From a virus, in IMG/VR virus record IMGVR_UViG_3300037258_000095, positions 1 to 53,470 of that record: a stretch of 53,470 bases of DNA; one strand, given 5' to 3'. This document shows positions 1 to 53,470 of the stretch, in pieces. How positions within the stretch are numbered: position 1 is the stretch's first letter; every line of letters begins with the position of its first letter. Under the pieces are notes generated by a model that saw nothing but the letters and a program-made list of their open reading frames with translations, was not told the DNA's origin and searched no databases. The translations under genes were made by a program, and so were the position numbers.

Positions 1-47
1 CAAGCTTGCAGCTTTCACGAAGCCGGGGTTATAAGGCCGCCGATAGT

Positions 48-124
48 CGGAGTGTAGCGCAGTCTGGTAGCGCACCTCGTTCGGGACGAGGGGGTCGCAG
101 GTTCAAATCCTGCCACTCCGACCA
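48..124 (+). tRNA. tRNA-Pro (anticodon CGG), integration target
   Basis: A 77-nt cloverleaf closes through the acceptor pair CGGAGTG / CACTCCG. The anticodon loop is TTCGGGA, giving anticodon CGG with G37, and the T-arm contains GGTTCAAATCC. The 3' CCA is encoded. It resembles bacterial proK-type tRNA-Pro. The 3' half from the anticodon stem onwards is inside the att repeat, so after integration this copy is a hybrid of a host 5' part and a phage-supplied 3' part and remains a full tRNA. Confidence 0.97.
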
Positions 125-127
125 GCT
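75..127 (+). other. attL, 53-bp att repeat
   Basis: Identical base for base to 53106-53158. It begins in the 5' arm of the anticodon stem and ends 3 bp after the CCA end. The bases flanking both copies differ on each side, which fixes the limits of the repeat. Confidence 0.95.
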
Positions 128-150
128 TTTCGGCATTTTGAAACCGCTCG

Positions 151-170
151 GGCCAACGTTTCGGCCAACG
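151..170 (+). repeat. Candidate integrase arm sites, left
   Basis: Two direct copies of GGCCAACG, at 151-158 and 163-170, the second followed by ATA. The same pair, also with ATA after the second copy, occurs at 53006-53024 beside attR. Matched pairs near both att cores suggest arm-type sites for the integrase or excisionase. This is inferred from position and repetition only. Confidence 0.45.
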
Positions 171-280
171 ATACGCTTATTCCATGCTCTCTAAAATAAT
201 TTCACCACTCAAAATTGCTCTTGTAAAAGTTGTATTAAATTGTAATCGTGGCTTGCACACTGTAAACACGAGTAAGGGGG

Positions 281-475
281 ATGGATTCGCAAATGGTCAC
301 AAACAAAAACGATCGACGAGTTGACGCCGAAATCGTTGGCAATGACGAAGTTGCGCGCGCTTTAATGGTGCTTGTGTTCGACATAACGTTGCTCGATAAG
401 ACAGTCGAACGCATACGAATTCAGGTCGATGCGCTTGGCAAGCGACTCGGAGTGCCTGCGGCAGCCGAGGAGTAG
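281..475 (+). CDS. Small hypothetical protein by attL
   Basis: 64 aa, acidic and soluble, predicted mostly helical, with no recognised domain. It is the only plus-strand gene between attL and the late operon and converges on the dNMP kinase gene. An AAGGGGG stretch sits directly before ATG 281. The second ATG at 293 gives better Shine-Dalgarno spacing, so the protein may be 60 aa. At 255-267, just upstream, a sequence matches 10 of 13 positions of the phage-wide dyad (CACTGTAAAC half), but no -10 box is correctly spaced. A position beside att could suit a recombination or lysogeny accessory protein, but nothing in the sequence shows this. Confidence 0.5.
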   Translation: MDSQMVTNKNDRRVDAEIVGNDEVARALMVLVFDITLLDKTVERIRIQVDALGKRLGVPAAAEE

Positions 476-521
476 CGCGCGAAAGGAGCGGCCGCCACGG
501 GTGCAAATGCCCGTTCCCATT

Positions 522-1199
522 TCACGACGTACCGGCAGCAGCCCATGACAGGTCGCGCACGGCTGCATCGACACCGACGAGGAAGTCTGTCAACGACCCG
601 GTGTTGTGAAGCGTGAACACTGCAGGAATCGCGTACGCCTCCGACGAATGACCGGCCGCGCCAGATCCGGCGCCCGGTCGCTCGACACGAACGATTATTC
701 CGCCGGCTGCCGAAACGGCGTCGCCTTCGTTGGGAAAACGGCAATCCTCCACGACCACGGATGCTCCGACCGGAAGCCGATCGACGGCCGCTTGCCAGGC
801 TCGAATCCAGATATCGGGCGTAATGATATCCCTGCCCCATTCTGTGCCGATCGTCTGCATGGCGTAACGTGGAGTCTTGCCGCCAAGCAGATCGCACGGC
901 GTCTCTTTTAACGATCCCTCGATTTCTGCCTCGGTAAGCCCGAGCGCTCGCATCATGTCTTTAAGCGGGCCGGCGAAGCGCACGCGCGTAAAACCGAAAT
1001 GCTTTACCAGGTGAGCCGCCGCGGTCGACTTGCCCGAGCCGGCGAGGCCGGTGAAAGCAATGACGGTGCGGGTTGAAGGTACGAGCAACGGCGCGTCGGT
1101 GATTGCTTGCATGGGGCGCATGTTGGAACAATCGGGGCACCTGCAACCGTGCGTATCGAAAATTGGAGATACTGCGTCGAATGGTCCGCCGATGGTCAT
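522..1199 (-). CDS. Deoxynucleoside monophosphate kinase-like protein
   Basis: 225 aa P-loop kinase. Walker A is GLAGSGKST near residues 51-59. A DCRFPNE segment near residue 150 resembles the dNMP-kinase pattern in phages. Such enzymes phosphorylate dNMPs for phage DNA synthesis and often act on modified nucleotides. The first 30 residues contain a CRCPDC motif and several internal Met codons, so translation may start at Met27 or Met30, closer to the P-loop. The annotated start overlaps the stop of the metallophosphoesterase gene by 4 bp (ATGA), which favours it. Last gene of the late minus-strand transcript. Confidence 0.8.
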   Translation of the reverse strand: MTIGGPFDAVSPIFDTHGCRCPDCSNMRPMQAITDAPLLVPSTRTVIAFTGLAGSGKSTAAAHLVKHFGFTRVRFAGPLKDMMRALGLTEAEIEGSLKETPCDLLGGKTPRYAMQTIGTEWGRDIITPDIWIRAWQAAVDRLPVGASVVVEDCRFPNEGDAVSAAGGIIVRVERPGAGSGAAGHSSEAYAIPAVFTLHNTGSLTDFLVGVDAAVRDLSWAAAGTS

Positions 1200-2422
1200 T
1201 GCTGCGCTCCGTCCATGATTGCCGTGCGTACCCGGCTCACTTCGCCGAATTCACGGTGGTAGGTGATTGCTTGCAGCGAGCGGCCCGAGAGATAACCCGA
1301 ACCGAAGTGCCACGCGTCCTGTGGAATTGGTGCCTGGTGCGTCTCGCAAATGACGCCGTTGTTTTCCGTGGCTACCTTCGCGGAATGATGCAGGTGGAAA
1401 CCGTGCACGTAGCGATATTTTGTCGCGCCCCAATCGGCAGCGCGGCGCGCGGCCATGATGCCGGGCATTTTGTCGATTTTAACGGTATGCCCGTGCGTGG
1501 CACCGAGCATGACTTTGCCGAACCGATGCCAAAAGAACAGCGACGGATCGGCGTCGACAGTCACGCGCGTTTCGTTGCGATACCAGGCGAGCAGGAAATA
1601 GGCGATGGCGACGGTTGCGTGCTCGTCGTGGTTGCCCGGCAGTACGCGCACCGTAACGTGGTTATGGTGTCGCAGCGCGGCGTCGATCGTACGCACCATG
1701 AGCCGCGTCGCGGTGTCAACGATCTTTTGATAGCGTCCGTCTACGTCTTGCGGGGTGCCATTGGTCGTTTCGTTGCGTCGATTATCGGCGTGCAATAAGT
1801 CGCCGCCGCCGAGTACGATTGCCTGCGCACAGCTCGGCGAGCGCGCAATGGTATCCTCGATTGCGCGGCCAATGGTTGACTCGGCTATTTTTAGATCCCA
1901 ATTCACCCCGACTTGTTTGCCCCAAGCCGACATTCCAAGGTGCCAATCGTTCGCTGGTATGAGTGTGAGCAAGTCCGCAGCGGGTGCCGCAGGAGCTGGT
2001 GCCGGCAATGCGGCCGGTTCGTAATCGACAAACGACGCGCGAAGCGCTGCGGCCAGTTCGAGCGGGTCAAGCACACCCTCGGTTGTCTTAATCCATTTGA
2101 CAATTTCGTCGCCGTCGGGATTGACTAGGGCGGAGACGCCTTTGATTTTGTGACCTGCCGGAATGACAAATGCGTCGCCGTGTTCCGGCTTTTGCTGCAC
2201 CGATTGTCCGGCCGGCCCGTCCGTCACCTGCGATATGCGGAAACCGGGCATGGCAGGTGCGACGCCGAGCAACATGCCGCGTTGCGCGGCGATTTTTATG
2301 CGGTGTCGAAAAGTATTTATCGGTATGTCGAGTTCACGAGCCGCAGCCGTTTTATCGCCGTGCGCTCTGAGCGCATCGGCGGCTTGCTGCGCCAGTTCAT
2401 CGGAAAGCGGTGCTGTCGCCAT
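1196..2422 (-). CDS. HTH-metallophosphoesterase
   Basis: 408 aa. Residues 8-38 form a helix-turn-helix of the type KTAAARELDIPINTF. From about residue 155 there is a calcineurin-like phosphoesterase with metal-binding motifs in order: NDWHLG, GGGDLLH, GNHDEH, ATHGHT and a final HGFHLHHS. This HTH plus phosphoesterase architecture is common in tailed phages, where the substrate is generally unknown; nuclease or phosphodiesterase activity is likely. It sits between the lysis cassette and the dNMP kinase and overlaps both neighbours by 1-4 bp, so it is translated from the late message. Confidence 0.85.
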   Translation of the reverse strand: MATAPLSDELAQQAADALRAHGDKTAAARELDIPINTFRHRIKIAAQRGMLLGVAPAMPGFRISQVTDGPAGQSVQQKPEHGDAFVIPAGHKIKGVSALVNPDGDEIVKWIKTTEGVLDPLELAAALRASFVDYEPAALPAPAPAAPAADLLTLIPANDWHLGMSAWGKQVGVNWDLKIAESTIGRAIEDTIARSPSCAQAIVLGGGDLLHADNRRNETTNGTPQDVDGRYQKIVDTATRLMVRTIDAALRHHNHVTVRVLPGNHDEHATVAIAYFLLAWYRNETRVTVDADPSLFFWHRFGKVMLGATHGHTVKIDKMPGIMAARRAADWGATKYRYVHGFHLHHSAKVATENNGVICETHQAPIPQDAWHFGSGYLSGRSLQAITYHREFGEVSRVRTAIMDGAQQ

Positions 2423-2763
2423 TATGCGGTTGCGCTACCACGGGCAACAAGTCCGGCAATAACCGTATCGAGACGGCTTGCCATGTGCTGAAAATCGGAA
2501 CGCATACCGCTTACCGCTTCGGTGAAGCGCTGTTCGGCCGCTGACATATCGCTTTTGGTCGCAGTTGTTTCGGAAATTCTGTCGATCCGTTGGTGCGCGT
2601 CGTGTGCGCTTTTTGCGGCGTCGGAAGCCATTTGTTTTATTACTCCCGCGTCGATCCACATTCGACCGATAGCGACAATCGCCAGCAGCAAACCCGCGCA
2701 AGCACTCACGATAGCAATTTCGGTTCCGGTCACACCGTCCATTGCGTTCAATACCCTGGACAA
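2422..2763 (-). CDS. Membrane-anchored coiled-coil protein, lysis-associated
   Basis: 113 aa. A single transmembrane segment at about residues 14-33 (IAIVSACAGLLLAIVAIGRM) is followed by a long helical region rich in Ala, Asp, Ser and Arg that looks coiled-coil. The layout (short N-terminus, one TM helix, extended helix) resembles an inner-membrane spanin or a holin accessory protein, but it follows the small lipoprotein gene rather than embedding it. Starts possible at 2763 or at Met8 (2742); the first overlaps the lipoprotein stop by 16 bp. Function inferred from position only. Confidence 0.65.
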   Translation of the reverse strand: MSRVLNAMDGVTGTEIAIVSACAGLLLAIVAIGRMWIDAGVIKQMASDAAKSAHDAHQRIDRISETTATKSDMSAAEQRFTEAVSGMRSDFQHMASRLDTVIAGLVARGSATA

Positions 2764-2969
2764 CGCAGGTTCGCGCCAACGTCGTTTCGTTGGTCAATAG
2801 CGGCTGCCAACGACTTACCGGCATGCCATACGCTCGCTGTGTTGCCGGGGTTGTAAAGAATCGGAGCGCCGAGCGCTTCGCACACGGGAGCGAGGTTGAT
2901 AATCTTTTCGCCGCCAGCCGTGCAGCCGCAAAGCAGCGCGAGTAACACCACCGAAACTAGAATCTTCAT
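2748..2969 (-). CDS. Small lipoprotein, candidate outer-membrane spanin
   Basis: 73 aa. The N-terminus has a Lys, a hydrophobic stretch and the lipobox LLCGC, predicting cleavage and lipidation at the Cys near residue 15. The mature part is about 58 residues with two further Cys. ATG 2969 overlaps the stop of the preceding membrane-protein gene (ATGA), typical of coupled lysis genes. A small lipoprotein after a membrane protein and an endolysin is the usual genetic position of an Rz1-like o-spanin; sequence similarity to known Rz1 is not evident. Confidence 0.75.
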   Translation of the reverse strand: MKILVSVVLLALLCGCTAGGEKIINLAPVCEALGAPILYNPGNTASVWHAGKSLAAAIDQRNDVGANLRCPGY

Positions 2970-3325
2970 TGATCGGTCGTCCATTTGCTGTGTCCGATCG
3001 ATTTCGGCCGTTTTGATTTCGCTACAGCCGTATGCACTTCGTTGACTACAACGACGGCCTTGGCTGCATATCGGTTAGCGTCGTCGTGCGCTTGCACCCA
3101 CATGGCACCCATAATCACAGCGCAACAAATCGCAACCCAAATCAGGTCAATGCGGAATCGCATGACCAATTTTCCAAATATCGGAATCTGCGTTTCGAGC
3201 CATCCGGCGCACAATTCTAAAACAACGCAGACGATAGCGATTGCCGTTAGTGTTCCCCATTGCAACACCATCGGCCACGCGCCGGCAAAAAACAGTTTGA
3301 CGGCGAACCATGCGCTGCTTATCAC
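2966..3325 (-). CDS. Lysis-cassette membrane protein
   Basis: 119 aa from GTG 3325, which overlaps the endolysin stop as GTGA and has GGAG about 8 bp upstream; a longer reading frame reaches 3439 but overlaps the endolysin by more than 100 bp. There are two or three hydrophobic segments (around residues 2-18, 24-42 and 60-78) followed by a basic hydrophilic tail. It could be a second holin or antiholin, or an inner-membrane spanin partner for the following lipoprotein. No family recognised. Confidence 0.7.
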   Translation of the reverse strand: MISSAWFAVKLFFAGAWPMVLQWGTLTAIAIVCVVLELCAGWLETQIPIFGKLVMRFRIDLIWVAICCAVIMGAMWVQAHDDANRYAAKAVVVVNEVHTAVAKSKRPKSIGHSKWTTDQ

Positions 3326-3825
3326 GGCGAATTCTCCGCGTTCGGCATTTTGCACCAGGTACGATCGGACCATTTCGGATCGAGCCGTCGCCGGTTCGCT
3401 AGGCCCTTGCGCCATTGTCCGCCGGCATATTCGTGCCAATTAGCGAACGCGTCACAGGCTGCGTCGGGCTGGCCGGCATTGAAAAGATTGACCATCGGCG
3501 ATTTACAGACAGCGGCCGGACCAGCGTTGTAACTGGCGTCAAATAAACTCGACCATTGATGGTCTGTTAGATCGACGTGCACGCATTTTTCGATCGGCGC
3601 GAGATACCGCGGAATATCTTTTTTGAATCGTTCCAGGCATTCGGGAACGGTGAATTTTTGTCCGGGCTTGACTGTCTTGTCGTCGTAGGTCGTTTGGCCT
3701 ATGCACCACGTCAGCAGACCGTTCGCGAGTCGGTCGGGCTTGGCGGTTAAATCCATGCCCTCCCAATGGGGAGTCAACACGAGAATGAGCGCGGCAACGG
3801 CTGCGCCACGACGAACGGAAGCCAT
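3322..3825 (-). CDS. SAR-type GH24 endolysin (lysozyme)
   Basis: 167 aa, muramidase that cuts peptidoglycan. ATG 3825 overlaps the holin stop as TAATG. Residues 7-19 form an Ala/Leu/Val-rich, weakly hydrophobic segment typical of a signal-anchor-release domain. It is followed at once by the catalytic Glu in HWEGMD. The GH24 pattern E-x8-D then TWCIGQT is present, with two extra residues between Asp and Thr compared with T4 lysozyme. The C-terminal part has DASYNAG and W-rich lysozyme-like segments. A SAR endolysin is exported by Sec and activated when the holin depolarises the membrane. Confidence 0.88.
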   Translation of the reverse strand: MASVRRGAAVAALILVLTPHWEGMDLTAKPDRLANGLLTWCIGQTTYDDKTVKPGQKFTVPECLERFKKDIPRYLAPIEKCVHVDLTDHQWSSLFDASYNAGPAAVCKSPMVNLFNAGQPDAACDAFANWHEYAGGQWRKGLANRRRLDPKWSDRTWCKMPNAENSP

Positions 3826-4046
3826 TACTCGACCCCGGGTTGATGCGTGATCCGTGCGACGACGAGCAACAACGACATTCCAATACAGAGCAGCGCGAAA
3901 TCGAAACGGTCGATTGATTCGTAGAAAGCCGGCAGCGCGTAATATGCGCCCGATACAGCTCCCCAAAACAACGCAATCCAAACGGTTGCGAATTTGTGCG
4001 CTTGGCGCCAGTTCGATACGAGCAGTTGCGGAGAAGAATCGGCCAT
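3825..4046 (-). CDS. Putative holin
   Basis: 73 aa from ATG 4046 (an in-frame TTG at 4055 would add three residues). Two hydrophobic segments, about residues 20-38 and 47-64, separated by a short loop with Asp, Glu and Arg, fit a class II holin. It is the first gene after the 4079-4107 promoter and is followed directly by the endolysin with a 1-bp overlap. The role is inferred from topology and gene order. Confidence 0.78.
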   Translation of the reverse strand: MADSSPQLLVSNWRQAHKFATVWIALFWGAVSGAYYALPAFYESIDRFDFALLCIGMSLLLVVARITHQPGVE

Positions 4047-4078
4047 AGGATTCAATTCAACCTATTCGTTCAAATTGC

Positions 4079-4107
4079 ATACTATCACCATAGGCGTTTA
4101 CTGTCAA
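4079..4107 (-). promoter_or_regulatory. Operator-promoter for the lysis cassette
   Basis: On the minus strand: -35 TTGACA (4102-4107), 17-bp spacer beginning GTAAACG, -10 TAGTAT (4079-4084). The 13-bp dyad GTTGACAGTAAAC covers the -35. A start about 26 nt upstream of ATG 4046 is predicted. The lysis genes can thus be transcribed separately from the structural genes. Confidence 0.82.
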
Positions 4108-4113
4108 CGGTGC

Positions 4114-5367
4114 TTAAGCAAACTCCTCGACCGAGAAGCGGCGCCGAGTGAGCGTAAGATTAACGGAGCCATCGTTAGTGTCGACAAGCACTGCGGTATA
4201 GGTATGAACTAATGCGTCGTTTGAGGCTATTTCTAAATTCACCGACGCTCCCATGACACCGTTCTGTCCGTTGCGTATCCAATCCAATGCAGTAGTTTCG
4301 GAATCGCGAAACAAAGCAATGACGTGTCGATTGCCGGAGTTATCGTCATAACGATAAAAAAATCGTAGACGTGCGCCGGTCTTGCGTGCAGTATAAGTCA
4401 ATGTCGCATTATCCGTAAGATGATTTGGGGTAAGCGTCGGAGCTACCGTGGCCGAGTAAGCATACGTGCCACTGCCGGAATATGTCGTGTTGCCCGTTGC
4501 CGTAAATACCGATAACGGGTTTCCGATGATGGCGCCGGCCGACGAAATCCACGACGTACCGTTAAACGTGTATTGCGTGCTATTTGACTTGTCGTATATC
4601 GACCAGCCGGCGGCAGGAACGTAATAAGTCCACGCGCCGTTTTCATAGCGCGCGATTTGTGTATCCTTGCCGGACCATGCGCCCGTAGCGGACGGCCCGA
4701 CGACATATTCGACGTTTGCTGTCGGAGATCCGGGCGGTGCGGTCGTTGTCTGATTTTCGACGTACCAGCGAACCTTGCCGCCGCCACCCGACATATTCGA
4801 CGGCAGAATGGCACCGGCACTTAGCGCCTGCGCGCCGAAACCAGCGGTCCATGTGCCGCCCGTTGTAAGGTGCCAAAACGTGTCGGTAGCCTGGTCGTAA
4901 AGCATTTGACCAACGGCTGCGATTTTGAATATCCAACCCGACGCCGTATATATCGCGATTTTGTTGTCCTGGCCCGACCAGTTCGTGCCGGTCGCCGCCA
5001 CCGGCACGCGGTACATATCGCCAACGCTCGGCGAAACCGGCTGCGCACCGGTAGTGCTGTTGATAACCGAGTAGGGGAACGCAACCGTCGACACCTTGTA
5101 ACGCTTGCCGTCGCTGGTCACGAGACACGTCACGCCGTCGTGCGCCGTTGTGCTGTCGGTCGAGTCGTAACGAAATAACGTTCCGCTTTGAATCAGGTAC
5201 AGCGGAATCGTGCCGGTGTCGGGGTCGACCGCGACAAACGCCGTGGCCGATTCCGCTGCAGGCAGATCGAGGCAATAAGCGAAACGCCGAATCGCCATGG
5301 CACGAATAAGGGCATGGTCGGCGTTTGCGTTGGCGGGAAGGGCGGCGACTGCTTCATGCGCGGACAT
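4114..5367 (-). CDS. Tail fibre / receptor-binding protein with DUF2793 repeats
   Basis: 417 aa. Two DUF2793-like modules are visible, each with a VGDMYRV- or VEYVVGP-type opening, a GTNWSGQDNKIA or TGAWSGKDTQIA segment and a GTWTAGF- or GTSWIS-type end. DUF2793 is found in phage tail and putative receptor-binding proteins. The C-terminus (residues about 300-417) is beta-rich and probably forms the host-contact domain. It lies just after the tail-tip hub gene, the usual site of a fibre gene, and an AGGA-type ribosome site precedes ATG 5367. Confidence 0.82.
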   Translation of the reverse strand: MSAHEAVAALPANANADHALIRAMAIRRFAYCLDLPAAESATAFVAVDPDTGTIPLYLIQSGTLFRYDSTDSTTAHDGVTCLVTSDGKRYKVSTVAFPYSVINSTTGAQPVSPSVGDMYRVPVAATGTNWSGQDNKIAIYTASGWIFKIAAVGQMLYDQATDTFWHLTTGGTWTAGFGAQALSAGAILPSNMSGGGGKVRWYVENQTTTAPPGSPTANVEYVVGPSATGAWSGKDTQIARYENGAWTYYVPAAGWSIYDKSNSTQYTFNGTSWISSAGAIIGNPLSVFTATGNTTYSGSGTYAYSATVAPTLTPNHLTDNATLTYTARKTGARLRFFYRYDDNSGNRHVIALFRDSETTALDWIRNGQNGVMGASVNLEIASNDALVHTYTAVLVDTNDGSVNLTLTRRRFSVEEFA

Positions 5368-5379
5368 TGTGTTTTCCTT

Positions 5380-7872
5380 TTAGAGCAAGTCAATCGGAAA
5401 AAGCGTGAAGGGTTGTTCGTCAACGGCGGCGTTCCAATCCGTTTCGATCGACCCGTCGTATTGCGTCAACGCGAGACTAATCGACGAAAAATCGTCTGAA
5501 AATCCCCATCCCGTTACCTGGTATTGGCCGTTTAATTGCGGCCACAACACACTCGCAAAGTTTCCAACGCTTCCGAGCAATTCGTCGTCGATATTGGCGA
5601 GCAGTGAAATGTCGACCGGAACGGTGATTGTCTTGCCGAGGCGAGAAGATTCGAGGAACGCCTTTTGCAATCGTTGCGCACGTCGATTGTCGAGTGTGTA
5701 GTCGAGTTCGAGCGTCGCTGGCAAAATCTCTTGATCGGAGGCTTGCAGGTCGGTACGCGAAAGAATCGGCCCGTCGATAACCTGATAATCTTGCTCCGTC
5801 GCAACGAACCGCACCTGCAGTTTATTGACGAGATCACGCTTCGCTTTTGCCGATTGAAACTGAAACGACCCGGCGATGATTTTATCGCTAATCGTAAACG
5901 TCGGCGTCTTTGGCTTCGACGACGATATCCAAACTTTACCGGCGCTCTCGCAAAGCAGCCCGCGATTCGCCGTTAGAAGTTTCGGCACCACGTCATAAGG
6001 CTTTTCGTTCAACGTCAGCACGCCGTCGATCGTGTAGCGTTTAATGTACGTGCCGTCTTTGCATGCGACCGGCTGATCGTCGTAGTTCGCCGAATCTGTA
6101 ATCTTGTCCCACAAGATGTTCGCCGTAGGGATGCGGCCACCCCACGGCTGCGTGAGATAGTACGCTTGGCAAAGCGTGGCGTTGTTTGTAAATTTCCAGG
6201 TGGTCGGGTCGGAAAGCGATTGCGTCGCGTCGCGTGGGTCATATGCCGCTGCGCCGCGCACGTTGAAGTACGCCACCGGACGCGAAACCTGACCCCAAAG
6301 TTGCGTAAATTCGGTCGTATTCGCTCCGAAGTGATAGCGAAAAACCGCCGTGGCAATACCTGACTGCAAGAATTTTCTGTTACCTGATGAAAACAGCAAT
6401 GCTTGTGCAAGTCCTACGACGTGAATCATTCCGCCGCCGGCCGATTGTTCCTCAAATTGAATTCGGAGATATCTGTACGCCGTGCTATTGGTAAAGGTTC
6501 GTAAAAGCGACGCAGCAATGTCGTAGAGGGTTGACGGTTCGACATAAAGATCGCTGTACGTAGATCCGTCATTCGAACCTGAAATACGGATGATTAGATT
6601 AACCGTATTGTTCGTGAATGACGTGTCAGACGGCGCATAAATTTGAAAGGCGTTTATTGTCTGAGCATTTCCAGCTCCAAAATCGACAACAATGTTGCTT
6701 GTAAGTGCGCCCGTTCCTTGTAAATACGCTGTTGAAACTTCCGCTTTGTTTATATTACCGTCAAACACCGTCGATAACGCGGCCCCACTCATCATGTTTC
6801 CCGATAACGCGGCCCCCGACGCGTTGACCGGAGTTAACGACAAATGCGGAAAATCTTGATTCAAAAGCGGATCGATCGCCTGATTTGTCGCACCGTAACG
6901 GACGGAAACAAGCAAACGGGTCGGATAGCTCGGCTGTCCGGTGACGGTGGCGGGCGTTAGAATCGTATTAGGGACAAGTCCACCGGAGAATGCGATTTTG
7001 TTGACGCCGATCGTGATGGCGTCAATTCCTGAAATGTTCCCGTTTGCTATAAGGATACCTTGATAAAGATAGGGTGTTATCGTTTGTTCGAAAAACAGTG
7101 CACCGCCGACGTAAGCGTTGCCTAGAATTACACGCTTGTAAGGTAGCGCTTGGCGTTCCGTGACTTGTGCCGCTTGCGTTGTTGAAGTATCGACTGACGC
7201 GTTGAGTTTCTTTTGCAACAATGACGACGCGAGCGAAAAACCGACCGCGAGTCCGACTGAAACGATAACGCCACCAAAACCAGCTAAAAACGTGCCCGAC
7301 AAAAGCGCAGTAAGTCCGATGGCGGCGGAAATAGGATCGTGTGCCACTGCGGACGCCGGCACCATGACAGGTCGCGTATTGATTTTCGGGAAACTTACTC
7401 GCGTTCCGTACTGGCAATCGTCAAGCACCGACCAGGCTGCGGCAACGTCGCGCGCCGGAACGCCCGTGAATCCCTTTTCGTTGCGACCGACAAACCAGCC
7501 CGGCGCGCGGCAAATGACCGTGGCGAGTATCGGTTGTTTACCTTTGGCCGTTTCAACAACGGTCCATGCTAAACCGAAATCGCCAGAACGCGCCATTTCA
7601 GGATTTATGCGTTTCCACTTGTGACGACGGGCGACTTTTCGTAACGCACCTAATAGACCGTCACGTCCGAGCACACGCATTGCGCCACGCCGCGAACGAT
7701 AACGCCCGCGCAAATCTTTGGCGGGGTCATAGCCGAGCGCTTCATGCACTGCGTCAGCAGCCCACAGGCCGCAATCGTCGACGCCCCACTGCATGACGTT
7801 TTTACCGGCACTGTCCATGGCAGACAGCACAGCAAGTTCGAGACGTGTGCGCGGCGTCAGCTCGGCGACCAT
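5380..7872 (-). CDS. Tail-tip hub protein with NlpC/P60-like head and discoidin insert
   Basis: 830 aa, apparently a fusion. Residues 1-155 resemble DUF6950, an NlpC/P60-related domain, with a DCGLWAADA segment supplying the probable catalytic Cys. This suggests peptidoglycan cleavage during DNA injection. A hydrophobic Gly/Ala segment (about 180-215) follows, as often seen in J-like tip proteins. The hub domain then carries an insert at about 350-480 with F5/8 type C (discoidin) features (IVVDFGAGNAQTINAFQIYA), likely for sugar binding. The DNA for the insert (about 6400-6850) is more AT-rich than its flanks, suggesting later acquisition. Confidence 0.83.
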   Translation of the reverse strand: MVAELTPRTRLELAVLSAMDSAGKNVMQWGVDDCGLWAADAVHEALGYDPAKDLRGRYRSRRGAMRVLGRDGLLGALRKVARRHKWKRINPEMARSGDFGLAWTVVETAKGKQPILATVICRAPGWFVGRNEKGFTGVPARDVAAAWSVLDDCQYGTRVSFPKINTRPVMVPASAVAHDPISAAIGLTALLSGTFLAGFGGVIVSVGLAVGFSLASSLLQKKLNASVDTSTTQAAQVTERQALPYKRVILGNAYVGGALFFEQTITPYLYQGILIANGNISGIDAITIGVNKIAFSGGLVPNTILTPATVTGQPSYPTRLLVSVRYGATNQAIDPLLNQDFPHLSLTPVNASGAALSGNMMSGAALSTVFDGNINKAEVSTAYLQGTGALTSNIVVDFGAGNAQTINAFQIYAPSDTSFTNNTVNLIIRISGSNDGSTYSDLYVEPSTLYDIAASLLRTFTNSTAYRYLRIQFEEQSAGGGMIHVVGLAQALLFSSGNRKFLQSGIATAVFRYHFGANTTEFTQLWGQVSRPVAYFNVRGAAAYDPRDATQSLSDPTTWKFTNNATLCQAYYLTQPWGGRIPTANILWDKITDSANYDDQPVACKDGTYIKRYTIDGVLTLNEKPYDVVPKLLTANRGLLCESAGKVWISSSKPKTPTFTISDKIIAGSFQFQSAKAKRDLVNKLQVRFVATEQDYQVIDGPILSRTDLQASDQEILPATLELDYTLDNRRAQRLQKAFLESSRLGKTITVPVDISLLANIDDELLGSVGNFASVLWPQLNGQYQVTGWGFSDDFSSISLALTQYDGSIETDWNAAVDEQPFTLFPIDLL

Positions 7873-8414
7873 GTTAGATCCTGATTGACGAGCGACGGAA
7901 TCATATCGAGGCCGCTATCGAGCGGATACGTCAAGCGCTGGTTTTGTGGTGTCCACGCTTCGTCGACCGAACGGTCGAGCGTATAAAATCCGGTATGCGC
8001 TGTTATCTCGATCGACGCCGTACCGTCGGGGGCAATTTTGAACGTCTGAAAATCGAGCGTTGCGTTGACGATCTGATAGGGGTCGGGAATAACGCGGTCG
8101 TTTTCGTCAAAGCATGCCAGCCACGCCGAGCCGTTGCGATTATAAAGTACGTCGTTAAGCTGCGCGATCAACGATGAATCGACACCGTTTATCGCGAATA
8201 CAATGTCCTGCACCGCAATTGTCGTGCTGTGCGTAACAGGCGCAATGCTTCCTAGCGTGCCAGCTCCGGTCCACGAGTGGCCGTTCCATGTCCGTGTACC
8301 GACGCCGGTATGAAAATAACCCGTGCCGGAAGGATGCTCGATCGCCACGAAAACGCCGTAAGGTCGTCCGTCAAGCAGCGCTCGCGCCATACGTTGTGTG
8401 AGCGGGCGCGTCAT
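7857..8414 (-). CDS. Tail-tip / baseplate hub component
   Basis: 185 aa, beta-rich, no signal or membrane segment. It contains HTGVGTRTWNGHSW and AWLACFDENDRVI segments typical of small hub proteins encoded between the distal tail protein and the large tip protein. Its stop overlaps the start of the 830-aa hub gene by 16 bp and its start touches the upstream stop. The role is assigned from gene order: tape measure, distal tail, this protein, hub, fibre. Confidence 0.7.
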   Translation of the reverse strand: MTRPLTQRMARALLDGRPYGVFVAIEHPSGTGYFHTGVGTRTWNGHSWTGAGTLGSIAPVTHSTTIAVQDIVFAINGVDSSLIAQLNDVLYNRNGSAWLACFDENDRVIPDPYQIVNATLDFQTFKIAPDGTASIEITAHTGFYTLDRSVDEAWTPQNQRLTYPLDSGLDMIPSLVNQDLTWSPS

Positions 8415-9166
8415 TACGGCACCAAATCGATCGCTTCAATAAGCGAAAATCCGGCGTTCCCTGTGCCGCCATCCGTCATTTCGATTTCGCCTTGCGTATC
8501 GTCGGCCAGGCGAAATACCGTGGATGCGAAACGCAACCCAACTTGATCGCCGACATTAAGGCCGGTTCGCAATCCCGGCTCGATCGCCACGCCAATTTGA
8601 CCGCTTGAATCGGAACTGCCGCCGTACATCGCCTGGTAAAGATGCGGAACGGAGCCGGGGATTCCGCCGGACTTGACCTGTAAAAGATCGCCACGACGTA
8701 ACGCGTTAGCCGTGGATACAGGAAAACCCTTCAACTTTATGTAACGGTCGCCAGCGCTGGCGACCGCCGCGACATATACATCGGGCGGCAGATAACCGTT
8801 CGCAAAGCCTGTTCCGTCGGTGAATCGAGTACCGTCCGAAAACGTGCTTGTCGTGGCGGTTAAATGACGATCATACCATGGAGCTAGGCGGCTCGTGTCG
8901 GCAAGACGCAGCAAGCCGGCTTGCCCGCGAAGTCGTGCGAAAAACGCGTCGAAGTCCATACGCATCGGGTCGCGCATTGGCGCCATCGTCACGTCGGCGA
9001 GCCATAATTGAGCGAAAGGGCCTTTAACCGAACGTGCCGCAACCGCAAAACGGTTTGCCACTTGCGACATGGACCGCAGCCGATATTTTTGGGAAACGAT
9101 AAAGCCCGGCTTTGCGCCGAACGCATCGCCGTACCATTCGGAAGGGAAGTCATACACCGCGACCAT
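8414..9166 (-). CDS. Distal tail protein-like
   Basis: 250 aa, beta-rich, no membrane segment. The first 100 residues (VAVYDFPSEWYGD..., RSVKGPFAQLWLADVTM) look like a tail-tube-like hub fold, the rest like a carbohydrate-binding or OB-type insert. It directly follows the tape measure gene (stop and start share one base at 9166) as distal tail proteins do. No family assigned from sequence. Confidence 0.7.
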   Translation of the reverse strand: MVAVYDFPSEWYGDAFGAKPGFIVSQKYRLRSMSQVANRFAVAARSVKGPFAQLWLADVTMAPMRDPMRMDFDAFFARLRGQAGLLRLADTSRLAPWYDRHLTATTSTFSDGTRFTDGTGFANGYLPPDVYVAAVASAGDRYIKLKGFPVSTANALRRGDLLQVKSGGIPGSVPHLYQAMYGGSSDSSGQIGVAIEPGLRTGLNVGDQVGLRFASTVFRLADDTQGEIEMTDGGTGNAGFSLIEAIDLVP

Positions 9167-11622
9167 TACCCGCTCCTCGGAAGGTACGTGCCCGGTGAGT
9201 TGCGATGCAGTTTCGCCACATCTTGTACGGTCTGTTGTCGCGTACGTTCGTTCGACGCGTCAACGTAAGCACGCATGCGCGCCTCGGAACCGGGATCTGC
9301 GTTTGTGAAATCGTAATAATTATGGTTCGTGACGCTCGGCGCAGATTGTCCGACCGGCGCGAGCGCTTTCATTTGACCGGGTGTAAACACGCCTTCGCCG
9401 CGCTTGGCGATAATCGGCACTTCGCCGTCGACAATGCCGCCCGTATGGAAACGCGGCGCATCGTCGAAATACGCGGGATGAATGTAACGTGTGGCTGGAA
9501 ATTCGCTACCGACAATCGCGCCCGTATGTGCCACAAGCGACGCGGCACCACCAACACCCGAACCGGCACTGCTTACGCTGGCCGTGCCGCCTCCGAGGCC
9601 GAGCAGGCCGAGCAGACCGCCCCCGCCTGTCGTTCCACCAAACAGGCTTGATATCGCGCGATTCGATGCGATGCTGATAAGCTGGTCGGCTACTTTCGCC
9701 AGTTGATTTGCGAGCGCCGGCAATAACTGCGTTCCGCTGCGAATATCCTGCAGGAATCCGGTAAGTGCTCCACCCGAAATACTTTTCGTCGTCGTGAGTG
9801 CGTCGTTCATACGAATCTGGCCGGCGATGGCGTCGTTCATGTGCTGTGTATAAGCATCGCCGTAGAGTTGACGCATTTGCGTAGCGACTTGTTGCTCGGT
9901 GTCGTCACGACCAAGTTGCGACGTGTTAAACGTCAAGTTCGATTTGGCTTGCAGATTTGCGGCGGCTTGCGCCGCTTCGCCGAGCGCCTGCGCTTCATTG
10001 TGGAGCGCGGCGCTTTGCTGATCGGTGAGCGAGATACCGCGCAGACGGAAATCGGCCAGCTTAGTTTGCTCGGCGCGATACGCGGCTACGGCACCAGTAC
10101 CTAGGCCGACGGCACCAGCGTTGATATTCTCCGCGTCGGTCGATTGCCGGATAGCGATAAGCCCGAGCGCCGTAGCGGCGGCGTACGCCTTGATTGCGTC
10201 GGCGTCTTTGGTCGTAACGCTAACGCCAGCCAAACGTGCAAGCGTGAGTTCGTTTTCTTTTTGCGCGGCTTGCTGTTGCAAGTTGGCAAGAGGCCCGAGC
10301 AATCCGATATATTGCTGTTGCAAGGATATCTGATTTTTCAGCACGTTCGGATCGACAGTGCCGCCGCCACGAATCGACGCAGCTTTAGAATTCAAACCGT
10401 TTTGCAAACCGGAATTGGTGAATTTGCCGAGATCGGAATTTGCGTTATCGAATTGTCCGGCCAACGTGTTTGAATTTGCTTTACGTTGCGACGCAGGATC
10501 AATCGACATGGATATAATTTTCGCCATCCAAGGCGGCATTTTCCACGAAGTAATTTCCACGAATGCGGCCTTGGCACCCGTGGTAAAGTTTTTCCAACCT
10601 GTGTTCCACGCTTCGTCGAATTCGCGTGCACGTTTGATTAGCTGCTCGTCAGCAGCGCCGCCGAATTGCGCAGCGGCGCGCGCCGCGTCCTGAATACCGA
10701 CCGAGCCTTGCGAAAGGTATTGCACCCACTCGCGCGTGACCGGCAAACCCATTTGCTGCAAAAGCTGATACTTTTGCGCCTCGGTGCGCGCGTTGGCGAT
10801 AAGGTCCGCAGCCTTGTAAAGATTCTGCGTGAACGAACCGGCTTGCACGTTATTGGCGCGGAACAGATCGGCCAGCGATCCCATGTTGTCTTTTGCTTGC
10901 GCCGTCAGATCCGAAAATTGCGTCATGCCTTTAAGGAAATCCGCCGTGTCGATTCCCTTAAAGGCCGCGACCGATTCCAATCCGTGAAGCGATTGCACAG
11001 TGCTTTCCGTGCGCTCTGACAACTCGCCCATGGCAAGTTCCTGCGCCTTGATCGCGTTGTAAGCGATCAAGCTGCCTGCGGCGATTGCTACGAAACTACC
11101 GATCAATAGGTTCGTCGGCGTCAAGAGTCCGCTGATCGCACTGCGTAGCCCGGAAAATCCGCCGACCAAATGCGCGTTGTCGATATAGAGGAGTGCCGCC
11201 ATGCCGGCGGTTTGTCCGAACTGTGGACCGAGCAGCGCGAGATCGCCGACCAGGCCGCGGAGCACCATTCGTTGCCCGCGCAGCGACTCGCTTCCGGCGT
11301 CTACGACATTCGTGCCATTACGTTGTGCAGCGGCGTAAACGTTCAAATCGCCAACGGCGGATTGCAGCGACTTTTGTACGGCGGCATAAGCAGCCGTTGC
11401 GGGTGCGGCGGCGCTTTTAATCGACGCCGTGCTGGTCGCAACTGTGTTTGCCGCCTTACTGGCGACGACGGACGCTGCGCCCCACTTCGTTGCCGCTTGT
11501 TCAACTGCGGCCAATGCGGCGGCAGCGGGTGCGGCGGAAGTCGTAAGTTTATCGAGCGCTGCGGAGGCTGCCGTGGCTTGCGTACTGTCGATCGCCAAAC
11601 CGAGGGTCGCAATATCGGCCAT
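9166..11622 (-). CDS. Tail tape measure protein
   Basis: 818 aa, the second longest tail gene. The N-terminal half is Ala/Ser/Thr-rich and helical. Hydrophobic Gly/Ala segments around residues 165-190 match the membrane-active part of tape measures. Gln/Ala-rich helices follow, then a Gly-rich stretch (SLFGGTTGGGGLLG, about 655-675) and a C-terminal HTGGIVDGEVPIIAKRGEGV segment seen in many lambda-like tape measures. By the usual 0.15 nm per residue, the tail should be near 120 nm. It follows the chaperone genes by 8 bp. Confidence 0.93.
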   Translation of the reverse strand: MADIATLGLAIDSTQATAASAALDKLTTSAAPAAAALAAVEQAATKWGAASVVASKAANTVATSTASIKSAAAPATAAYAAVQKSLQSAVGDLNVYAAAQRNGTNVVDAGSESLRGQRMVLRGLVGDLALLGPQFGQTAGMAALLYIDNAHLVGGFSGLRSAISGLLTPTNLLIGSFVAIAAGSLIAYNAIKAQELAMGELSERTESTVQSLHGLESVAAFKGIDTADFLKGMTQFSDLTAQAKDNMGSLADLFRANNVQAGSFTQNLYKAADLIANARTEAQKYQLLQQMGLPVTREWVQYLSQGSVGIQDAARAAAQFGGAADEQLIKRAREFDEAWNTGWKNFTTGAKAAFVEITSWKMPPWMAKIISMSIDPASQRKANSNTLAGQFDNANSDLGKFTNSGLQNGLNSKAASIRGGGTVDPNVLKNQISLQQQYIGLLGPLANLQQQAAQKENELTLARLAGVSVTTKDADAIKAYAAATALGLIAIRQSTDAENINAGAVGLGTGAVAAYRAEQTKLADFRLRGISLTDQQSAALHNEAQALGEAAQAAANLQAKSNLTFNTSQLGRDDTEQQVATQMRQLYGDAYTQHMNDAIAGQIRMNDALTTTKSISGGALTGFLQDIRSGTQLLPALANQLAKVADQLISIASNRAISSLFGGTTGGGGLLGLLGLGGGTASVSSAGSGVGGAASLVAHTGAIVGSEFPATRYIHPAYFDDAPRFHTGGIVDGEVPIIAKRGEGVFTPGQMKALAPVGQSAPSVTNHNYYDFTNADPGSEARMRAYVDASNERTRQQTVQDVAKLHRNSPGTYLPRSG

Positions 11623-11630
11623 TCACCTAC

Positions 11631-11882
11631 CTATTTCGCACGAGCCGCAGTTCTAAACGCCGCCATAACGTCGGCAGCCGGGGGCGCCTCTCCCAACATC
11701 GCATCTGCGACTGTCGAGCGGAGCGAAGCACCGTGCATCGCTAAAAGCATTTCCTTACGGCCTTCGAAGGCCGTTTCGATCGCGGGAATCGCCGTATCGA
11801 GCGTTTGTTGTTCGGTCCACCCGCACCAACCCATTCCGATTTCAAGCAGCCGGCCGATGTATTCCGACCGGCTTAACCTTCC
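11631..11882 (-). CDS. Tail assembly chaperone, frameshift extension (GT-like)
   Basis: The only ATG in this frame (11834) would give 67 aa, but the frame stays open upstream through a convincing segment, RSEYIGRLLEIGMGWCGW, to the end of the preceding chaperone. It is in the -1 frame relative to that gene. A five-G run (GGGGGAAGG, about 11877-11884) sits just before the upstream stop at 11873-11875. The probable product is therefore a fusion, made by programmed -1 frameshifting, like lambda gpGT. The exact slip site is uncertain because GGG-GAA is not a classical heptamer. Confidence 0.7.
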   Translation of the reverse strand, partial: GRLSRSEYIGRLLEIGMGWCGWTEQQTLDTAIPAIETAFEGRKEMLLAMHGASLRSTVADAMLGEAPPAADVMAAFRTAARAK

Positions 11883-12211
11883 CCCGGCGGGGGCGCCAAT
11901 TTACCCGGCGTTTCCTCGACAGGTTCGCGTCCACCGTTCGAAAGCAACGTGAGATATTTGGTAAGCGGCCCAACAAGATCGGACATGCCGGCGGCGTAGA
12001 CTGCCGACTTGATTTCCTTCGGCGGCTTGCCGAGGCCGGCGGCTACGATCGAGATATAGGCGGCGGAATTGAGCGTTGCGAGCTGACGGTATGCCTCGGT
12101 GTACGAACCGAAAAGCGCGTTGATTTCCTCCCACGCGCGCACGGTACAGCGCAGCGTGTGGGTATCCTCGCCGAGTTTAATATCGACTTCGCCGAGTGAC
12201 GAAACGGCCAT
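11873..12211 (-). CDS. Tail assembly chaperone (G-like)
   Basis: 112 aa from ATG 12211, with AGGGGG well spaced upstream. It resembles tail-chaperone proteins of the gene-transfer-agent type: LGEVDIKLGEDTHTLRCTVRAWEEI is a small beta-domain followed by helices. It should coat the tape measure during tail assembly. The C-terminus is Pro/Gly-rich and ends at a G run where frameshifting probably occurs. It is the first gene after the promoter at 12244-12272, so chaperone and tape measure can be boosted separately from the head genes. Confidence 0.8.
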   Translation of the reverse strand: MAVSSLGEVDIKLGEDTHTLRCTVRAWEEINALFGSYTEAYRQLATLNSAAYISIVAAGLGKPPKEIKSAVYAAGMSDLVGPLTKYLTLLSNGGREPVEETPGKLAPPPGEG

Positions 12212-12243
12212 GTATCCCCCTTGGGTGGTAAGCGGTGACGCGC

Positions 12244-12272
12244 ATACTATACATGCCACCGCTTACTGTCAA
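12244..12272 (-). promoter_or_regulatory. Operator-promoter for the tail chaperone unit
   Basis: Minus strand: -35 TTGACA (12267-12272), 17-bp spacer starting GTAAGCG, -10 TAGTAT (12244-12249). The dyad matches with one mismatch (GTTGACAGTAAGC). Predicted start is about 26 nt before ATG 12211. An internal late promoter inside a head-tail operon is unusual. Confidence 0.8.
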
Positions 12273-12279
12273 CCCAAAG

Positions 12280-12999
12280 TTACGGAACGTGCGGCGTGTC
12301 GACCAGCGATCCCGACGTGATATCGAGGGTCGCAGTCGCCATAAGCACGCTGTCCACGCTGGCGTAGTTGGTTTCGTAGCCGGTGACTTTGGCCTTGAAC
12401 AACTGCGTCGAACCGACCGGAATGGACGTTCCCGAATGGCCGGTGCCGGCCGAACCGGACGTGGTGATCGCCGTACCCGCCACGGAATTCGCGAGGCTCG
12501 ACGAAACCGCGAACGTGTTGGCGGTAAGGTTCGAGTCGTTCGTGACGTAGTAGGTCGTTCCCGCCACCAGGCCGGTCGGCAGTGTACCGCTCGTCGCAAA
12601 CTTGACGGCAGCACCGGCCGGAAGTCCGTGTGCGGTCCACGTCACGACACCGGGCGCGGCAACGGTAATGGTCACGGTCGACGTAACCGGGGCCACGGCG
12701 TCATTCGCCGTGATCTTGATATTATAGTCGAGATCGATTCCGAGTGCCGTCTGCAGCGCTAGTTGGCCGGTATTCGACAGATCCTTGCCGAGTCCAATCG
12801 CAACGTCGCCGTCGTCGAACGACCCTTTGAATTTTTGCGTCCCGCGCGTATTGAGCGGGTTGTATTTGACCACGTTGTATTTGCGGCCAAAAGAGGGAAT
12901 CGTGACGATTTCGCTCACTTCGATAAAGGTATCGGTCGCACCGACAGCGGCAGTCGTGCCGATGTAAAGCCGTGCGCCGGCAGAGGTAGACGCGCCCAT
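12280..12999 (-). CDS. Major tail (tube) protein with inserted decoration domain
   Basis: 239 aa. Residues 1-95 and about 185-239 look like the tube fold (TFIEVSEIVTIPSFG..., LFKAKVTGYETNY...). Between them is an insert with TWTAHGLPAGAAVKF, a GLVAGTTYYV segment and a TFAVS strand. This module recurs in many phage tail proteins and projects from the tube. It lies between the terminator-like gene and the chaperone genes, the standard place for the tube. Confidence 0.85.
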   Translation of the reverse strand: MGASTSAGARLYIGTTAAVGATDTFIEVSEIVTIPSFGRKYNVVKYNPLNTRGTQKFKGSFDDGDVAIGLGKDLSNTGQLALQTALGIDLDYNIKITANDAVAPVTSTVTITVAAPGVVTWTAHGLPAGAAVKFATSGTLPTGLVAGTTYYVTNDSNLTANTFAVSSSLANSVAGTAITTSGSAGTGHSGTSIPVGSTQLFKAKVTGYETNYASVDSVLMATATLDITSGSLVDTPHVP

Positions 13000-13014
13000 G
13001 GTATCCTCCGGGGT

Positions 13015-13440
13015 TTAAGTGATAATGACGTAAGGAATGCTCACGGGGTATCTCACCCACGGCGCATCGCGTAGCGCAGCCGCCGACTGAGGCGGTGCGT
13101 TGACTCGTAGCATGCGGCCACCGGCCACCAGTTCCGTACCGAGCGCAAAGCGCGCGATAATCAGATCGACCAAACGCAACGCTGCGGCTTCGCCCTTACC
13201 TTCGGGCACCACTGCGTCGACCTGGAAAATTCCCCGGTTGATATCGGAGCCGCCGAACGCCAGCGCGGAATGCTGCGTCTGCGCCTTAAGCAGCGGGTGC
13301 ACTTCCAGGTATGTGATACCGATAACGGGAGTATATGCGACGAGGGGCCACGCAATCGGCGTCACCGGAGTTGTAATATCCGGTGTTTTCAGTTGCGCAC
13401 ACAGCGCCGCTTGTATCAGGTCGCTAATTTGTGCGTTCAT
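13015..13440 (-). CDS. Tail terminator-like protein
   Basis: 141 aa, resembling DUF4128-type tail terminator proteins: helical N-terminus (NAQISDLIQAALCAQL), a YLEVHPLL segment, then FQVDAVVPEGKGEAAALRLVD. It should form the ring that ends tail-tube growth and joins tail to head. Encoded directly before the tube gene, which supports the role. Confidence 0.75.
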   Translation of the reverse strand: MNAQISDLIQAALCAQLKTPDITTPVTPIAWPLVAYTPVIGITYLEVHPLLKAQTQHSALAFGGSDINRGIFQVDAVVPEGKGEAAALRLVDLIIARFALGTELVAGGRMLRVNAPPQSAAALRDAPWVRYPVSIPYVIIT

Positions 13441-13459
13441 GGATCACGTTCCCGCGCCA

Positions 13460-13864
13460 TTACGGCACTCCGTTCGCGGCTGTCGTGACGACGGCGCCAT
13501 ATTCCTGCACGCTGGTACGCACCATGCCGGCTGGCGCTTGTTTCGAATAACCGTATTCGAGGCGGCGCGAATATGGCAGATTGTTTACTAGGTAAATAAT
13601 ATCGCCGGCTTTCAACTGCAACACAGCGGCGTCGACTCTCGAAATCGTCGCGCTGCCATCCTTGTCGAACAGTTCGAGCGTACCGGGCGGTATGGCACCG
13701 ATTGCCACCTGCCAGTTGCTTTTGAAACGGCCGGTATCCACGGGCGACTTTTCAATCACGCGTGAAAACAAATCGAGCGCGACTTTGCGCACTACAAGAT
13801 CGATGTTGCCCTTGGCCTTATCGACGAACCGCTTAATATCGAGTTCGAAGTTGCCGAGGGCCAT
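13460..13864 (-). CDS. HK97 gp10-like neck / tail-completion protein
   Basis: 134 aa. The segment SPVDTGRFKSNWQVA and the later NNLPYSRRLEYGYSKQAP are the signature of the HK97 gp10-like family, which acts at the head-tail joint. Gene order (connector, gp10-like, terminator, tube) agrees. Confidence 0.85.
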   Translation of the reverse strand: MALGNFELDIKRFVDKAKGNIDLVVRKVALDLFSRVIEKSPVDTGRFKSNWQVAIGAIPPGTLELFDKDGSATISRVDAAVLQLKAGDIIYLVNNLPYSRRLEYGYSKQAPAGMVRTSVQEYGAVVTTAANGVP

Positions 13865-13867
13865 ATA

Positions 13868-14242
13868 TCAGGTCCGCAGTTGCAGTATGTAAATGACCGC
13901 GACGCCGGATGGCGAAATCGGTTTCGAATCGATGATGCGATAAACCGTGCCGTCTGCCGCGACGAGCGTGTCGAAAGGCGTAGGCTTTATTCCGTTCGGC
14001 GGAACGATGTAACAAAGTCGATCGGTGCGCAGAATGTCCGCATTGTCCGCGTACGCCGGATACCAGCGCGGCAAATTGACGATAACGCCCTGCGTCGGGT
14101 AATTCGTGGTCGTACTTGTCGGTTCATAGTCGGTTCCACCCGTCACCGTCTGCCGACTCACGTTTACGATCTGCCCGAATTGCGTAAGCAGATTTTGTGC
14201 GACCGTTTGCAACGATGAATAATCGAACGGAACGACGGTCAA
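13868..14242 (-). CDS. Head-tail connector / stopper protein
   Basis: 124 aa beta-barrel-type protein with GQIVNVSRQTVTGGTDYEPT and LVAADGTVYRIIDSKPI segments, as in small head-closure proteins. Its start overlaps the stop of the upstream completion protein (ATGA). The specific family is uncertain, but size and position fit a stopper. Confidence 0.72.
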   Translation of the reverse strand: MTVVPFDYSSLQTVAQNLLTQFGQIVNVSRQTVTGGTDYEPTSTTTNYPTQGVIVNLPRWYPAYADNADILRTDRLCYIVPPNGIKPTPFDTLVAADGTVYRIIDSKPISPSGVAVIYILQLRT

Positions 14243-14799
14243 GATCGCACCATACGAACATTGCCGGACGTGCTGCCCGGCGTGGACGTAACGAGGCCGC
14301 GTAACAGTCCCTCGATTTTCACATACCGATCGACGGCCGGCGCACCGTCCATGTAAACGATATCTTGCTCGATCACGTCGACCTTATTGTGCGTGCTCTT
14401 GATCGCGTTGCCGCGCACAAGCACAGGTTCAAGCACGGTGCCGGTAAGCGCGAGCAAAGCCGCCTCGGCGGCGGCGTACGACACCTGCAGCGGCACGGTC
14501 GTAATGGGAATCGGCCAGCCGTTAATGTCAAGAAGCTGTTGCGTATAACCGCGATAATAGCCGCGCAAACCATCCACGCGCGGCCATGAAAGCGATTGCG
14601 TCTGCGTGGACGTAATGCCGACCCACCTATCACGGTACTGGTTTTCCAGGTACGACGTGCCGATGCGCAGCGCGTTTTCGAGGTCTATAGTCGTCCCTGT
14701 CCACGCCGTAACGCCGCGTGCCGCAAAATACGCCGCCGCATCCGTGAGCGAGATATAACTATCGGCGGCGGCGTCGCCCGGCGTGGCATTTAGGGACAT
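14239..14799 (-). CDS. Head completion protein (DnaT-like domain family)
   Basis: 186 aa. DSYISLTDAAAYFAARG, AL..GTSYLE.....W and SLSWPRVDG are characteristic of the phage head-tail adaptor family often annotated DnaT-like ssDNA-binding (PF20557-type). In phages it is a head completion protein rather than a replication protein. Located between capsid-associated genes and the connector. Confidence 0.82.
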   Translation of the reverse strand: MSLNATPGDAAADSYISLTDAAAYFAARGVTAWTGTTIDLENALRIGTSYLENQYRDRWVGITSTQTQSLSWPRVDGLRGYYRGYTQQLLDINGWPIPITTVPLQVSYAAAEAALLALTGTVLEPVLVRGNAIKSTHNKVDVIEQDIVYMDGAPAVDRYVKIEGLLRGLVTSTPGSTSGNVRMVRS

Positions 14800-14803
14800 T
14801 GCG

Positions 14804-15115
14804 CTACTCCGGTATCGACTGTTCGATCAACGCAATGGCTTGCGCCCGATTTTCGGGAGTACGGCCCGTAACGCTTTCCGCGAGCATGCGCAGTTCGCCG
14901 GGCGGTTTTTCGCGCCAGTTTTTCGGCAGGTTCGCTAACGGATGCGGCGGCGGACCCGGCGGCGGCGATAACGGGGGCAACGGCGAAGGCGGTAACGACG
15001 CGGTGTACAACGTGTGTACAGCCGCGTCGAAATCCGATGCGTTGATCTCCACGAAATCGCCCTGCGACGGGTGCGATGGCAAAACGCGAACCGTCGGAAC
15101 CGTGGCGTGCGACAT
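14804..15115 (-). CDS. Hypothetical head-module protein with FVEIN motif
   Basis: 103 aa from ATG 15115, which overlaps the stop of the upstream gene as TAATG. It contains GDFVEINASDFDAAVHTLY, a Pro-rich middle and a helical C-terminus (RTPENRAQAIALIEQS). The same G-x-FVEIN-xx-[DE]FD pattern occurs in the preceding gene product, so the two are probably paralogous halves of one function. The frame is open further upstream but only through the neighbouring repeats. Possibly capsid decoration or a small adaptor; function unknown. Confidence 0.7.
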   Translation of the reverse strand: MSHATVPTVRVLPSHPSQGDFVEINASDFDAAVHTLYTASLPPSPLPPLSPPPGPPPHPLANLPKNWREKPPGELRMLAESVTGRTPENRAQAIALIEQSIPE

Positions 15116-15384
15116 TACGCGGCCGGGACAGCCGGCGGCTCGACCGGAGCCGGGGGCGTTTCGGGCGCTGGCGCGGGCGGCTCGACCGGAGCCGGGGGCG
15201 TTTCGGGCGCTGGCGCGGGCGGCTCGACCGGAGCCGGGGGCGTACGATTCACGTCGTCCGCTTTTTGGTCGTGAAACAGTTCGTGTTTCAACGGGTCGAA
15301 TTCGTCTTTGTTGATCTCGACGAACAAGCCCTGAGTTTCGTGCCACGCCTTAACGAGCACAGTTTCAACGGATTTCCACGACAT
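15115..15384 (-). CDS. Hypothetical head-module protein with Pro-rich repeats
   Basis: 89 aa. Residues 20-40 carry GLFVEINKDEFDPLKHELF, shared in pattern with the downstream gene. The C-terminal half is a Pro/Ala/Glu repeat with a 14-residue unit (PPAPVEPPAPAPET) present twice plus a partial third copy, so it is probably extended and disordered. Directly downstream of the major capsid gene; may be a decoration or linker protein. Function unknown. Confidence 0.72.
   Translation of the reverse strand: MSWKSVETVLVKAWHETQGLFVEINKDEFDPLKHELFHDQKADDVNRTPPAPVEPPAPAPETPPAPVEPPAPAPETPPAPVEPPAVPAA
15130..15241 (-). repeat. 42-bp tandem coding repeat
   Basis: Two full and one partial copies of a 42-bp unit, nearly identical at DNA level, encode the 14-aa Pro-rich repeat of the 89-aa protein. 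The period is a multiple of three, so copy-number changes keep the frame. Confidence 0.85.
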
Positions 15385-15418
15385 TTTGTATCCTTCGGTT
15401 CGGGGATGGACTCTATGA

Positions 15419-15446
15419 ACGGGCCGGGAACGAACCCCCGGCCCGT
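15419..15446 (-). terminator. Strong hairpin after the capsid gene
   Basis: ACGGGCCGGG (15419-15428) pairs perfectly with CCCGGCCCGT (15437-15446) over an 8-nt loop, 30 bp after the coat protein stop. No T-run follows, so it may act as a partial terminator, a processing site or an mRNA stabiliser that raises coat protein yield over downstream genes. Confidence 0.55.
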
Positions 15447-15477
15447 CTTACAGTCCACGCCTTAGCTTACAGTAAAC

Positions 15478-16635
15478 TTAGGCGCCGAGCAAGATAGCGC
15501 TGTGCTCGGTCTTGATCGTCTTGACGCCCCACGCAGCCGAGATTTCGTACTGCATTTGGCGGTATTGCGCGTACATCGCGATTTCGAACGCGAAGCCCGA
15601 AATCGGGTCCACGATCGTCTGACGGTCGATTGCCAGGTCGCCGCCGTCCGGCAGCGCCGGCAGACGAGCGGCCAGGATAAGGGCCGAACGGGCGAAAACC
15701 ATGTTACGCGAGGATTGCGCAACGATGGTGATTGCCTTAGCCGAAGCCGGCAACGCTTGCACAAGGCCGGGTGCCGCCAGTACGACGGTGCCGCCTGCAG
15801 ACACGTCGGCGCTGCCGCTGACAGCCACGTACTTGTTCGTGTCGCCAGCGAACGTCAACACGTCACCGGCAATGATCGTGCCGGTGCCGGCCGAAGCCAG
15901 CGTGATCGTGGTCGCACCGACGGCGTAACCAGCGGTGTTCGAGGTCGCGGAGGCCGCAGTGCCGGCAACCGGACGCTTGACCTGGCCGGATTCGCGGATA
16001 TCGAAGCCCTGCACCTGGCCGATCAAGCCCTGGCGAAGCATCGTGTCGTTGCCGGCTTCGTTCACACGATTCAGGTTCGGCAAAGCGCGCAAGACGGCGC
16101 CGGACGAAGTGCTGAGAATCATGTGCATGTCGCTGGTCGGCGCACCGTTGTCGACCAGGATTTTACGGGACTGTGCAAAGCCGGTAAGATCGGTCGCAAA
16201 CGGATCGGTCGCGGCGGTGCCGTAAGCACGGGACGACGCGATGAACTGGCCGGCGAGATCGGCTTCCATTTCGTTCGTCAGTGCACGGAGCGCTTGCGCG
16301 ATCTGCTGCTGCTGAATCGACAGGGCACCGGGGCCACCGTTATTAACACCGAGGGTCTGTTCGCCATTCCAACGGAACGGCACGCGCCGCGCCTTGGTAA
16401 TGGTGAGCGACAGATTTCCGATGGTCTGATCGCCGTCGTCGGGCGGAGTCACACCGGGGGTGATATCCGAGGCGGTCACGGCCGGGGCCACGAACGAACG
16501 GACGGTTTGCCCGACGGCCGCGCGCTCGGTGGTGGGATCACGGGTGACGGCCGGAATGAAACCGACCAACTCACGCGAAACCACGTCGAGCGCAGAATAC
16601 ACGTCGGGAATCAGGGAGGTAAGCGTATTCGACAT
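15478..16635 (-). CDS. Major capsid protein, P22 coat-like
   Basis: 385 aa. The N-terminus (SNTLTSLIPDVYSALDVVSRELVGFIPAV) and the following AAVGQTVRSFVAP segment match the P22 coat protein (gene 5) family of HK97-fold capsids. A Gly/Ala/Thr-rich stretch around residues 225-290 is probably the inserted I-domain-like region. It follows the scaffold gene, and a strong hairpin follows it. Confidence 0.9.
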   Translation of the reverse strand: MSNTLTSLIPDVYSALDVVSRELVGFIPAVTRDPTTERAAVGQTVRSFVAPAVTASDITPGVTPPDDGDQTIGNLSLTITKARRVPFRWNGEQTLGVNNGGPGALSIQQQQIAQALRALTNEMEADLAGQFIASSRAYGTAATDPFATDLTGFAQSRKILVDNGAPTSDMHMILSTSSGAVLRALPNLNRVNEAGNDTMLRQGLIGQVQGFDIRESGQVKRPVAGTAASATSNTAGYAVGATTITLASAGTGTIIAGDVLTFAGDTNKYVAVSGSADVSAGGTVVLAAPGLVQALPASAKAITIVAQSSRNMVFARSALILAARLPALPDGGDLAIDRQTIVDPISGFAFEIAMYAQYRQMQYEISAAWGVKTIKTEHSAILLGA

Positions 16636-16682
16636 TGCGAGATCGTCCTTATGCTATGCGGGGCCGGTTGGCGAGCCGCGAG

Positions 16683-17456
16683 TTAATCGACCGGCTTAAA
16701 ACCGGCCTTGATTTTCGCCGCCTGCTCGTAAGGCGTGAGTTTGTCCCACTCCGCACGAACAATCGACTTGTCGCCGGGCGTCTCGCCCTTCGCATCTTTC
16801 GGCGATTTCCCACCGCCGCCGGCCCCCGTTCCTTCGAACAGCGATGGCCACGATTTTTTCGCTTCCGTCACGAGATCGTCGAACGTCGCGCCGCCATCGG
16901 CACCGGCACCGGCCATCGGCGTTTTGCCGTCAGCCTGCATGATGCGAATTACGCGCTTGCCGTCCACGGTTTCGAAATTGATGCGCTTGCTCAGACGTTC
17001 GGTAAGCAGGTCGGTGCCTTCCGAAGTGGCTTTCGCTTTCGTAAGCGCACCCATAACGGAAGTTTCGATGATGGCACCGCGCTCCGATGCACGCGACGCT
17101 TTCAATTCGGTTTCGAGGGACGCTTTTTCACCGTCCCATTTTTCCTGTTTTTGTTTCAGGATAGCTTCAAAGTTGCCGGACTTTTTCGCAGCCTCGGTTT
17201 CGGCGGCGTTGGCGGCGGCGACGAGCGCGGCAACTTCCTCGGGCGTCTTGCCCGCCGCTTCCCACGTCTTGACTTGCTTTTCGAGCGTCGCGCGGCTCGC
17301 GCGCTCTTTACCAAGCGCGGATTTCAGGCCGGTAATTTCCGCCTCCGAAACGACGCCGGTAACGTCAAGATGAAACTTGCCGTCCTTTTCGACGTAGGCA
17401 CCGCGCAACGCCTCGGGAACCGAATCCAATTTTTCGACAGTCAACTCCAACGACAT
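16683..17456 (-). CDS. Capsid scaffold protein
   Basis: 257 aa, highly charged and helical. A coiled coil of Glu, Lys and Ala at about residues 35-125 is followed by a small C-terminal domain and a Gly-rich linker (GTGAGGGGKSPKDAKG). The segment YVEKDGKFHLDV near residue 20 is typical of phage scaffolds. Position between MuF and coat genes confirms the role. A GAGAGG ribosome site precedes ATG 17456. Confidence 0.87.
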   Translation of the reverse strand: MSLELTVEKLDSVPEALRGAYVEKDGKFHLDVTGVVSEAEITGLKSALGKERASRATLEKQVKTWEAAGKTPEEVAALVAAANAAETEAAKKSGNFEAILKQKQEKWDGEKASLETELKASRASERGAIIETSVMGALTKAKATSEGTDLLTERLSKRINFETVDGKRVIRIMQADGKTPMAGAGADGGATFDDLVTEAKKSWPSLFEGTGAGGGGKSPKDAKGETPGDKSIVRAEWDKLTPYEQAAKIKAGFKPVD

Positions 17457-17560
17457 ATTACAGCCTCTCGCTGATAGAACCGGCTTCCCGCCGGCAGGGT
17501 GAATTACTGCCTAGGATTATTGAGCGTCGGATATGCACCTAGGATTCGATCCGTTCACTT

Positions 17561-18691
17561 TTATTCGTCGTACTTGTCGCGCAATTGCTCCGTCGTTAAC
17601 GGGCGTCCGTTTTGGTCGAGCAGATCGCGCAATGTAATCTTGCCTGCGCGCCACAGCGCGGCTTTGCCTTCGCCGAGCACCGTGTCTTGTCGAGCGGCGG
17701 ATTGCTTGTTCAGCCACGATTCGAACGTCGTACTTGCCGCGACCTGGCCGTCCATGGCCGCTCGTGTCGTGTGGGGCACTTCGTCAGCGTCGATACCGAT
17801 ATCGCGCCACGATTTCAGCACCGGAATGCTAGTCGAACGACAACCCCAATGCAACGCGCCCGGTCCCTCCAACCATGGCGGCGCATCGTCTATCGGCTCG
17901 TGCGTTTTTACGTCGTACTGGCAGCCGTCACGCGCGATGCACCATTCGGAAGTGCGCGTATCAAGCACGGAATGCCACTGCACAGCCGAAATCAGATCGG
18001 CGTTATCATCGTACGTTGCCGTACGTGCGGCGTTGGCTACTGCCTGCACCGATGCGCGCACCAGGCGCGTAGCCGATACACGCGATACGTCCATGAGGCC
18101 GGTCGTATCTTTTGTTCCGCGCACTCGATCAATAAGTTGCGCGTTCGTTTCGCCGAGTGCGATACCGCGGCGCATTTCATCGCCGAAACGATCGGCCAGC
18201 CCTTGCGCCTGGCGTGACCACCAATCTTTACTTGCGGCACCCTGAATCAACACGTCCGACGCCAGCGCCGACAACTCCCCACGTGTTAAACCAACGTCGG
18301 CGAAGTCAGCACGTACGGCGTAGTTGATGGCGTTCGCCGTCCACGTCGATTCCTTATCGGCAACGTCGCGCGTCTCGCTCGCCATAAGCGTGTTCGTCGA
18401 TCGATACGCCGCCTGTATATCCGCCTCGACCTGTCCCTGCAGTTTGACGAGACGCCCTTGCTGGTAACTATCCGCCGTAGTTCCGGTCGGGTCGATTTTG
18501 GCGATTGCCGCCACAATGTCGATTTCGAGCTGGTCGAGCAGTTCGACGACCTTGTTTGTCGTGCCCGATTCCAGTCGCAGGATATCAACGGCCCGTTGCA
18601 TAAACAGGTCGACGATCGTGTCATTTGCCGAACCTGCCGCGACGGAGCGCTCGGCTACGTCACTCGACAGGGTTTCAATCGGCGGCGGCAT
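17561..18691 (-). CDS. Phage head morphogenesis protein (MuF / SPP1 gp7-like)
   Basis: 376 aa. A long helical N-terminus is followed from about residue 165 by the MuF-type domain: IALGETNAQLIDRVRG, RLVRASVQAVANAARTATY and SAVQWHSVLDTRTSEWCIARDG, the last being the conserved W-x-S-x-LDxRTxxxC pattern. A pair of Cys and His residues in this domain may bind metal. Such minor capsid proteins bind the portal. The start overlaps the portal stop by 17 bp. Confidence 0.88.
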   Translation of the reverse strand: MPPPIETLSSDVAERSVAAGSANDTIVDLFMQRAVDILRLESGTTNKVVELLDQLEIDIVAAIAKIDPTGTTADSYQQGRLVKLQGQVEADIQAAYRSTNTLMASETRDVADKESTWTANAINYAVRADFADVGLTRGELSALASDVLIQGAASKDWWSRQAQGLADRFGDEMRRGIALGETNAQLIDRVRGTKDTTGLMDVSRVSATRLVRASVQAVANAARTATYDDNADLISAVQWHSVLDTRTSEWCIARDGCQYDVKTHEPIDDAPPWLEGPGALHWGCRSTSIPVLKSWRDIGIDADEVPHTTRAAMDGQVAASTTFESWLNKQSAARQDTVLGEGKAALWRAGKITLRDLLDQNGRPLTTEQLRDKYDE

Positions 18692-20363
18692 TCGGAGCCT
18701 TTTGCGTCACGACAGGCTTGCCCGTTTTCGGATCGATTTTCGGCGGTATCGGTTTGCCGGTTTGCGAATCAAACTTCGGAGCCGGATCGTCGAGGTTCAT
18801 GCCTTTACCGGGCGGCACGTTTAAGCCGAGATCGGGTGCTGCACTATCGATCCGCGATTTTTCAACTTCCGGGTCGAACGAATCGGCGAGAATGTCGCGC
18901 CGCTTCATTTCCGACCAAAACGTTTCAACGCTGATCTTATTCGCCGTTGTGGCGTTCAAAAGCAGTTGCAGATCGATTCCGGTTCCGGTGCCGACACCAA
19001 AGTCGGTGTTCACGTCGACCGAGCCGCCAGCCTTGTCTACGTCGGTATCGCCATCACCATCGGCTTTAATGCCGAGATAATCGGCCATGTAGCCGAATGC
19101 TTGCTCTAGGGCGTCACCGAGCGCGGTTGCCATCATCGCAAGCGGTGAATTCTCTTTCGCTTCGTCGCGAATTTCGCCGGTCGCAGTTTGACCGCCGGGT
19201 TGCGGCACAAGCAGTTGCAAGCCTTGCACCTGCATTTGGAATTCGAGTTTGTCGAGATCCGTTTGTCCGGCGTCAATCGCCGCGCCCGTATGCTCGACAT
19301 ATTCCAGTTTCGCATTCGAGTCCGAATTACGGACCATCGAATTTATGCCGACTTCAATTTTCGAATCGTCACCGAAACCGGCACCGAACAGAATCGGCAC
19401 GCGCGCCACATGCAGAATGTTGCGCTGGTCGCTAGACGACTGCCAATGCGCGACGTTCAAGTCGGCCAGATCCTCTAAAGGCGGTTCGCCGATAAAAAAT
19501 CCGGTACGATTGATATAGACCGGCACGAGCGGAATATATGAAAGCGACGTGGTGCCTTTCTGATAAAGCTGCCACGTCTTGCGACCGCCAGCGGAATCAA
19601 GTTTGCGCCAGATTTGCCACTTGCCCGGTTCGAGCACGCGGATCTGTTCAATGGTCGTTTCGTTGAAATCGCCGTCCGGCTCGGTCGCGTTTTCACGAAT
19701 ACGCGCCTGCGTGAGCGTGACAACGCCGTCGATAACGTCCGACTTAAACCCGATCAAATCCTCCGCCTGAATATGGCAAAGGTACGGGCGAATCTTTGCT
19801 GCCTGCTCGGCTGCCAGAGTAACGGGGGTGCCGTCCTCTTTTTTGAGGGCCGGCGGCATTTCGACGAGAATATAGTTGATACCCGTCTGCATGCCGTCGA
19901 AAAACACGTCACGCGCAAACACGTTCAAGTGACGCCCGGCGTTGTCGATATTCTCCGCGATCTCGACAAGTTGCTCCGGTACATCGTCCTCTAGCGTGAC
20001 TTCACGCTGGAAAACTTTGCCTGTCATATCCTTTACGGTTTTGCGGAAACCGTTGAACAGCGTCGAGCGGAATAGCCGCGCAGTGTACGCAGCGGGAGTT
20101 TCGGCCGGCTCACGCGGCAGCCATTCGGTATATTGCGCATTACCGACTGCGCGAGCACCAGCGGCGCGCATGCCGCGCGTACCTTGCATAAGAGCGCGCG
20201 GAAGTTTCCACAGCTTTTTAAGGCGTACGTTGTCGTCGCTCGGCGTGGCGACCGTCTTTTCCGAACCGTTGCCACTGTTCGCCGCAATGCTGGCGGCAGG
20301 ACCGCCAGCCGCTTTTGTTGCGGTAACGACTTTTGCGTACGGGGTGAGCGGGGCAACGGTCAT
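18675..20363 (-). CDS. Portal protein (DUF4055 type)
   Basis: 562 aa. The sections HIQAEDLIGFKSDVIDGVV, IPLVPVYINRTGFFIGEPPL and LEDLADLNVAHWQSSSDQRN are typical of the DUF4055 portal group found with PBSX-type terminases. The last 90 residues are Pro/Asp/Lys-rich and probably disordered. It overlaps the large terminase stop by 4 bp. It forms the DNA-entry ring at one capsid vertex. Confidence 0.87.
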   Translation of the reverse strand: MTVAPLTPYAKVVTATKAAGGPAASIAANSGNGSEKTVATPSDDNVRLKKLWKLPRALMQGTRGMRAAGARAVGNAQYTEWLPREPAETPAAYTARLFRSTLFNGFRKTVKDMTGKVFQREVTLEDDVPEQLVEIAENIDNAGRHLNVFARDVFFDGMQTGINYILVEMPPALKKEDGTPVTLAAEQAAKIRPYLCHIQAEDLIGFKSDVIDGVVTLTQARIRENATEPDGDFNETTIEQIRVLEPGKWQIWRKLDSAGGRKTWQLYQKGTTSLSYIPLVPVYINRTGFFIGEPPLEDLADLNVAHWQSSSDQRNILHVARVPILFGAGFGDDSKIEVGINSMVRNSDSNAKLEYVEHTGAAIDAGQTDLDKLEFQMQVQGLQLLVPQPGGQTATGEIRDEAKENSPLAMMATALGDALEQAFGYMADYLGIKADGDGDTDVDKAGGSVDVNTDFGVGTGTGIDLQLLLNATTANKISVETFWSEMKRRDILADSFDPEVEKSRIDSAAPDLGLNVPPGKGMNLDDPAPKFDSQTGKPIPPKIDPKTGKPVVTQKAPNAAAD

Positions 20364-21622
20364 ATCGAAAGTGCCTCGCTGCTCGACGTAACGGCCCGGC
20401 GTACGCCTTCGACGGCGTAACGCAGCGAGTCGATGGTGTGGTTTTTAATCTCGCCGAGTTTTGACGTTATTTCGCCGGTCTTTTTATCGACCTGATACGA
20501 AAACAGCGTCAGTTCGTCCGCTACATGGTTGATCTGAGTTACCGGAGCGCAACAGTCGGGATGCACCACAATGTCGTAGGATTTTAGAAACTCGACACCA
20601 TCCTCGACAGATCCCGGCCCCTTAATCGCGGCTTGTATTCGCGGGAAGCCGTTGCGCTTCATGTAGCTAATCGTTTCCGGCCGCGCGCTGTCTGCCACGA
20701 TAGGCAAACTGCGCGCACCGGGGATTTTATCGAACAGTGCAGGCGTACGATCGATTTCACAACCGAGCGCCCATACGCACTTATCGACGTAAAGCGTACG
20801 ACCAACGATAAAGCATCGCACAAGCACTGTCGGATCGACCGCAAAGCCCCAATCGGCACCGGCAAGAAACCGTGCATCGGATGGCGTTTCGAACCGCTCG
20901 ATTTTCCAGTTGCGGAAAACGCGCGCTTCCGAGTTTTTGCGATAGCCGCCGAGCCAAATGTGTCCGTATTTGTCCGGGTCACGCGCCCGGTCACGTTCCA
21001 TGTCGCGCCGCAGTTCGTCGGGAAGCCACGGATTGTCCGGGTAATTCACTTCGACGCATACAAAATCAGGGTCGGCTTTATTCTCGCGAAAAAACACGTC
21101 CACCGGATCTGTCGGCAGATCGGGATTCCACGAAAATCGCTGTTGCGATCCCGACGCACGAAAAGTCGGCGTGGCGAGTGTAAGAGAACGCTGCGAAAGG
21201 GATTGCGCTTCCTCGTACCAGGCGCGGGTAAAGCCTTCCAACGACTTGATCGAAGTCGCGGTGTGATTTTGCAAACCCCGAAAGATAGCGAGACTATCGT
21301 TGTGCGGACAAACAATTTCGCGATCGGTTACTTTGAACCACGGCGCAATAGGCCATTGCTTGCCGGTGTCAACATCAACAGCGCAAAGGCTGTTGATTTT
21401 GTCCTCGATAAGCTGTTTGACCGAATCCTTGATCGAGTTTTGTACTTCGCGCACGCACGCGAGTCGCGTGTGCTGCGAAAACATTTCCTCGACCGACTGT
21501 GCGCCAAAAAAGTGCGACTTTGCTCCGCCGCGACCGCCCTTGGCGCCCTGATATCGTTGCGTCCCGAGCAGCGGCACGAAAGCGCGCGGCGTGGGTATTT
21601 GAAGTCGTAACCCTTCGATCAT
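20360..21622 (-). CDS. terL: Terminase large subunit (PBSX/Terminase_3-like)
   Basis: 420 aa packaging motor. The ATPase has a Walker A variant GGRGGAKS near residue 31-38 and a Walker B-like TRAWYEEAQSLS near residue 130. The nuclease half shows AGADWGFAVDP (about 240) and ADSARPETI (about 310), with a final NHTIDSLRYAVE Asp, the usual metal-binding acids. Walker A lacks the canonical GxGKS spacing but resembles the family. Overlaps the small subunit stop by 4 bp. Confidence 0.93.
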   Translation of the reverse strand: MIEGLRLQIPTPRAFVPLLGTQRYQGAKGGRGGAKSHFFGAQSVEEMFSQHTRLACVREVQNSIKDSVKQLIEDKINSLCAVDVDTGKQWPIAPWFKVTDREIVCPHNDSLAIFRGLQNHTATSIKSLEGFTRAWYEEAQSLSQRSLTLATPTFRASGSQQRFSWNPDLPTDPVDVFFRENKADPDFVCVEVNYPDNPWLPDELRRDMERDRARDPDKYGHIWLGGYRKNSEARVFRNWKIERFETPSDARFLAGADWGFAVDPTVLVRCFIVGRTLYVDKCVWALGCEIDRTPALFDKIPGARSLPIVADSARPETISYMKRNGFPRIQAAIKGPGSVEDGVEFLKSYDIVVHPDCCAPVTQINHVADELTLFSYQVDKKTGEITSKLGEIKNHTIDSLRYAVEGVRRAVTSSSEALSI

Positions 21623-22092
21623 GCTGCCACCGTCGGCGCGGCCGGATCGACTACCGTGCGTACGACTTCGACCGCCTTAAATTCCGGCGCGTCGTCTGGT
21701 GCATTACCTGCGTCAACCGAACCTTGTTCCTCCGCGATTTGTGCGAGAATTTCGGCGGCGAGCGCAATCGCGTTACGATTGCGCGCTTGCAAATACATGC
21801 TGTGCAACTCGACCAGGCGCACCGACTTTTCGGCGGTCGGCGCAGCAAGCGCGAAGTTTTCCATGAACTCCGAACGCCGCGCATTGAAAATCGCGAGCAT
21901 AATTTCGGGCAGTTGAACACGACGCGGATTGTTCGCGTCAATATCCTCGGCGTCGCAGTTGGTGTCTTTCCAACGCGCTCGGAACGCCTCGATAATCTCA
22001 TTCGGCGGATCAAATACAGCCAGGCGTCGAACAATAAAAACGCGCTGTTCCTCGGTGTGGCTGTTCAACGGCATGGCGTCGTGCGGGGGCAT
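21619..22092 (-). CDS. terS: Terminase small subunit (DUF2280-like)
   Basis: 157 aa. EEQRVFIVRRLAVFDPPNEIIEAFR is the helix-turn-helix-like start of the DUF2280 small terminase group; a helical oligomerisation part follows (AAPTAEKSVRLVELHSMYLQARNRN). It recognises phage DNA for packaging. GGAGG lies 5 bp before ATG 22092. The packaging site is likely in or near this gene, but none can be pointed to. Confidence 0.87.
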   Translation of the reverse strand: MPPHDAMPLNSHTEEQRVFIVRRLAVFDPPNEIIEAFRARWKDTNCDAEDIDANNPRRVQLPEIMLAIFNARRSEFMENFALAAPTAEKSVRLVELHSMYLQARNRNAIALAAEILAQIAEEQGSVDAGNAPDDAPEFKAVEVVRTVVDPAAPTVAA

Positions 22093-22391
22093 CCCGCCTC
22101 CGCCCTTCTATTTGCGCAATCAGTGCCGGCAACCGCACGCGGCATTCGCACCGAGCGCCACCCACGCTGCGGGGAGTCATCGCGCCGCGGTCGCCGACCT
22201 ATGAATTTATCGCACTTTATTTGAACGCGGCTTGACGGTTCACCGCTCGCAATTACGCGCAAGGCTGCACGAGACGGAGGCTGTACGCTGCCAATGCAAA
22301 CTCTTTCGTCCGGCGCCTACGTTGCGACGCGGTGCCCCTGATTAAATGCCGTAAAGGCTTTGCGGGCAGGTCGCCGATGCGGCGCCGGGCG

Positions 22392-22423
22392 AAAAAGAAA
22401 AAGCCCACCGTTGCAGGCGGGCT
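22392..22423 (-). terminator. Rho-independent terminator before the late operon
   Basis: Read on the minus strand: AGCCCGCC (22416-22423), loop TGCAAC, GGTGGGCT (22402-22409, one G-T wobble), then TTTTTCTTTTT. It ends transcripts coming from the 22505-22533 promoter and from the DUF6456-like operon. Confidence 0.85.
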
Positions 22424-22438
22424 AGTCGCAGGGAGGCT

Positions 22439-22497
22439 CAAACAGTGAAAACTACTTTATGGAAAACTCCTCGGGGAGCACCCCGGAATTTCAGGCG
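22439..22497 (-). ncRNA. Candidate short leader RNA upstream of terminase
   Basis: Between the predicted start (about 22497) and the terminator (22392-22423) lies a short non-coding transcript, about 105 nt to the end of the T-run. It folds a tight hairpin, CGGGG-TGCT-CCCCG, near 22470-22483. The promoter-leader-terminator order recalls the lambda late leader, where an antiterminator lets polymerase continue into late genes. No expression evidence. Confidence 0.4.
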
Positions 22498-22504
22498 TAA
22501 CGAG

Positions 22505-22533
22505 GTTTTAGCATAGCTGTCCCCGACTGTCAA
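22505..22533 (-). promoter_or_regulatory. Promoter before the late leader
   Basis: Minus strand: -35 TTGACA (22528-22533), 17-bp spacer, -10 TAAAAC (22505-22510). Only the GTTGACAGTC half of the dyad is conserved. AT-rich AAAACTTATACG lies immediately upstream of the -35. Confidence 0.6.
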
Positions 22534-22554
22534 CGTATAAGTTTTACAGTACGT

Positions 22555-23022
22555 TTAAACCGCCATTTTCCAGCCCCGCGCGGCGCGCGGGGTATTGCCC
22601 CGCAACGCTGCAAAATGCCGCAATCCGGCAAGCAAATTTTGCTTGGCAGTACCGTTGCGCCAGCGTTTAGTACGATCAAGACGGCTCAAAGATTCGTCAT
22701 GGAAAAGCACCGCTCGCACGCTCGCCAAAACCACGCTATCGGCCAACTGCGCGCGCCACTTTTGATACGTGACGAGCAGGTCGACGCGCCTTGCTGCAAG
22801 ATCGTCGGCAGCGCCGGGACGCGATTCGCCTTTCGGTATTCCCAAATCCGAATCGCGCGGAGCTGGTGCGCCGACCGATATGTGATAGGCGTGAAGCAAT
22901 TCGTCGGCCGCTGTCAGTTCCCACACGTTCAACGAACCGCGACGCTTCATGCGCGCAAGTGGCGATTCGGAAATGTGCCGGGTCGGGGCCGCTGTCCCTT
23001 TCGGTGTCTTAAACGCTTTCAC
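22555..23022 (-). CDS. DUF6456-like protein, candidate late regulator
   Basis: 155 aa, basic, helical. SPLARMKRRGSLNVWELTAA and AADDLAARRVDLLVTYQKW match the layout of DUF6456 proteins known from alphaproteobacteria (SPLA-xx-RR start, AAR-R helix, VxFFxxS-type end with RTKRWRNGTAKQNLLAGL). The C-terminal part resembles phage late activators of the RinA/ArpU kind in length and in a helix-turn-helix-like end. Placed directly upstream of the late leader and terminase, it could drive late transcription. The family assignment is by eye. Confidence 0.65.
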   Translation of the reverse strand: MKAFKTPKGTAAPTRHISESPLARMKRRGSLNVWELTAADELLHAYHISVGAPAPRDSDLGIPKGESRPGAADDLAARRVDLLVTYQKWRAQLADSVVLASVRAVLFHDESLSRLDRTKRWRNGTAKQNLLAGLRHFAALRGNTPRAARGWKMAV

Positions 23023-23231
23023 CGTTTAGGGCCACGCCAGCCATTGCGAATTGTGTGACAATCATCCACAAATTCAGCCGCGATTTGTGAACAATCGTCT
23101 CTAAAATTTTCGCGGAAATACGTTTCGAACGGCTCGAGCACATGACACACCGTTATAATGACGGTGTAAAATGGCGTATACGCAATCAACAACGATCTCC
23201 GAATCCAAGGATTGCGAATACTCGAAATCAT
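23019..23231 (-). CDS. Small hypothetical protein
   Basis: 70 aa from ATG 23231, which overlaps the upstream stop as ATGA; its own stop overlaps the next start the same way. A hydrophobic stretch, SLLIAYTPFYTVIITVCHVL (residues about 13-32), could be a membrane helix, followed by an acidic C-terminus. No family recognised. Middle gene of the three-gene operon from the 23471-23499 promoter. Confidence 0.6.
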   Translation of the reverse strand: MISSIRNPWIRRSLLIAYTPFYTVIITVCHVLEPFETYFRENFRDDCSQIAAEFVDDCHTIRNGWRGPKR

Positions 23232-23443
23232 CCGATCACCACGGGTGGTTTGCCAGCAATCAAATTGCTGCGGACGCTCCACACGTCCGGCATTTCGGAT
23301 ATCTCGTAACGCTCGGCTGTCACATGACCGTGGCCGCGTGATTTCCAAAACGTTTGGATTGTGGCGGCGAGAATTCCGGCGCCGTATTTTGACAGATAAT
23401 CGAGGCGGGGAGAGGCGAGACGAACGGGCTTAATCGAGGGCAT
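23228..23443 (-). CDS. Small hypothetical protein
   Basis: 71 aa from ATG 23443 with GGAG 6-7 bp upstream. Basic (PSIKPVRLASPRLDYLSKYG) and probably soluble, with a possible helix AGILAATIQTFWKSRG that could contact DNA. First gene of the operon leading to the DUF6456-like protein. Function unknown. Confidence 0.65.
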   Translation of the reverse strand: MPSIKPVRLASPRLDYLSKYGAGILAATIQTFWKSRGHGHVTAERYEISEMPDVWSVRSNLIAGKPPVVIG

Positions 23444-23470
23444 TGTCGCTCCGGCGTGTGGCGTCCGGGC

Positions 23471-23499
23471 ATACAATCACGCTTTGCGTTTACTGTCAA
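23471..23499 (-). promoter_or_regulatory. Operator-promoter before the DUF6456 operon
   Basis: Minus strand: TTGACA (23494-23499), 17-bp spacer GTAAACGCAAAGCGTGA, -10 TTGTAT (23471-23476). Exact dyad GTTGACAGTAAAC. It overlaps the last codons (VDSKRKA) of the upstream HTH gene. Predicted leader about 21 nt. Confidence 0.82.
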
Positions 23500-23788
23500 C
23501 GGGAATCTGATTCCTAGTAAGTATTTGGTGCACATATTGCCGCTTTACGTCGAGCAGCAACGCTATTCGGCTCGGCTTCGTTACGCCAGCCGCCACCAAC
23601 GCCGCAACCTTGGCCGGGATTTCCGACGTGCGTGCGCGCGGCTTCCTGGCGCGGTTCGCTCTTTCCGAGCGCAGGATTGCGTACACAACGCCGACCGGCA
23701 CCTGTTCGGCAAGGGAAATCGTGTCGGCAAACTCCCCGGCGTCGAACCGACGCAGAATTGCGTTCGTCTTTTGCGGGGAAGTAGTCAC
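23477..23788 (-). CDS. Small HTH DNA-binding protein
   Basis: 103 aa from GTG 23788, overlapping the DUF4326 stop as GTGA. Two helix-turn-helix-like segments are visible: ISLAEQVPVGVVYAILRSE (about 24-42) and KPSRIALLLDVKRQYVHQIL (about 70-90), joined by an Arg/Lys-rich linker. Its C-terminal codons form the -35/dyad region of the next promoter, so a feedback role is imaginable. It is one of few candidates for the regulator of the phage-wide dyad. No family recognised. Confidence 0.7.
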   Translation of the reverse strand: MTTSPQKTNAILRRFDAGEFADTISLAEQVPVGVVYAILRSERANRARKPRARTSEIPAKVAALVAAGVTKPSRIALLLDVKRQYVHQILTRNQIPVDSKRKA

Positions 23789-24069
23789 GGGCAAAATTCC
23801 GCAATTAGTTTCAAATAATTGTCACCATGGCATGCGAGTGGTTTGCAATGACAACCGAGCCGTTTGCCCCGCATACTTCGAAGCCATAATAGCGCGTTTT
23901 CGCGCGTATCCGGATTTGCGAGAGCTGTGCGCCATTGCGTGTCATGCTTTTGTATTACCGTTGCGCGATTTCCGTCCGGCCCGATGCGGTACAAATTACC
24001 TAATGGACTACGCCGATCGATTCGCATGTCGTAAGCTTCACGCGTCAAATTTACGACAGTGGTTTTCAC
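23785..24069 (-). CDS. DUF4326 protein
   Basis: 94 aa from GTG 24069, overlapping the helicase stop. VVNLTREAYDMRIDRRSPLGN at the start and GKRLGCHCKPLACHGDNYL near the end are the DUF4326 signature; the Cys-His-Cys-His cluster may bind metal. The family is common in phages and its function is unknown. It is coupled to the helicase gene, suggesting a DNA- or RNA-related task. Confidence 0.85.
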   Translation of the reverse strand: MKTTVVNLTREAYDMRIDRRSPLGNLYRIGPDGNRATVIQKHDTQWRTALANPDTRENALLWLRSMRGKRLGCHCKPLACHGDNYLKLIAEFCP

Positions 24070-25709
24070 GCCGACACCGGCTGCGGCACCATCGCCGGCA
24101 ACGGCACTATAATTTCCGAACCGTCCGCCGAAATCTGTTTCGCGGACGCCTGCGAGCGACCGTTCGGCACAAGCACGGATACGATCACACCGAAGCCGCC
24201 GAGTTTTACCCACCGAACATTCGAAAGTGCGCGCGCCAATTCACCGGCCAAAATTAACTGCTGCTCGCCAGCGACCACCCATGCGGTATCGTCTGCCGCT
24301 TTCCAAGCTCGCAACACCGGCAGCCATCCACCTTCGCGCGCCGCGCCGGTTTTGTACGCGGCAATCAACGCCGCGCCCGATGGCGTCTCTAATAGCTTCG
24401 CAGTTTTTTCCTCCGCCGTATCCGGCCGGCGCATGTCATAATCGCATTTCGGGCAGTCGAGTTCGCCACGGCTAATAGTTTCCAAGCACGCCGGACACAG
24501 CTTGGTCATTAGTGCGTCACAATGCCAGCACCGAGCCGCTGCGGCGGCGTTACGCGTACCGCACGTTTCGCACGACACAAGCCTCGCCTTGGTTTCCTTT
24601 GGTCGGATGAAATCGAGCGGCCCGTGCCGATCGATATTTCCGGCGAAATCCAAAACGCTGCAATCGGCTTTGCCGGCCGCTATGCTCGCGTCGATATTGC
24701 CGCCAATCGTGCGCAGCGCGCGGCCGACTTGCTGAATATATAGCCCGAGCGACTTAGTTGGGCGCCGCATGACGAGCAAGTCGACCTGTGGCACGTCAAA
24801 CCCGGTCGTAAGCGCGTTTACGTTCACGAGCACTTTAAGGCGTCCCGAACGGAACGCCTCGATCGTTTGCGCGCGCTCGCCCGCGCCTGTCTCGCCGAGC
24901 ACAAGGCCGGTGGCAATGCCCCATTCGCCCATGCGCCGCGCCATGGCGTGCGCCGCTTTTGTACCTGCTTCGAACACGAGCCACGCGCGACGCTCCGAGC
25001 CATGGTGCACCATCTGCGCAATATGATTGTCCATGGCGGCAATCATCTGCGCGTCGGACGATTCGGCGGTGTATTCGCCGGAGCGTGTGCGCAATTTCGA
25101 CGGATCTACAACTTCCGTCGCGCCGATCGAAAACGCCGGGCACAAATAGCCGTCGCGTATACCGTCGAGAATCGAATAGCGATACACCACGCGATCGAAC
25201 GGAGCGCCTTCGCCCTCGATCAAACTGCCACCCTGCAGCCGAAACACTGTGCCGGAAGCGCCGTAAATTCGTGCATACGGAAAGCCGCGGGCCAGTTCGC
25301 GGTACATGCCCGATTCAGAATGCGGCCACAGGTGCGCTTCGTCGCCGCCGAGCTGCGTCACCGGCCCGAAATTGTGTGCATACTTGTAGACGGATTGTAT
25401 CGCTGCGCTAATAACCGGCGCGCGCCATGTGCGCTCGTTAAGAGCGGCAGCATTTAAGCCGACATGAACGCCGGGCATGAGTTTGCGGCAAGCATCGGCG
25501 TTTTGCTCGACCAGTTCGCGCGTATGCGCAACGATGATAGCTCGACCGCCGCGTTCAATTTCACGTCGCGCCAATTCGGCAAACATGAGAGATTTGCCGG
25601 CGGAAACGCATGCGTCGACCAAGGGCCGTTTAATGCCCGATCGCCAAGCATCCTCGACCGCATCGGCAGCGGCGACTTGATGCGGTCGTAGTGTAATAGC
25701 GGAAATCAT
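24066..25709 (-). CDS. SF2 DEAD/DEAH helicase with Zn ribbon
   Basis: 547 aa. Motif Q/I region LRPHQVAAADAV and VSAGKSL (Walker A), motif II GDEAHLW, motif III-like GASGTVF, motif V NALTTGFDVP, and motif VI QQVGRALR. At about 380-425 are two CxxC pairs (CETCGTRN, CWHCDAL, CPACLE, CPKCDYD) forming Zn ribbons. The family includes phage helicases acting in replication or recombination. ATG 25709 lies only 6 bp after the predicted -10 box, so the message may be leaderless. First gene of its operon. Confidence 0.92.
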   Translation of the reverse strand: MISAITLRPHQVAAADAVEDAWRSGIKRPLVDACVSAGKSLMFAELARREIERGGRAIIVAHTRELVEQNADACRKLMPGVHVGLNAAALNERTWRAPVISAAIQSVYKYAHNFGPVTQLGGDEAHLWPHSESGMYRELARGFPYARIYGASGTVFRLQGGSLIEGEGAPFDRVVYRYSILDGIRDGYLCPAFSIGATEVVDPSKLRTRSGEYTAESSDAQMIAAMDNHIAQMVHHGSERRAWLVFEAGTKAAHAMARRMGEWGIATGLVLGETGAGERAQTIEAFRSGRLKVLVNVNALTTGFDVPQVDLLVMRRPTKSLGLYIQQVGRALRTIGGNIDASIAAGKADCSVLDFAGNIDRHGPLDFIRPKETKARLVSCETCGTRNAAAAARCWHCDALMTKLCPACLETISRGELDCPKCDYDMRRPDTAEEKTAKLLETPSGAALIAAYKTGAAREGGWLPVLRAWKAADDTAWVVAGEQQLILAGELARALSNVRWVKLGGFGVIVSVLVPNGRSQASAKQISADGSEIIVPLPAMVPQPVSA

Positions 25710-25715
25710 ACGTTG

Positions 25716-25743
25716 ACAATAGCCGCTTTATACGGACTGTCAA
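25716..25743 (-). promoter_or_regulatory. Promoter of the helicase operon, predicted leaderless
   Basis: Minus strand: TTGACA (25738-25743), 16-bp spacer, -10 TATTGT (25716-25721), then 6 bp to ATG 25709. Preceded by AAAATTACGTG as at 35414 and 35708. TTGACA and the TGTCAA around the -10 form a wide inverted repeat. Confidence 0.7.
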
Positions 25744-25767
25744 CACGTAATTTTGCGGATTTATAGC

Positions 25768-26175
25768 TTATTCCGGCGCCAGAATTGCGTCCGGGTTGGC
25801 ACCGATCGCCGTCAGCATCGCGCGTGCATCGGCATCATCGGCAAAGATTGACAGCCGGGAATTCCAGCGCTCGCGCAAATACAGACCAGCGGCATCGAGT
25901 GCCGCACGAGCAGCGGTAAGTTTCCCGGCCGTTTGCAAGCGGTCTACAATCAACCGCGTCGGGACAAGATGATAGGGCGGCACGTTGGCCGCTCGCAGCA
26001 CATCGATCAGATTAGCCATTGTATCGACGATGGTTGGCGAATTGCCCACTGCCAGCCATGCGACATAAGCCTCATCCGCAATGGGGACGCTCGCAGCGCG
26101 AGCGCTGGCGTACACTTGCGTTTGATCGCCGCCAACGGCCCAGTACCAATCGCTCGGGCGATAATCGTCGTTCAT
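25768..26175 (-). CDS. Probable tail fibre assembly / accessory protein
   Basis: 135 aa from ATG 26175. DDYRPSDWYWAVGGDQTQVYAS resembles the start of small phage proteins encoded after fibre genes, with a W-x-W-x-V-G-G pattern. The rest is helical and Ala-rich (SPTIVDTMANLIDVLRAAN). Being right behind the 582-aa fibre suggests a chaperone. A longer frame from 26229 overlaps the fibre gene and is less likely. Confidence 0.68.
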   Translation of the reverse strand: MNDDYRPSDWYWAVGGDQTQVYASARAASVPIADEAYVAWLAVGNSPTIVDTMANLIDVLRAANVPPYHLVPTRLIVDRLQTAGKLTAARAALDAAGLYLRERWNSRLSIFADDADARAMLTAIGANPDAILAPE

Positions 26176-26185
26176 GTCGGTGATC

Positions 26186-27934
26186 CTAGTTATAAAGGCC
26201 GGAGCCGTCATTCGTGCCAGACGTATCACCCGGCAAATAGGTTGCTCCTCCGCCGCTCGTGTCGATCAACCCCATCGTCGTGATCGCATAACGCAGGCTT
26301 GATGACCCGCTTGATCCCGAGAAAGTATTGGTTCCGCAAATTATTCGGCTCTGGCGCGCGCAATTCGCAAAGCCTGCGGAGAATACCGGCGAACCCGAAA
26401 GCGTAATTGTTCTACCGGCCGCGACAATCGACCCGTTGGTCGAAACCTTCCAATGCGAGCTACAATTTGACGAGATCGTATAGTCCGCGTTCACATAGAT
26501 CGAAGAAAATCGCTGCGCGAGAAGGTGTGTTCCCGAACCCGCATATTCCATTTTACCGACGATGTTTAGCAGCGACTGTTCATTGACAGATATCTGATTG
26601 CCGGCTGCCGTTAGCTTAAAGCCGCCCAAAAACAGCGAAGCACCATTTGCCCCAACCGACGTTGTGGGAATGACGCCAACGGCAATTGCTCCCGAAATAA
26701 CGACATTGCTCGGCGTCGTCGTATCGCCTTGAAGCAAGACGATGCCTTGCCCATCCCAAGGACCTGATACGGTAACCGTTCCTGCAAAGGTTCCGGTCCC
26801 GACTTGAATGGTAACCTGAAAACCGCCGAGATCGATGGTATTGGCAATCGTGTCGACGGCTTTTTGAATTGTCAGGAAGGCGCCGCCGCTTGTATTGGCA
26901 AGGCCGTTATTGCTGTCGCTGCCATCGGTTCGGACGTAATAGGTACGAGCGCCGGTCAATTTTACGCGCGTGGCTGCATCGACGTAAGCATTCGTCGCCA
27001 GCTTCGTGGTGCCGTCACGTGCCGAAGCTGTCGCACCCACGCTCGTGCTATCGAATGTCTTATTCGTGAGAGTCTGTGCCGTCGTCTTATCGACCGTGAT
27101 GCTGGTGTCGATCGACAATGTGTTGCCGGATTTTCCCAGGCCATTGCCGGCGGTGATTTCACCGGCACCGGAAAATTGCGTAAATGAAATCGCAGTGGTG
27201 CCTGGCGTGGCCGCAGCACTATTGGTGCAGACGAATCCGGCAGCCGCGTTGACGGTGCCCGTCTCAACAAACACATAGGCACCGGCATATTCTCCCGTCG
27301 CATCCATCGACGTATGGCGGGTGAGCACAAGCGCTACGCCGACCGCGCCGGCAACCGTTACAACGTATAATCCGTTATAGGGTGCGTTACCCGCCGTCTC
27401 GTTTTTGACGAGCAACACATTACCGAGCGCGAGATTGGTGCCGTCGATTGCGACCACGCCGGTCGCGGTCATCGTCAGCGTGGCGCCGATGCCTGAAGCG
27501 CCGTTCGCATAGGTATAGGTTGGCAGCGTTGTTGTGGTCGCAAGAATTGCGGATGGCTTGGCTGACAAGCCTTGCGCAACCGCATCGACGTAGGACTTGG
27601 TCGCCCTTTGCGTTGCAACGCGCGTATCGGTGTTTGCGGAAAGTGTCGGATCGGAATCGGTCGTGATCGCACCGCCCTTAACTTTGAATCGCGTGCCAAC
27701 GTTATCGACGATGCACGATATACCGCCATCGTCGGCGGTCGTTGTGTCGGTCGTATCGCGATCATATAATATCGCCGCAACGTCCAGCCCGAGCGCGTCG
27801 GAATAATTCTTGCCGTTGACTTCGGCCGCGCTCGCCACACGCAAACGAACGCGCGTCTGCATATACGAACGGAAATCCGCCTTGGCAGGCGAGACGTTAT
27901 CGACTTCGACGGCGTTTGCGGGATGATCGGTCAT
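26186..27934 (-). CDS. Tail fibre / appendage protein
   Basis: 582 aa. The N-terminus may attach to the virion. Repeats of the type ATQRATKSYVDAVAQGL and KLATNAYVDAA are typical of phage fibre shafts. From about residue 335 a GSDSNNGLANTSGGAFLTIQKAVDTIA segment opens a parallel beta-helix (pectate-lyase-like) domain with many V/I/G/T rungs, as in depolymerase tailspikes. No catalytic residues can be named. Not with the late operon, but in a minus-strand unit of its own with a dedicated promoter at 28520-28548. Confidence 0.85.
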   Translation of the reverse strand: MTDHPANAVEVDNVSPAKADFRSYMQTRVRLRVASAAEVNGKNYSDALGLDVAAILYDRDTTDTTTADDGGISCIVDNVGTRFKVKGGAITTDSDPTLSANTDTRVATQRATKSYVDAVAQGLSAKPSAILATTTTLPTYTYANGASGIGATLTMTATGVVAIDGTNLALGNVLLVKNETAGNAPYNGLYVVTVAGAVGVALVLTRHTSMDATGEYAGAYVFVETGTVNAAAGFVCTNSAAATPGTTAISFTQFSGAGEITAGNGLGKSGNTLSIDTSITVDKTTAQTLTNKTFDSTSVGATASARDGTTKLATNAYVDAATRVKLTGARTYYVRTDGSDSNNGLANTSGGAFLTIQKAVDTIANTIDLGGFQVTIQVGTGTFAGTVTVSGPWDGQGIVLLQGDTTTPSNVVISGAIAVGVIPTTSVGANGASLFLGGFKLTAAGNQISVNEQSLLNIVGKMEYAGSGTHLLAQRFSSIYVNADYTISSNCSSHWKVSTNGSIVAAGRTITLSGSPVFSAGFANCARQSRIICGTNTFSGSSGSSSLRYAITTMGLIDTSGGGATYLPGDTSGTNDGSGLYN

Positions 27935-27937
27935 TCG

Positions 27938-28453
27938 TTACGGCACGCGCGTAACGAGCTTCCACGTCGGCGAAGCCTTCGTGTTCCCGTTAATATAGAG
28001 ATTCGCGTTGGTGATATCGGTGTAGCGCGAGCCTGGTCCGGCAACCATGGCGCCGGTCATGCCGTCTACGGGTGCACCCGCACCGATCAATTCGGCAACG
28101 TCACCGATCGTGCCGACCACCGGAATCTGCAACGCTTCCTCGACGGCAACGGCTGCGGTAATCGCCGTCGCAGCGGCGGCAAGCGCTTCCGGCGCGGTCG
28201 GGTAGTCGATACGCGCAGAGCTAAACGTCAGTACGCCCGTGTCGGCGGTGACGTTGTAGTGATTGGTGCTCGTGTCGGGGCCGAACGTAACAGTCGTGCC
28301 GGCGGCAACCTGAGTCGGCGTGCTTGGCGCACTGCCGGGCTGCCCGAGCAGCACCACATTGCCGGACGAATTCGCGTCGGCGGTGACGCTAAGTTGCTCG
28401 CCAGCGTAAAGAATGAGGGTGCGAGGGCTGTCTTGCGAAACGCTGATCGACAT
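27938..28453 (-). CDS. Putative virion-associated beta protein, fibre partner
   Basis: 171 aa. Residues 1-75 form beta strands (SISVSQDSPRTLILYAGEQL..., TTVTFGPDTSTNHYNV) like small surface decoration domains. The middle is Ala-rich helix; the end (YTDITNANLYINGNTKASP) is again beta. First gene of the fibre unit, 3 bp before the fibre start. Possibly a fibre connector or capsid decoration; function unknown. Confidence 0.65.
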   Translation of the reverse strand: MSISVSQDSPRTLILYAGEQLSVTADANSSGNVVLLGQPGSAPSTPTQVAAGTTVTFGPDTSTNHYNVTADTGVLTFSSARIDYPTAPEALAAAATAITAAVAVEEALQIPVVGTIGDVAELIGAGAPVDGMTGAMVAGPGSRYTDITNANLYINGNTKASPTWKLVTRVP

Positions 28454-28519
28454 ATGCGATGGCCTCCAAAATGGGGCACGTCGCGCTAAAAGCGGGACAC
28501 GCGGCCCCGCGGAATCCGC

Positions 28520-28548
28520 ACACTATCACCGCATCGGCTTACTGTCAA
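28520..28548 (-). promoter_or_regulatory. Operator-promoter of the fibre unit
   Basis: Minus strand: TTGACA (28543-28548), 17-bp spacer starting GTAAGCC, -10 TAGTGT (28520-28525). Its TTGA supplies the TGA stop of the upstream 64-aa gene. Leader about 60 nt. Confidence 0.8.
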
Positions 28549-28739
28549 CGATTGGGTAAACCCGACACGAATCCGACCACCCAACCCTGTGCAGCCACGG
28601 GCGCTAACGGCGGCGCTTCAATACGCTTTAGTTGGCGACACGGCGGCGGCTCGGGATCGTTCGCATCCCAAATCAAGCCGCACGCACTGCAGCGCATTTG
28701 ATCGGATTCCTGGCGAGCTGCGCAGCGTTCAACGGTCAT
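28545..28739 (-). CDS. Small Zn-binding hypothetical protein
   Basis: 64 aa. The core MRCSACGLIWDANDPEPPPC has a CxxC and a further Cys, suggesting a small zinc site. ATG 28739 overlaps the upstream stop as ATGA. Ends inside the next promoter. Last gene of its operon. Similar short CxxCG-xx-WD-xx-DPEPP proteins occur in alphaproteobacterial phages as far as I recall; function unknown. Confidence 0.68.
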   Translation of the reverse strand: MTVERCAARQESDQMRCSACGLIWDANDPEPPPCRQLKRIEAPPLAPVAAQGWVVGFVSGLPNR

Positions 28740-28960
28740 TTCTGCACCGCTGTCGAATGCGTTGCTTCAAACGCTGCGACGACGGAACAATATGCGAGAT
28801 TGCCATTGCTAACGTTACTCGTGGTTTCGAATCGCATACTGCCGTCAGCGCGAAACGCAAACACCACAAGGCGTTCAACTTCCGGCAAATCGGCCACGGC
28901 GGCAGCGAGCGCGACAGGGTTTTCGAAATACTCGCGTATCGGTACGATGCGCTCCGTCAT
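28736..28960 (-). CDS. Hypothetical protein
   Basis: 74 aa, with an N-terminal IVPIREYFENPVALAAAVAD helix pair and a beta hairpin LVVFAFRADGSMRFETTS. Both ends overlap neighbours by 4 bp. The fold could be a small regulatory or inhibitor protein, but no family is recognised. Confidence 0.66.
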   Translation of the reverse strand: MTERIVPIREYFENPVALAAAVADLPEVERLVVFAFRADGSMRFETTSNVSNGNLAYCSVVAAFEATHSTAVQK

Positions 28961-29241
28961 ACTCCCCGCACCTTTCCGAACACGCGACGATCGACTACAG
29001 CGTCAACGTGACATGCACCCCATCGCGTATAAAACCAAAGTCGCCGACCCGAACATGGCGGGTGGACCTGTAACGAACACCACAAAGCACTTACAAATTT
29101 CCACCACGGCCACGACGACGAACAATCGCCGTGGCAACAACCGCCGCCGAGCGCACCGTTGAAGTGACACCAATCGAACGTAATTTGCAGAGGCCATGCA
29201 CGCCACAAGTGTCGACCGATGCGAAAAGATATGGACTTCAT
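28957..29241 (-). CDS. Hypothetical Trp/Cys-rich protein, doubtful
   Basis: 94 aa, opening with FRIGRHLWRAWPLQITFDW; very rich in Trp and Cys. ATGA overlaps at both ends support it as a gene. However, a second minus-strand frame (from ATG 29197) encodes a membrane-like segment, VVVAVVEICKCFVVFVTG, over the same DNA. Either frame, or a frameshifted union of both, may be the real product. Confidence 0.42.
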   Translation of the reverse strand: MKSISFRIGRHLWRAWPLQITFDWCHFNGALGGGCCHGDCSSSWPWWKFVSALWCSLQVHPPCSGRRLWFYTRWGACHVDAVVDRRVFGKVRGV

Positions 29242-29771
29242 ATCCCGCGCACCTTGCCGAGTATCCGCAACGCCTCATTTGCGGCGCGTGTTTGACCGAG
29301 CGCATCGTTAAGCGCTACGTGTGGCGGAGGCACCGCAAATGCTTTCGGATCGACGCCGGCCAGGTCGTAAAGTGTGCGCGTATCACGAACGCCCCAAAAC
29401 GGCCAAGGCGTTGCTATTCCCGCGCGCCGGTATACCTCGTCGAGCAGCGGGCAATCGAATGTCGCACCGTGACACCATACGAGCGCATCGCCACTATTTG
29501 ACGCCCACGCAATCCACGTTGCGAGATATTGCAAACCTGCCACGAGCGGCACAGCATTATTCGTCGCAGCTCGCCACGCTTCGTTCGGCTGTTGCTGCCA
29601 CCAATCCACCGTTGCCGGATCTTCGACAAGTCCGAGCGCCTTTTGATCGGCGATCGACAAGTTGATGCTACACTGCGCTTCATCGCTGAAACGAACCAGC
29701 GCTGCCGATAGCGCGATTGCGCCCGGCCGCGTACCGAGCGTTTCAATGTCGAGCATAATGTGGGTGGTCAT
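29238..29771 (-). CDS. 3'-5' exonuclease (DEDD superfamily)
   Basis: 177 aa. Exo I is MLDIETLGT at the N-terminus, exo II is CHGATFDCPLLD near residue 105, and exo III is HVALNDALGQ near residue 150 (H-x3-D). This is the Rv2179c/ExoVIII-like exonuclease family common in phages. It could trim DNA during recombination or degrade RNA. Starts on the ATGA overlap with the 27-aa membrane peptide gene. Confidence 0.9.
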   Translation of the reverse strand: MTTHIMLDIETLGTRPGAIALSAALVRFSDEAQCSINLSIADQKALGLVEDPATVDWWQQQPNEAWRAATNNAVPLVAGLQYLATWIAWASNSGDALVWCHGATFDCPLLDEVYRRAGIATPWPFWGVRDTRTLYDLAGVDPKAFAVPPPHVALNDALGQTRAANEALRILGKVRGI

Positions 29772-29851
29772 TCATTCCTCCCGCCGAAAGCGCGAAGCAA
29801 CGCAACGACCACGAAAATGACGAACAACAACGCGAGATCGCCAGCGGTCAT
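29768..29851 (-). CDS. 27-aa single-helix membrane peptide
   Basis: MTAGDLALLFVIFVVV followed by ALLRAFGGRNE. One transmembrane helix with a short basic tail. Its ATG overlaps the upstream stop (29848-29851) and its stop overlaps the exonuclease ATG (29768-29771), both as ATGA. This double coupling is the main reason to believe in so small a gene. Confidence 0.65.
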   Translation of the reverse strand: MTAGDLALLFVIFVVVALLRAFGGRNE

Positions 29852-30168
29852 GTGCCCAGCGCTTCCTCTACCTGTCGCAAAATTCGTCGAGGGTCACGCA
29901 TCGGTTTGCCGAGATACAAAACGTCATGCATCCAAAACTTGACAGCCTCTAGTGCTTCCTCTTGTTCCGCAAAATCGTACTCGTCGGGTGCAGCGTTTAG
30001 TTGATCTTGTAAGTCGTCGCGTTCGTCTTGTGCCATTTTCGCTTCGAATTTCAATTCGTCGCGTTCACGCAACAGATCGTTAAATTCGCCGCATAGTTCC
30101 TCGGGGAGCGCGTCACGTATTGCTTGTTCGATTTCCTCGTTTGTCTTTGTTTTATCGCCGGGCGGCAT
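29848..30168 (-). CDS. Acidic coiled-coil hypothetical protein
   Basis: 106 aa from ATG 30168. Residues about 10-70 are a highly charged helix (Glu, Asp, Arg, Lys), probably coiled-coil; the end is KPMRDPRRILRQVEEAL. An upstream GTG at 30177 lies within the -10 box, so it cannot be used from this promoter. ATG 30168 is 7 bp after the -10, predicting a leaderless or near-leaderless message. Confidence 0.7.
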   Translation of the reverse strand: MPPGDKTKTNEEIEQAIRDALPEELCGEFNDLLRERDELKFEAKMAQDERDDLQDQLNAAPDEYDFAEQEEALEAVKFWMHDVLYLGKPMRDPRRILRQVEEALGT

Positions 30169-30175
30169 GTCACGC

Positions 30176-30203
30176 ACTATAACCGCGCAACGTTGACTGT
30201 CAA
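30176..30203 (-). promoter_or_regulatory. Operator-promoter with perfect dyad
   Basis: Minus strand: TTGACA (30198-30203), 16-bp spacer, -10 TATAGT (30176-30181), 7 bp, then ATG 30168. The 13-bp GTTGACAGTCAAC at 30192-30204 is a perfect inverted repeat and thus the clearest version of the phage-wide dyad. Confidence 0.82.
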
Positions 30204-30210
30204 CAGTTAT

Positions 30211-31541
30211 TTACGCTTCCGTAGCGTCAAATCTGGCGCGAATATCCGTCACGTATTCCGCTTCGCGTTCGCAAAGCACGGCTTTGAAGCCTTCGCGCTG
30301 CGCTGCTATGCCGGTCGTGCCCGAGCCGGCGAACGAGTCAAGCAACGCACCTCCTGGCGGCGTAATAAGACGCGCGAGCCATTGCATGAGCGCGATCGGC
30401 TTTACAGTCGGGTGCTTGCTGCCGGCGCGATCGGCCTTTGATGCTTTGGCGCTGTAAAAGAAACGAGCTGCGGAACCGCCACCATCTGCGTAACCGATTT
30501 GATTCGTTCCTGCCTCTTTAGCGTGCAACCATTCACCCTCTGCCCGAACACCGCGCTTGTATGACGCCCCGCTACCCGCCGTCACTGGAAACGCCTCAAT
30601 CACTTCCGCCGAGCCGTCATGCACCACGTTAGCGGGCCAACGACCTTCGTCAGAATCGCCAGATATTTGTCTTTCGCGCGCTACATCGTTTAATGTAGCG
30701 CGCGTGTTGATACCCTGCGTAACTTGCGGCTTCCAACCCGGAATCCTACACGCTCCGATATTCAACGCACCCGTTCGCCAGCGCAACACGTTTGCGGCAA
30801 CTGTGCCTTCGGACAGCGGCTTGCGCGCCAGCGCAACACGTTTGCGGCAACTGTGCCTTCGGACAGCGGCTTGCGCGCCAGCACGATCGGTTCAAACGCA
30901 GGTTTTAGCGCTGTACCGAAACCGTCAAATTCACGGGCGGCGGCTGTGGCGGGAATGTCTGCGATTTGTCGCTGCATGTACACCGGACCGTCGCGACCCG
31001 ATGCGTGGATTCCTTCGCCTTGCGTGCGCCCGTGACCATTGCGAATATCTCGGACCTTTTCGGACCCCGTAATTTCACGCTCCGCGCCCAATTCCTTGTC
31101 AATGAATTTCGAAACGTCCTGCGACTTCGGAAAGCCGGTGCCGTAGCACCACATGAGCGAATCTCGAATTTCAAAACCCGCATCCTCGATTGCGCACGCC
31201 ATACGATGATACCCGCGCGAAGCGCCGAACGCCGCAACGAACGCACCAGGCTTCAATACGCGGAACACTTCGGCCCAAAATTCGACAGACATGGCCGTTT
31301 CGCCAGTGTCCCATGTTTTCCCCATGAAGCCGGCCGACGCGCGCATGTACGCTTCGTTGCCCTTGGCTGGCGCCGCACCCATCGAACCGAATCGTTTGAC
31401 CACCGACACGAGCGCGTACGGCGGATCTGTGCAGCATGAATCCAGCGAATTATCAGGCAACACGCGGAGCGCATCGCGACAATCGGCGTGGAAAAGGGTA
31501 ATGTCGGGTGAAAGCGTGTAGGTGGTGTTTTTGGTGTTCAA
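30211..31541 (-). pseudogene. DNA methyltransferase (beta-type order) split by a duplication
   Basis: The first frame (31541-30762) has TDPPYALV near residue 38, the motif IV of N6-adenine or N4-cytosine methyltransferases, and FGASRGYHRMA. The second frame (30789-30211) has KHPTVKPIALMQWL and LDSFAGSGTTG, the X/I motifs. Motif IV before motif I is the beta-class order. The 50-bp duplication at 30776-30882 shifts the frame; removing one copy rejoins the halves through ANVLRWRTGALNIG. It is therefore inactive here, unless restored by repeat loss. Confidence 0.85.
30776..30882. repeat. 50-bp tandem duplication within the methyltransferase
   Basis: Positions 30776-30832 are identical to 30826-30882, a shift of 50 bp. 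The 7-bp CGCCAGC lies at both borders and could have seeded slippage. The two copies have no differences, so the event is recent, or an assembly artefact. Confidence 0.93.
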
Positions 31542-31753
31542 GATCGGCCGCGTTTCTTACGCTTACGGCGCCGAGCAGCGACACCCATGCTATGCAGCGC
31601 GTCGAGCGCACGCGGAATGCGATAACATCCGAGTTTAGAATTGATCGCTTGCAACTCGTCGCGAATGTCCATGAGCACGGCAAGTTGCGCACCGGCATAC
31701 GTCGTTTCGACACCGACATTCCAATTTGCGTTTTTGTGCCTGTTATCGGCCAT
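31538..31753 (-). CDS. Basic-tailed hypothetical protein
   Basis: 71 aa from ATG 31753, sharing a TAATG overlap upstream and an ATGA overlap with the methyltransferase downstream. A helix, GAQLAVLMDIRDELQAINSK, is followed by a C-terminus dense in Arg and Lys (AARRRKRKKRGRS) that could bind nucleic acid. Coupled to the methyltransferase start. Function unknown. Confidence 0.65.
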   Translation of the reverse strand: MADNRHKNANWNVGVETTYAGAQLAVLMDIRDELQAINSKLGCYRIPRALDALHSMGVAARRRKRKKRGRS

Positions 31754-32091
31754 TACGCCGCACACGCTGCGCGAAATTTGACAAAACACGCGATGGTCGC
31801 GGTATCCTCAATCGAACCAACGGCAAGTGGCCATGCCGCAAACGACGGGTCGGCACGTTCAAGCACGGCAAGTGCTTCCGCCTTCGTGCTCCAACTGTTT
31901 TTACCGAGCCGATATCCGGTCGCACGATGCGTAACGCACCATTCCTTGCCGGGTTGCCACTCGCGCAACGCATCGTCAAACACGTAAACGCGAGTAACAG
32001 CGATCGGACAATCGGCAAACGGCGCCTCGCCTTCAACGTCGATTGAAGGTATCTCGATGTCGTTTGATCGAATCGTTACGAGGATTTTCAT
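31753..32091 (-). CDS. Hypothetical protein
   Basis: 112 aa. KILVTIRSNDIEIPSIDVE is a beta-rich start; WCVTHRATGYRLGKNSWSTKAEALAVLE follows, like small phage proteins of unknown function with a KxEA helix. The end is hydrophobic-helical (IEDTATIACFVKFRAACAA). ATGA overlap with the 32-aa membrane peptide gene. No family recognised. Confidence 0.68.
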   Translation of the reverse strand: MKILVTIRSNDIEIPSIDVEGEAPFADCPIAVTRVYVFDDALREWQPGKEWCVTHRATGYRLGKNSWSTKAEALAVLERADPSFAAWPLAVGSIEDTATIACFVKFRAACAA

Positions 32092-32186
32092 GTCGAACGC
32101 ATCCGAACGTGCCTAATGGCGCATGCCGCCACGACTGCGACGAACAGCACGACCGGCGAGCTGATAAAGATGATCGCGAGCCACAT
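32088..32186 (-). CDS. 32-aa membrane peptide
   Basis: MWLAIIFISSPVVLFVAVVA then a basic tail, CAIRHVRMRST. A single transmembrane helix. Its stop overlaps the next ATG (32091) as ATGA. It is the first gene after the 32197-32224 promoter with only about 4 nt of predicted leader. Confidence 0.62.
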   Translation of the reverse strand: MWLAIIFISSPVVLFVAVVAACAIRHVRMRST

Positions 32187-32196
32187 GGTGTGACCA

Positions 32197-32224
32197 ACTA
32201 TACACAAGCCGCGTTTACTGTCAA
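32197..32224 (-). promoter_or_regulatory. Operator-promoter of the methyltransferase unit
   Basis: Minus strand: TTGACA (32219-32224), 16-bp spacer GTAAACGCGGCTTGTG, -10 TATAGT (32197-32202). Exact dyad GTTGACAGTAAAC. Confidence 0.83.
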
Positions 32225-32237
32225 CGCATTTCGACAG

Positions 32238-32459
32238 TTACGCCGGATCACCGATCGGCCGGCAGTCGCCGTGCACGCGGATTTCGGTATCAAGCGGTGC
32301 GCCGAGCGTGCCTTTGATGTAGTCGGACATATGCGGCGTCGCCTTATCGACGTACGCCTGGCACGCTTCCTTGGTGTCGAACTTTTGCGCGCCGTGCGCT
32401 TGGAACGGGTGAACCGAATCAGGCGCTACGATCAACGCAAGCCACAGAATGAAGTACAT
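32238..32459 (-). CDS. Small secreted protein
   Basis: 73 aa. Residues 1-22 (MYFILWLALIVAPDSVHPFQ) act as a signal peptide or membrane anchor, followed by a mature domain with two Cys (KEACQAYVDKA..., VHGDCRPIG) that could form a disulfide in the periplasm. It is downstream of the HD hydrolase gene by 16 bp. Possible host-envelope function; not identified. Confidence 0.66.
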   Translation of the reverse strand: MYFILWLALIVAPDSVHPFQAHGAQKFDTKEACQAYVDKATPHMSDYIKGTLGAPLDTEIRVHGDCRPIGDPA

Positions 32460-32475
32460 GGAAACCGACTCCGTT

Positions 32476-33102
32476 TTATTTCAGAATCCCGTATTTACGC
32501 AACGCAGCGCTATACAACGCTCGCACAGTTCCCTCCGACCAGGGGTGCAAATCAACATCCTCGACCGGCACGGCGTTCTCTACAACGTCAGCCCACGGAT
32601 AAGGCGAAGGCGCCACGCGCGCGTCACGTTCCGTGCGGCACATGCGCAGGTCGTATTCTTTCACGATTGCGTGCACGTCTGCTGGCAGCGGAAATGTGAT
32701 TCCTGCAGCGGTGTAAATCGCAACGTCAAGACGATTTTTCAGGTGACGAATGGCGCTCTTGACAGCATCCCCGGCGTAAACATTTCCGAACATGATGGCG
32801 ATTTCAACGAGCGCGTCCTGTACTGGCGTCGTTATATCGCCAAGCACGTACTCGTGGCCGTCGTGAAGCATGAACGCCGCAGCCGCATCGCGTCGGCCGG
32901 TGTCGCGCTCGATCGCGCGTGCGCCTTCCAGGCAGTGCTGCGCAACCGACAGTGTGCCGCGATCTGTATGACCGCAGAAACGTGGAACACGCGCGAGCAC
33001 GCACGCCATGGTGTGAAAGTCGATCTGTTCCGGCAGCGGATGCACGAGATCCACCGCAGCACCGCCGAGCACTTGTAGCCGTGGGCCGGTAGGTGCGGTC
33101 AT
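32476..33102 (-). CDS. HD-domain phosphohydrolase
   Basis: 208 aa from ATG 33102. The HD pattern is VAQHCLEGARA near residue 54, LHDGHEYVLGD near 78 and a distant Asp in DVHAIVKEYD near 155. An N-terminal GGAAVDLVHPLPEQIDFHTMA segment is seen in YfbR-type nucleotidases of phages. It may hydrolyse nucleoside monophosphates, working with the dCMP deaminase and dNMP kinase in nucleotide metabolism. Confidence 0.87.
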   Translation of the reverse strand: MTAPTGPRLQVLGGAAVDLVHPLPEQIDFHTMACVLARVPRFCGHTDRGTLSVAQHCLEGARAIERDTGRRDAAAAFMLHDGHEYVLGDITTPVQDALVEIAIMFGNVYAGDAVKSAIRHLKNRLDVAIYTAAGITFPLPADVHAIVKEYDLRMCRTERDARVAPSPYPWADVVENAVPVEDVDLHPWSEGTVRALYSAALRKYGILK

Positions 33103-33239
33103 ATCGTAACCGCGAAATTTACGAGTGCCGCAGCAAACCAATAAAGCGCCTGGCGCCACTCACCGTTGAACGCATAGACAATCGACGCACATGCGCCGAT
33201 CAAAATAACCGCCCACGGTAGCGCTTTCGCGGCCGTCAC
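33099..33239 (-). CDS. 46-aa two-helix membrane protein
   Basis: Begins at GTG 33239 on a GTGA overlap and ends on an ATGA overlap with the HD gene. TAAKALPWAVILIGACASIV and ALYWFAAALVNFAVTI are two hydrophobic helices joined by FNGEWRQ. Size resembles small phage membrane proteins that affect the host envelope or superinfection; unknown. Confidence 0.62.
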   Translation of the reverse strand: MTAAKALPWAVILIGACASIVYAFNGEWRQALYWFAAALVNFAVTI

Positions 33240-33496
33240 AAAAACAGCCTTTCGATGATTTCGATTTCGACCTTGCCGTGCAGCACTTCGTCGGTGAAAG
33301 CCTGGCGCTCGCGATCGAACGTAAAAGCGCCTTTGTCGTCGCGCGTGTAACGCACGATCATGCCGGCCTCGGCGTCGGCAGTGTCGCAACCGATTTGCTC
33401 CGCGCCGTTGAATTTAACGACGATGCTTTTGCAAGCCGCGCAAACCGTCGCGAAGTTGCGGTAGCCGGAATCGGTTGGGCGAATGGAAATTCTCAC
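33236..33496 (-). CDS. Hypothetical protein with CxxC
   Basis: 86 aa from GTG 33496 (GTGA overlap). Contains FATVCAACKSIVVKFNGAEQ, a single CxxC pair, followed by two beta hairpins and a C-terminal VEIEIIERLFL. May be a small nucleic-acid- or protein-binding factor. No family recognised. Confidence 0.63.
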   Translation of the reverse strand: MRISIRPTDSGYRNFATVCAACKSIVVKFNGAEQIGCDTADAEAGMIVRYTRDDKGAFTFDRERQAFTDEVLHGKVEIEIIERLFL

Positions 33497-33786
33497 CGCA
33501 ACGCCTCGCGACCCGCCGCGGTGATAAACGCGCCGGCATTGCCGGACTGTTCGAGTAATCCGATCTCGCACAGCTCATCGAATTCGGCGCGCACCAGCGT
33601 TGCACTGTGACCCGACTCGCAATAGGCGCGCAGATGAGAATCGCCGAGAATCCAACGCCAGCGATACGGCGGCGGTTGGCGCGCATGCAGCGCAAGGAAC
33701 CGCGTCTGCTCGGTGGATAGCGGAATCAGCTTACCGAGCGGCGGAATGACGCCGAAAGATTCGCGATGGTTCGTTATAGCCGTCAT
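33493..33786 (-). CDS. Putative winged-helix protein
   Basis: 97 aa from ATG 33786. The second half, SATLVRAEFDELCEIGLLEQ then NAGAFITAAGREAL, fits a winged helix with a wing before the last helix. It could be a transcriptional regulator of the early genes. Overlaps neighbours as ATGA and GTGA. Confidence 0.65.
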   Translation of the reverse strand: MTAITNHRESFGVIPPLGKLIPLSTEQTRFLALHARQPPPYRWRWILGDSHLRAYCESGHSATLVRAEFDELCEIGLLEQSGNAGAFITAAGREALR

Positions 33787-34097
33787 GCGGCAATGCCAAA
33801 CTTGACGCGACGTGCTGCGCGTTCCGCTGGCGTGCGCCAACCGGCCGGATACGTAATCGGCTGCGCGGGACGGAACAAATAATAAACCGGCGCACCTTTT
33901 TGCAACACAACGGCGCCTGTAATCCGATTTCGCGCTTGGCGCACACGCGGTGCTTTGATAACGTACGGCTCGATTTTACGGACGCCACCGAGTTTAGGTG
34001 CCGGCCACACCGAGCCACGAAAGGCATTTCGCCGCGCAGCTCGATACGACGCGGCGACGCGCGGGATTTTGGATTTTCGGGGTGTGGTATCTTGCAC
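33783..34097 (-). CDS. Basic hypothetical protein
   Basis: 104 aa from GTG 34097, with GGAG 8 bp upstream; a longer frame to 34139 would begin inside the -10 box. Strongly basic, with RIGR-like Arg clusters and IEPYVIKAPRVRQARN, YYLFRPAQPITYPAGW and TPAERAARRVKFG. Possibly nucleic-acid binding. First gene after the 34130-34158 promoter. Confidence 0.65.
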   Translation of the reverse strand: MQDTTPRKSKIPRVAASYRAARRNAFRGSVWPAPKLGGVRKIEPYVIKAPRVRQARNRITGAVVLQKGAPVYYLFRPAQPITYPAGWRTPAERAARRVKFGIAA

Positions 34098-34129
34098 GGG
34101 TGCGCTCCAAGTCGGAAGCAATCGAGCGC

Positions 34130-34158
34130 AGACAATCACACTTTACGTTTACTGTCAA
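34130..34158 (-). promoter_or_regulatory. Operator-promoter
   Basis: Minus strand: TTGACA (34153-34158), 17-bp spacer GTAAACGTAAAGTGTGA, -10 TTGTCT (34130-34135). Exact dyad. It overlaps the last codons (VDSKRKV) of the gene before. Confidence 0.8.
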
Positions 34159-34321
34159 CGGCGTCGGAATCAGCGGCCGCTTCAAGCGCCTCTTTTGCAA
34201 GCCGAGCATCGCGTTCACACGACGGACAATCCTCGCCGCGCGTGACGAAATGGCCGCAGCTAAGGCACTCGTATTCGTGCCGCGCAGGACCGCGCCATGT
34301 GGGCGTGCCGTAGTAGCTCAC
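34136..34321 (-). CDS. Small Zn-ribbon protein
   Basis: 61 aa from GTG 34321 on a GTGA overlap. YECLSCGHFVTRGEDCPSCE forms a four-Cys zinc ribbon; an acidic helix follows. The final VDSKRKV is encoded by the dyad of the next promoter. A much longer frame upstream is a shadow of the 97-aa gene. Confidence 0.7.
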   Translation of the reverse strand: MSYYGTPTWRGPARHEYECLSCGHFVTRGEDCPSCERDARLAKEALEAAADSDAVDSKRKV

Positions 34322-34611
34322 GGCGCGGGAATCCTTTCCAACTCTACCCGACCGCCGATCATAAACTGGCGCGTACATGAAAATTGTTGACCGTTCATCG
34401 CCACGTCGATCGACCGGCGATACGGCTGGAAAAATCGGCCCAAGCCTTTCGGCAGTCGGCCGACCCATTCCGTCACCGAATGCCAGCTCTCGTTTCGCTC
34501 GTGGCGCCAACGATACACCACGGCACGTTTGCCGCATCTGGATTCCTGCACGCTGACGTGCCACTCGGCGGCGTCAATCGCAACGTTCGGTGAGCGATAG
34601 AGCAGGGTCAT
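34318..34611 (-). CDS. Hypothetical protein
   Basis: 97 aa. Beta-rich (DAAEWHVSVQESRCGKRAVVY, FSCTRQFMIGGRVELERI) with charged loops. No domain recognised. Preceded by an 11-codon frame (34647-34612) that could be a leader. Ends on a GTGA overlap with the Zn-ribbon gene. Confidence 0.6.
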   Translation of the reverse strand: MTLLYRSPNVAIDAAEWHVSVQESRCGKRAVVYRWRHERNESWHSVTEWVGRLPKGLGRFFQPYRRSIDVAMNGQQFSCTRQFMIGGRVELERIPAP

Positions 34612-34643
34612 TTATGATTCGCTTTCACTCGTCATGAGCAAGG

Positions 34644-34751
34644 TCATGGCTTAAAATCGCCGCGCAAGCGCCATGCGAGCCACACGCCACCGACGAACGC
34701 AAGCACACTAAGCGTTTCGAGCACATGCGCGTCGAGCCATGTCAGTACCAT
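34644..34751 (-). CDS. 35-aa membrane peptide
   Basis: MVLTWLDAHVLETLSVLAFV followed by a GGVWLAWRLRGDFKP tail: one membrane helix and a basic end. It overlaps the preceding gene by 10 bp. No ribosome site stands out, so expression would rely on coupling. Confidence 0.55.
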   Translation of the reverse strand: MVLTWLDAHVLETLSVLAFVGGVWLAWRLRGDFKP

Positions 34752-34960
34752 GTAATAATTCCCTCGATACCCGAGCCATAAATCGAGCCGCACAGTAGCA
34801 CAATCGCCGCGATCAACGACAGCGCTGGCAGGATCTCATGAGCCGATACGTTCGGCACAGTGGCGTCGTAGCATTCGATAGAGCACCAACGCGTTTCGTA
34901 TGGCTCGTAAACGTCGAGCGATTCGTCGCAACCGCGGCAATGGACAACCGGGCGTGTCAT
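34742..34960 (-). CDS. Zn-finger plus membrane-helix protein
   Basis: 72 aa from ATG 34960 (ATGA overlap). HCRGCDESLDVYEPYETRWC with SIEC gives a CxxC...CxxxC zinc site, followed by a transmembrane helix (LPALSLIAAIVLLCGSIYG). A cytoplasmic zinc module tethered to the membrane; function unknown. Confidence 0.65.
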   Translation of the reverse strand: MTRPVVHCRGCDESLDVYEPYETRWCSIECYDATVPNVSAHEILPALSLIAAIVLLCGSIYGSGIEGIITWY

Positions 34961-35193
34961 GGCTTTTCGACCTTTTCGAAGTTCGCCGGACTTTCCCACG
35001 CGAGTTGTCCGGTTACGTGAACGAGGCCGGACAAATGCTCGCCCGTGCCGATCTCCTCGACCCTTACGATGGCGCATTGTGCTCGACGGCGAGCAAGCGG
35101 AATTATGTCACTGCCGCGCCGAACACGACGCACGCTGTCACCGACGCGAACTCGTTTGCCGTGAAAGTCGTCGACTGTTTTGCGGTTGGCCAT
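34957..35193 (-). CDS. Small KOW/SH3-like hypothetical protein
   Basis: 78 aa from ATG 35193, overlapping the upstream stop as TAATG. HGKRVRVGDSVRRVRRGSDI and a following VRVEEIGTGEHLSGLVHV suggest a small beta-barrel of SH3/KOW type. No family named with confidence. Confidence 0.62.
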   Translation of the reverse strand: MANRKTVDDFHGKRVRVGDSVRRVRRGSDIIPLARRRAQCAIVRVEEIGTGEHLSGLVHVTGQLAWESPANFEKVEKP

Positions 35194-35366
35194 TACGCAC
35201 CCGCCGCGACTTCGCGCGCCATGCCGATCGACGGACACACGCACGGGTCGCCGCTGCGTGTCACGCCATAAACGTAAAACTCGTCGGCCGCGTTGTCGCA
35301 CCAAATCTCGATGTTGCCGTGTTTCTCAATGAGAGTCATGGTGTGCCTCGTTTGTCCGTTCGTCAT
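35193..35366 (-). CDS. 57-aa hypothetical protein
   Basis: Starts at ATG 35366, 6 bp after the -10 TACTGT, so the transcript is predicted leaderless; a second ATG at 35339 is possible. LIEKHGNIEIWCDNAADEFY is a plausible beta pair, and three Cys are present. First gene of a six-gene operon of tiny overlapping frames. Confidence 0.6.
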   Translation of the reverse strand: MTNGQTRHTMTLIEKHGNIEIWCDNAADEFYVYGVTRSGDPCVCPSIGMAREVAAGA

Positions 35367-35372
35367 GGGTGC

Positions 35373-35419
35373 ACAGTAGCACCGCGATGGGTACAGTCAA
35401 CGGAAAAGCGCACTGTCAA
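35373..35419 (-). promoter_or_regulatory. Tandem promoter of the leftward small-gene operon
   Basis: Two overlapping units on the minus strand. The proximal: TTGACT (35395-35400), 16 bp, TACTGT (35373-35378), 6 bp to ATG 35366. The distal: TTGACA (35414-35419) with CTGTAC 17 bp on. AAAATTACGTG precedes the distal -35, as at 25743 and 35708. Confidence 0.65.
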
Positions 35420-35850
35420 CACGTAATTTTATTGCGTAATAGGTCCGGTTCGGCCCCGGCCGGCACGCGCCGAGCAAGTGAACGATTGAACAGTTGCCAG
35501 GTTTTGAAAGTTCACAGGTCGGAACGCCGGAAAACCCTTATATATTATATATATTCTCTCTTAAGTGAACTATTGAACTATTGAACAGTGATATTTAATT
35601 GGAGCCAATAGAATCGAACTTACGTGTTGACACTCTATAATCGTAGAGCTCGGACGAAATGTTTGTCGAACAACTGTTCAATCGTTCACTCGTTACAAAA
35701 TTACGTGTTGACGCGATCTTAGCCAGTAATAACAACGACATTTCGAATTTGCGTCGAGTGAACAATCGAAATCTGCCGTTTGTTCAATAGTTCACTTTTG
35801 GGACGTTTTGGGCCGATTTCGTCAACATATAACTTTTATACGCAAGTAGT
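35420..35850. repeat. Iteron-like repeats with AT-rich segment; candidate origin or control region
   Basis: No gene. Copies of GTGAAC-NATTGAAC: plus at 35478-35496, 35565-35591 (with an extra TATTGAAC) and 35758-35770 (degenerate); minus at 35667-35689 (same 19 bases as the first) and 35777-35795; a partial minus copy at 35505-35514. An AT-only run of about 20 bp lies at 35539-35554. TTACGTGTTGAC occurs at 35621 and 35702. The region separates the divergent early operons, as origins and master control regions do. Confidence 0.6.
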
Positions 35851-35861
35851 CAAAATAGATG

Positions 35862-35889
35862 TTGACAGTAAACAGTTGGATGCTACGGT
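35862..35889 (+). promoter_or_regulatory. Operator-promoter, predicted leaderless
   Basis: TTGACA (35862-35867), 16-bp spacer GTAAACAGTTGGATGC, -10 TACGGT (35884-35889), then 7 bp to ATG 35897. Exact dyad GTTGACAGTAAAC. Confidence 0.78.
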
Positions 35890-35896
35890 GCGCGTT

Positions 35897-36190
35897 ATGG
35901 CAATTCATCGTCAACCCGAGCCGACGTATACCGTCAGTTATGCACACGATCGACGCGCGCACCGACACCGCTGCCGTTGTTGCAACCGGATTTTGAATGC
36001 CGGCGAGCGCGTCGTTATGGCAAAGATGCTCGGTCACAAAACATGGGCGGTTCATGATGACTGCGCCGACAAATTAAACGGTGACTCGGGATTTACCTGG
36101 CGTGATTCGTTGACCGCATGGGGCACCGCGTATTTGCGCGCGATCGGCTACAAACTTCCGCTTTTGCCGATCGAATTGTCGAGGGGATAA
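35897..36190 (+). CDS. Zn-binding hypothetical protein
   Basis: 97 aa from ATG 35897. HRHRCRCCNRILNAGERVVM then TWAVHDDCAD form a Cys/His zinc site of the RCxxC-x-I-x-GE...W-xx-HxxC kind. The C-terminal helix (FTWRDSLTAWGTAYLRAIGY) is amphipathic. First rightward gene from the gene-free region; probably an early regulatory or host-interaction protein. A longer frame starting at 35780 crosses the promoter and is not used. Confidence 0.72.
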   Translation: MAIHRQPEPTYTVSYAHDRRAHRHRCRCCNRILNAGERVVMAKMLGHKTWAVHDDCADKLNGDSGFTWRDSLTAWGTAYLRAIGYKLPLLPIELSRG

Positions 36191-36439
36191 ATGACCACTC
36201 GACCCATAGACGTGCCCGACATTGAAGCGAAGCCGGTAACGGTTTGCGCGAGGCTTTTCTGTGCTGTTCGATTTATGGGTTGCCGGAAAATGGATCGGCT
36301 CGTGCCGCACCGTCGAGCAGTGCGAGGAGATGCTTTCATTTTATTGCGGCGTTCCGATACAGGCTGCTTCGCCCGGCGCCTGGTGAATCCAGTTGACAGT
36401 AAACACGCTTCGTGTACCATCTGCGCAAGTGCTGCATAA
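36191..36439 (+). CDS. Hypothetical protein, doubtful
   Basis: 82 aa. ATG 36191 follows the previous stop at once and has GAGGGG just upstream. The first 20 residues (TTRPIDVPDIEAKPVTVCAR) look natural; the rest is Arg/Cys-rich and unconvincing. From 36261 another frame looks more protein-like. A one-base indel may have split one ancestral gene. The end overlaps the 36393-36420 promoter. Confidence 0.35.
   Translation: MTTRPIDVPDIEAKPVTVCARLFCAVRFMGCRKMDRLVPHRRAVRGDAFILLRRSDTGCFARRLVNPVDSKHASCTICASAA
36261..36386 (+). CDS. 41-aa hypothetical protein
   Basis: GTG 36261 with GAGG 8 bp upstream. LFDLWVAGKWIGSCRTVEQC followed by EEML and SFYCGVPIQA reads as a compact alpha/beta peptide, typical of small phage proteins with a WxxGKWIGSxRT core. 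It lies inside the 36191-36439 frame in another register. Confidence 0.48.
   Translation: MLFDLWVAGKWIGSCRTVEQCEEMLSFYCGVPIQAASPGAW
36393..36420 (+). promoter_or_regulatory. Operator-promoter of the pentapeptide gene
   Basis: TTGACA (36393-36398), 16-bp spacer GTAAACACGCTTCGTG, -10 TACCAT (36415-36420). Exact dyad. Leader about 39 nt to ATG 36466. Confidence 0.8.
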
Positions 36440-36465
36440 TTTCATCCACCACAGGAACGCACCTC

Positions 36466-37344
36466 ATGCTCAAATTTAAAGTGTTCAGTCGCTGGTCCGG
36501 CGATTTGCAATTCACCGCCGATATCGACACGACGGAAAACGAGTCGACTTCGTGGAAATTACGTCTCGCTGTCCAATGGGCCGTTAACGCGAAAGCGGAC
36601 CTCGGCGGTGCGAACCTCCGTAGTGCGAACCTCGGCGGTGCGGACCTCGGCGGTGCGGACCTCCGTAGTGCGGACCTCGGCGGTGCGGACCTCCGTAGTG
36701 CGAACCTCCGTAGTGCGAACCTCGGCGGTGCGAACCTCCGTAGTGCGAACCTCCGTAGTGCGAACCTCCGTAGTGCGAACCTCGGCGGTGCGGACCTCGG
36801 CGGTGCGGACCTCCGTAGTGCGGACCTCGGCGGTGCGGACCTCCGTAGTGCGGACCTCCGTAGTGCGGACCTCGGCGGTGCGAACCTCCGTAGTGCGAAC
36901 CTCGGCGGTGCGGACCTCGGCGGTGCGGACCTCCGTAGTGCGGACCTCGGCGGTGCGGACCTCCGTAGTGCGAACCTCCGTAGTGCGAACCTCGGCGGTG
37001 CGAACCTCGGCGGTGCGAAAAATCTCCCCCTGGCAGTCTTGCGCGACATTCGCGTCGATCTATTCGACATTCTGTTGCGAGCGCGCGAGGAAGTTCCCGG
37101 CCTGCTTGCGGCTTTGCGTGCCGGCGATATCGACGGCTCGACATATCATGGTCCGTGCGCGTGCCTGTGCGGAACGATCGCTAATGTGCGCGGGGTGTCG
37201 GTCGATAAACTCGATTTCCGCGACAGCTCGCGGCCGGCGGAACGCTGGTTTTTGGCAATTCGAAAAGGTGACACGCCGGAGAACAGCGAACCGGCGAAGA
37301 TCACGGAAAAGTGGATCGAGGAATTTCAACGGTTGGCGGCGTGA
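36466..37344 (+). CDS. Pentapeptide-repeat protein
   Basis: 292 aa. Residues 1-43 are a small beta domain (KFKVFSRWSGDLQF...). Residues 44-183 are 28 unbroken pentapeptides of only four types (ADLGG, ADLRS, ANLGG, ANLRS), which should fold as a right-handed quadrilateral beta-helix. The C-terminal domain (about 190-292) includes YHGPCACLCGTIANVRG and DSSRPAERWFLAIRKGD. Pentapeptide proteins such as Qnr and MfpA mimic DNA and bind gyrase; a similar role is possible. GGAACG precedes ATG 36466. Confidence 0.92.
   Translation: MLKFKVFSRWSGDLQFTADIDTTENESTSWKLRLAVQWAVNAKADLGGANLRSANLGGADLGGADLRSADLGGADLRSANLRSANLGGANLRSANLRSANLRSANLGGADLGGADLRSADLGGADLRSADLRSADLGGANLRSANLGGADLGGADLRSADLGGADLRSANLRSANLGGANLGGAKNLPLAVLRDIRVDLFDILLRAREEVPGLLAALRAGDIDGSTYHGPCACLCGTIANVRGVSVDKLDFRDSSRPAERWFLAIRKGDTPENSEPAKITEKWIEEFQRLAA
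36595..37014 (+). repeat. 28 x 15-bp tandem repeat
   Basis: Units are GCG-[AG]AC-CTC-then CGTAGT or GGCGGT, with no silent variation at all. Such DNA-level identity implies recent expansion and easy copy-number change. The array opens several spurious frames on both strands. Confidence 0.97.
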
Positions 37345-37355
37345 CGCAATAAAAG

Positions 37356-37386
37356 AATCGGCGCTCTTAACGGGGCGCCGATTTTG
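37356..37386 (+). terminator. Hairpin terminator after the pentapeptide gene
   Basis: AATCGGCGC (37356-37364) pairs with GCGCCGATT (37375-37383) and is followed by TTTTG. Weak T-run, so termination may be partial; the next gene starts 20 bp on. Confidence 0.7.
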
Positions 37387-37406
37387 TAGAGGAGAGGACA
37401 CAGCAA

Positions 37407-37703
37407 ATGAGGCAGCCATTAACGCCCTACCGAACTCTGGATGAAGTGGTCGATATTCTTGCGAAGAACCCATATCGGCCCGAACGTCGATCCCGGCATA
37501 AACGTGGCTGTTCTCCGAAAGCGCGGTTGGCTGCCGAAAGAATCGAAAATCGGAAATTGTTGCGACGGGCATTCGATACCGTAAGGCGCGACCCGTTCCA
37601 AGTGGAACTAAAACGCAGATTGTCGGCTGCCTTGGGTGGGGGCACCGCAATTAATGAAAAATTGCTGAACAACGCCGCAGCAATACTCGGCGTTGTTCGG
37701 TGA
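37407..37703 (+). CDS. Basic hypothetical protein
   Basis: 98 aa with AGGAGAGGA upstream of ATG 37407. Arg/Lys-rich helices (NPYRPERRSRHKRGCSPKAR, RIENRKLLRRAFDTVRRDPF). May bind nucleic acid. Last gene of the rightward unit, convergent with 37711-37905, 7 bp away. Confidence 0.65.
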   Translation: MRQPLTPYRTLDEVVDILAKNPYRPERRSRHKRGCSPKARLAAERIENRKLLRRAFDTVRRDPFQVELKRRLSAALGGGTAINEKLLNNAAAILGVVR

Positions 37704-37710
37704 CGTGTCG

Positions 37711-37905
37711 TCAGCGCGCAGCGCCTTGCATCGACATTGACTTCGCGACCAGGTGCTTGAACACACAATCGGGATCTGCCGAGGCGGCGCATTCGCGCTT
37801 GGCGTACTCGCCATAGTTTTCTGCCGGCGCTCGCGGATAACTGTACCACGCGACGAACAACGCACCGCCGAGCAGAATTAGGACGAAGGGTCCGTACTTA
37901 CGCAT
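37711..37905 (-). CDS. Small membrane-anchored protein
   Basis: 64 aa. GPFVLILLGGALFVAWYSY forms an N-terminal transmembrane or signal segment; the rest is periplasmic with two Cys (KRECAASADPDC) likely to pair. Last gene of the methyltransferase-primase operon. Confidence 0.65.
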   Translation of the reverse strand: MRKYGPFVLILLGGALFVAWYSYPRAPAENYGEYAKRECAASADPDCVFKHLVAKSMSMQGAAR

Positions 37906-37926
37906 ACGGGTAATATAGGGCAGTCA

Positions 37927-39141
37927 CTACGCCGCTACAAGGTCCGGCAATGCGTCGACGCGACCGAGCAAATCGGTTGCCAGTGGTTTAAGTCCGAGCC
38001 GTTGTGCGCAAATTGCGGCATATTCAGCGTTTAACTCTATTCCGATGCAGTTGCGACCGTGTTCGGCAGCGACAAGGCCGGTCGTGCCGGCACCGAAAAA
38101 TGGATCGAGCACTGTGCCACTCGGGGGGCAGCCGGCCAGAATGCAAGGGCGTATAAGGTCGGGCGGAAACGTCGCGAAGTGGGCGCCTTTGAACGGGCGA
38201 GTAGGAATTGACCACACCGAGCGCGGCTGCCGTAGTTCGCTTGCTTCGCCGCTATCCGCCAGGCTTTTTAGAATTTCATTCGGTCGGCGTGATCGGCTTC
38301 GTAGGACAACGAAGCCACTTTCGTATGCGTCTTGCTTGGCGCCCCCGGCTTGCTGGTGAATGGTCGGTTGTGCGTAACGCTTACGACTCGACTCCGCAAT
38401 CGGTTCCTTAATCGCATCCATGTCGTAGTGATACCGCGCCGATTTCGAAAACATATAGAGCATTTCATGTGCCGGCGTCGTACGATCAGTGACGCTGATA
38501 GGCATGGGATTCGGCTTGTGCCAAATAATTTCGTCACGCAACCACCAACCGTCGGCTTGAAGCGCAAGCGCAACACGAGCGGGAATCATGAGTCGTTGTT
38601 TAGTGGCTAATCCAAATTCGCGACGTTTTCGCGAGTCATTATCACCGTGTAATTGCGATACGTGTTTGCCGCTGGTTGATCCGCCCCATTTACCTTGCTG
38701 CGAATAACTATCGCCCAAATTCAACCAAAACACACCGTCAGATCGTAACACCCTACGACATTCACGAAACACGGCAACCATTTGCGCTACGTACGCGTCG
38801 GGTGTTGCTTCGAGTCCGATTTGTTCGTCGTGATACGATGCGCCACAGTGAACGCATGTACCACCCTCGCGCCATCGAGCCGCTTTAAGGCGAGCGGCGT
38901 TACCCGCGCCAGCTTTTGTAAATGCTTCGGCGGAGCCGGCAGCAACGGGTGCAGACTGAGTCGTATAATAACGCTCGCTACCATAGTGTTGGCAGTCGAG
39001 TTTACCGTCTAGCCACTTACCCGTGCCGTAATTTCTTAAACCGAAATACGGCGGTGACGTGACGATGCAGTGCACCGATTCGCTGGCAATATCTGCCAGG
39101 CGTGAACGCACGTCGCCTATAAGCAACATGGTGTTACGCAT
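37927..39141 (-). CDS. DNA methyltransferase, SPPY type
   Basis: 404 aa from ATG 39141 (or Met at 39129, 8 bp overlap with the primase stop). CIVTSPPYFGLRNYG is motif IV near residue 30; LDPFFGAGTTGLVAAEHGR is motif I near 365, so the order is beta-class. SPPY suggests N4-cytosine methylation, though N6-adenine cannot be excluded. A CVHCGASYH segment (about 120) with Cys and His may bind zinc. No restriction partner nearby, so it probably shields phage DNA from host restriction or marks it. Confidence 0.9.
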   Translation of the reverse strand: MRNTMLLIGDVRSRLADIASESVHCIVTSPPYFGLRNYGTGKWLDGKLDCQHYGSERYYTTQSAPVAAGSAEAFTKAGAGNAARLKAARWREGGTCVHCGASYHDEQIGLEATPDAYVAQMVAVFRECRRVLRSDGVFWLNLGDSYSQQGKWGGSTSGKHVSQLHGDNDSRKRREFGLATKQRLMIPARVALALQADGWWLRDEIIWHKPNPMPISVTDRTTPAHEMLYMFSKSARYHYDMDAIKEPIAESSRKRYAQPTIHQQAGGAKQDAYESGFVVLRSRSRRPNEILKSLADSGEASELRQPRSVWSIPTRPFKGAHFATFPPDLIRPCILAGCPPSGTVLDPFFGAGTTGLVAAEHGRNCIGIELNAEYAAICAQRLGLKPLATDLLGRVDALPDLVAA

Positions 39142-41743
39142 TGGTGCGAATTTCCACGCGCGGGCGCCCGTCCGACGTGCTGCCGACCATGTAACGAATA
39201 CCCGAACGCACGATCTGCGCCGGCAGCATCTTGTCCGGGGCGCGCACCCACGTACGCGTGCGCTTTCCACTGATTAGAATTGCCTCGCTGCGGAAGCCGA
39301 GTTTTTTCATCAACGCACCGCGCGCCGCAGTCGCTCCGCCATGACGCAGGCCGGCAATGTGCGTCAGGGTCACGAGATCCGACGCGATGATAAACGCCAC
39401 AGGCGTATGCGCGGTTTCGCCGAACCAATCCTGCAGCATGGTTTCGATATCGCTGGCCGATCGTGCTGCCTCTTGCCGTTCGGCGGCTTCGCCCCATACT
39501 TCGCGAGGCAACTCGAACGTATGACCAGCGGTTTGTTGCGCCGCAGCTTCGCCGACAATTTGCTCGATATTCTCGCGCAGCCATGCAAGGTCGATTTCGC
39601 TGTCGATTTTTACGGGGAGGAATCGACGATTGCCGGTCGGGTCGACTAGCGGCTCGTCGTCGTTTGTGGTGCCGATGAAAATGTTGCGGCGTTTGCGCTC
39701 GGATACGGCACGCGCATAAGCGGTACGGCCGGCGTCGACCGTGCGGCTAATCATCGCCTTAACGTGGTTCGGATTAGCGGCGCCGCGCATACCCATTTCG
39801 CCGATCTCGACCACCAGCTTGCCGGCGAGCGATAATACCAGCTCTTTCGATGCGTCACCGAGCAGGATCGAATCGGAAAACCACTCGTCGAAGGTGGCAA
39901 GCAGTTTCGCGAGCGTCGATTTGCCCGATCCCTGAAATCCGTACAGCACGGCCATGGTGTCGTGCTTGCAACCCGGATGCCGGGCGCGGCGCACCATGCC
40001 GCCTATGATGTTGCGGCTAACCGCCTGGTGGTAAAGATCGCACGGAACGCTGCACGCCCTCGAAAGCCATATAGATAGCCGCGGCGTGCCGTCCCATGCG
40101 GCTTGCAGGGAGGCAAGCCGATCAAGTACCGGGTCGTGTGTGTTTTGCTGCGCGAGCGCGAGCAGCGATTCCCAAAAAAAATCTTTTCCCGGCCGGAAGC
40201 GCGTTTTGGTGCGGTTGCCGCGCGTACGCAATTTGGCGACTACGGAGTCGTCGATATATGACCATTCCGACCATTGCAGATCGCCCGTGCCGCCTTTGAT
40301 TTCGGCACGTTCGAGCCACGCATTCCAACGGATTGCACAGCCGAGAATTCCAAGGAACACAGCAACGTTGTCGCTGTTGTCCGGCTCGGGTAAACCTTTC
40401 GTGTCGTATTGCCAGTCGTCTTGCGGCACGAATTCGCGCTCGACCTTATCGGAAAGCGCGGTGGCGGCGAGTTTGATTTTTGCGTCGGGCCAGATGCAGC
40501 CGAGCGTACGGACGCGTCGAGCAACGGAATCGAACGTATCGCGATGCACGAGCGACAGCACTGCGGCGGCGTCTATGACGCGGCTGTTTTTAAAATTCTT
40601 AGGCGTTTCCGCCATCGCTACAATGCGGCTTATTGTTTGTTGCAGCGACGTGTAAAGTCCATGGCCGTCAAGCGAGGCGGGCAACGAGGGATAATCGGAT
40701 GAGAGCGGCCGGCTCGGCACGTCGGAAGTCGCCGCTAAAAATTCGTCGAGTATCGGTTGACAAAAGCCGGTGAGCACCGCCTGTCCGGCGAGCATCGGCA
40801 TTCCGGTCGGGCCGGGCGTGGCGGCTGGTAATGGGCTGGATAAACCAGCTCCGGCGGCGGCTGCTATCGCCGCCACGCCGTCGAAAAGAGCAGCCGCGGA
40901 TTTGCGTACGCTCCCGCGCCAGCCGAGTTTATGTGCGCGATCGAGGAACGTTGAAAGCGTGACGCTCGACCCGTCGGGGTTGGCGGCGAAACTTTGCCAC
41001 TTCGTCGCTTCGGTATCGCTGTCGACCGTATCGTCATGCGACAGCGCCCAAAGTTCGCGGCCAGCGTCGCCGAATTCCAGTTTGAGCGCCATGCCGAGCT
41101 GAAACCATGACTCATAGTCGGCGAACGCGTCGCGCTCGGCGAGCCACCGAATGAGTGCTGCAACGTCGCCTTTGTCGCGGCTGCCGGGTGCCGGACTTGC
41201 CGCATTGGTGCGATTTGTTGCGCGTTTGCAATGGCTTATGAGCGCTTCCGGCGCGGGATAGGGCGGCTCGGTGGACAGGAATAGATACGGCTTGTCGTCA
41301 TAAGTGCTACCGGCAGCAACAACGTAGCCGTTGCCGGCGCGGACGTTTATCAGTTTTTTCACGGCGTCCGGTTGTCGCAGATCCGGCAAGTCACACGCGA
41401 AATAAACATGCCAGCCGCCGCGAGCAGACTGTACGTGCGGTGCGAACGGCGCAACGTTCCATGTGGCGCACAACTCGCACCAGGCTTGCCACGCGGCGTC
41501 ACGCCCGGCGGTGTGCGTGTCGATATCAACGATAATCAGGTTCGACTTGCCGGCGACCACGCCGAAATTGCAATCAGGGTGGCTCGTGCGCCACGCTTGC
41601 CATGCGGCGGGATCTGTCGAGCAATCGTTGACGAACGAACCGACAATGCCCGTGGGATTCTTTTGTCCGGCCGGAATCGGAAATAGGGCGGCGCCGATGG
41701 TCGCGTAATAGGCGAGTGCTGTAGTGGTGTCTTGATCGGTCAT
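39134..41743 (-). CDS. PrimPol - VapE-like replicative helicase
   Basis: 869 aa. Residues 1-190 are a bifunctional primase-polymerase domain (ALFPIPAGQKNPTG, LIIVDIDTH with the DxD acids, SARGGWHVYFA). A PriCT-type domain follows (about 205-275, ESWFQLGMALKLEFGD). From about 595 is a VapE-like SF3/AAA helicase: YGFQGSGKSTLAKLL Walker A, ELVLSLAGKLVVEIGEMG Walker B region, and FIGTTNDDEPLVDPTGNRRF sensor. It primes and unwinds phage DNA. ATGA overlap with the C5 methyltransferase. Confidence 0.93.
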   Translation of the reverse strand: MTDQDTTTALAYYATIGAALFPIPAGQKNPTGIVGSFVNDCSTDPAAWQAWRTSHPDCNFGVVAGKSNLIIVDIDTHTAGRDAAWQAWCELCATWNVAPFAPHVQSARGGWHVYFACDLPDLRQPDAVKKLINVRAGNGYVVAAGSTYDDKPYLFLSTEPPYPAPEALISHCKRATNRTNAASPAPGSRDKGDVAALIRWLAERDAFADYESWFQLGMALKLEFGDAGRELWALSHDDTVDSDTEATKWQSFAANPDGSSVTLSTFLDRAHKLGWRGSVRKSAAALFDGVAAIAAAAGAGLSSPLPAATPGPTGMPMLAGQAVLTGFCQPILDEFLAATSDVPSRPLSSDYPSLPASLDGHGLYTSLQQTISRIVAMAETPKNFKNSRVIDAAAVLSLVHRDTFDSVARRVRTLGCIWPDAKIKLAATALSDKVEREFVPQDDWQYDTKGLPEPDNSDNVAVFLGILGCAIRWNAWLERAEIKGGTGDLQWSEWSYIDDSVVAKLRTRGNRTKTRFRPGKDFFWESLLALAQQNTHDPVLDRLASLQAAWDGTPRLSIWLSRACSVPCDLYHQAVSRNIIGGMVRRARHPGCKHDTMAVLYGFQGSGKSTLAKLLATFDEWFSDSILLGDASKELVLSLAGKLVVEIGEMGMRGAANPNHVKAMISRTVDAGRTAYARAVSERKRRNIFIGTTNDDEPLVDPTGNRRFLPVKIDSEIDLAWLRENIEQIVGEAAAQQTAGHTFELPREVWGEAAERQEAARSASDIETMLQDWFGETAHTPVAFIIASDLVTLTHIAGLRHGGATAARGALMKKLGFRSEAILISGKRTRTWVRAPDKMLPAQIVRSGIRYMVGSTSDGRPRVEIRTNA

Positions 41744-42588
41744 GCGGTTACGTCGAGATACGACCGGATGAATTTTTCGGCGACTTGCGGGACAATGGCG
41801 TTACCGAATCCGCGCAACTTAGCCACACGGTTTTGTATCCCATGAGCCAACAAGGAAATTCCGGGTTTAATGCGCCATTGAGTTCCGCGGAAGTCACCGC
41901 TTGCCGTAATTTTTCCCTCGATCGTGTTCCGCCCCACTTGCAAAGGGCCGCTCCACCAGTAGCCGTTACTGCCGTTGGTGTCGGCCAAAGTTCCGTCACT
42001 CGGTCGTTTAAGTTCGACATGCCGTGACCCTGGGCACGTTTTTGTGCGATATATTCCGGTCGATGTGCAGGAAAGTGATCGCGTGCGCAGGGTGTCGGCC
42101 ACAAACCACAATCGATCGCGTCTATGGGGCGCATCGACGGAACAAGCTGGCAATACTGCCGCCCCGACGGCGTAGTTCTGATTTTCCAAATCAGCGTACA
42201 CTCCGTCGAGCCAAAGTTTTGCGCTTGCAACCTGCTCACCAAAGATCGTTGCAGGTTTTCGCTCGGCGATAAGTTTGGCCCACACAGGCCAAAGGTGGCG
42301 CTCGTCGTCGAAGCCTTTTTGTTTGCCCGCTGTGGAGAACGGTTGGCACGGGCACGAGCCGGTCCAAACAGGTCTATCGTCCGGCCACTCTGCGAGGCGA
42401 AGGGCGTACGACCAGCCGCCAATGCCCGCGAAAAAATGGCACTGAGTAAATCCGGCGAGATCGTCGGGCCGTACGTCACAAATCGAACGGGTGTCGACGA
42501 CGCCGTATGCAATGTGCCCCCCTGCAATGAGTTCGCGTAACCATGCAGCGGCGAATTCGTCGTTTTCGTTATAGTACGCGACCGGCAT
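41740..42588 (-). CDS. C5-cytosine DNA methyltransferase
   Basis: 282 aa from ATG 42588. QCHFFAGIGGWSYAL (motif I), TGSCPCQPFSTAGKQKGF (motif IV with catalytic Cys), GEQVASA (motif VI, ENV replaced by EQV), APHRRDRLWFVAD (motif VIII) and LRGFGNAIVPQVA (motif X). The target-recognition region (about 175-255) is short. A nearly equal-length frame (41748-42602) overprints it. The -10 box ends 9 bp before the start, so the leader is only a few bases. First gene of the replication operon. Confidence 0.9.
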   Translation of the reverse strand: MPVAYYNENDEFAAAWLRELIAGGHIAYGVVDTRSICDVRPDDLAGFTQCHFFAGIGGWSYALRLAEWPDDRPVWTGSCPCQPFSTAGKQKGFDDERHLWPVWAKLIAERKPATIFGEQVASAKLWLDGVYADLENQNYAVGAAVLPACSVDAPHRRDRLWFVADTLRTRSLSCTSTGIYRTKTCPGSRHVELKRPSDGTLADTNGSNGYWWSGPLQVGRNTIEGKITASGDFRGTQWRIKPGISLLAHGIQNRVAKLRGFGNAIVPQVAEKFIRSYLDVTA

Positions 42589-42597
42589 GGGGAGCGG

Positions 42598-42626
42598 ACC
42601 ATGCCACGTCAAACCCGCACTGTCAA
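42598..42626 (-). promoter_or_regulatory. Promoter of the C5 methyltransferase - primase operon
   Basis: Minus strand: TTGACA (42621-42626), 17-bp spacer, -10 CATGGT (42598-42603). Only half the dyad. A second dyad copy facing right, GCTTACAGTAAAC (42635-42647), lies beside it with GGTATA 17 bp on. Confidence 0.6.
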
Positions 42627-42654
42627 CGATTTTGCTTACAGTAAACGATACAAT

Positions 42655-42694
42655 CTAGGTATAGGGCGCGACCCCCGCCTCGCGCTATGCCTAG
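42655..42694. terminator. Long hairpin, possible bidirectional terminator
   Basis: CTAGGTATAG-GG-CGCGA pairs with TCGCG-CTATGCCTAG over an 8-nt loop, with one G-T wobble and a 2-nt bulge. No T-run. It lies just beyond the stop of 42714-43115 and before the 42598-42626 promoter, so it may insulate them. Confidence 0.5.
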
Positions 42695-42713
42695 ATCGCC
42701 AGCGATGCGTCAA

Positions 42714-43115
42714 TCACGGGCGCCACTTCATACCGTCTTTTTCCAGCTCGCGGATAAGGCGCTCGTGCAAGCCTTGCTGTACGTCGACGCCGTTGTCTGC
42801 GAGTCCGCGCACAGTCTTTGCTACGGCTCGCGCCCTGGTAACGCTCATTGCCGGGTGATCGCCGAGCTTCAAATACGGCCGGCTGCCGTCAACGTCATAC
42901 GTGACATGAAACGAAATCAAGCCGGTATTGCGAATAATTGCTCGCAATCCCACTTGTGCATCATCTGTGACCGTCACGCGGTCGAGCGGTATGCGACCAC
43001 TTTCCAAATCTTTTGCGATGGATTCGAACATTTCTGTATTGAACTTCCCGCGATCTTTAATCGAAACACCAGCCGTTTCGCGGCGTTCCGACTTCGGTTT
43101 TCTAACGGCGTTCAT
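42714..43115 (-). CDS. Orphan integrase arm-type DNA-binding domain
   Basis: 133 aa. LISFHVTYDVDGSRPYLKLG then GDHPAMSVTRARAVAKTVRG matches the DUF4102 arm-binding domain of tyrosine integrases, ending GLADNGVDVQQGL. No catalytic domain follows. The N-terminal 60 residues carry a GRIPLDRVTVTD segment. It could be an excisionase-like factor or a repressor. Monocistronic, with a hairpin after it and its own promoter overlapping the rightward one. Confidence 0.75.
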   Translation of the reverse strand: MNAVRKPKSERRETAGVSIKDRGKFNTEMFESIAKDLESGRIPLDRVTVTDDAQVGLRAIIRNTGLISFHVTYDVDGSRPYLKLGDHPAMSVTRARAVAKTVRGLADNGVDVQQGLHERLIRELEKDGMKWRP

Positions 43116-43131
43116 GGCTTAACTCCAAAAT

Positions 43132-43185
43132 TATTTTACGACTAACACGTTTGCTGTTGACAGTAAGCGCAAATGGTGATTGTAA
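43132..43185. promoter_or_regulatory. Overlapping divergent promoters
   Basis: Rightward: TTGACA (43157-43162), 17-bp spacer GTAAGCGCAAATGGTGA, -10 TTGTAA (43180-43185). Leftward: TCAACA, 16 bp beginning GCAAACG, then TAAAAT at about 43132-43137. Both -35 boxes share the CTGTTGACAG palindrome, so one bound protein would control both directions. Confidence 0.65.
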
Positions 43186-43223
43186 TTAACGTACCATTCA
43201 CTCGCAACAGCGGAGCGGATAAT

Positions 43224-43820
43224 ATGAGTTTTAGGATTATCGTCAAGCAAAATCCGGGGCAAGTCGAATTCGAAGTCGGCTCCGTCGAGGAAGCCATCGG
43301 GATTCTGCAAGACAAAAATACATCGCTCACTAACCTTATGACCGAATTCAGCAAACTCCCCGCTGAGGGTGCACAAGGAGGCGGCGAATCGCCAGCAATC
43401 GAGCGTAAACCGCGCAAGCCGCGCAATGCGAATCAGCCCGATTCGACGAGTGCGCAGGCTCCGGCGCCGATTCCGCCGCCCGCGCCCGGTGCTGCTGCTC
43501 CGCCGCCTTCGGACGGCTTGAAAATTCCGCCGTTCCTCGATCGGAATGCGCAACAACCGGCGCCCCTTGCACCGCCCGCTCCACCCGCACCGGCTCCGAC
43601 ACCAGCGCCCGCACCTGTCGTCAAGCTGTCGGACAAGGTGATCGCCAACCTGAAAACGCGCGCCGAGGCTTCGCCCGACAAGGGCGCCGCGCTCGCGCAA
43701 TGGCTCGTCGATTCGAAAATCGTCGTTGCCGGCGCAACATTCGTCGAGGCGTGTGCAGTGCTGCAATTCTCCAAAGACGAACAGTTGACGCCGATCGCTG
43801 CAGCGTTGGGCGTCAGCTAA
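43224..43820 (+). CDS. Hypothetical protein with Pro-rich linker
   Basis: 198 aa from ATG 43224 with GGAGCGGAT upstream. Residues 1-50 are a small alpha/beta domain (SFRIIVKQNPGQVEFEVGS) with a coiled helix; a long Pro/Ala linker (about 75-135) leads to a helical C-terminal domain (KVIANLKTRAEASPDKGAAL). First gene of the rightward replication operon. Perhaps a replication accessory or scaffold-like adaptor; not recognised. Confidence 0.7.
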   Translation: MSFRIIVKQNPGQVEFEVGSVEEAIGILQDKNTSLTNLMTEFSKLPAEGAQGGGESPAIERKPRKPRNANQPDSTSAQAPAPIPPPAPGAAAPPPSDGLKIPPFLDRNAQQPAPLAPPAPPAPAPTPAPAPVVKLSDKVIANLKTRAEASPDKGAALAQWLVDSKIVVAGATFVEACAVLQFSKDEQLTPIAAALGVS

Positions 43821-43907
43821 CGACGCACAAGGCAAACGCGATTTGCGAGACAAACAGGGTCGGCGCGGGATGCGCCGGCCCGCAACGCAGGAAAACAGGG
43901 AACGACA

Positions 43908-44351
43908 ATGAGAACAATACAGTGGGATTTGCGTTTTATTGCGTTAGCCGCGCTGGTGGCGTCGTGGAGCAAAGATCCGAGTACGCAGACGGGCGCGGTA
44001 ATTACGCGACCGGATAAAACCATCGCCAGTGTCGGGTACAACGGTTTTGCTCGTGGATGCAACGACGCACAGGAACTCTATGCGGATCGTCCGACCAAAT
44101 ATGCCCGCATAATCCATTGTGAAATGAACGCAATTTTATCAGCACGCGAACCGCTGCAAGGCTTCACGCTCTACACCTATCCGTTTCTTACGTGTGATCG
44201 TTGTTCGGTCCACGTCATTCAAGCCGGAATCAAACGTGTTGTAGCGCCTGTTTGTCCGCCGCATTTGTTAGAGCGTTGGGCGGATACGTTCGTGCGCGCT
44301 CGTGCTTGTTACACGGAAGCAGGCGTAACCATAGACGAGATCACACAATGA
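43908..44351 (+). CDS. dCMP deaminase
   Basis: 147 aa. IIHCEMNAILSA holds the catalytic HxE, and YPFLTCDRCSVHVIQAGIKRVV the PxxxC-xx-C zinc ligands (Pro displaced: YPFLTCDRC). Converts dCMP to dUMP for dTTP synthesis. ASWSKDPSTQTGAVI is the usual start of the family. ATGA overlap with the DUF2800 gene. Confidence 0.92.
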   Translation: MRTIQWDLRFIALAALVASWSKDPSTQTGAVITRPDKTIASVGYNGFARGCNDAQELYADRPTKYARIIHCEMNAILSAREPLQGFTLYTYPFLTCDRCSVHVIQAGIKRVVAPVCPPHLLERWADTFVRARACYTEAGVTIDEITQ

Positions 44352-45460
44352 CAAACGAAACCGCAGCACACGCCATTTACGCGCCGTCGAGCGCTCATCG
44401 CTGGTCGATTTGCACCGCGAGCGCTCCGGCACTTGCCGCATTACCCGAACAAGAGGAAGGCGAGGAAGCCGCCGAGGGCACGGAAGCGCACGAGGAAATC
44501 GAGCGCATATTGGGACCATGGGCGTCGTCGAATTATACCGTTCCGCCGGGTGCTCTCGACCCCGATCACCCGGCCGCGTACGGTATTGCATTGCTGATCG
44601 ACTACGTGCGCAAATTACCAGGCGGTCGTCTGTGGGTAGAACAACGCGTCCGGCTCACCGATGATATTTGGGGCCGCTGTGACGTTGCGCATTGGCATGA
44701 GGAATCGGCCACGCTTACGATCGTCGATTACAAAAACGGCTACGTCGACGTTGATGCTGTCAAAAACGAACAGCTCCGCATATATGGCGCTAGTTCGATC
44801 TATACGCACAAACTACCCGCGAAATGGGTGCGCTACGTGGTCGTGCAGCCGAATTCGTTTATGCCGGTGCCGCGCGTCAAGCAGTGGATCGAAAGCTCCG
44901 ACGCGCTGTTTGCCTTTGCCAACGAAGTCGCAAAGGTTCCGGCGTTGCCGCTCGACCAGCGTAAATTCGTATTTGGCTCGGCGCAGTGTCGCGACTGCCG
45001 CATGTTCGGCCTATGCCCGCCGACGAAAGACTTGCTGCTGCATCTTTCGACCGCGCTCAATAAGCCGGCGGAGGAAGTGACGCCCGAAAAAGCGGGATTG
45101 TTCCTGGCAGCGGAAAAGCCGATCGAGCACTGGTTCAAAGCGCTCTACAAATCGACGACCAAGGCTGCACTCGGCGGCGCATCGGTGCCGGGCATGAAGG
45201 TCGTAACGTCGACCAAACACCGCGAGTGGAAAGACACTGCCGCAGCGCGCGACGCCGTGGTCGCTGCGTACGGCGTCGTTGCGTTGTCGCCGCCGACGCC
45301 TGCGCAAGCGGAAAAACTCGGCATGCCCGAAGCCGACGTAACGAAGCTGTCGCATAAGCCGGACGGTGGCCCGGCGCTCGCGTTCGAATCGGACAAGCGG
45401 CCGGCCTTTGTGCGCAAAACCGGCGCGGAAATGTTTGCGGGAGTGGGAGGGGCAAAATAA
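44348..45460 (+). CDS. DUF2800 PD-(D/E)XK nuclease
   Basis: 370 aa from ATG 44348. APSSAHRWSICTASAPALA is the family start; GTEAHEEIE and the later VDYKNGYVDVD (Asp ... ExK-like DYK) form the nuclease core; CRDCRMFGLCPP suggests an Fe-S or zinc Cys cluster as in RecB-type nucleases. Found with DUF2815 in many phage replication modules, probably as a recombination exonuclease. Confidence 0.88.
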   Translation: MTNETAAHAIYAPSSAHRWSICTASAPALAALPEQEEGEEAAEGTEAHEEIERILGPWASSNYTVPPGALDPDHPAAYGIALLIDYVRKLPGGRLWVEQRVRLTDDIWGRCDVAHWHEESATLTIVDYKNGYVDVDAVKNEQLRIYGASSIYTHKLPAKWVRYVVVQPNSFMPVPRVKQWIESSDALFAFANEVAKVPALPLDQRKFVFGSAQCRDCRMFGLCPPTKDLLLHLSTALNKPAEEVTPEKAGLFLAAEKPIEHWFKALYKSTTKAALGGASVPGMKVVTSTKHREWKDTAAARDAVVAAYGVVALSPPTPAQAEKLGMPEADVTKLSHKPDGGPALAFESDKRPAFVRKTGAEMFAGVGGAK

Positions 45461-45464
45461 GATG

Positions 45465-45493
45465 TTGACAATCAACGCAATTACGCATAATCT
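45465..45493 (+). promoter_or_regulatory. Operator-promoter of the DUF2815 gene
   Basis: TTGACA (45465-45470), 17-bp spacer beginning ATCAACG, -10 TAATCT (45488-45493). Dyad GTTGACAATCAAC has one central mismatch. It gives the ssDNA-binding protein its own start within the operon. Confidence 0.75.
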
Positions 45494-45542
45494 GCAACGC
45501 TCTACTACAATCAACGATAAACCGACAAACTAGGAGTGAACC

Positions 45543-46358
45543 GTGACCGAAGTTGTGAAACACAAGTCGCAGCGTAGCGAATCGACGAACACCCCCGAAG
45601 TCCGCGGCGCCTATCCGTGGCTTTTCAAAAAGCGCACCAAAACCGCCGCCGGTCGCGATCTGAAATTGCCGCGTAACGACGTGACGCTGCTTTTTCCGAA
45701 GTTGAATATCGACCCGACGCAGTGCGCGAACTACGCCTATCTCGCGAAACATTGCATGGACGCCGCCGCGAAGGCATGGCCCGGTATCGGCTGGCCGCAA
45801 GGCGGTCACTGGCCGATTCAGGACGGCGACGCCCCCATGAAGCCAAAGGCTCCGGTTCCGGGGCAAGCCGCAACGCCGGTCGATCCGAACAAATACCCGT
45901 GGCGCCGCGGTAATTGGATTATCGAAGTCACCAACTATCTCGAAACTGGCGTCCGTGTGTGCGTCATGCAAAACGGGCAACCCGTCGAGATTCCGGCAGA
46001 AACGGTTAACGGCGTTCGCATGTTCAAGTCCGGCGATTACTGCATCGTGAACTTGTGCGCGTACACCTTCCAAAACGAAAAGTTCGGCTGCAACTTCGGT
46101 TTCGAAGGCGTCTTGTGGACGAAGCCCGGCGAAGCGATCGGCTCGTCTGGTCCCAAGTCGGCCGCGCAAATGTTCGGTGCCACGCCCGCACCGGCTGGCG
46201 CTCCGTTACCGACCGGCCCGGCACCGCAGCCGCAAACCAATGCGGCACCAGCGTACGCACCGCCGCCTCCCGCGCCAGCTCCGCGAGCACCTGCGCCGCC
46301 CGCGCCTGGTGCTCCGCCGCCTGCATCGCCAGCCCTGCCGCCGTTCCCGCAGCCGTAA
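45543..46358 (+). CDS. DUF2815 ssDNA-binding protein
   Basis: 271 aa from GTG 45543 with AGGAG 7 bp upstream. RGAYPWLFKKRTK, DVTLLFPKLNI and WIIEVTNYLETGVRVCVMQNG then FKSGDYCIVNL match DUF2815, related to T7 gp2.5-type OB-fold proteins. The last 80 residues are a Pro/Ala tail, longer than typical; acidic tips usual in SSBs are absent. Coats ssDNA in replication. Confidence 0.87.
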   Translation: MTEVVKHKSQRSESTNTPEVRGAYPWLFKKRTKTAAGRDLKLPRNDVTLLFPKLNIDPTQCANYAYLAKHCMDAAAKAWPGIGWPQGGHWPIQDGDAPMKPKAPVPGQAATPVDPNKYPWRRGNWIIEVTNYLETGVRVCVMQNGQPVEIPAETVNGVRMFKSGDYCIVNLCAYTFQNEKFGCNFGFEGVLWTKPGEAIGSSGPKSAAQMFGATPAPAGAPLPTGPAPQPQTNAAPAYAPPPPAPAPRAPAPPAPGAPPPASPALPPFPQP

Positions 46359-46380
46359 AGCGTAACGGAACGGAATCGAC

Positions 46381-46411
46381 GGGGAACGCTGCGGATCGGC
46401 GTTCCCCGTTT
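46381..46411 (+). terminator. Rho-independent terminator
   Basis: GGGGAACGC (46381-46389) pairs with GCGTTCCCC (46399-46407), then GTTTTTCGTTT. Strong hairpin after the SSB gene. It probably caps SSB mRNA and lowers readthrough into the Fic and polymerase genes, which start 20 bp on. Confidence 0.88.
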
Positions 46412-46430
46412 TTCGTTTGAAGGGTCGAAA

Positions 46431-46871
46431 ATGCGATTTGATCTTGAACAATTCGTGCGCGAAAGCAATCGAATCGAAGGAATTTTACGCGACCCGCTAG
46501 TCGTCGAGATTGACGCACACGCGGCCTTCCTTCGTCTCGAACGCCCAATGACCGCAAATCTTGAATCGTTTGTTTCGAACATTGCTCCCGGCCATCGGCT
46601 GCGCGACGGTTACGGCCTCAATGTTCGTGTAGGCGATCATATTGCACCGCGCGGCTGTCCTGAAATCAGAGAATCGCTAAACGCACTTGTCATGCGCGCC
46701 GGTCACAATCCCGACACGGCATGGCAAATTCACGTCGAGTACGAAATCCTGCATCCGTTTACTGACGGCAACGGACGTTCCGGTCGCGTCCTTTGGCTGT
46801 GGCAAATGCGATCGGCACCTCTTGGTTTCTTGCATCAATTTTATTATCAGACACTTTCGCGGCAGCGTTAG
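46431..46871 (+). CDS. Fic-domain protein with N-terminal inhibitory motif
   Basis: 146 aa with GAAGGG upstream of ATG 46431. The Fic motif HPFTDGNGRSGR near residues 106-117 is complete, including His and the anion-binding GNGR. Near residue 11, SNRIEG fits the [S/T]xxxE[G/N] inhibitory helix, here inside the same chain, as in class II Fic proteins. Fic enzymes AMPylate targets such as gyrase or topoisomerase IV. It stops 2 bp before the polymerase start, a rare position. Confidence 0.87.
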   Translation: MRFDLEQFVRESNRIEGILRDPLVVEIDAHAAFLRLERPMTANLESFVSNIAPGHRLRDGYGLNVRVGDHIAPRGCPEIRESLNALVMRAGHNPDTAWQIHVEYEILHPFTDGNGRSGRVLWLWQMRSAPLGFLHQFYYQTLSRQR

Positions 46872-46873
46872 CC

Positions 46874-48874
46874 GTGCTCAATCTTGACATAGCGGTTTGC
46901 TATGACTGCGAGACGCTGCCAAATGCGTTTACATTAAACGTGGTCGGATTGTATTCTGATCTCGATATGACATTTGAAATTTCGGAATTTCGCGACGACC
47001 GCGAGACATTGCGTGCATGGTTTGAGCACTGGCAAGCGACCAAAACGCCCATGGTCGGATTCAATAACTTAGCGTTTGACTATCCCGTAATTCACGAGAT
47101 TTATTGCAATCCGTATATCACCGTCGCGGAAATTTATTATTTCGCTATGGGGATTATCAACGCATCGTTTGGCGGAGCACGATTTAATGGCGTATGGGAA
47201 TCCGATAGATTCGCTCCGCAAATCGACGTTTATAAAGTGCATCATTTTGACAATCGCGCCAAATCGACAAGTCTAAAGGCGCTTCAATTTAACATGCGTT
47301 CCGAGTCGGTCATGGAAATGCCGATACCGTTCGGCGTACCTGTGACGCGCGAGCAGGTGGACGCATTTTTGATTCCGTATAACAAGCATGACGTGATCGA
47401 AACCAAAAAATTCGCACTTATCAGCATGGATGCGATCAATTTTCGCAATCGGCTAACCGATACACTGCGCGGTGACGTACTGAATTTTAACGATACGAAA
47501 ATCGGTGCAAAAATTCTCGAACAGCGGCTCGGTGACGATGTTTGTTATTTCGACGATCTCGGGCGCCGAGCGCCGCGGCAAACGTTCCGCGAATCAATCC
47601 GGCTCAATGAGATCATATTCCCGTATATTCAATTTCGAGACGCTGAATTCAATCGTATACTTTCATGGATGCGGCAACAGACTTTAACAGCCGACGAACT
47701 AACGGAAAACATTAAAACCAAAGGCGTCTTTACCGGCGTATCGGCAAATGTCGGCGGCTTGGATTTCCATTTTGGAACGGGCGGCATTCACGGCTCGGTA
47801 AGTGCGCAGCGTTTTGCCAGCGACACCGAATACGTTATCTGCGACGTAGACGTAGCGGCGTTGTATCCCTCGATCGCCATAGTAAACAGGCTTTACCCGG
47901 AACACCTTGGCGACGCCTTTGTGCGCGAGTATGCGCAGTTGCCGATCGAGCGCAGCAAGCACGCCAAGGGAACGGTCGAAAACGCGGCGTTCAAACTTGC
48001 CGCGAACGGCACCTATGGCAACAGCAATAATAAATATTCGGTGTTCTATGATCCGAAGTTCACCATGGCGATCACAATCAACGGGCAACTGCTGTTGTGC
48101 ATGCTCGCCGAGCGGCTACTGACGGTCGACACGCTTCGAATTATTCAGATCAACACAGACGGAATCACGTACCGAATCCGGCGCGACCAGGTGCCGCACG
48201 CCGAGTTGATGCAGCAAATATGGCAACGCATAACGCATCTTACGCTCGAACAAACGCATTATTCGCGAATGTGGATTCGTGACGTGAACAATTACGTTGC
48301 GGAAACAATCGACGGTAAATTGAAACAAAAAGGCGCGTATTGGTTCCCTGTCAAATTCCCTGACGACGTGAGCAACGCCAGCCCGCCGGCATGGCACAAG
48401 GATTTTTCCGCGCTTGTGTCGATTAAGGCGGCGGTCGACCACATGGTCAACGGAACTGATATCGAACGGTTCGTGTACGCACATCGCGAACCGTTCGACT
48501 TCATGTGCCGCGCAAAGGTCGATCGCTCGTCGCACTTGTATATCGGCGACAAGGAAACGCAGCGCATAACGCGGTATTACGTGGCTCTTAACGGCGGTCC
48601 CATGCGCAAGGTGTCGCCGCCGATCGGCGAAGCCGGGACGTACAAGCGTCGCAACGGCATATCGGACGCCGAATGGCACGACGTTTTAGGACAAATCAAG
48701 CCCGGCACATGGGACGAGCGAATTCATACGAAAAACAAATCGAGATATGAAACGCGCGAGTTCGGAATCGAAGCCGGATTCAACGTGACCGAATGTAACG
48801 TAGCGTCGCGCTTCGATTTCGCAAACGTGAATTACGAATGGTATATCGAACGAGCGCGAAAGCTGGTGATTTGA
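46874..48874 (+). CDS. Family-B-like DNA polymerase with 3'-5' exonuclease
   Basis: 666 aa from GTG 46874, 2 bp after the Fic stop; starts at 46793 or 46799 would overlap Fic. Exonuclease: VCYDCETLPNAF (exo I), MVGFNNLAFDYPVIH (exo II), YNKHDVIETKKF (exo III). Polymerase: CDVDVAALYPSIAI (motif A), KLAANGTYGNSNNKY (motif B), IIQINTDGITYRI (motif C). Motif C has NTDG in place of DTDS, so one metal-binding Asp is missing. No protein-priming TPR1 insert was recognised. Shorter than typical cellular B polymerases, similar to small phage forms. Confidence 0.85.
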   Translation: MLNLDIAVCYDCETLPNAFTLNVVGLYSDLDMTFEISEFRDDRETLRAWFEHWQATKTPMVGFNNLAFDYPVIHEIYCNPYITVAEIYYFAMGIINASFGGARFNGVWESDRFAPQIDVYKVHHFDNRAKSTSLKALQFNMRSESVMEMPIPFGVPVTREQVDAFLIPYNKHDVIETKKFALISMDAINFRNRLTDTLRGDVLNFNDTKIGAKILEQRLGDDVCYFDDLGRRAPRQTFRESIRLNEIIFPYIQFRDAEFNRILSWMRQQTLTADELTENIKTKGVFTGVSANVGGLDFHFGTGGIHGSVSAQRFASDTEYVICDVDVAALYPSIAIVNRLYPEHLGDAFVREYAQLPIERSKHAKGTVENAAFKLAANGTYGNSNNKYSVFYDPKFTMAITINGQLLLCMLAERLLTVDTLRIIQINTDGITYRIRRDQVPHAELMQQIWQRITHLTLEQTHYSRMWIRDVNNYVAETIDGKLKQKGAYWFPVKFPDDVSNASPPAWHKDFSALVSIKAAVDHMVNGTDIERFVYAHREPFDFMCRAKVDRSSHLYIGDKETQRITRYYVALNGGPMRKVSPPIGEAGTYKRRNGISDAEWHDVLGQIKPGTWDERIHTKNKSRYETREFGIEAGFNVTECNVASRFDFANVNYEWYIERARKLVI

Positions 48875-48876
48875 CC

Positions 48877-48945
48877 ATGGCGAAAATAATCCGCAACAAA
48901 TTTATTTTTGTGGTCGTCGGCCCCGATGAACAGCCATCAACCTGA
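48877..48945 (+). CDS. 22-aa micro-ORF, tentative
   Basis: MAKIIRNKFIFVVVGPDEQP plus two residues, starting 2 bp after the polymerase stop. No ribosome site. It may be a leftover or a real peptide. Confidence 0.25.
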   Translation: MAKIIRNKFIFVVVGPDEQPST

Positions 48946-49135
48946 AACGACATCGCACAAAAACGTGCGACTTGTGCCCGTCGATCCTCATGTCAAGTCA
49001 GCGGAAACGTGCAAGTTGTTCAATGCTGGCGTGAGCGCGAAAGCGGAAATGGCAAAAAGCGCGGACCCCATTTGCTACGATGTGTCACGGTCGAGAAAAG
49101 GACCGGGCTGTTTGAAAACCAAATCGGAGAGACAC
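48946..49135 (+). other. Short interval of uncertain coding
   Basis: A frame open from about 48926 runs into the next gene, with NVRLVPVDPHVKSAETCK-like text. It may be an N-terminal extension of 49136-49516, but the ribosome site before 49136 argues for the shorter gene. Confidence 0.35.
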
Positions 49136-49516
49136 ATGGAACGCGCAACAGCGATCAAGACACTCGGCAAGTTACTAGGCAAAAAGCTCGGATATCGAGT
49201 TGACGATAGGGCACCGACGCAGGTGGAACGGGAAGCCGCACGCGCGGAACTGCTTGCGACTATACCGGAGCGTGACAAACTGAAAGAACAGTGCGAAACT
49301 CGCTGTAGGGCGATACTCGCAGCGGATGCCGAGTACCAAACGATTCTTGCGGCACGACGAGCCGCACAAAAGAAGCTAGACGAACTCGGCAGTATCACAC
49401 GCCACTATAAGATCACGGTCGGCACTTCGGAGGGAATGTTCTTTTGCGTAAAAGCCGAAGGTGATTCTTGGGAACAGGTCATTGACAAACTGACTGAAAA
49501 TAAAGTTGCCGCCTAA
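49136..49516 (+). CDS. Hypothetical coiled-coil protein
   Basis: 126 aa from ATG 49136 with GGAGAG upstream. AIKTLGKLLGKKLGYRVDDR leads to a charged helix (QVEREAARAELLATIPERDK) with Cys at about 55 and 59, and a C-terminal beta domain (HYKITVGTSEGMFFCVKAEG). Followed by a strong terminator. No family recognised. Confidence 0.68.
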   Translation: MERATAIKTLGKLLGKKLGYRVDDRAPTQVEREAARAELLATIPERDKLKEQCETRCRAILAADAEYQTILAARRAAQKKLDELGSITRHYKITVGTSEGMFFCVKAEGDSWEQVIDKLTENKVAA

Positions 49517-49523
49517 CGACAAA

Positions 49524-49558
49524 GCCGCTCCCGGAAACGGGGGCGGCGTTTCTTTTTG
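49524..49558 (+). terminator. Rho-independent terminator
   Basis: GCCGCTCCCG, GAAA tetraloop, CGGGGGCGGC (one T-G wobble), then GTTTCTTTTT. Very strong. The VRR-NUC gene starts 10 bp later, so its expression needs readthrough. Confidence 0.9.
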
Positions 49559-49568
49559 GAGTTTGACC

Positions 49569-49922
49569 ATGCCAGCAATAACCGAGTTTCATATTCAACG
49601 CGCTGTGTGCATCTATCTCGACGCGCACAAATTCCCCGACGTGCTTTATTGGCATACGCCGAACGGCGGCAACCGAGATCCCCGCGAAGGCAAGCGCTTG
49701 AAGGAAATGGGCGTTAAAGCCGGCATTCCTGATTTGTTTTTCGTTCGCGCTGGTCGCATGTACGCGCTCGAATTGAAAGACGAATCGGGGCGGCTGTCTG
49801 CGGCACAAGTCGACATGCTGGCGCAGCTCACAGCGGCCGGCGTTCAAACCGCCGTGGCGAATTCATTGGCCGCCGCCAAGCAACAAATTTTTACGTGGGG
49901 GTTGACAGTAAACGCAAATTAA
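49569..49922 (+). CDS. VRR-NUC domain nuclease
   Basis: 117 aa from ATG 49569. [40 protein letters not shown] and the following [10 protein letters not shown] give the GIPD...ELK catalytic core. VRR-NUC proteins of phages cut Holliday or flap structures. The last codons (GLTVNAN) are part of the ctrA-like gene's operator-promoter. Confidence 0.93.
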
Positions 49923-49930
49923 GACAGTAT
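49902..49930 (+). promoter_or_regulatory. Operator-promoter of the CtrA-integrase operon
   Basis: TTGACA (49902-49907), 17-bp spacer GTAAACGCAAATTAAGA, -10 CAGTAT (49925-49930). Exact dyad. TTAA boxes at 49918-49921 and 49933-49936 bracket the -10, 11 bp apart (CtrA sites are usually 7 apart). Confidence 0.8.
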
Positions 49931-49960
49931 ACGTTAACGATTTGGAACGGAGCGATTCAC

Positions 49961-50683
49961 ATGCGAATCCTGCTTATCGAGGATAATGCGCTCGTAGCGC
50001 AAGCGATCGAATTGTCGCTGAAATCCGAAGGATTCAAAGTGTACACCACCGATCTCGGCGAGGAAGGTGTCGATCTCGCAAAGCTGTACGACTACGATTG
50101 CATTCTGCTCGATATCGGACTGCCGGACATGAGCGGTTTCGATGTGCTTGCCCGGCTTCGTGTTGCGCGCGTTCATACACCCGTGATTGTCGTTTCGGGT
50201 TACGCCGATATCGACATTAAGGTGCGCGCTCTTACCGCAGGTGCCGACGACTATGTGACCAAGCCGTTTCACAAAGACGAGCTTGTCGCACGCCTTCACT
50301 CAGTCGTGCGCCGTTCCAAAGGTCACGCGCAGTCGATTATTCAAGTCGGCGATCTCGTGTTGAATCTCGCGAGCAAAACCGTCGAAGTAAACGGACGCCC
50401 GGTTCATTTGACCGGCAAGGAATATCAAATGCTCGAATTGATGGCGCTCCGTAAAGGCGTCACTCAAAACAAAGAGCAATTCCTGAATCACCTTTACGGA
50501 GGCATGGACGAACCGGAACTGAAAATCGTCGACGTGTTTATCTGCAAGCTACGCAGGAAATTGCGTAACGCGTCCGGCGGAATGGAATACATACACACCG
50601 TGTGGGGCCGCGGTCATCACCTGGCCGAACCGATAGAAGCCGCGCCCGCAAAATCGACCGCCCAAGCAAAGGCAGCCGCGTAA
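49961..50683 (+). CDS. ctrA: CtrA-like response regulator
   Basis: 240 aa with GGAACGGAG upstream of ATG 49961. The receiver has LLIEDN at the start, phospho-acceptor Asp51 in [13 protein letters not shown], and Lys in [10 protein letters not shown]. The OmpR-type winged helix includes [38 protein letters not shown] and WGRGHHL; these match Caulobacter CtrA nearly residue for residue as I recall it. The conserved recognition helix predicts TTAA-N7-TTAA binding. It ends in AKAAA, like CtrA's Ala-Ala ClpXP tag. The operon carries it with the integrase. Confidence 0.93.
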
Positions 50684-51264
50684 TGCGGTTTCTAGTTGCT
50701 GCGTTCCTTTTGGTCGCGCTCGTCGGCCAGGCGGACGCCCACCGAGCCACGCCCTCGCCGGTAACGCAATTCTGCGGTGATCGGGTGTGCCCGATATTCG
50801 ACAAGCCGCGCTCGGTAAAAATAAAGCGCGTGCATCGGGACGAGCGGCACGAGCGGCGAACCGTTGCCACGGTTACGCATAATTACTGCAACGTCGACAC
50901 GGCTGCCGGTCCCATTACGATCGCGTGCTGGTTGGCGCCAAAAATGCAAGGTTTCATCGGTGACGTAGTGGCGCGCGGCTTCAAAGGTCCAGTGCACTGC
51001 CTTTCCTACGCCAAGTCACACGTCGCTCATTCGCTTCACTTTATCGCCGAGGCTTGCGACTTTGCACAACGCGGGTGGGGTCGCACTGTTGCGGTCATGT
51101 ATCACGTCGGAGATCTGACAGCGAAATGGGGGTTGCGCAACGGCTGTTCGTTTGGCGATTGCGGTCATATCGACAGCGGACGAATCAACAATGCCGAACG
51201 CCTACAAGAGCGACACAACCTGTATCGCGACGTTGCCAATTTCCGGCGGCGACCGGGAGCGTAG
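50683..51264 (+). CDS. Secreted M15-like peptidase
   Basis: 193 aa. ATG 50683 shares a base with the CtrA stop (TAATG). Residues 1-19 (RFLVAAFLLVALVGQADA) are a Sec signal peptide. AHSLHFIAEACDFAQRGWGR and FGDCGHIDSGRINN resemble the Sx(2)Hxx(6)D and final HxD zinc ligands of M15 D-Ala-D-Ala carboxypeptidases. Six Cys suggest disulfides in the periplasm. It may remodel peptidoglycan in the lysogen or aid lysis. Confidence 0.78.
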   Translation: MRFLVAAFLLVALVGQADAHRATPSPVTQFCGDRVCPIFDKPRSVKIKRVHRDERHERRTVATVTHNYCNVDTAAGPITIACWLAPKMQGFIGDVVARGFKGPVHCLSYAKSHVAHSLHFIAEACDFAQRGWGRTVAVMYHVGDLTAKWGLRNGCSFGDCGHIDSGRINNAERLQERHNLYRDVANFRRRPGA

Positions 51265-51265
51265 C

Positions 51266-51376
51266 GTGCCACTTACAGACGCAGCCGACCCGGAAGCCGT
51301 ACGCGCCGTTTTAATACTGTGCATTGCGGTTTTGGTGGTGATCGGACTCGGCGTTTATGCGTGGCCGGAACAATGA
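51266..51376 (+). CDS. 36-aa membrane protein
   Basis: GTG 51266, right after the peptidase stop and with GGGAGCG upstream. VPLTDAADPEAVRAVLILCI plus AVLVVIGLGVYAW: one transmembrane helix. Stop overlaps the next ATG (51373) as ATGA. A longer frame from 51152 overlaps the peptidase gene. Confidence 0.6.
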   Translation: MPLTDAADPEAVRAVLILCIAVLVVIGLGVYAWPEQ

Positions 51377-51735
51377 AACGCGTACTCGTATGCGGCGGTC
51401 GTGACTACGCGGACCATGCGCGCCTTTGGTCGGTGCTCGACCATTACCGAACGAAGTTCGGCGGATTTGCTGTTTTAATTCACGGGGCGGCTCGCGGAGC
51501 TGATTCTTACGCTGACGAATGGGCTGAAATTCGTGGAATTCCGGTCGATCCTTTCCCGATAAGCCGCCGTTGGTGGCAAGTATTCGGGAACGGTGCGGGA
51601 CCGTATCGCAACGGCCTAATGTTGCGTGAAGGAAAGCCGGACGTTGTTATCGCATTTCCGGGTAAAAACGGCACCGCTAACATGATCGAACAAGCCGAGC
51701 GTGCGGGTATTCCAGTGTTGCGGATTCCCGCATGA
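51373..51735 (+). CDS. DUF2493 / SLOG-like protein
   Basis: 120 aa. KRVLVCGGRDYADHARLWSV, VLIHGAARGADSYADEWAEI and a later VVIAFPGKNGTANMIEQAER are the Rossmann nucleotide-binding motifs of the DUF2493/YspA SLOG family. SLOG domains bind nucleotide-derived ligands, and several work in conflict systems. ATGA overlap with the excisionase-like gene. Confidence 0.9.
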   Translation: MKRVLVCGGRDYADHARLWSVLDHYRTKFGGFAVLIHGAARGADSYADEWAEIRGIPVDPFPISRRWWQVFGNGAGPYRNGLMLREGKPDVVIAFPGKNGTANMIEQAERAGIPVLRIPA

Positions 51736-52031
51736 TGCTTTCCCTTACCAATGCGGCCGCACTTATCCCCGGTGCCACGCCCGACACGTTGAAACGTCAT
51801 GCGCGAGCGGGTAGGCTTACGGTGTACCGCACCGGCAAAGCCTATACCACGACCGACGCGGCCATGGCGGAGTTGATTGAAAAGTGCCGCGTCGTTCAAA
51901 AGGACCCCGCCTATGGCTCCGTAAAAAGCGCGCGCCGCGCGTTGCCGCATGGTTCATCCTCGACGATTCACGCCAGCACAGCACTGGACTCGGCGCTCGC
52001 GCGAGCACGACAGACAAAGAAAAAGCGTTAG
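51732..52031 (+). CDS. Excisionase-like protein
   Basis: 99 aa. SLTNAAALIPGATPDTLKRH and ARAGRLTVYRTGKAYTTTDA form a MerR-type winged HTH of the excisionase family. The basic C-terminus (ALARARQTKKKR) could touch DNA. It overlaps the integrase gene by 148 bp, so both come from one message and dosage is linked. Confidence 0.8.
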   Translation: MMLSLTNAAALIPGATPDTLKRHARAGRLTVYRTGKAYTTTDAAMAELIEKCRVVQKDPAYGSVKSARRALPHGSSSTIHASTALDSALARARQTKKKR

Positions 52032-52993
52032 CCGACTATCTGGCCGAAAAGCATACGGTCGTCACGACAAGCGGCAGTCGCGATCCTTCGCAAATTCTTA
52101 TTGACGACGTGCTCGCGCTTTACGCGCGTGACGTGGTGCCGCGCCAGGCTCGCCCCGACGAAACCGTTTCGCGAATAGAGTTATTGCGCGTTTATTTTGG
52201 CAGTAAGCCGTTAGCGGACGTGACCGGAGCAAATTGCCGCGCCTATGCCGCTGGTCGTAGCACGCCGGCAGCCGCGCGCCGTGAATTGGAGGATCTGCGA
52301 GCTGCGATCAATTACCATCGCAGGGAAGGGCTACACGACAAAATCGTATCGGTGGTGTTGCCACCGAAAGCATTGTCGCGGGAACGATGGTTGACGCGTG
52401 CCGAGGCCGCGGCGCTTATTAGCTCGGCGTGGCGATATCGCGAAAAGCAGAATCGATTGTCAACAAATCGGCGCACCAGGCGGCACGTTGCCCGCTTCAT
52501 GGTGGTTGCCCGCTACATGGGGTCGCGAGCGGGAGTTATCTGCTCGGCCTCGATCGAGCCTAAACGCCCTTCCGATCGAGCATGGGTGGACCTGCAAAGC
52601 GGGGTGTTTTACGGGCGCCCAATAGGTCAACGCGCCACGAAAAAGCGACGGCAGACTGTCCGAGTGCCTCTGCCGCTACTGGCGCACATGCGGCGCTGGC
52701 GCGCGCGCGGGCAGCGTTACGTCGTGCAATGGCGCGCGCAGCCGGTCGAGCGCATAGACAAGGCGCACCGGGCCGCTGTGGCGGCAGCCAAGCTAGGGCG
52801 AGACGTGACGCCTCATGTGTGGCGACATACGGTCGCCACCTGGTTGATGCAGGCAGGCGCCGATCCGTGGAAAGCGGCGGGCTTCCTTGGCATGACTGTG
52901 GAGACGTTGCTGCGCGTTTACGGGCACCACCACCCCGATCATTCGGCAGACGTGCACAGCGCTCTTGCGCGCGGCGGCAAACGTGCAGCCTAG
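51884..52993 (+). CDS. int: Tyrosine integrase
   Basis: 369 aa from GTG 51884. PRRSKGPRLWLRKKRAPRVA is the arm-binding start common in alphaproteobacterial prophages. Catalytic residues: Arg in MGSRAGVICSAS, H-xx-R in HVWRHTVATWLM, His in GFLGMTVETLLRVYGHHHPDH and the nucleophilic Tyr in RVYGHH. Core-binding SAM-like domain at about 75-165. Stop is 113 bp before attR. Catalyses att recombination at tRNA-Pro. Confidence 0.95.
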   Translation: MPRRSKGPRLWLRKKRAPRVAAWFILDDSRQHSTGLGARASTTDKEKALADYLAEKHTVVTTSGSRDPSQILIDDVLALYARDVVPRQARPDETVSRIELLRVYFGSKPLADVTGANCRAYAAGRSTPAAARRELEDLRAAINYHRREGLHDKIVSVVLPPKALSRERWLTRAEAAALISSAWRYREKQNRLSTNRRTRRHVARFMVVARYMGSRAGVICSASIEPKRPSDRAWVDLQSGVFYGRPIGQRATKKRRQTVRVPLPLLAHMRRWRARGQRYVVQWRAQPVERIDKAHRAAVAAAKLGRDVTPHVWRHTVATWLMQAGADPWKAAGFLGMTVETLLRVYGHHHPDHSADVHSALARGGKRAA

Positions 52994-53005
52994 CGACGTA
53001 ATCGG

Positions 53006-53024
53006 GGCCAACGGCAGGCCAACG
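53006..53024 (+). repeat. Candidate integrase arm sites, right
   Basis: GGCCAACG at 53006-53013 and 53017-53024, the second followed by ATA, matching the pair at 151-170. Spacing 11 here versus 12 on the left. Confidence 0.45.
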
Positions 53025-53105
53025 ATATAGGGCGATTTTAGACCATATCAGCGCACAGCAACGCATCGAAAACACCTGCAAATGCTGGAATCCGGCCAAG
53101 CAACC

Positions 53106-53158
53106 CCTCGTTCGGGACGAGGGGGTCGCAGGTTCAAATCCTGCCACTCCGACCAGCT
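53106..53158 (+). other. attR, displaced 3' part of tRNA-Pro
   Basis: Exact copy of 75-127 lacking the 5' tRNA half, so it is not a functional tRNA. It is the host's original 3' end, pushed aside by the insertion. Confidence 0.95.
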
Positions 53159-53470
53159 GCCTTCCCGGCACGTTGATTTAGCACAACTATCTGTATTTGC
53201 TATAGAACTTGGGGACACCCAAGGACACAAACTCGTATACAGAGGCGCCTGGCGGATGGCTCGTCTCAGGCGAGAAAACAATGGTTCCTTCACCTCCAGG
53301 AAGAGGCTCCGCCGTGACGTGCATGATGCATATGATCGCCTCCGCGGGGCTCGCCATGGGGCCAAACTGTTCCTCCTGCCAGCACGCCCCCAGGGCGTTG
53401 CAAAGATGTATCTGCAATGATCGTTAGGTCATGGTGTCGAAACTAAAAGTTTTCCCAACTCGTCGCATAC
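53159..53470. other. Right chromosomal flank
   Basis: About 312 bp. Open frames exist on both strands (about 53187-53427) but none has a domain or ribosome site that I recognise. No feature called. Confidence 0.5.

Follow-up and report, generated by a model that had tools for sequence, protein, structure and literature searches.

A candidate iteron-type replication origin between divergent operons of a temperate phage encoding a PrimPol-VapE protein

Origins of the lambda O type and of Rep_3 iteron plasmids consist of direct repeats beside an A/T-rich region, with long iterons and a dedicated initiator. The annotated type 1 repeats of phage P4 are GTGAACAG, arranged in tandem every 9–11 bp, and both ori and crr are required for P4. 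The winged-helix domain of P4 α binds the P4 origin repeats (PMC4234260). In SaPIs and PICIs, the AAA+ initiator helicase, a Rep of the VapE or D5 type, is linked to a primase, iterons flank an A/T-rich segment and the initiator gene has the origin at its 3΄ side (PMC6092414, PMC7581432). Iteron binding in this type of replicon is a function of the Rep C-terminal domain. For AEP–helicase–winged-helix replicators such as pRN1 and phage BIP-1, the use of a large stem-loop lying 3΄ of the gene has been proposed (PMC4234260).

We analyzed a virus contig of 53,470 bases (hereafter, the window, meaning this whole stretch). A 53-bp direct repeat at positions 75–127 and 53106–53158 includes the 3΄ part of tRNA-Pro(CGG) (48–124), and an integrase (51884–52993) adjoins the att repeat at 53106–53158. 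The record is a complete prophage of a temperate phage in tRNA-Pro(CGG), with both ends present, and measures ~53.0 kb once excised. A search for DNA similarity to phage records gave no match. The named genomes carrying relatives are those of Afipia, Rhodoplanes and Bradyrhizobium, which makes a Rhizobiales host probable. The replication block is listed in Table 1; the protein taken as its DNA polymerase has no Pfam or NCBIfam match. The window also encodes a CtrA response regulator (49961–50683; 364 bits against the NCBI equivalog cut-off of 350), of which the relative G006 holds a 59% relative. Since CtrA boxes are not above chance in the phage record, the target of this protein may be the host cell cycle. 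Two overlapping ORFs at 30211–31541 correspond to the two halves of a single 409-aa methylase in L094 (8664–9893), and a local repeat near the break suggests a frameshift or duplication.

Positions 35367–35896 contain no conserved gene, and the flanking genes start divergently at 35366 (minus strand) and 35897 (plus strand). The initial annotation had described about 470 bp without a gene between divergent operons; the arrangement was as described, and the gene-free gap measured ~530 bp. The 400 bp with the lowest G+C content of the record start at 35473 (0.378 versus 0.572). The repeat GTGAACNATTGAAC occurs six times with at most two mismatches in the whole 53 kb, always within 35478–35795, compared with a chance mean of 1.08, and none of 100 shuffles reached six. 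Four copies are exact (35478 and 35565 on the plus strand, 35676 and 35782 on the minus strand), and two are inexact (35573, plus strand, one mismatch, an overlapping copy; 35758, plus strand, two mismatches), in agreement with the earlier count of at least five copies, two of them inverted. The smaller, true unit is a TGAAC half-site repeated in tandem with an 8-bp period, of which the gap holds 11 copies (plus strand: 35479, 35487, 35566, 35574, 35582 and 35759; minus strand: 35510, 35676, 35684, 35782 and 35790). As had been noticed earlier, the repeats surround an A/T-only run, which sits left of the gap centre with three half-sites to its left and eight to its right. Identical tandem 4-mers at a distance of 8 numbered 20 in the gap, compared with 1.4 in shuffles, and the tandem count of the gap at distances of 7–9 was unmatched by any other equal-sized window in the record.

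Table 1. Features of the candidate origin region and of the replication genes in the window
Feature	Position	Strand	Basis
Gap separating divergent operons; candidate origin of bidirectional replication	35367..35896	.	G+C minimum, skew minimum, repeats
TTACGTGTTGACA box, left edge, pointing outward	35414..35426	-	motif search
Iteron pair GTGAACGATTGAACAG, two TGAAC half-sites, 8-bp period	35478..35493	+	repeat search
Single half-site GTGAAC	35510..35515	-	repeat search
A/T-only run TTATATATTATATATATT, candidate unwinding element	35538..35555 (18 bp)	.	record's longest
Iteron triplet GTGAACTATTGAACTATTGAACAG, three half-sites, 8-bp period	35565..35588	+	repeat search
TTACGTGTTGACA box	35620..35632	+	motif search
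Inverted iteron pair	35675..35689	-	repeat search
TTACGTGTTGACG box	35701..35713	+	motif search
Degenerate iteron GTGAACAATCGAAA	35758..35771	+	repeat search
Inverted iteron pair	35781..35795	-	repeat search
TTATATGTTGACG box	35820..35832	-	motif search
Promoter-like TTGACA-N14-GCTA before rightward operon	35862..35885	+	promoter pattern
PrimPol-PriCT2-VapE protein, 869 aa, proposed initiator	39134..41743	-	PF09250, PF08707, PF05272
Solo integrase arm-type DNA-binding domain, 133 aa	42714..43115	-	PF13356; 3ju0/3jtz; conserved
DUF2800 protein, replication block	44348..45460	+	domain match
Probable ssDNA-binding protein, Enc34 family	45543..46358	+	match just under cut-off
Putative DNA polymerase of replication block	46793..48874	+	up to 70% identity in relatives

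A second repeat, TTACGTGTTGACA, absent from the initial annotation, is present at four positions (Table 1), with a weaker copy at 35855 (plus strand). Across 12 phages, the density of TTAYRNGTTGAC boxes was 2.89 per kb in the candidate origin regions, ~140 times that of the remaining sequence (0.020 per kb); they were seen, for example, at 35414–35867 of the window and 14415–14871 of L094. A TTGACA-type –35 element lies inside these boxes, and their upstream part is conserved as well. The boxes may be early promoters or sites for the arm-type protein. Because promoters also lie in the gap, part of it is regulatory.

The cumulative GC skew of the window reaches its minimum at 35309, beside the gap, where its sign switches from minus to plus, and the raw minimum of the relative G010 (14978) adjoins that phage's own gap. 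Among 12 full-length contigs, the detrended minimum was located within 10% of the genome length from the gap in eight (2.4 expected), at a mean distance of 8.9% compared with 25%, and the maximum tended to fall on the far side. Gene direction was separated by a regression on third codon positions in the 12 phages, with orientation as a covariate. The side of the gap had a pooled effect of t = 7.7, which was reached by none of 2000 random placements and was opposite in sign to the effect of gene direction, although the P-values are optimistic because the 12 phages are related. With the same correction, t was 3.6 for the window alone and above 2 in nine of the 12 phages; a clear switch at the gap was absent in G012, L109 and L126. 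GC skew, which had been proposed earlier as a check, is therefore in favor of an origin here with gene orientation controlled.

Two queries, a PrimPol-VapE profile and the polymerase-like protein, were used to gather relatives; most share 40–63% identity in PrimPol-VapE, and they are not independent samples. The 14-bp repeat GTGAACNATTGAAC was found in none of the relatives inspected, where searches with the window motif returned chance matches only, the one inspected falling inside a gene. In the relatives with context, the stretch of lowest G+C content lies 3΄ of PrimPol-VapE at a distance of 1.3–5.0 kb, with the exception of G012, which is also the only one of 12 full-length family contigs in which the region is not the global G+C minimum. 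Each phage has half-sites of its own. These are AGAAC in L109 and TTGAA/TGAAC in L111 and L112; an 8-bp period is seen with TGAAC (L122) and GGAC (L113 and L126), and a 9-bp period with GTAAC (G010) and GAAC (G006 and L114). The letters vary between phages, and the period of 7–9 bp is constant. When nine phages were pooled, identical tandem 4-mers numbered 28 at a distance of 7 (against 11.4), 46 at 8 (against 11.4) and 42 at 9 (against 11.1), each excess being reached by none of 500 shuffles; no other clear excess appeared at distances of 5–16, and the excess within their own contigs was unexceptional for G006, G012, L111 and L112 taken singly. The refuting condition proposed earlier, absence of the repeats from close relatives, therefore has to be applied with caution: the repeat letters are absent in close relatives, but position, period and A/T core are kept with new letters. 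In the pair L111 (9695–12655) and L112 (9968–12658), the PrimPol domains are 66% alike and the middle, AAA and C-terminal parts 92–94% alike; judged from these sequences, the difference appears to be a domain exchange between phages.

VapE phages account for 636 matching records in one collection. We examined 14 from outside the family, the first eight chosen from the best matches and the last six from a spread sample; vir335 and an APSE record were left out. Strong repeats were present 3΄ of vapE in 10 of the 14 (U5, CL31, Pd_22F, NatCom_34192, Gva_AB1, Javan405, NatCom_11578, StAB, phiARI0468-2 and phi20c), and a weak or no repeat signal was obtained at this place in BM127P2, C2_18_80S2P, an Oscillospirales phage and BL94. 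In Pseudomonas phage U5 and Corynebacterium phage CL31, the repeats in the gap 3΄ of vapE are of the GGGACA type. Caulobacter phage BL94 (L180 4033–4690) carries GTAACC repeats 3΄ of its primase, with the same letters as G010 and a weak count.

The proposed initiator carries both PF05272 (E = 8.8e-57) and PF09250 (E = 1.1e-27), and its VapE part matches the solved VapE-like protein 7pds (E = 1.6e-34; ‘similar to D. nodosus vapE’). The model of its C-terminal domain (pLDDT 77) has the order helix–strand–helix–helix–strand–strand, from which residues about 762–838 are probably a winged helix. Comparison of this model with PDB folds gave no significant match (best E = 0.36; winged-helix PadR proteins E = 0.65, TM 0.41), nor did a sequence comparison of the domain with the PDB. 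A profile comparison with P4 α using hhalign was not significant, although the only stretch that aligned is the predicted recognition helix. The gap lies 3.24 kb beyond the 3΄ side of vapE, with methylase, pentapeptide and Zn-ribbon genes in between; the pentapeptide-repeat-like protein (36466–37344) comes from a DNA tandem array that is the strongest repeat of the record.

The locus shares with the SaPI/PICI pri-rep-ori arrangement a VapE-type AAA+ helicase with a primase, iterons flanking an A/T run and a position 3΄ of the gene. Unlike in SaPIs and PICIs, however, the phage is a complete tailed phage, the primase is a fused AEP PrimPol, the candidate origin is not immediately 3΄ of the initiator gene and it shares its gap with divergent promoters. 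Moreover, in contrast to a PICI satellite using a helper capsid, the record has its own terminase and portal candidates, common to G006 and G010. With the P4 ori, the GTGAAC/TGAACAG core is common to GTGAACAG and GTGAACGATTGAACAG, and P4 α, like the initiator proposed here, is a primase–helicase–DNA-binding fusion. However, P4 α has a Toprim primase with D5_N/Pox_D5 rather than PrimPol, PriCT_2 and VapE, and the need for both ori and crr sets P4 apart from this gap. The pRN1 ORF904 type has an AEP primase, a helicase and a C-terminal winged helix (PMC4234260), the last being predicted here, whereas iterons rather than a stem-loop are seen in the Rhizobiales phage family. Neither an initiator gene of the lambda O or Rep_3 type nor long iterons were found in the record. 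By analogy, the gap would resemble a SaPI/PICI or P4 origin in its working, and it is not a P4-type replicon. The known kind to which it belongs is the VapE/SaPI-Rep iteron origin; the distance of 3.2 kb from the initiator gene and the divergent promoters are new here.

The alternative that the repeats serve solely as operators, through which an early regulator controls the divergent promoters, with the origin elsewhere, is in line with the promoter-like elements and dense TTAYRNGTTGAC boxes in a gap separating divergent operons. We consider this very unlikely, since it accounts for neither the G+C minimum and the A/T core nor the skew switch, which is independent of gene direction, and iterons behind vapE also occur in phages whose gap is not divergent. 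Sites for host factors, namely LexA (GTTC-N7-GTTC), CtrA (TTAA-N7-TTAA) or DnaA boxes, are an even poorer explanation that we regard as negligible: the GAAC half-sites are reminiscent of the alphaproteobacterial LexA box, and the phage encodes CtrA, but all three patterns occur at chance frequency across the record and none falls within the gap, and tandem 4-mers at a distance of 11 are depleted rather than enriched. For DnaA boxes, six near matches were found in 53 kb (5.8 expected), none of them in the gap; GANTC is at chance level in the record.

As for the iteron binder, the initial annotation had named PrimPol-VapE, the Zn-ribbon protein encoded at 35897 or a repressor. The Zn-ribbon protein is excluded, because G010, G006 and G012 have the same region and no such gene, and because repeats were not found upstream of the gene in its relatives L005–L011; for the latter reason, the gene is no marker for the region either. 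A repressor is unlikely as the sole role. Another candidate is the solo arm-type protein, which could read the iterons at the origin and recruit PrimPol-VapE. In all relatives with gene context, its gene adjoins that of PrimPol-VapE, with two copies in tandem in G019, and the fold of the protein is that of the arm-type domain found in P4-like integrases (E = 9.7e-5, probability 1.00), domains that bind tandem repeats. We nevertheless find this reading improbable. The protein is absent from U5 and CL31, which still have iterons 3΄ of vapE, and the P4 attP arm repeats (TGCCCCC type) are unlike those of the gap. The window protein is 48–54% similar to that of G010 and 35–37% to those of L111/L112, whereas the window repeats are nearer to those of L112 and L122 than to those of G010 (GTAAC), a weak indication from a small sample. 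The correlation of repeat letters with protein similarity (Mantel tests, 11 phages) was r = 0.31 (P = 0.02) for the C-terminal winged helix and r = 0.37 (P = 0.01) for the arm protein, and both correlations vanish without L111, a member of the near-identical pair L111/L112. It is conceivable, though doubtful, that two readers share the origin, with the VapE C-terminal domain on the fast-changing half-sites and the arm domain on the slowly changing TTAYRNGTTGAC boxes, coupling early transcription to initiation; we know of no precedent for such use of an integrase arm domain at an origin of replication. The C-terminal domain of PrimPol-VapE is the likely binder and is favored over the arm protein, because VapE phages without the latter still have iterons 3΄ of vapE, because SaPIs and PICIs are organized likewise and because of the P4 type 1 repeat.

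Positions 35367–35896 are thus very probably the replication origin of the phage, as first proposed and as judged from sequence: position, composition and the skew switch across 12 full contigs of the family support this reading, as do iterons 3΄ of vapE in unrelated phages. The repeats, composition, conserved position, constant period with changing letters and the skew switch independent of gene direction were computed directly; binding by the VapE C-terminal domain, ring assembly, melting and priming are steps that we infer. We consider it probable that this is a bidirectional (theta) origin of a temperate phage, whose iterons are read by the C-terminal domain of PrimPol-VapE. Excision would turn the integrated genome into a circle, and PrimPol-VapE subunits would bind the tandem TGAAC half-sites through their winged-helix-like C-terminal domain. 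Rings of the AAA+ helicase could then form on either side of the A/T-rich run, separate its strands and travel outward both ways, while the N-terminal PrimPol domain would prime synthesis and the phage polymerase and ssDNA-binding protein would come after.

The same layout is found in ordinary VapE phages infecting bacteria of several phyla, and therefore the origins of hundreds of them may be readable from sequence. In the Rhizobiales family, the initiator–origin pair seems to exchange one set of recognition letters for another with no change in period, location or melting core, so that this family would provide a natural series for studies of helicase–origin co-evolution.
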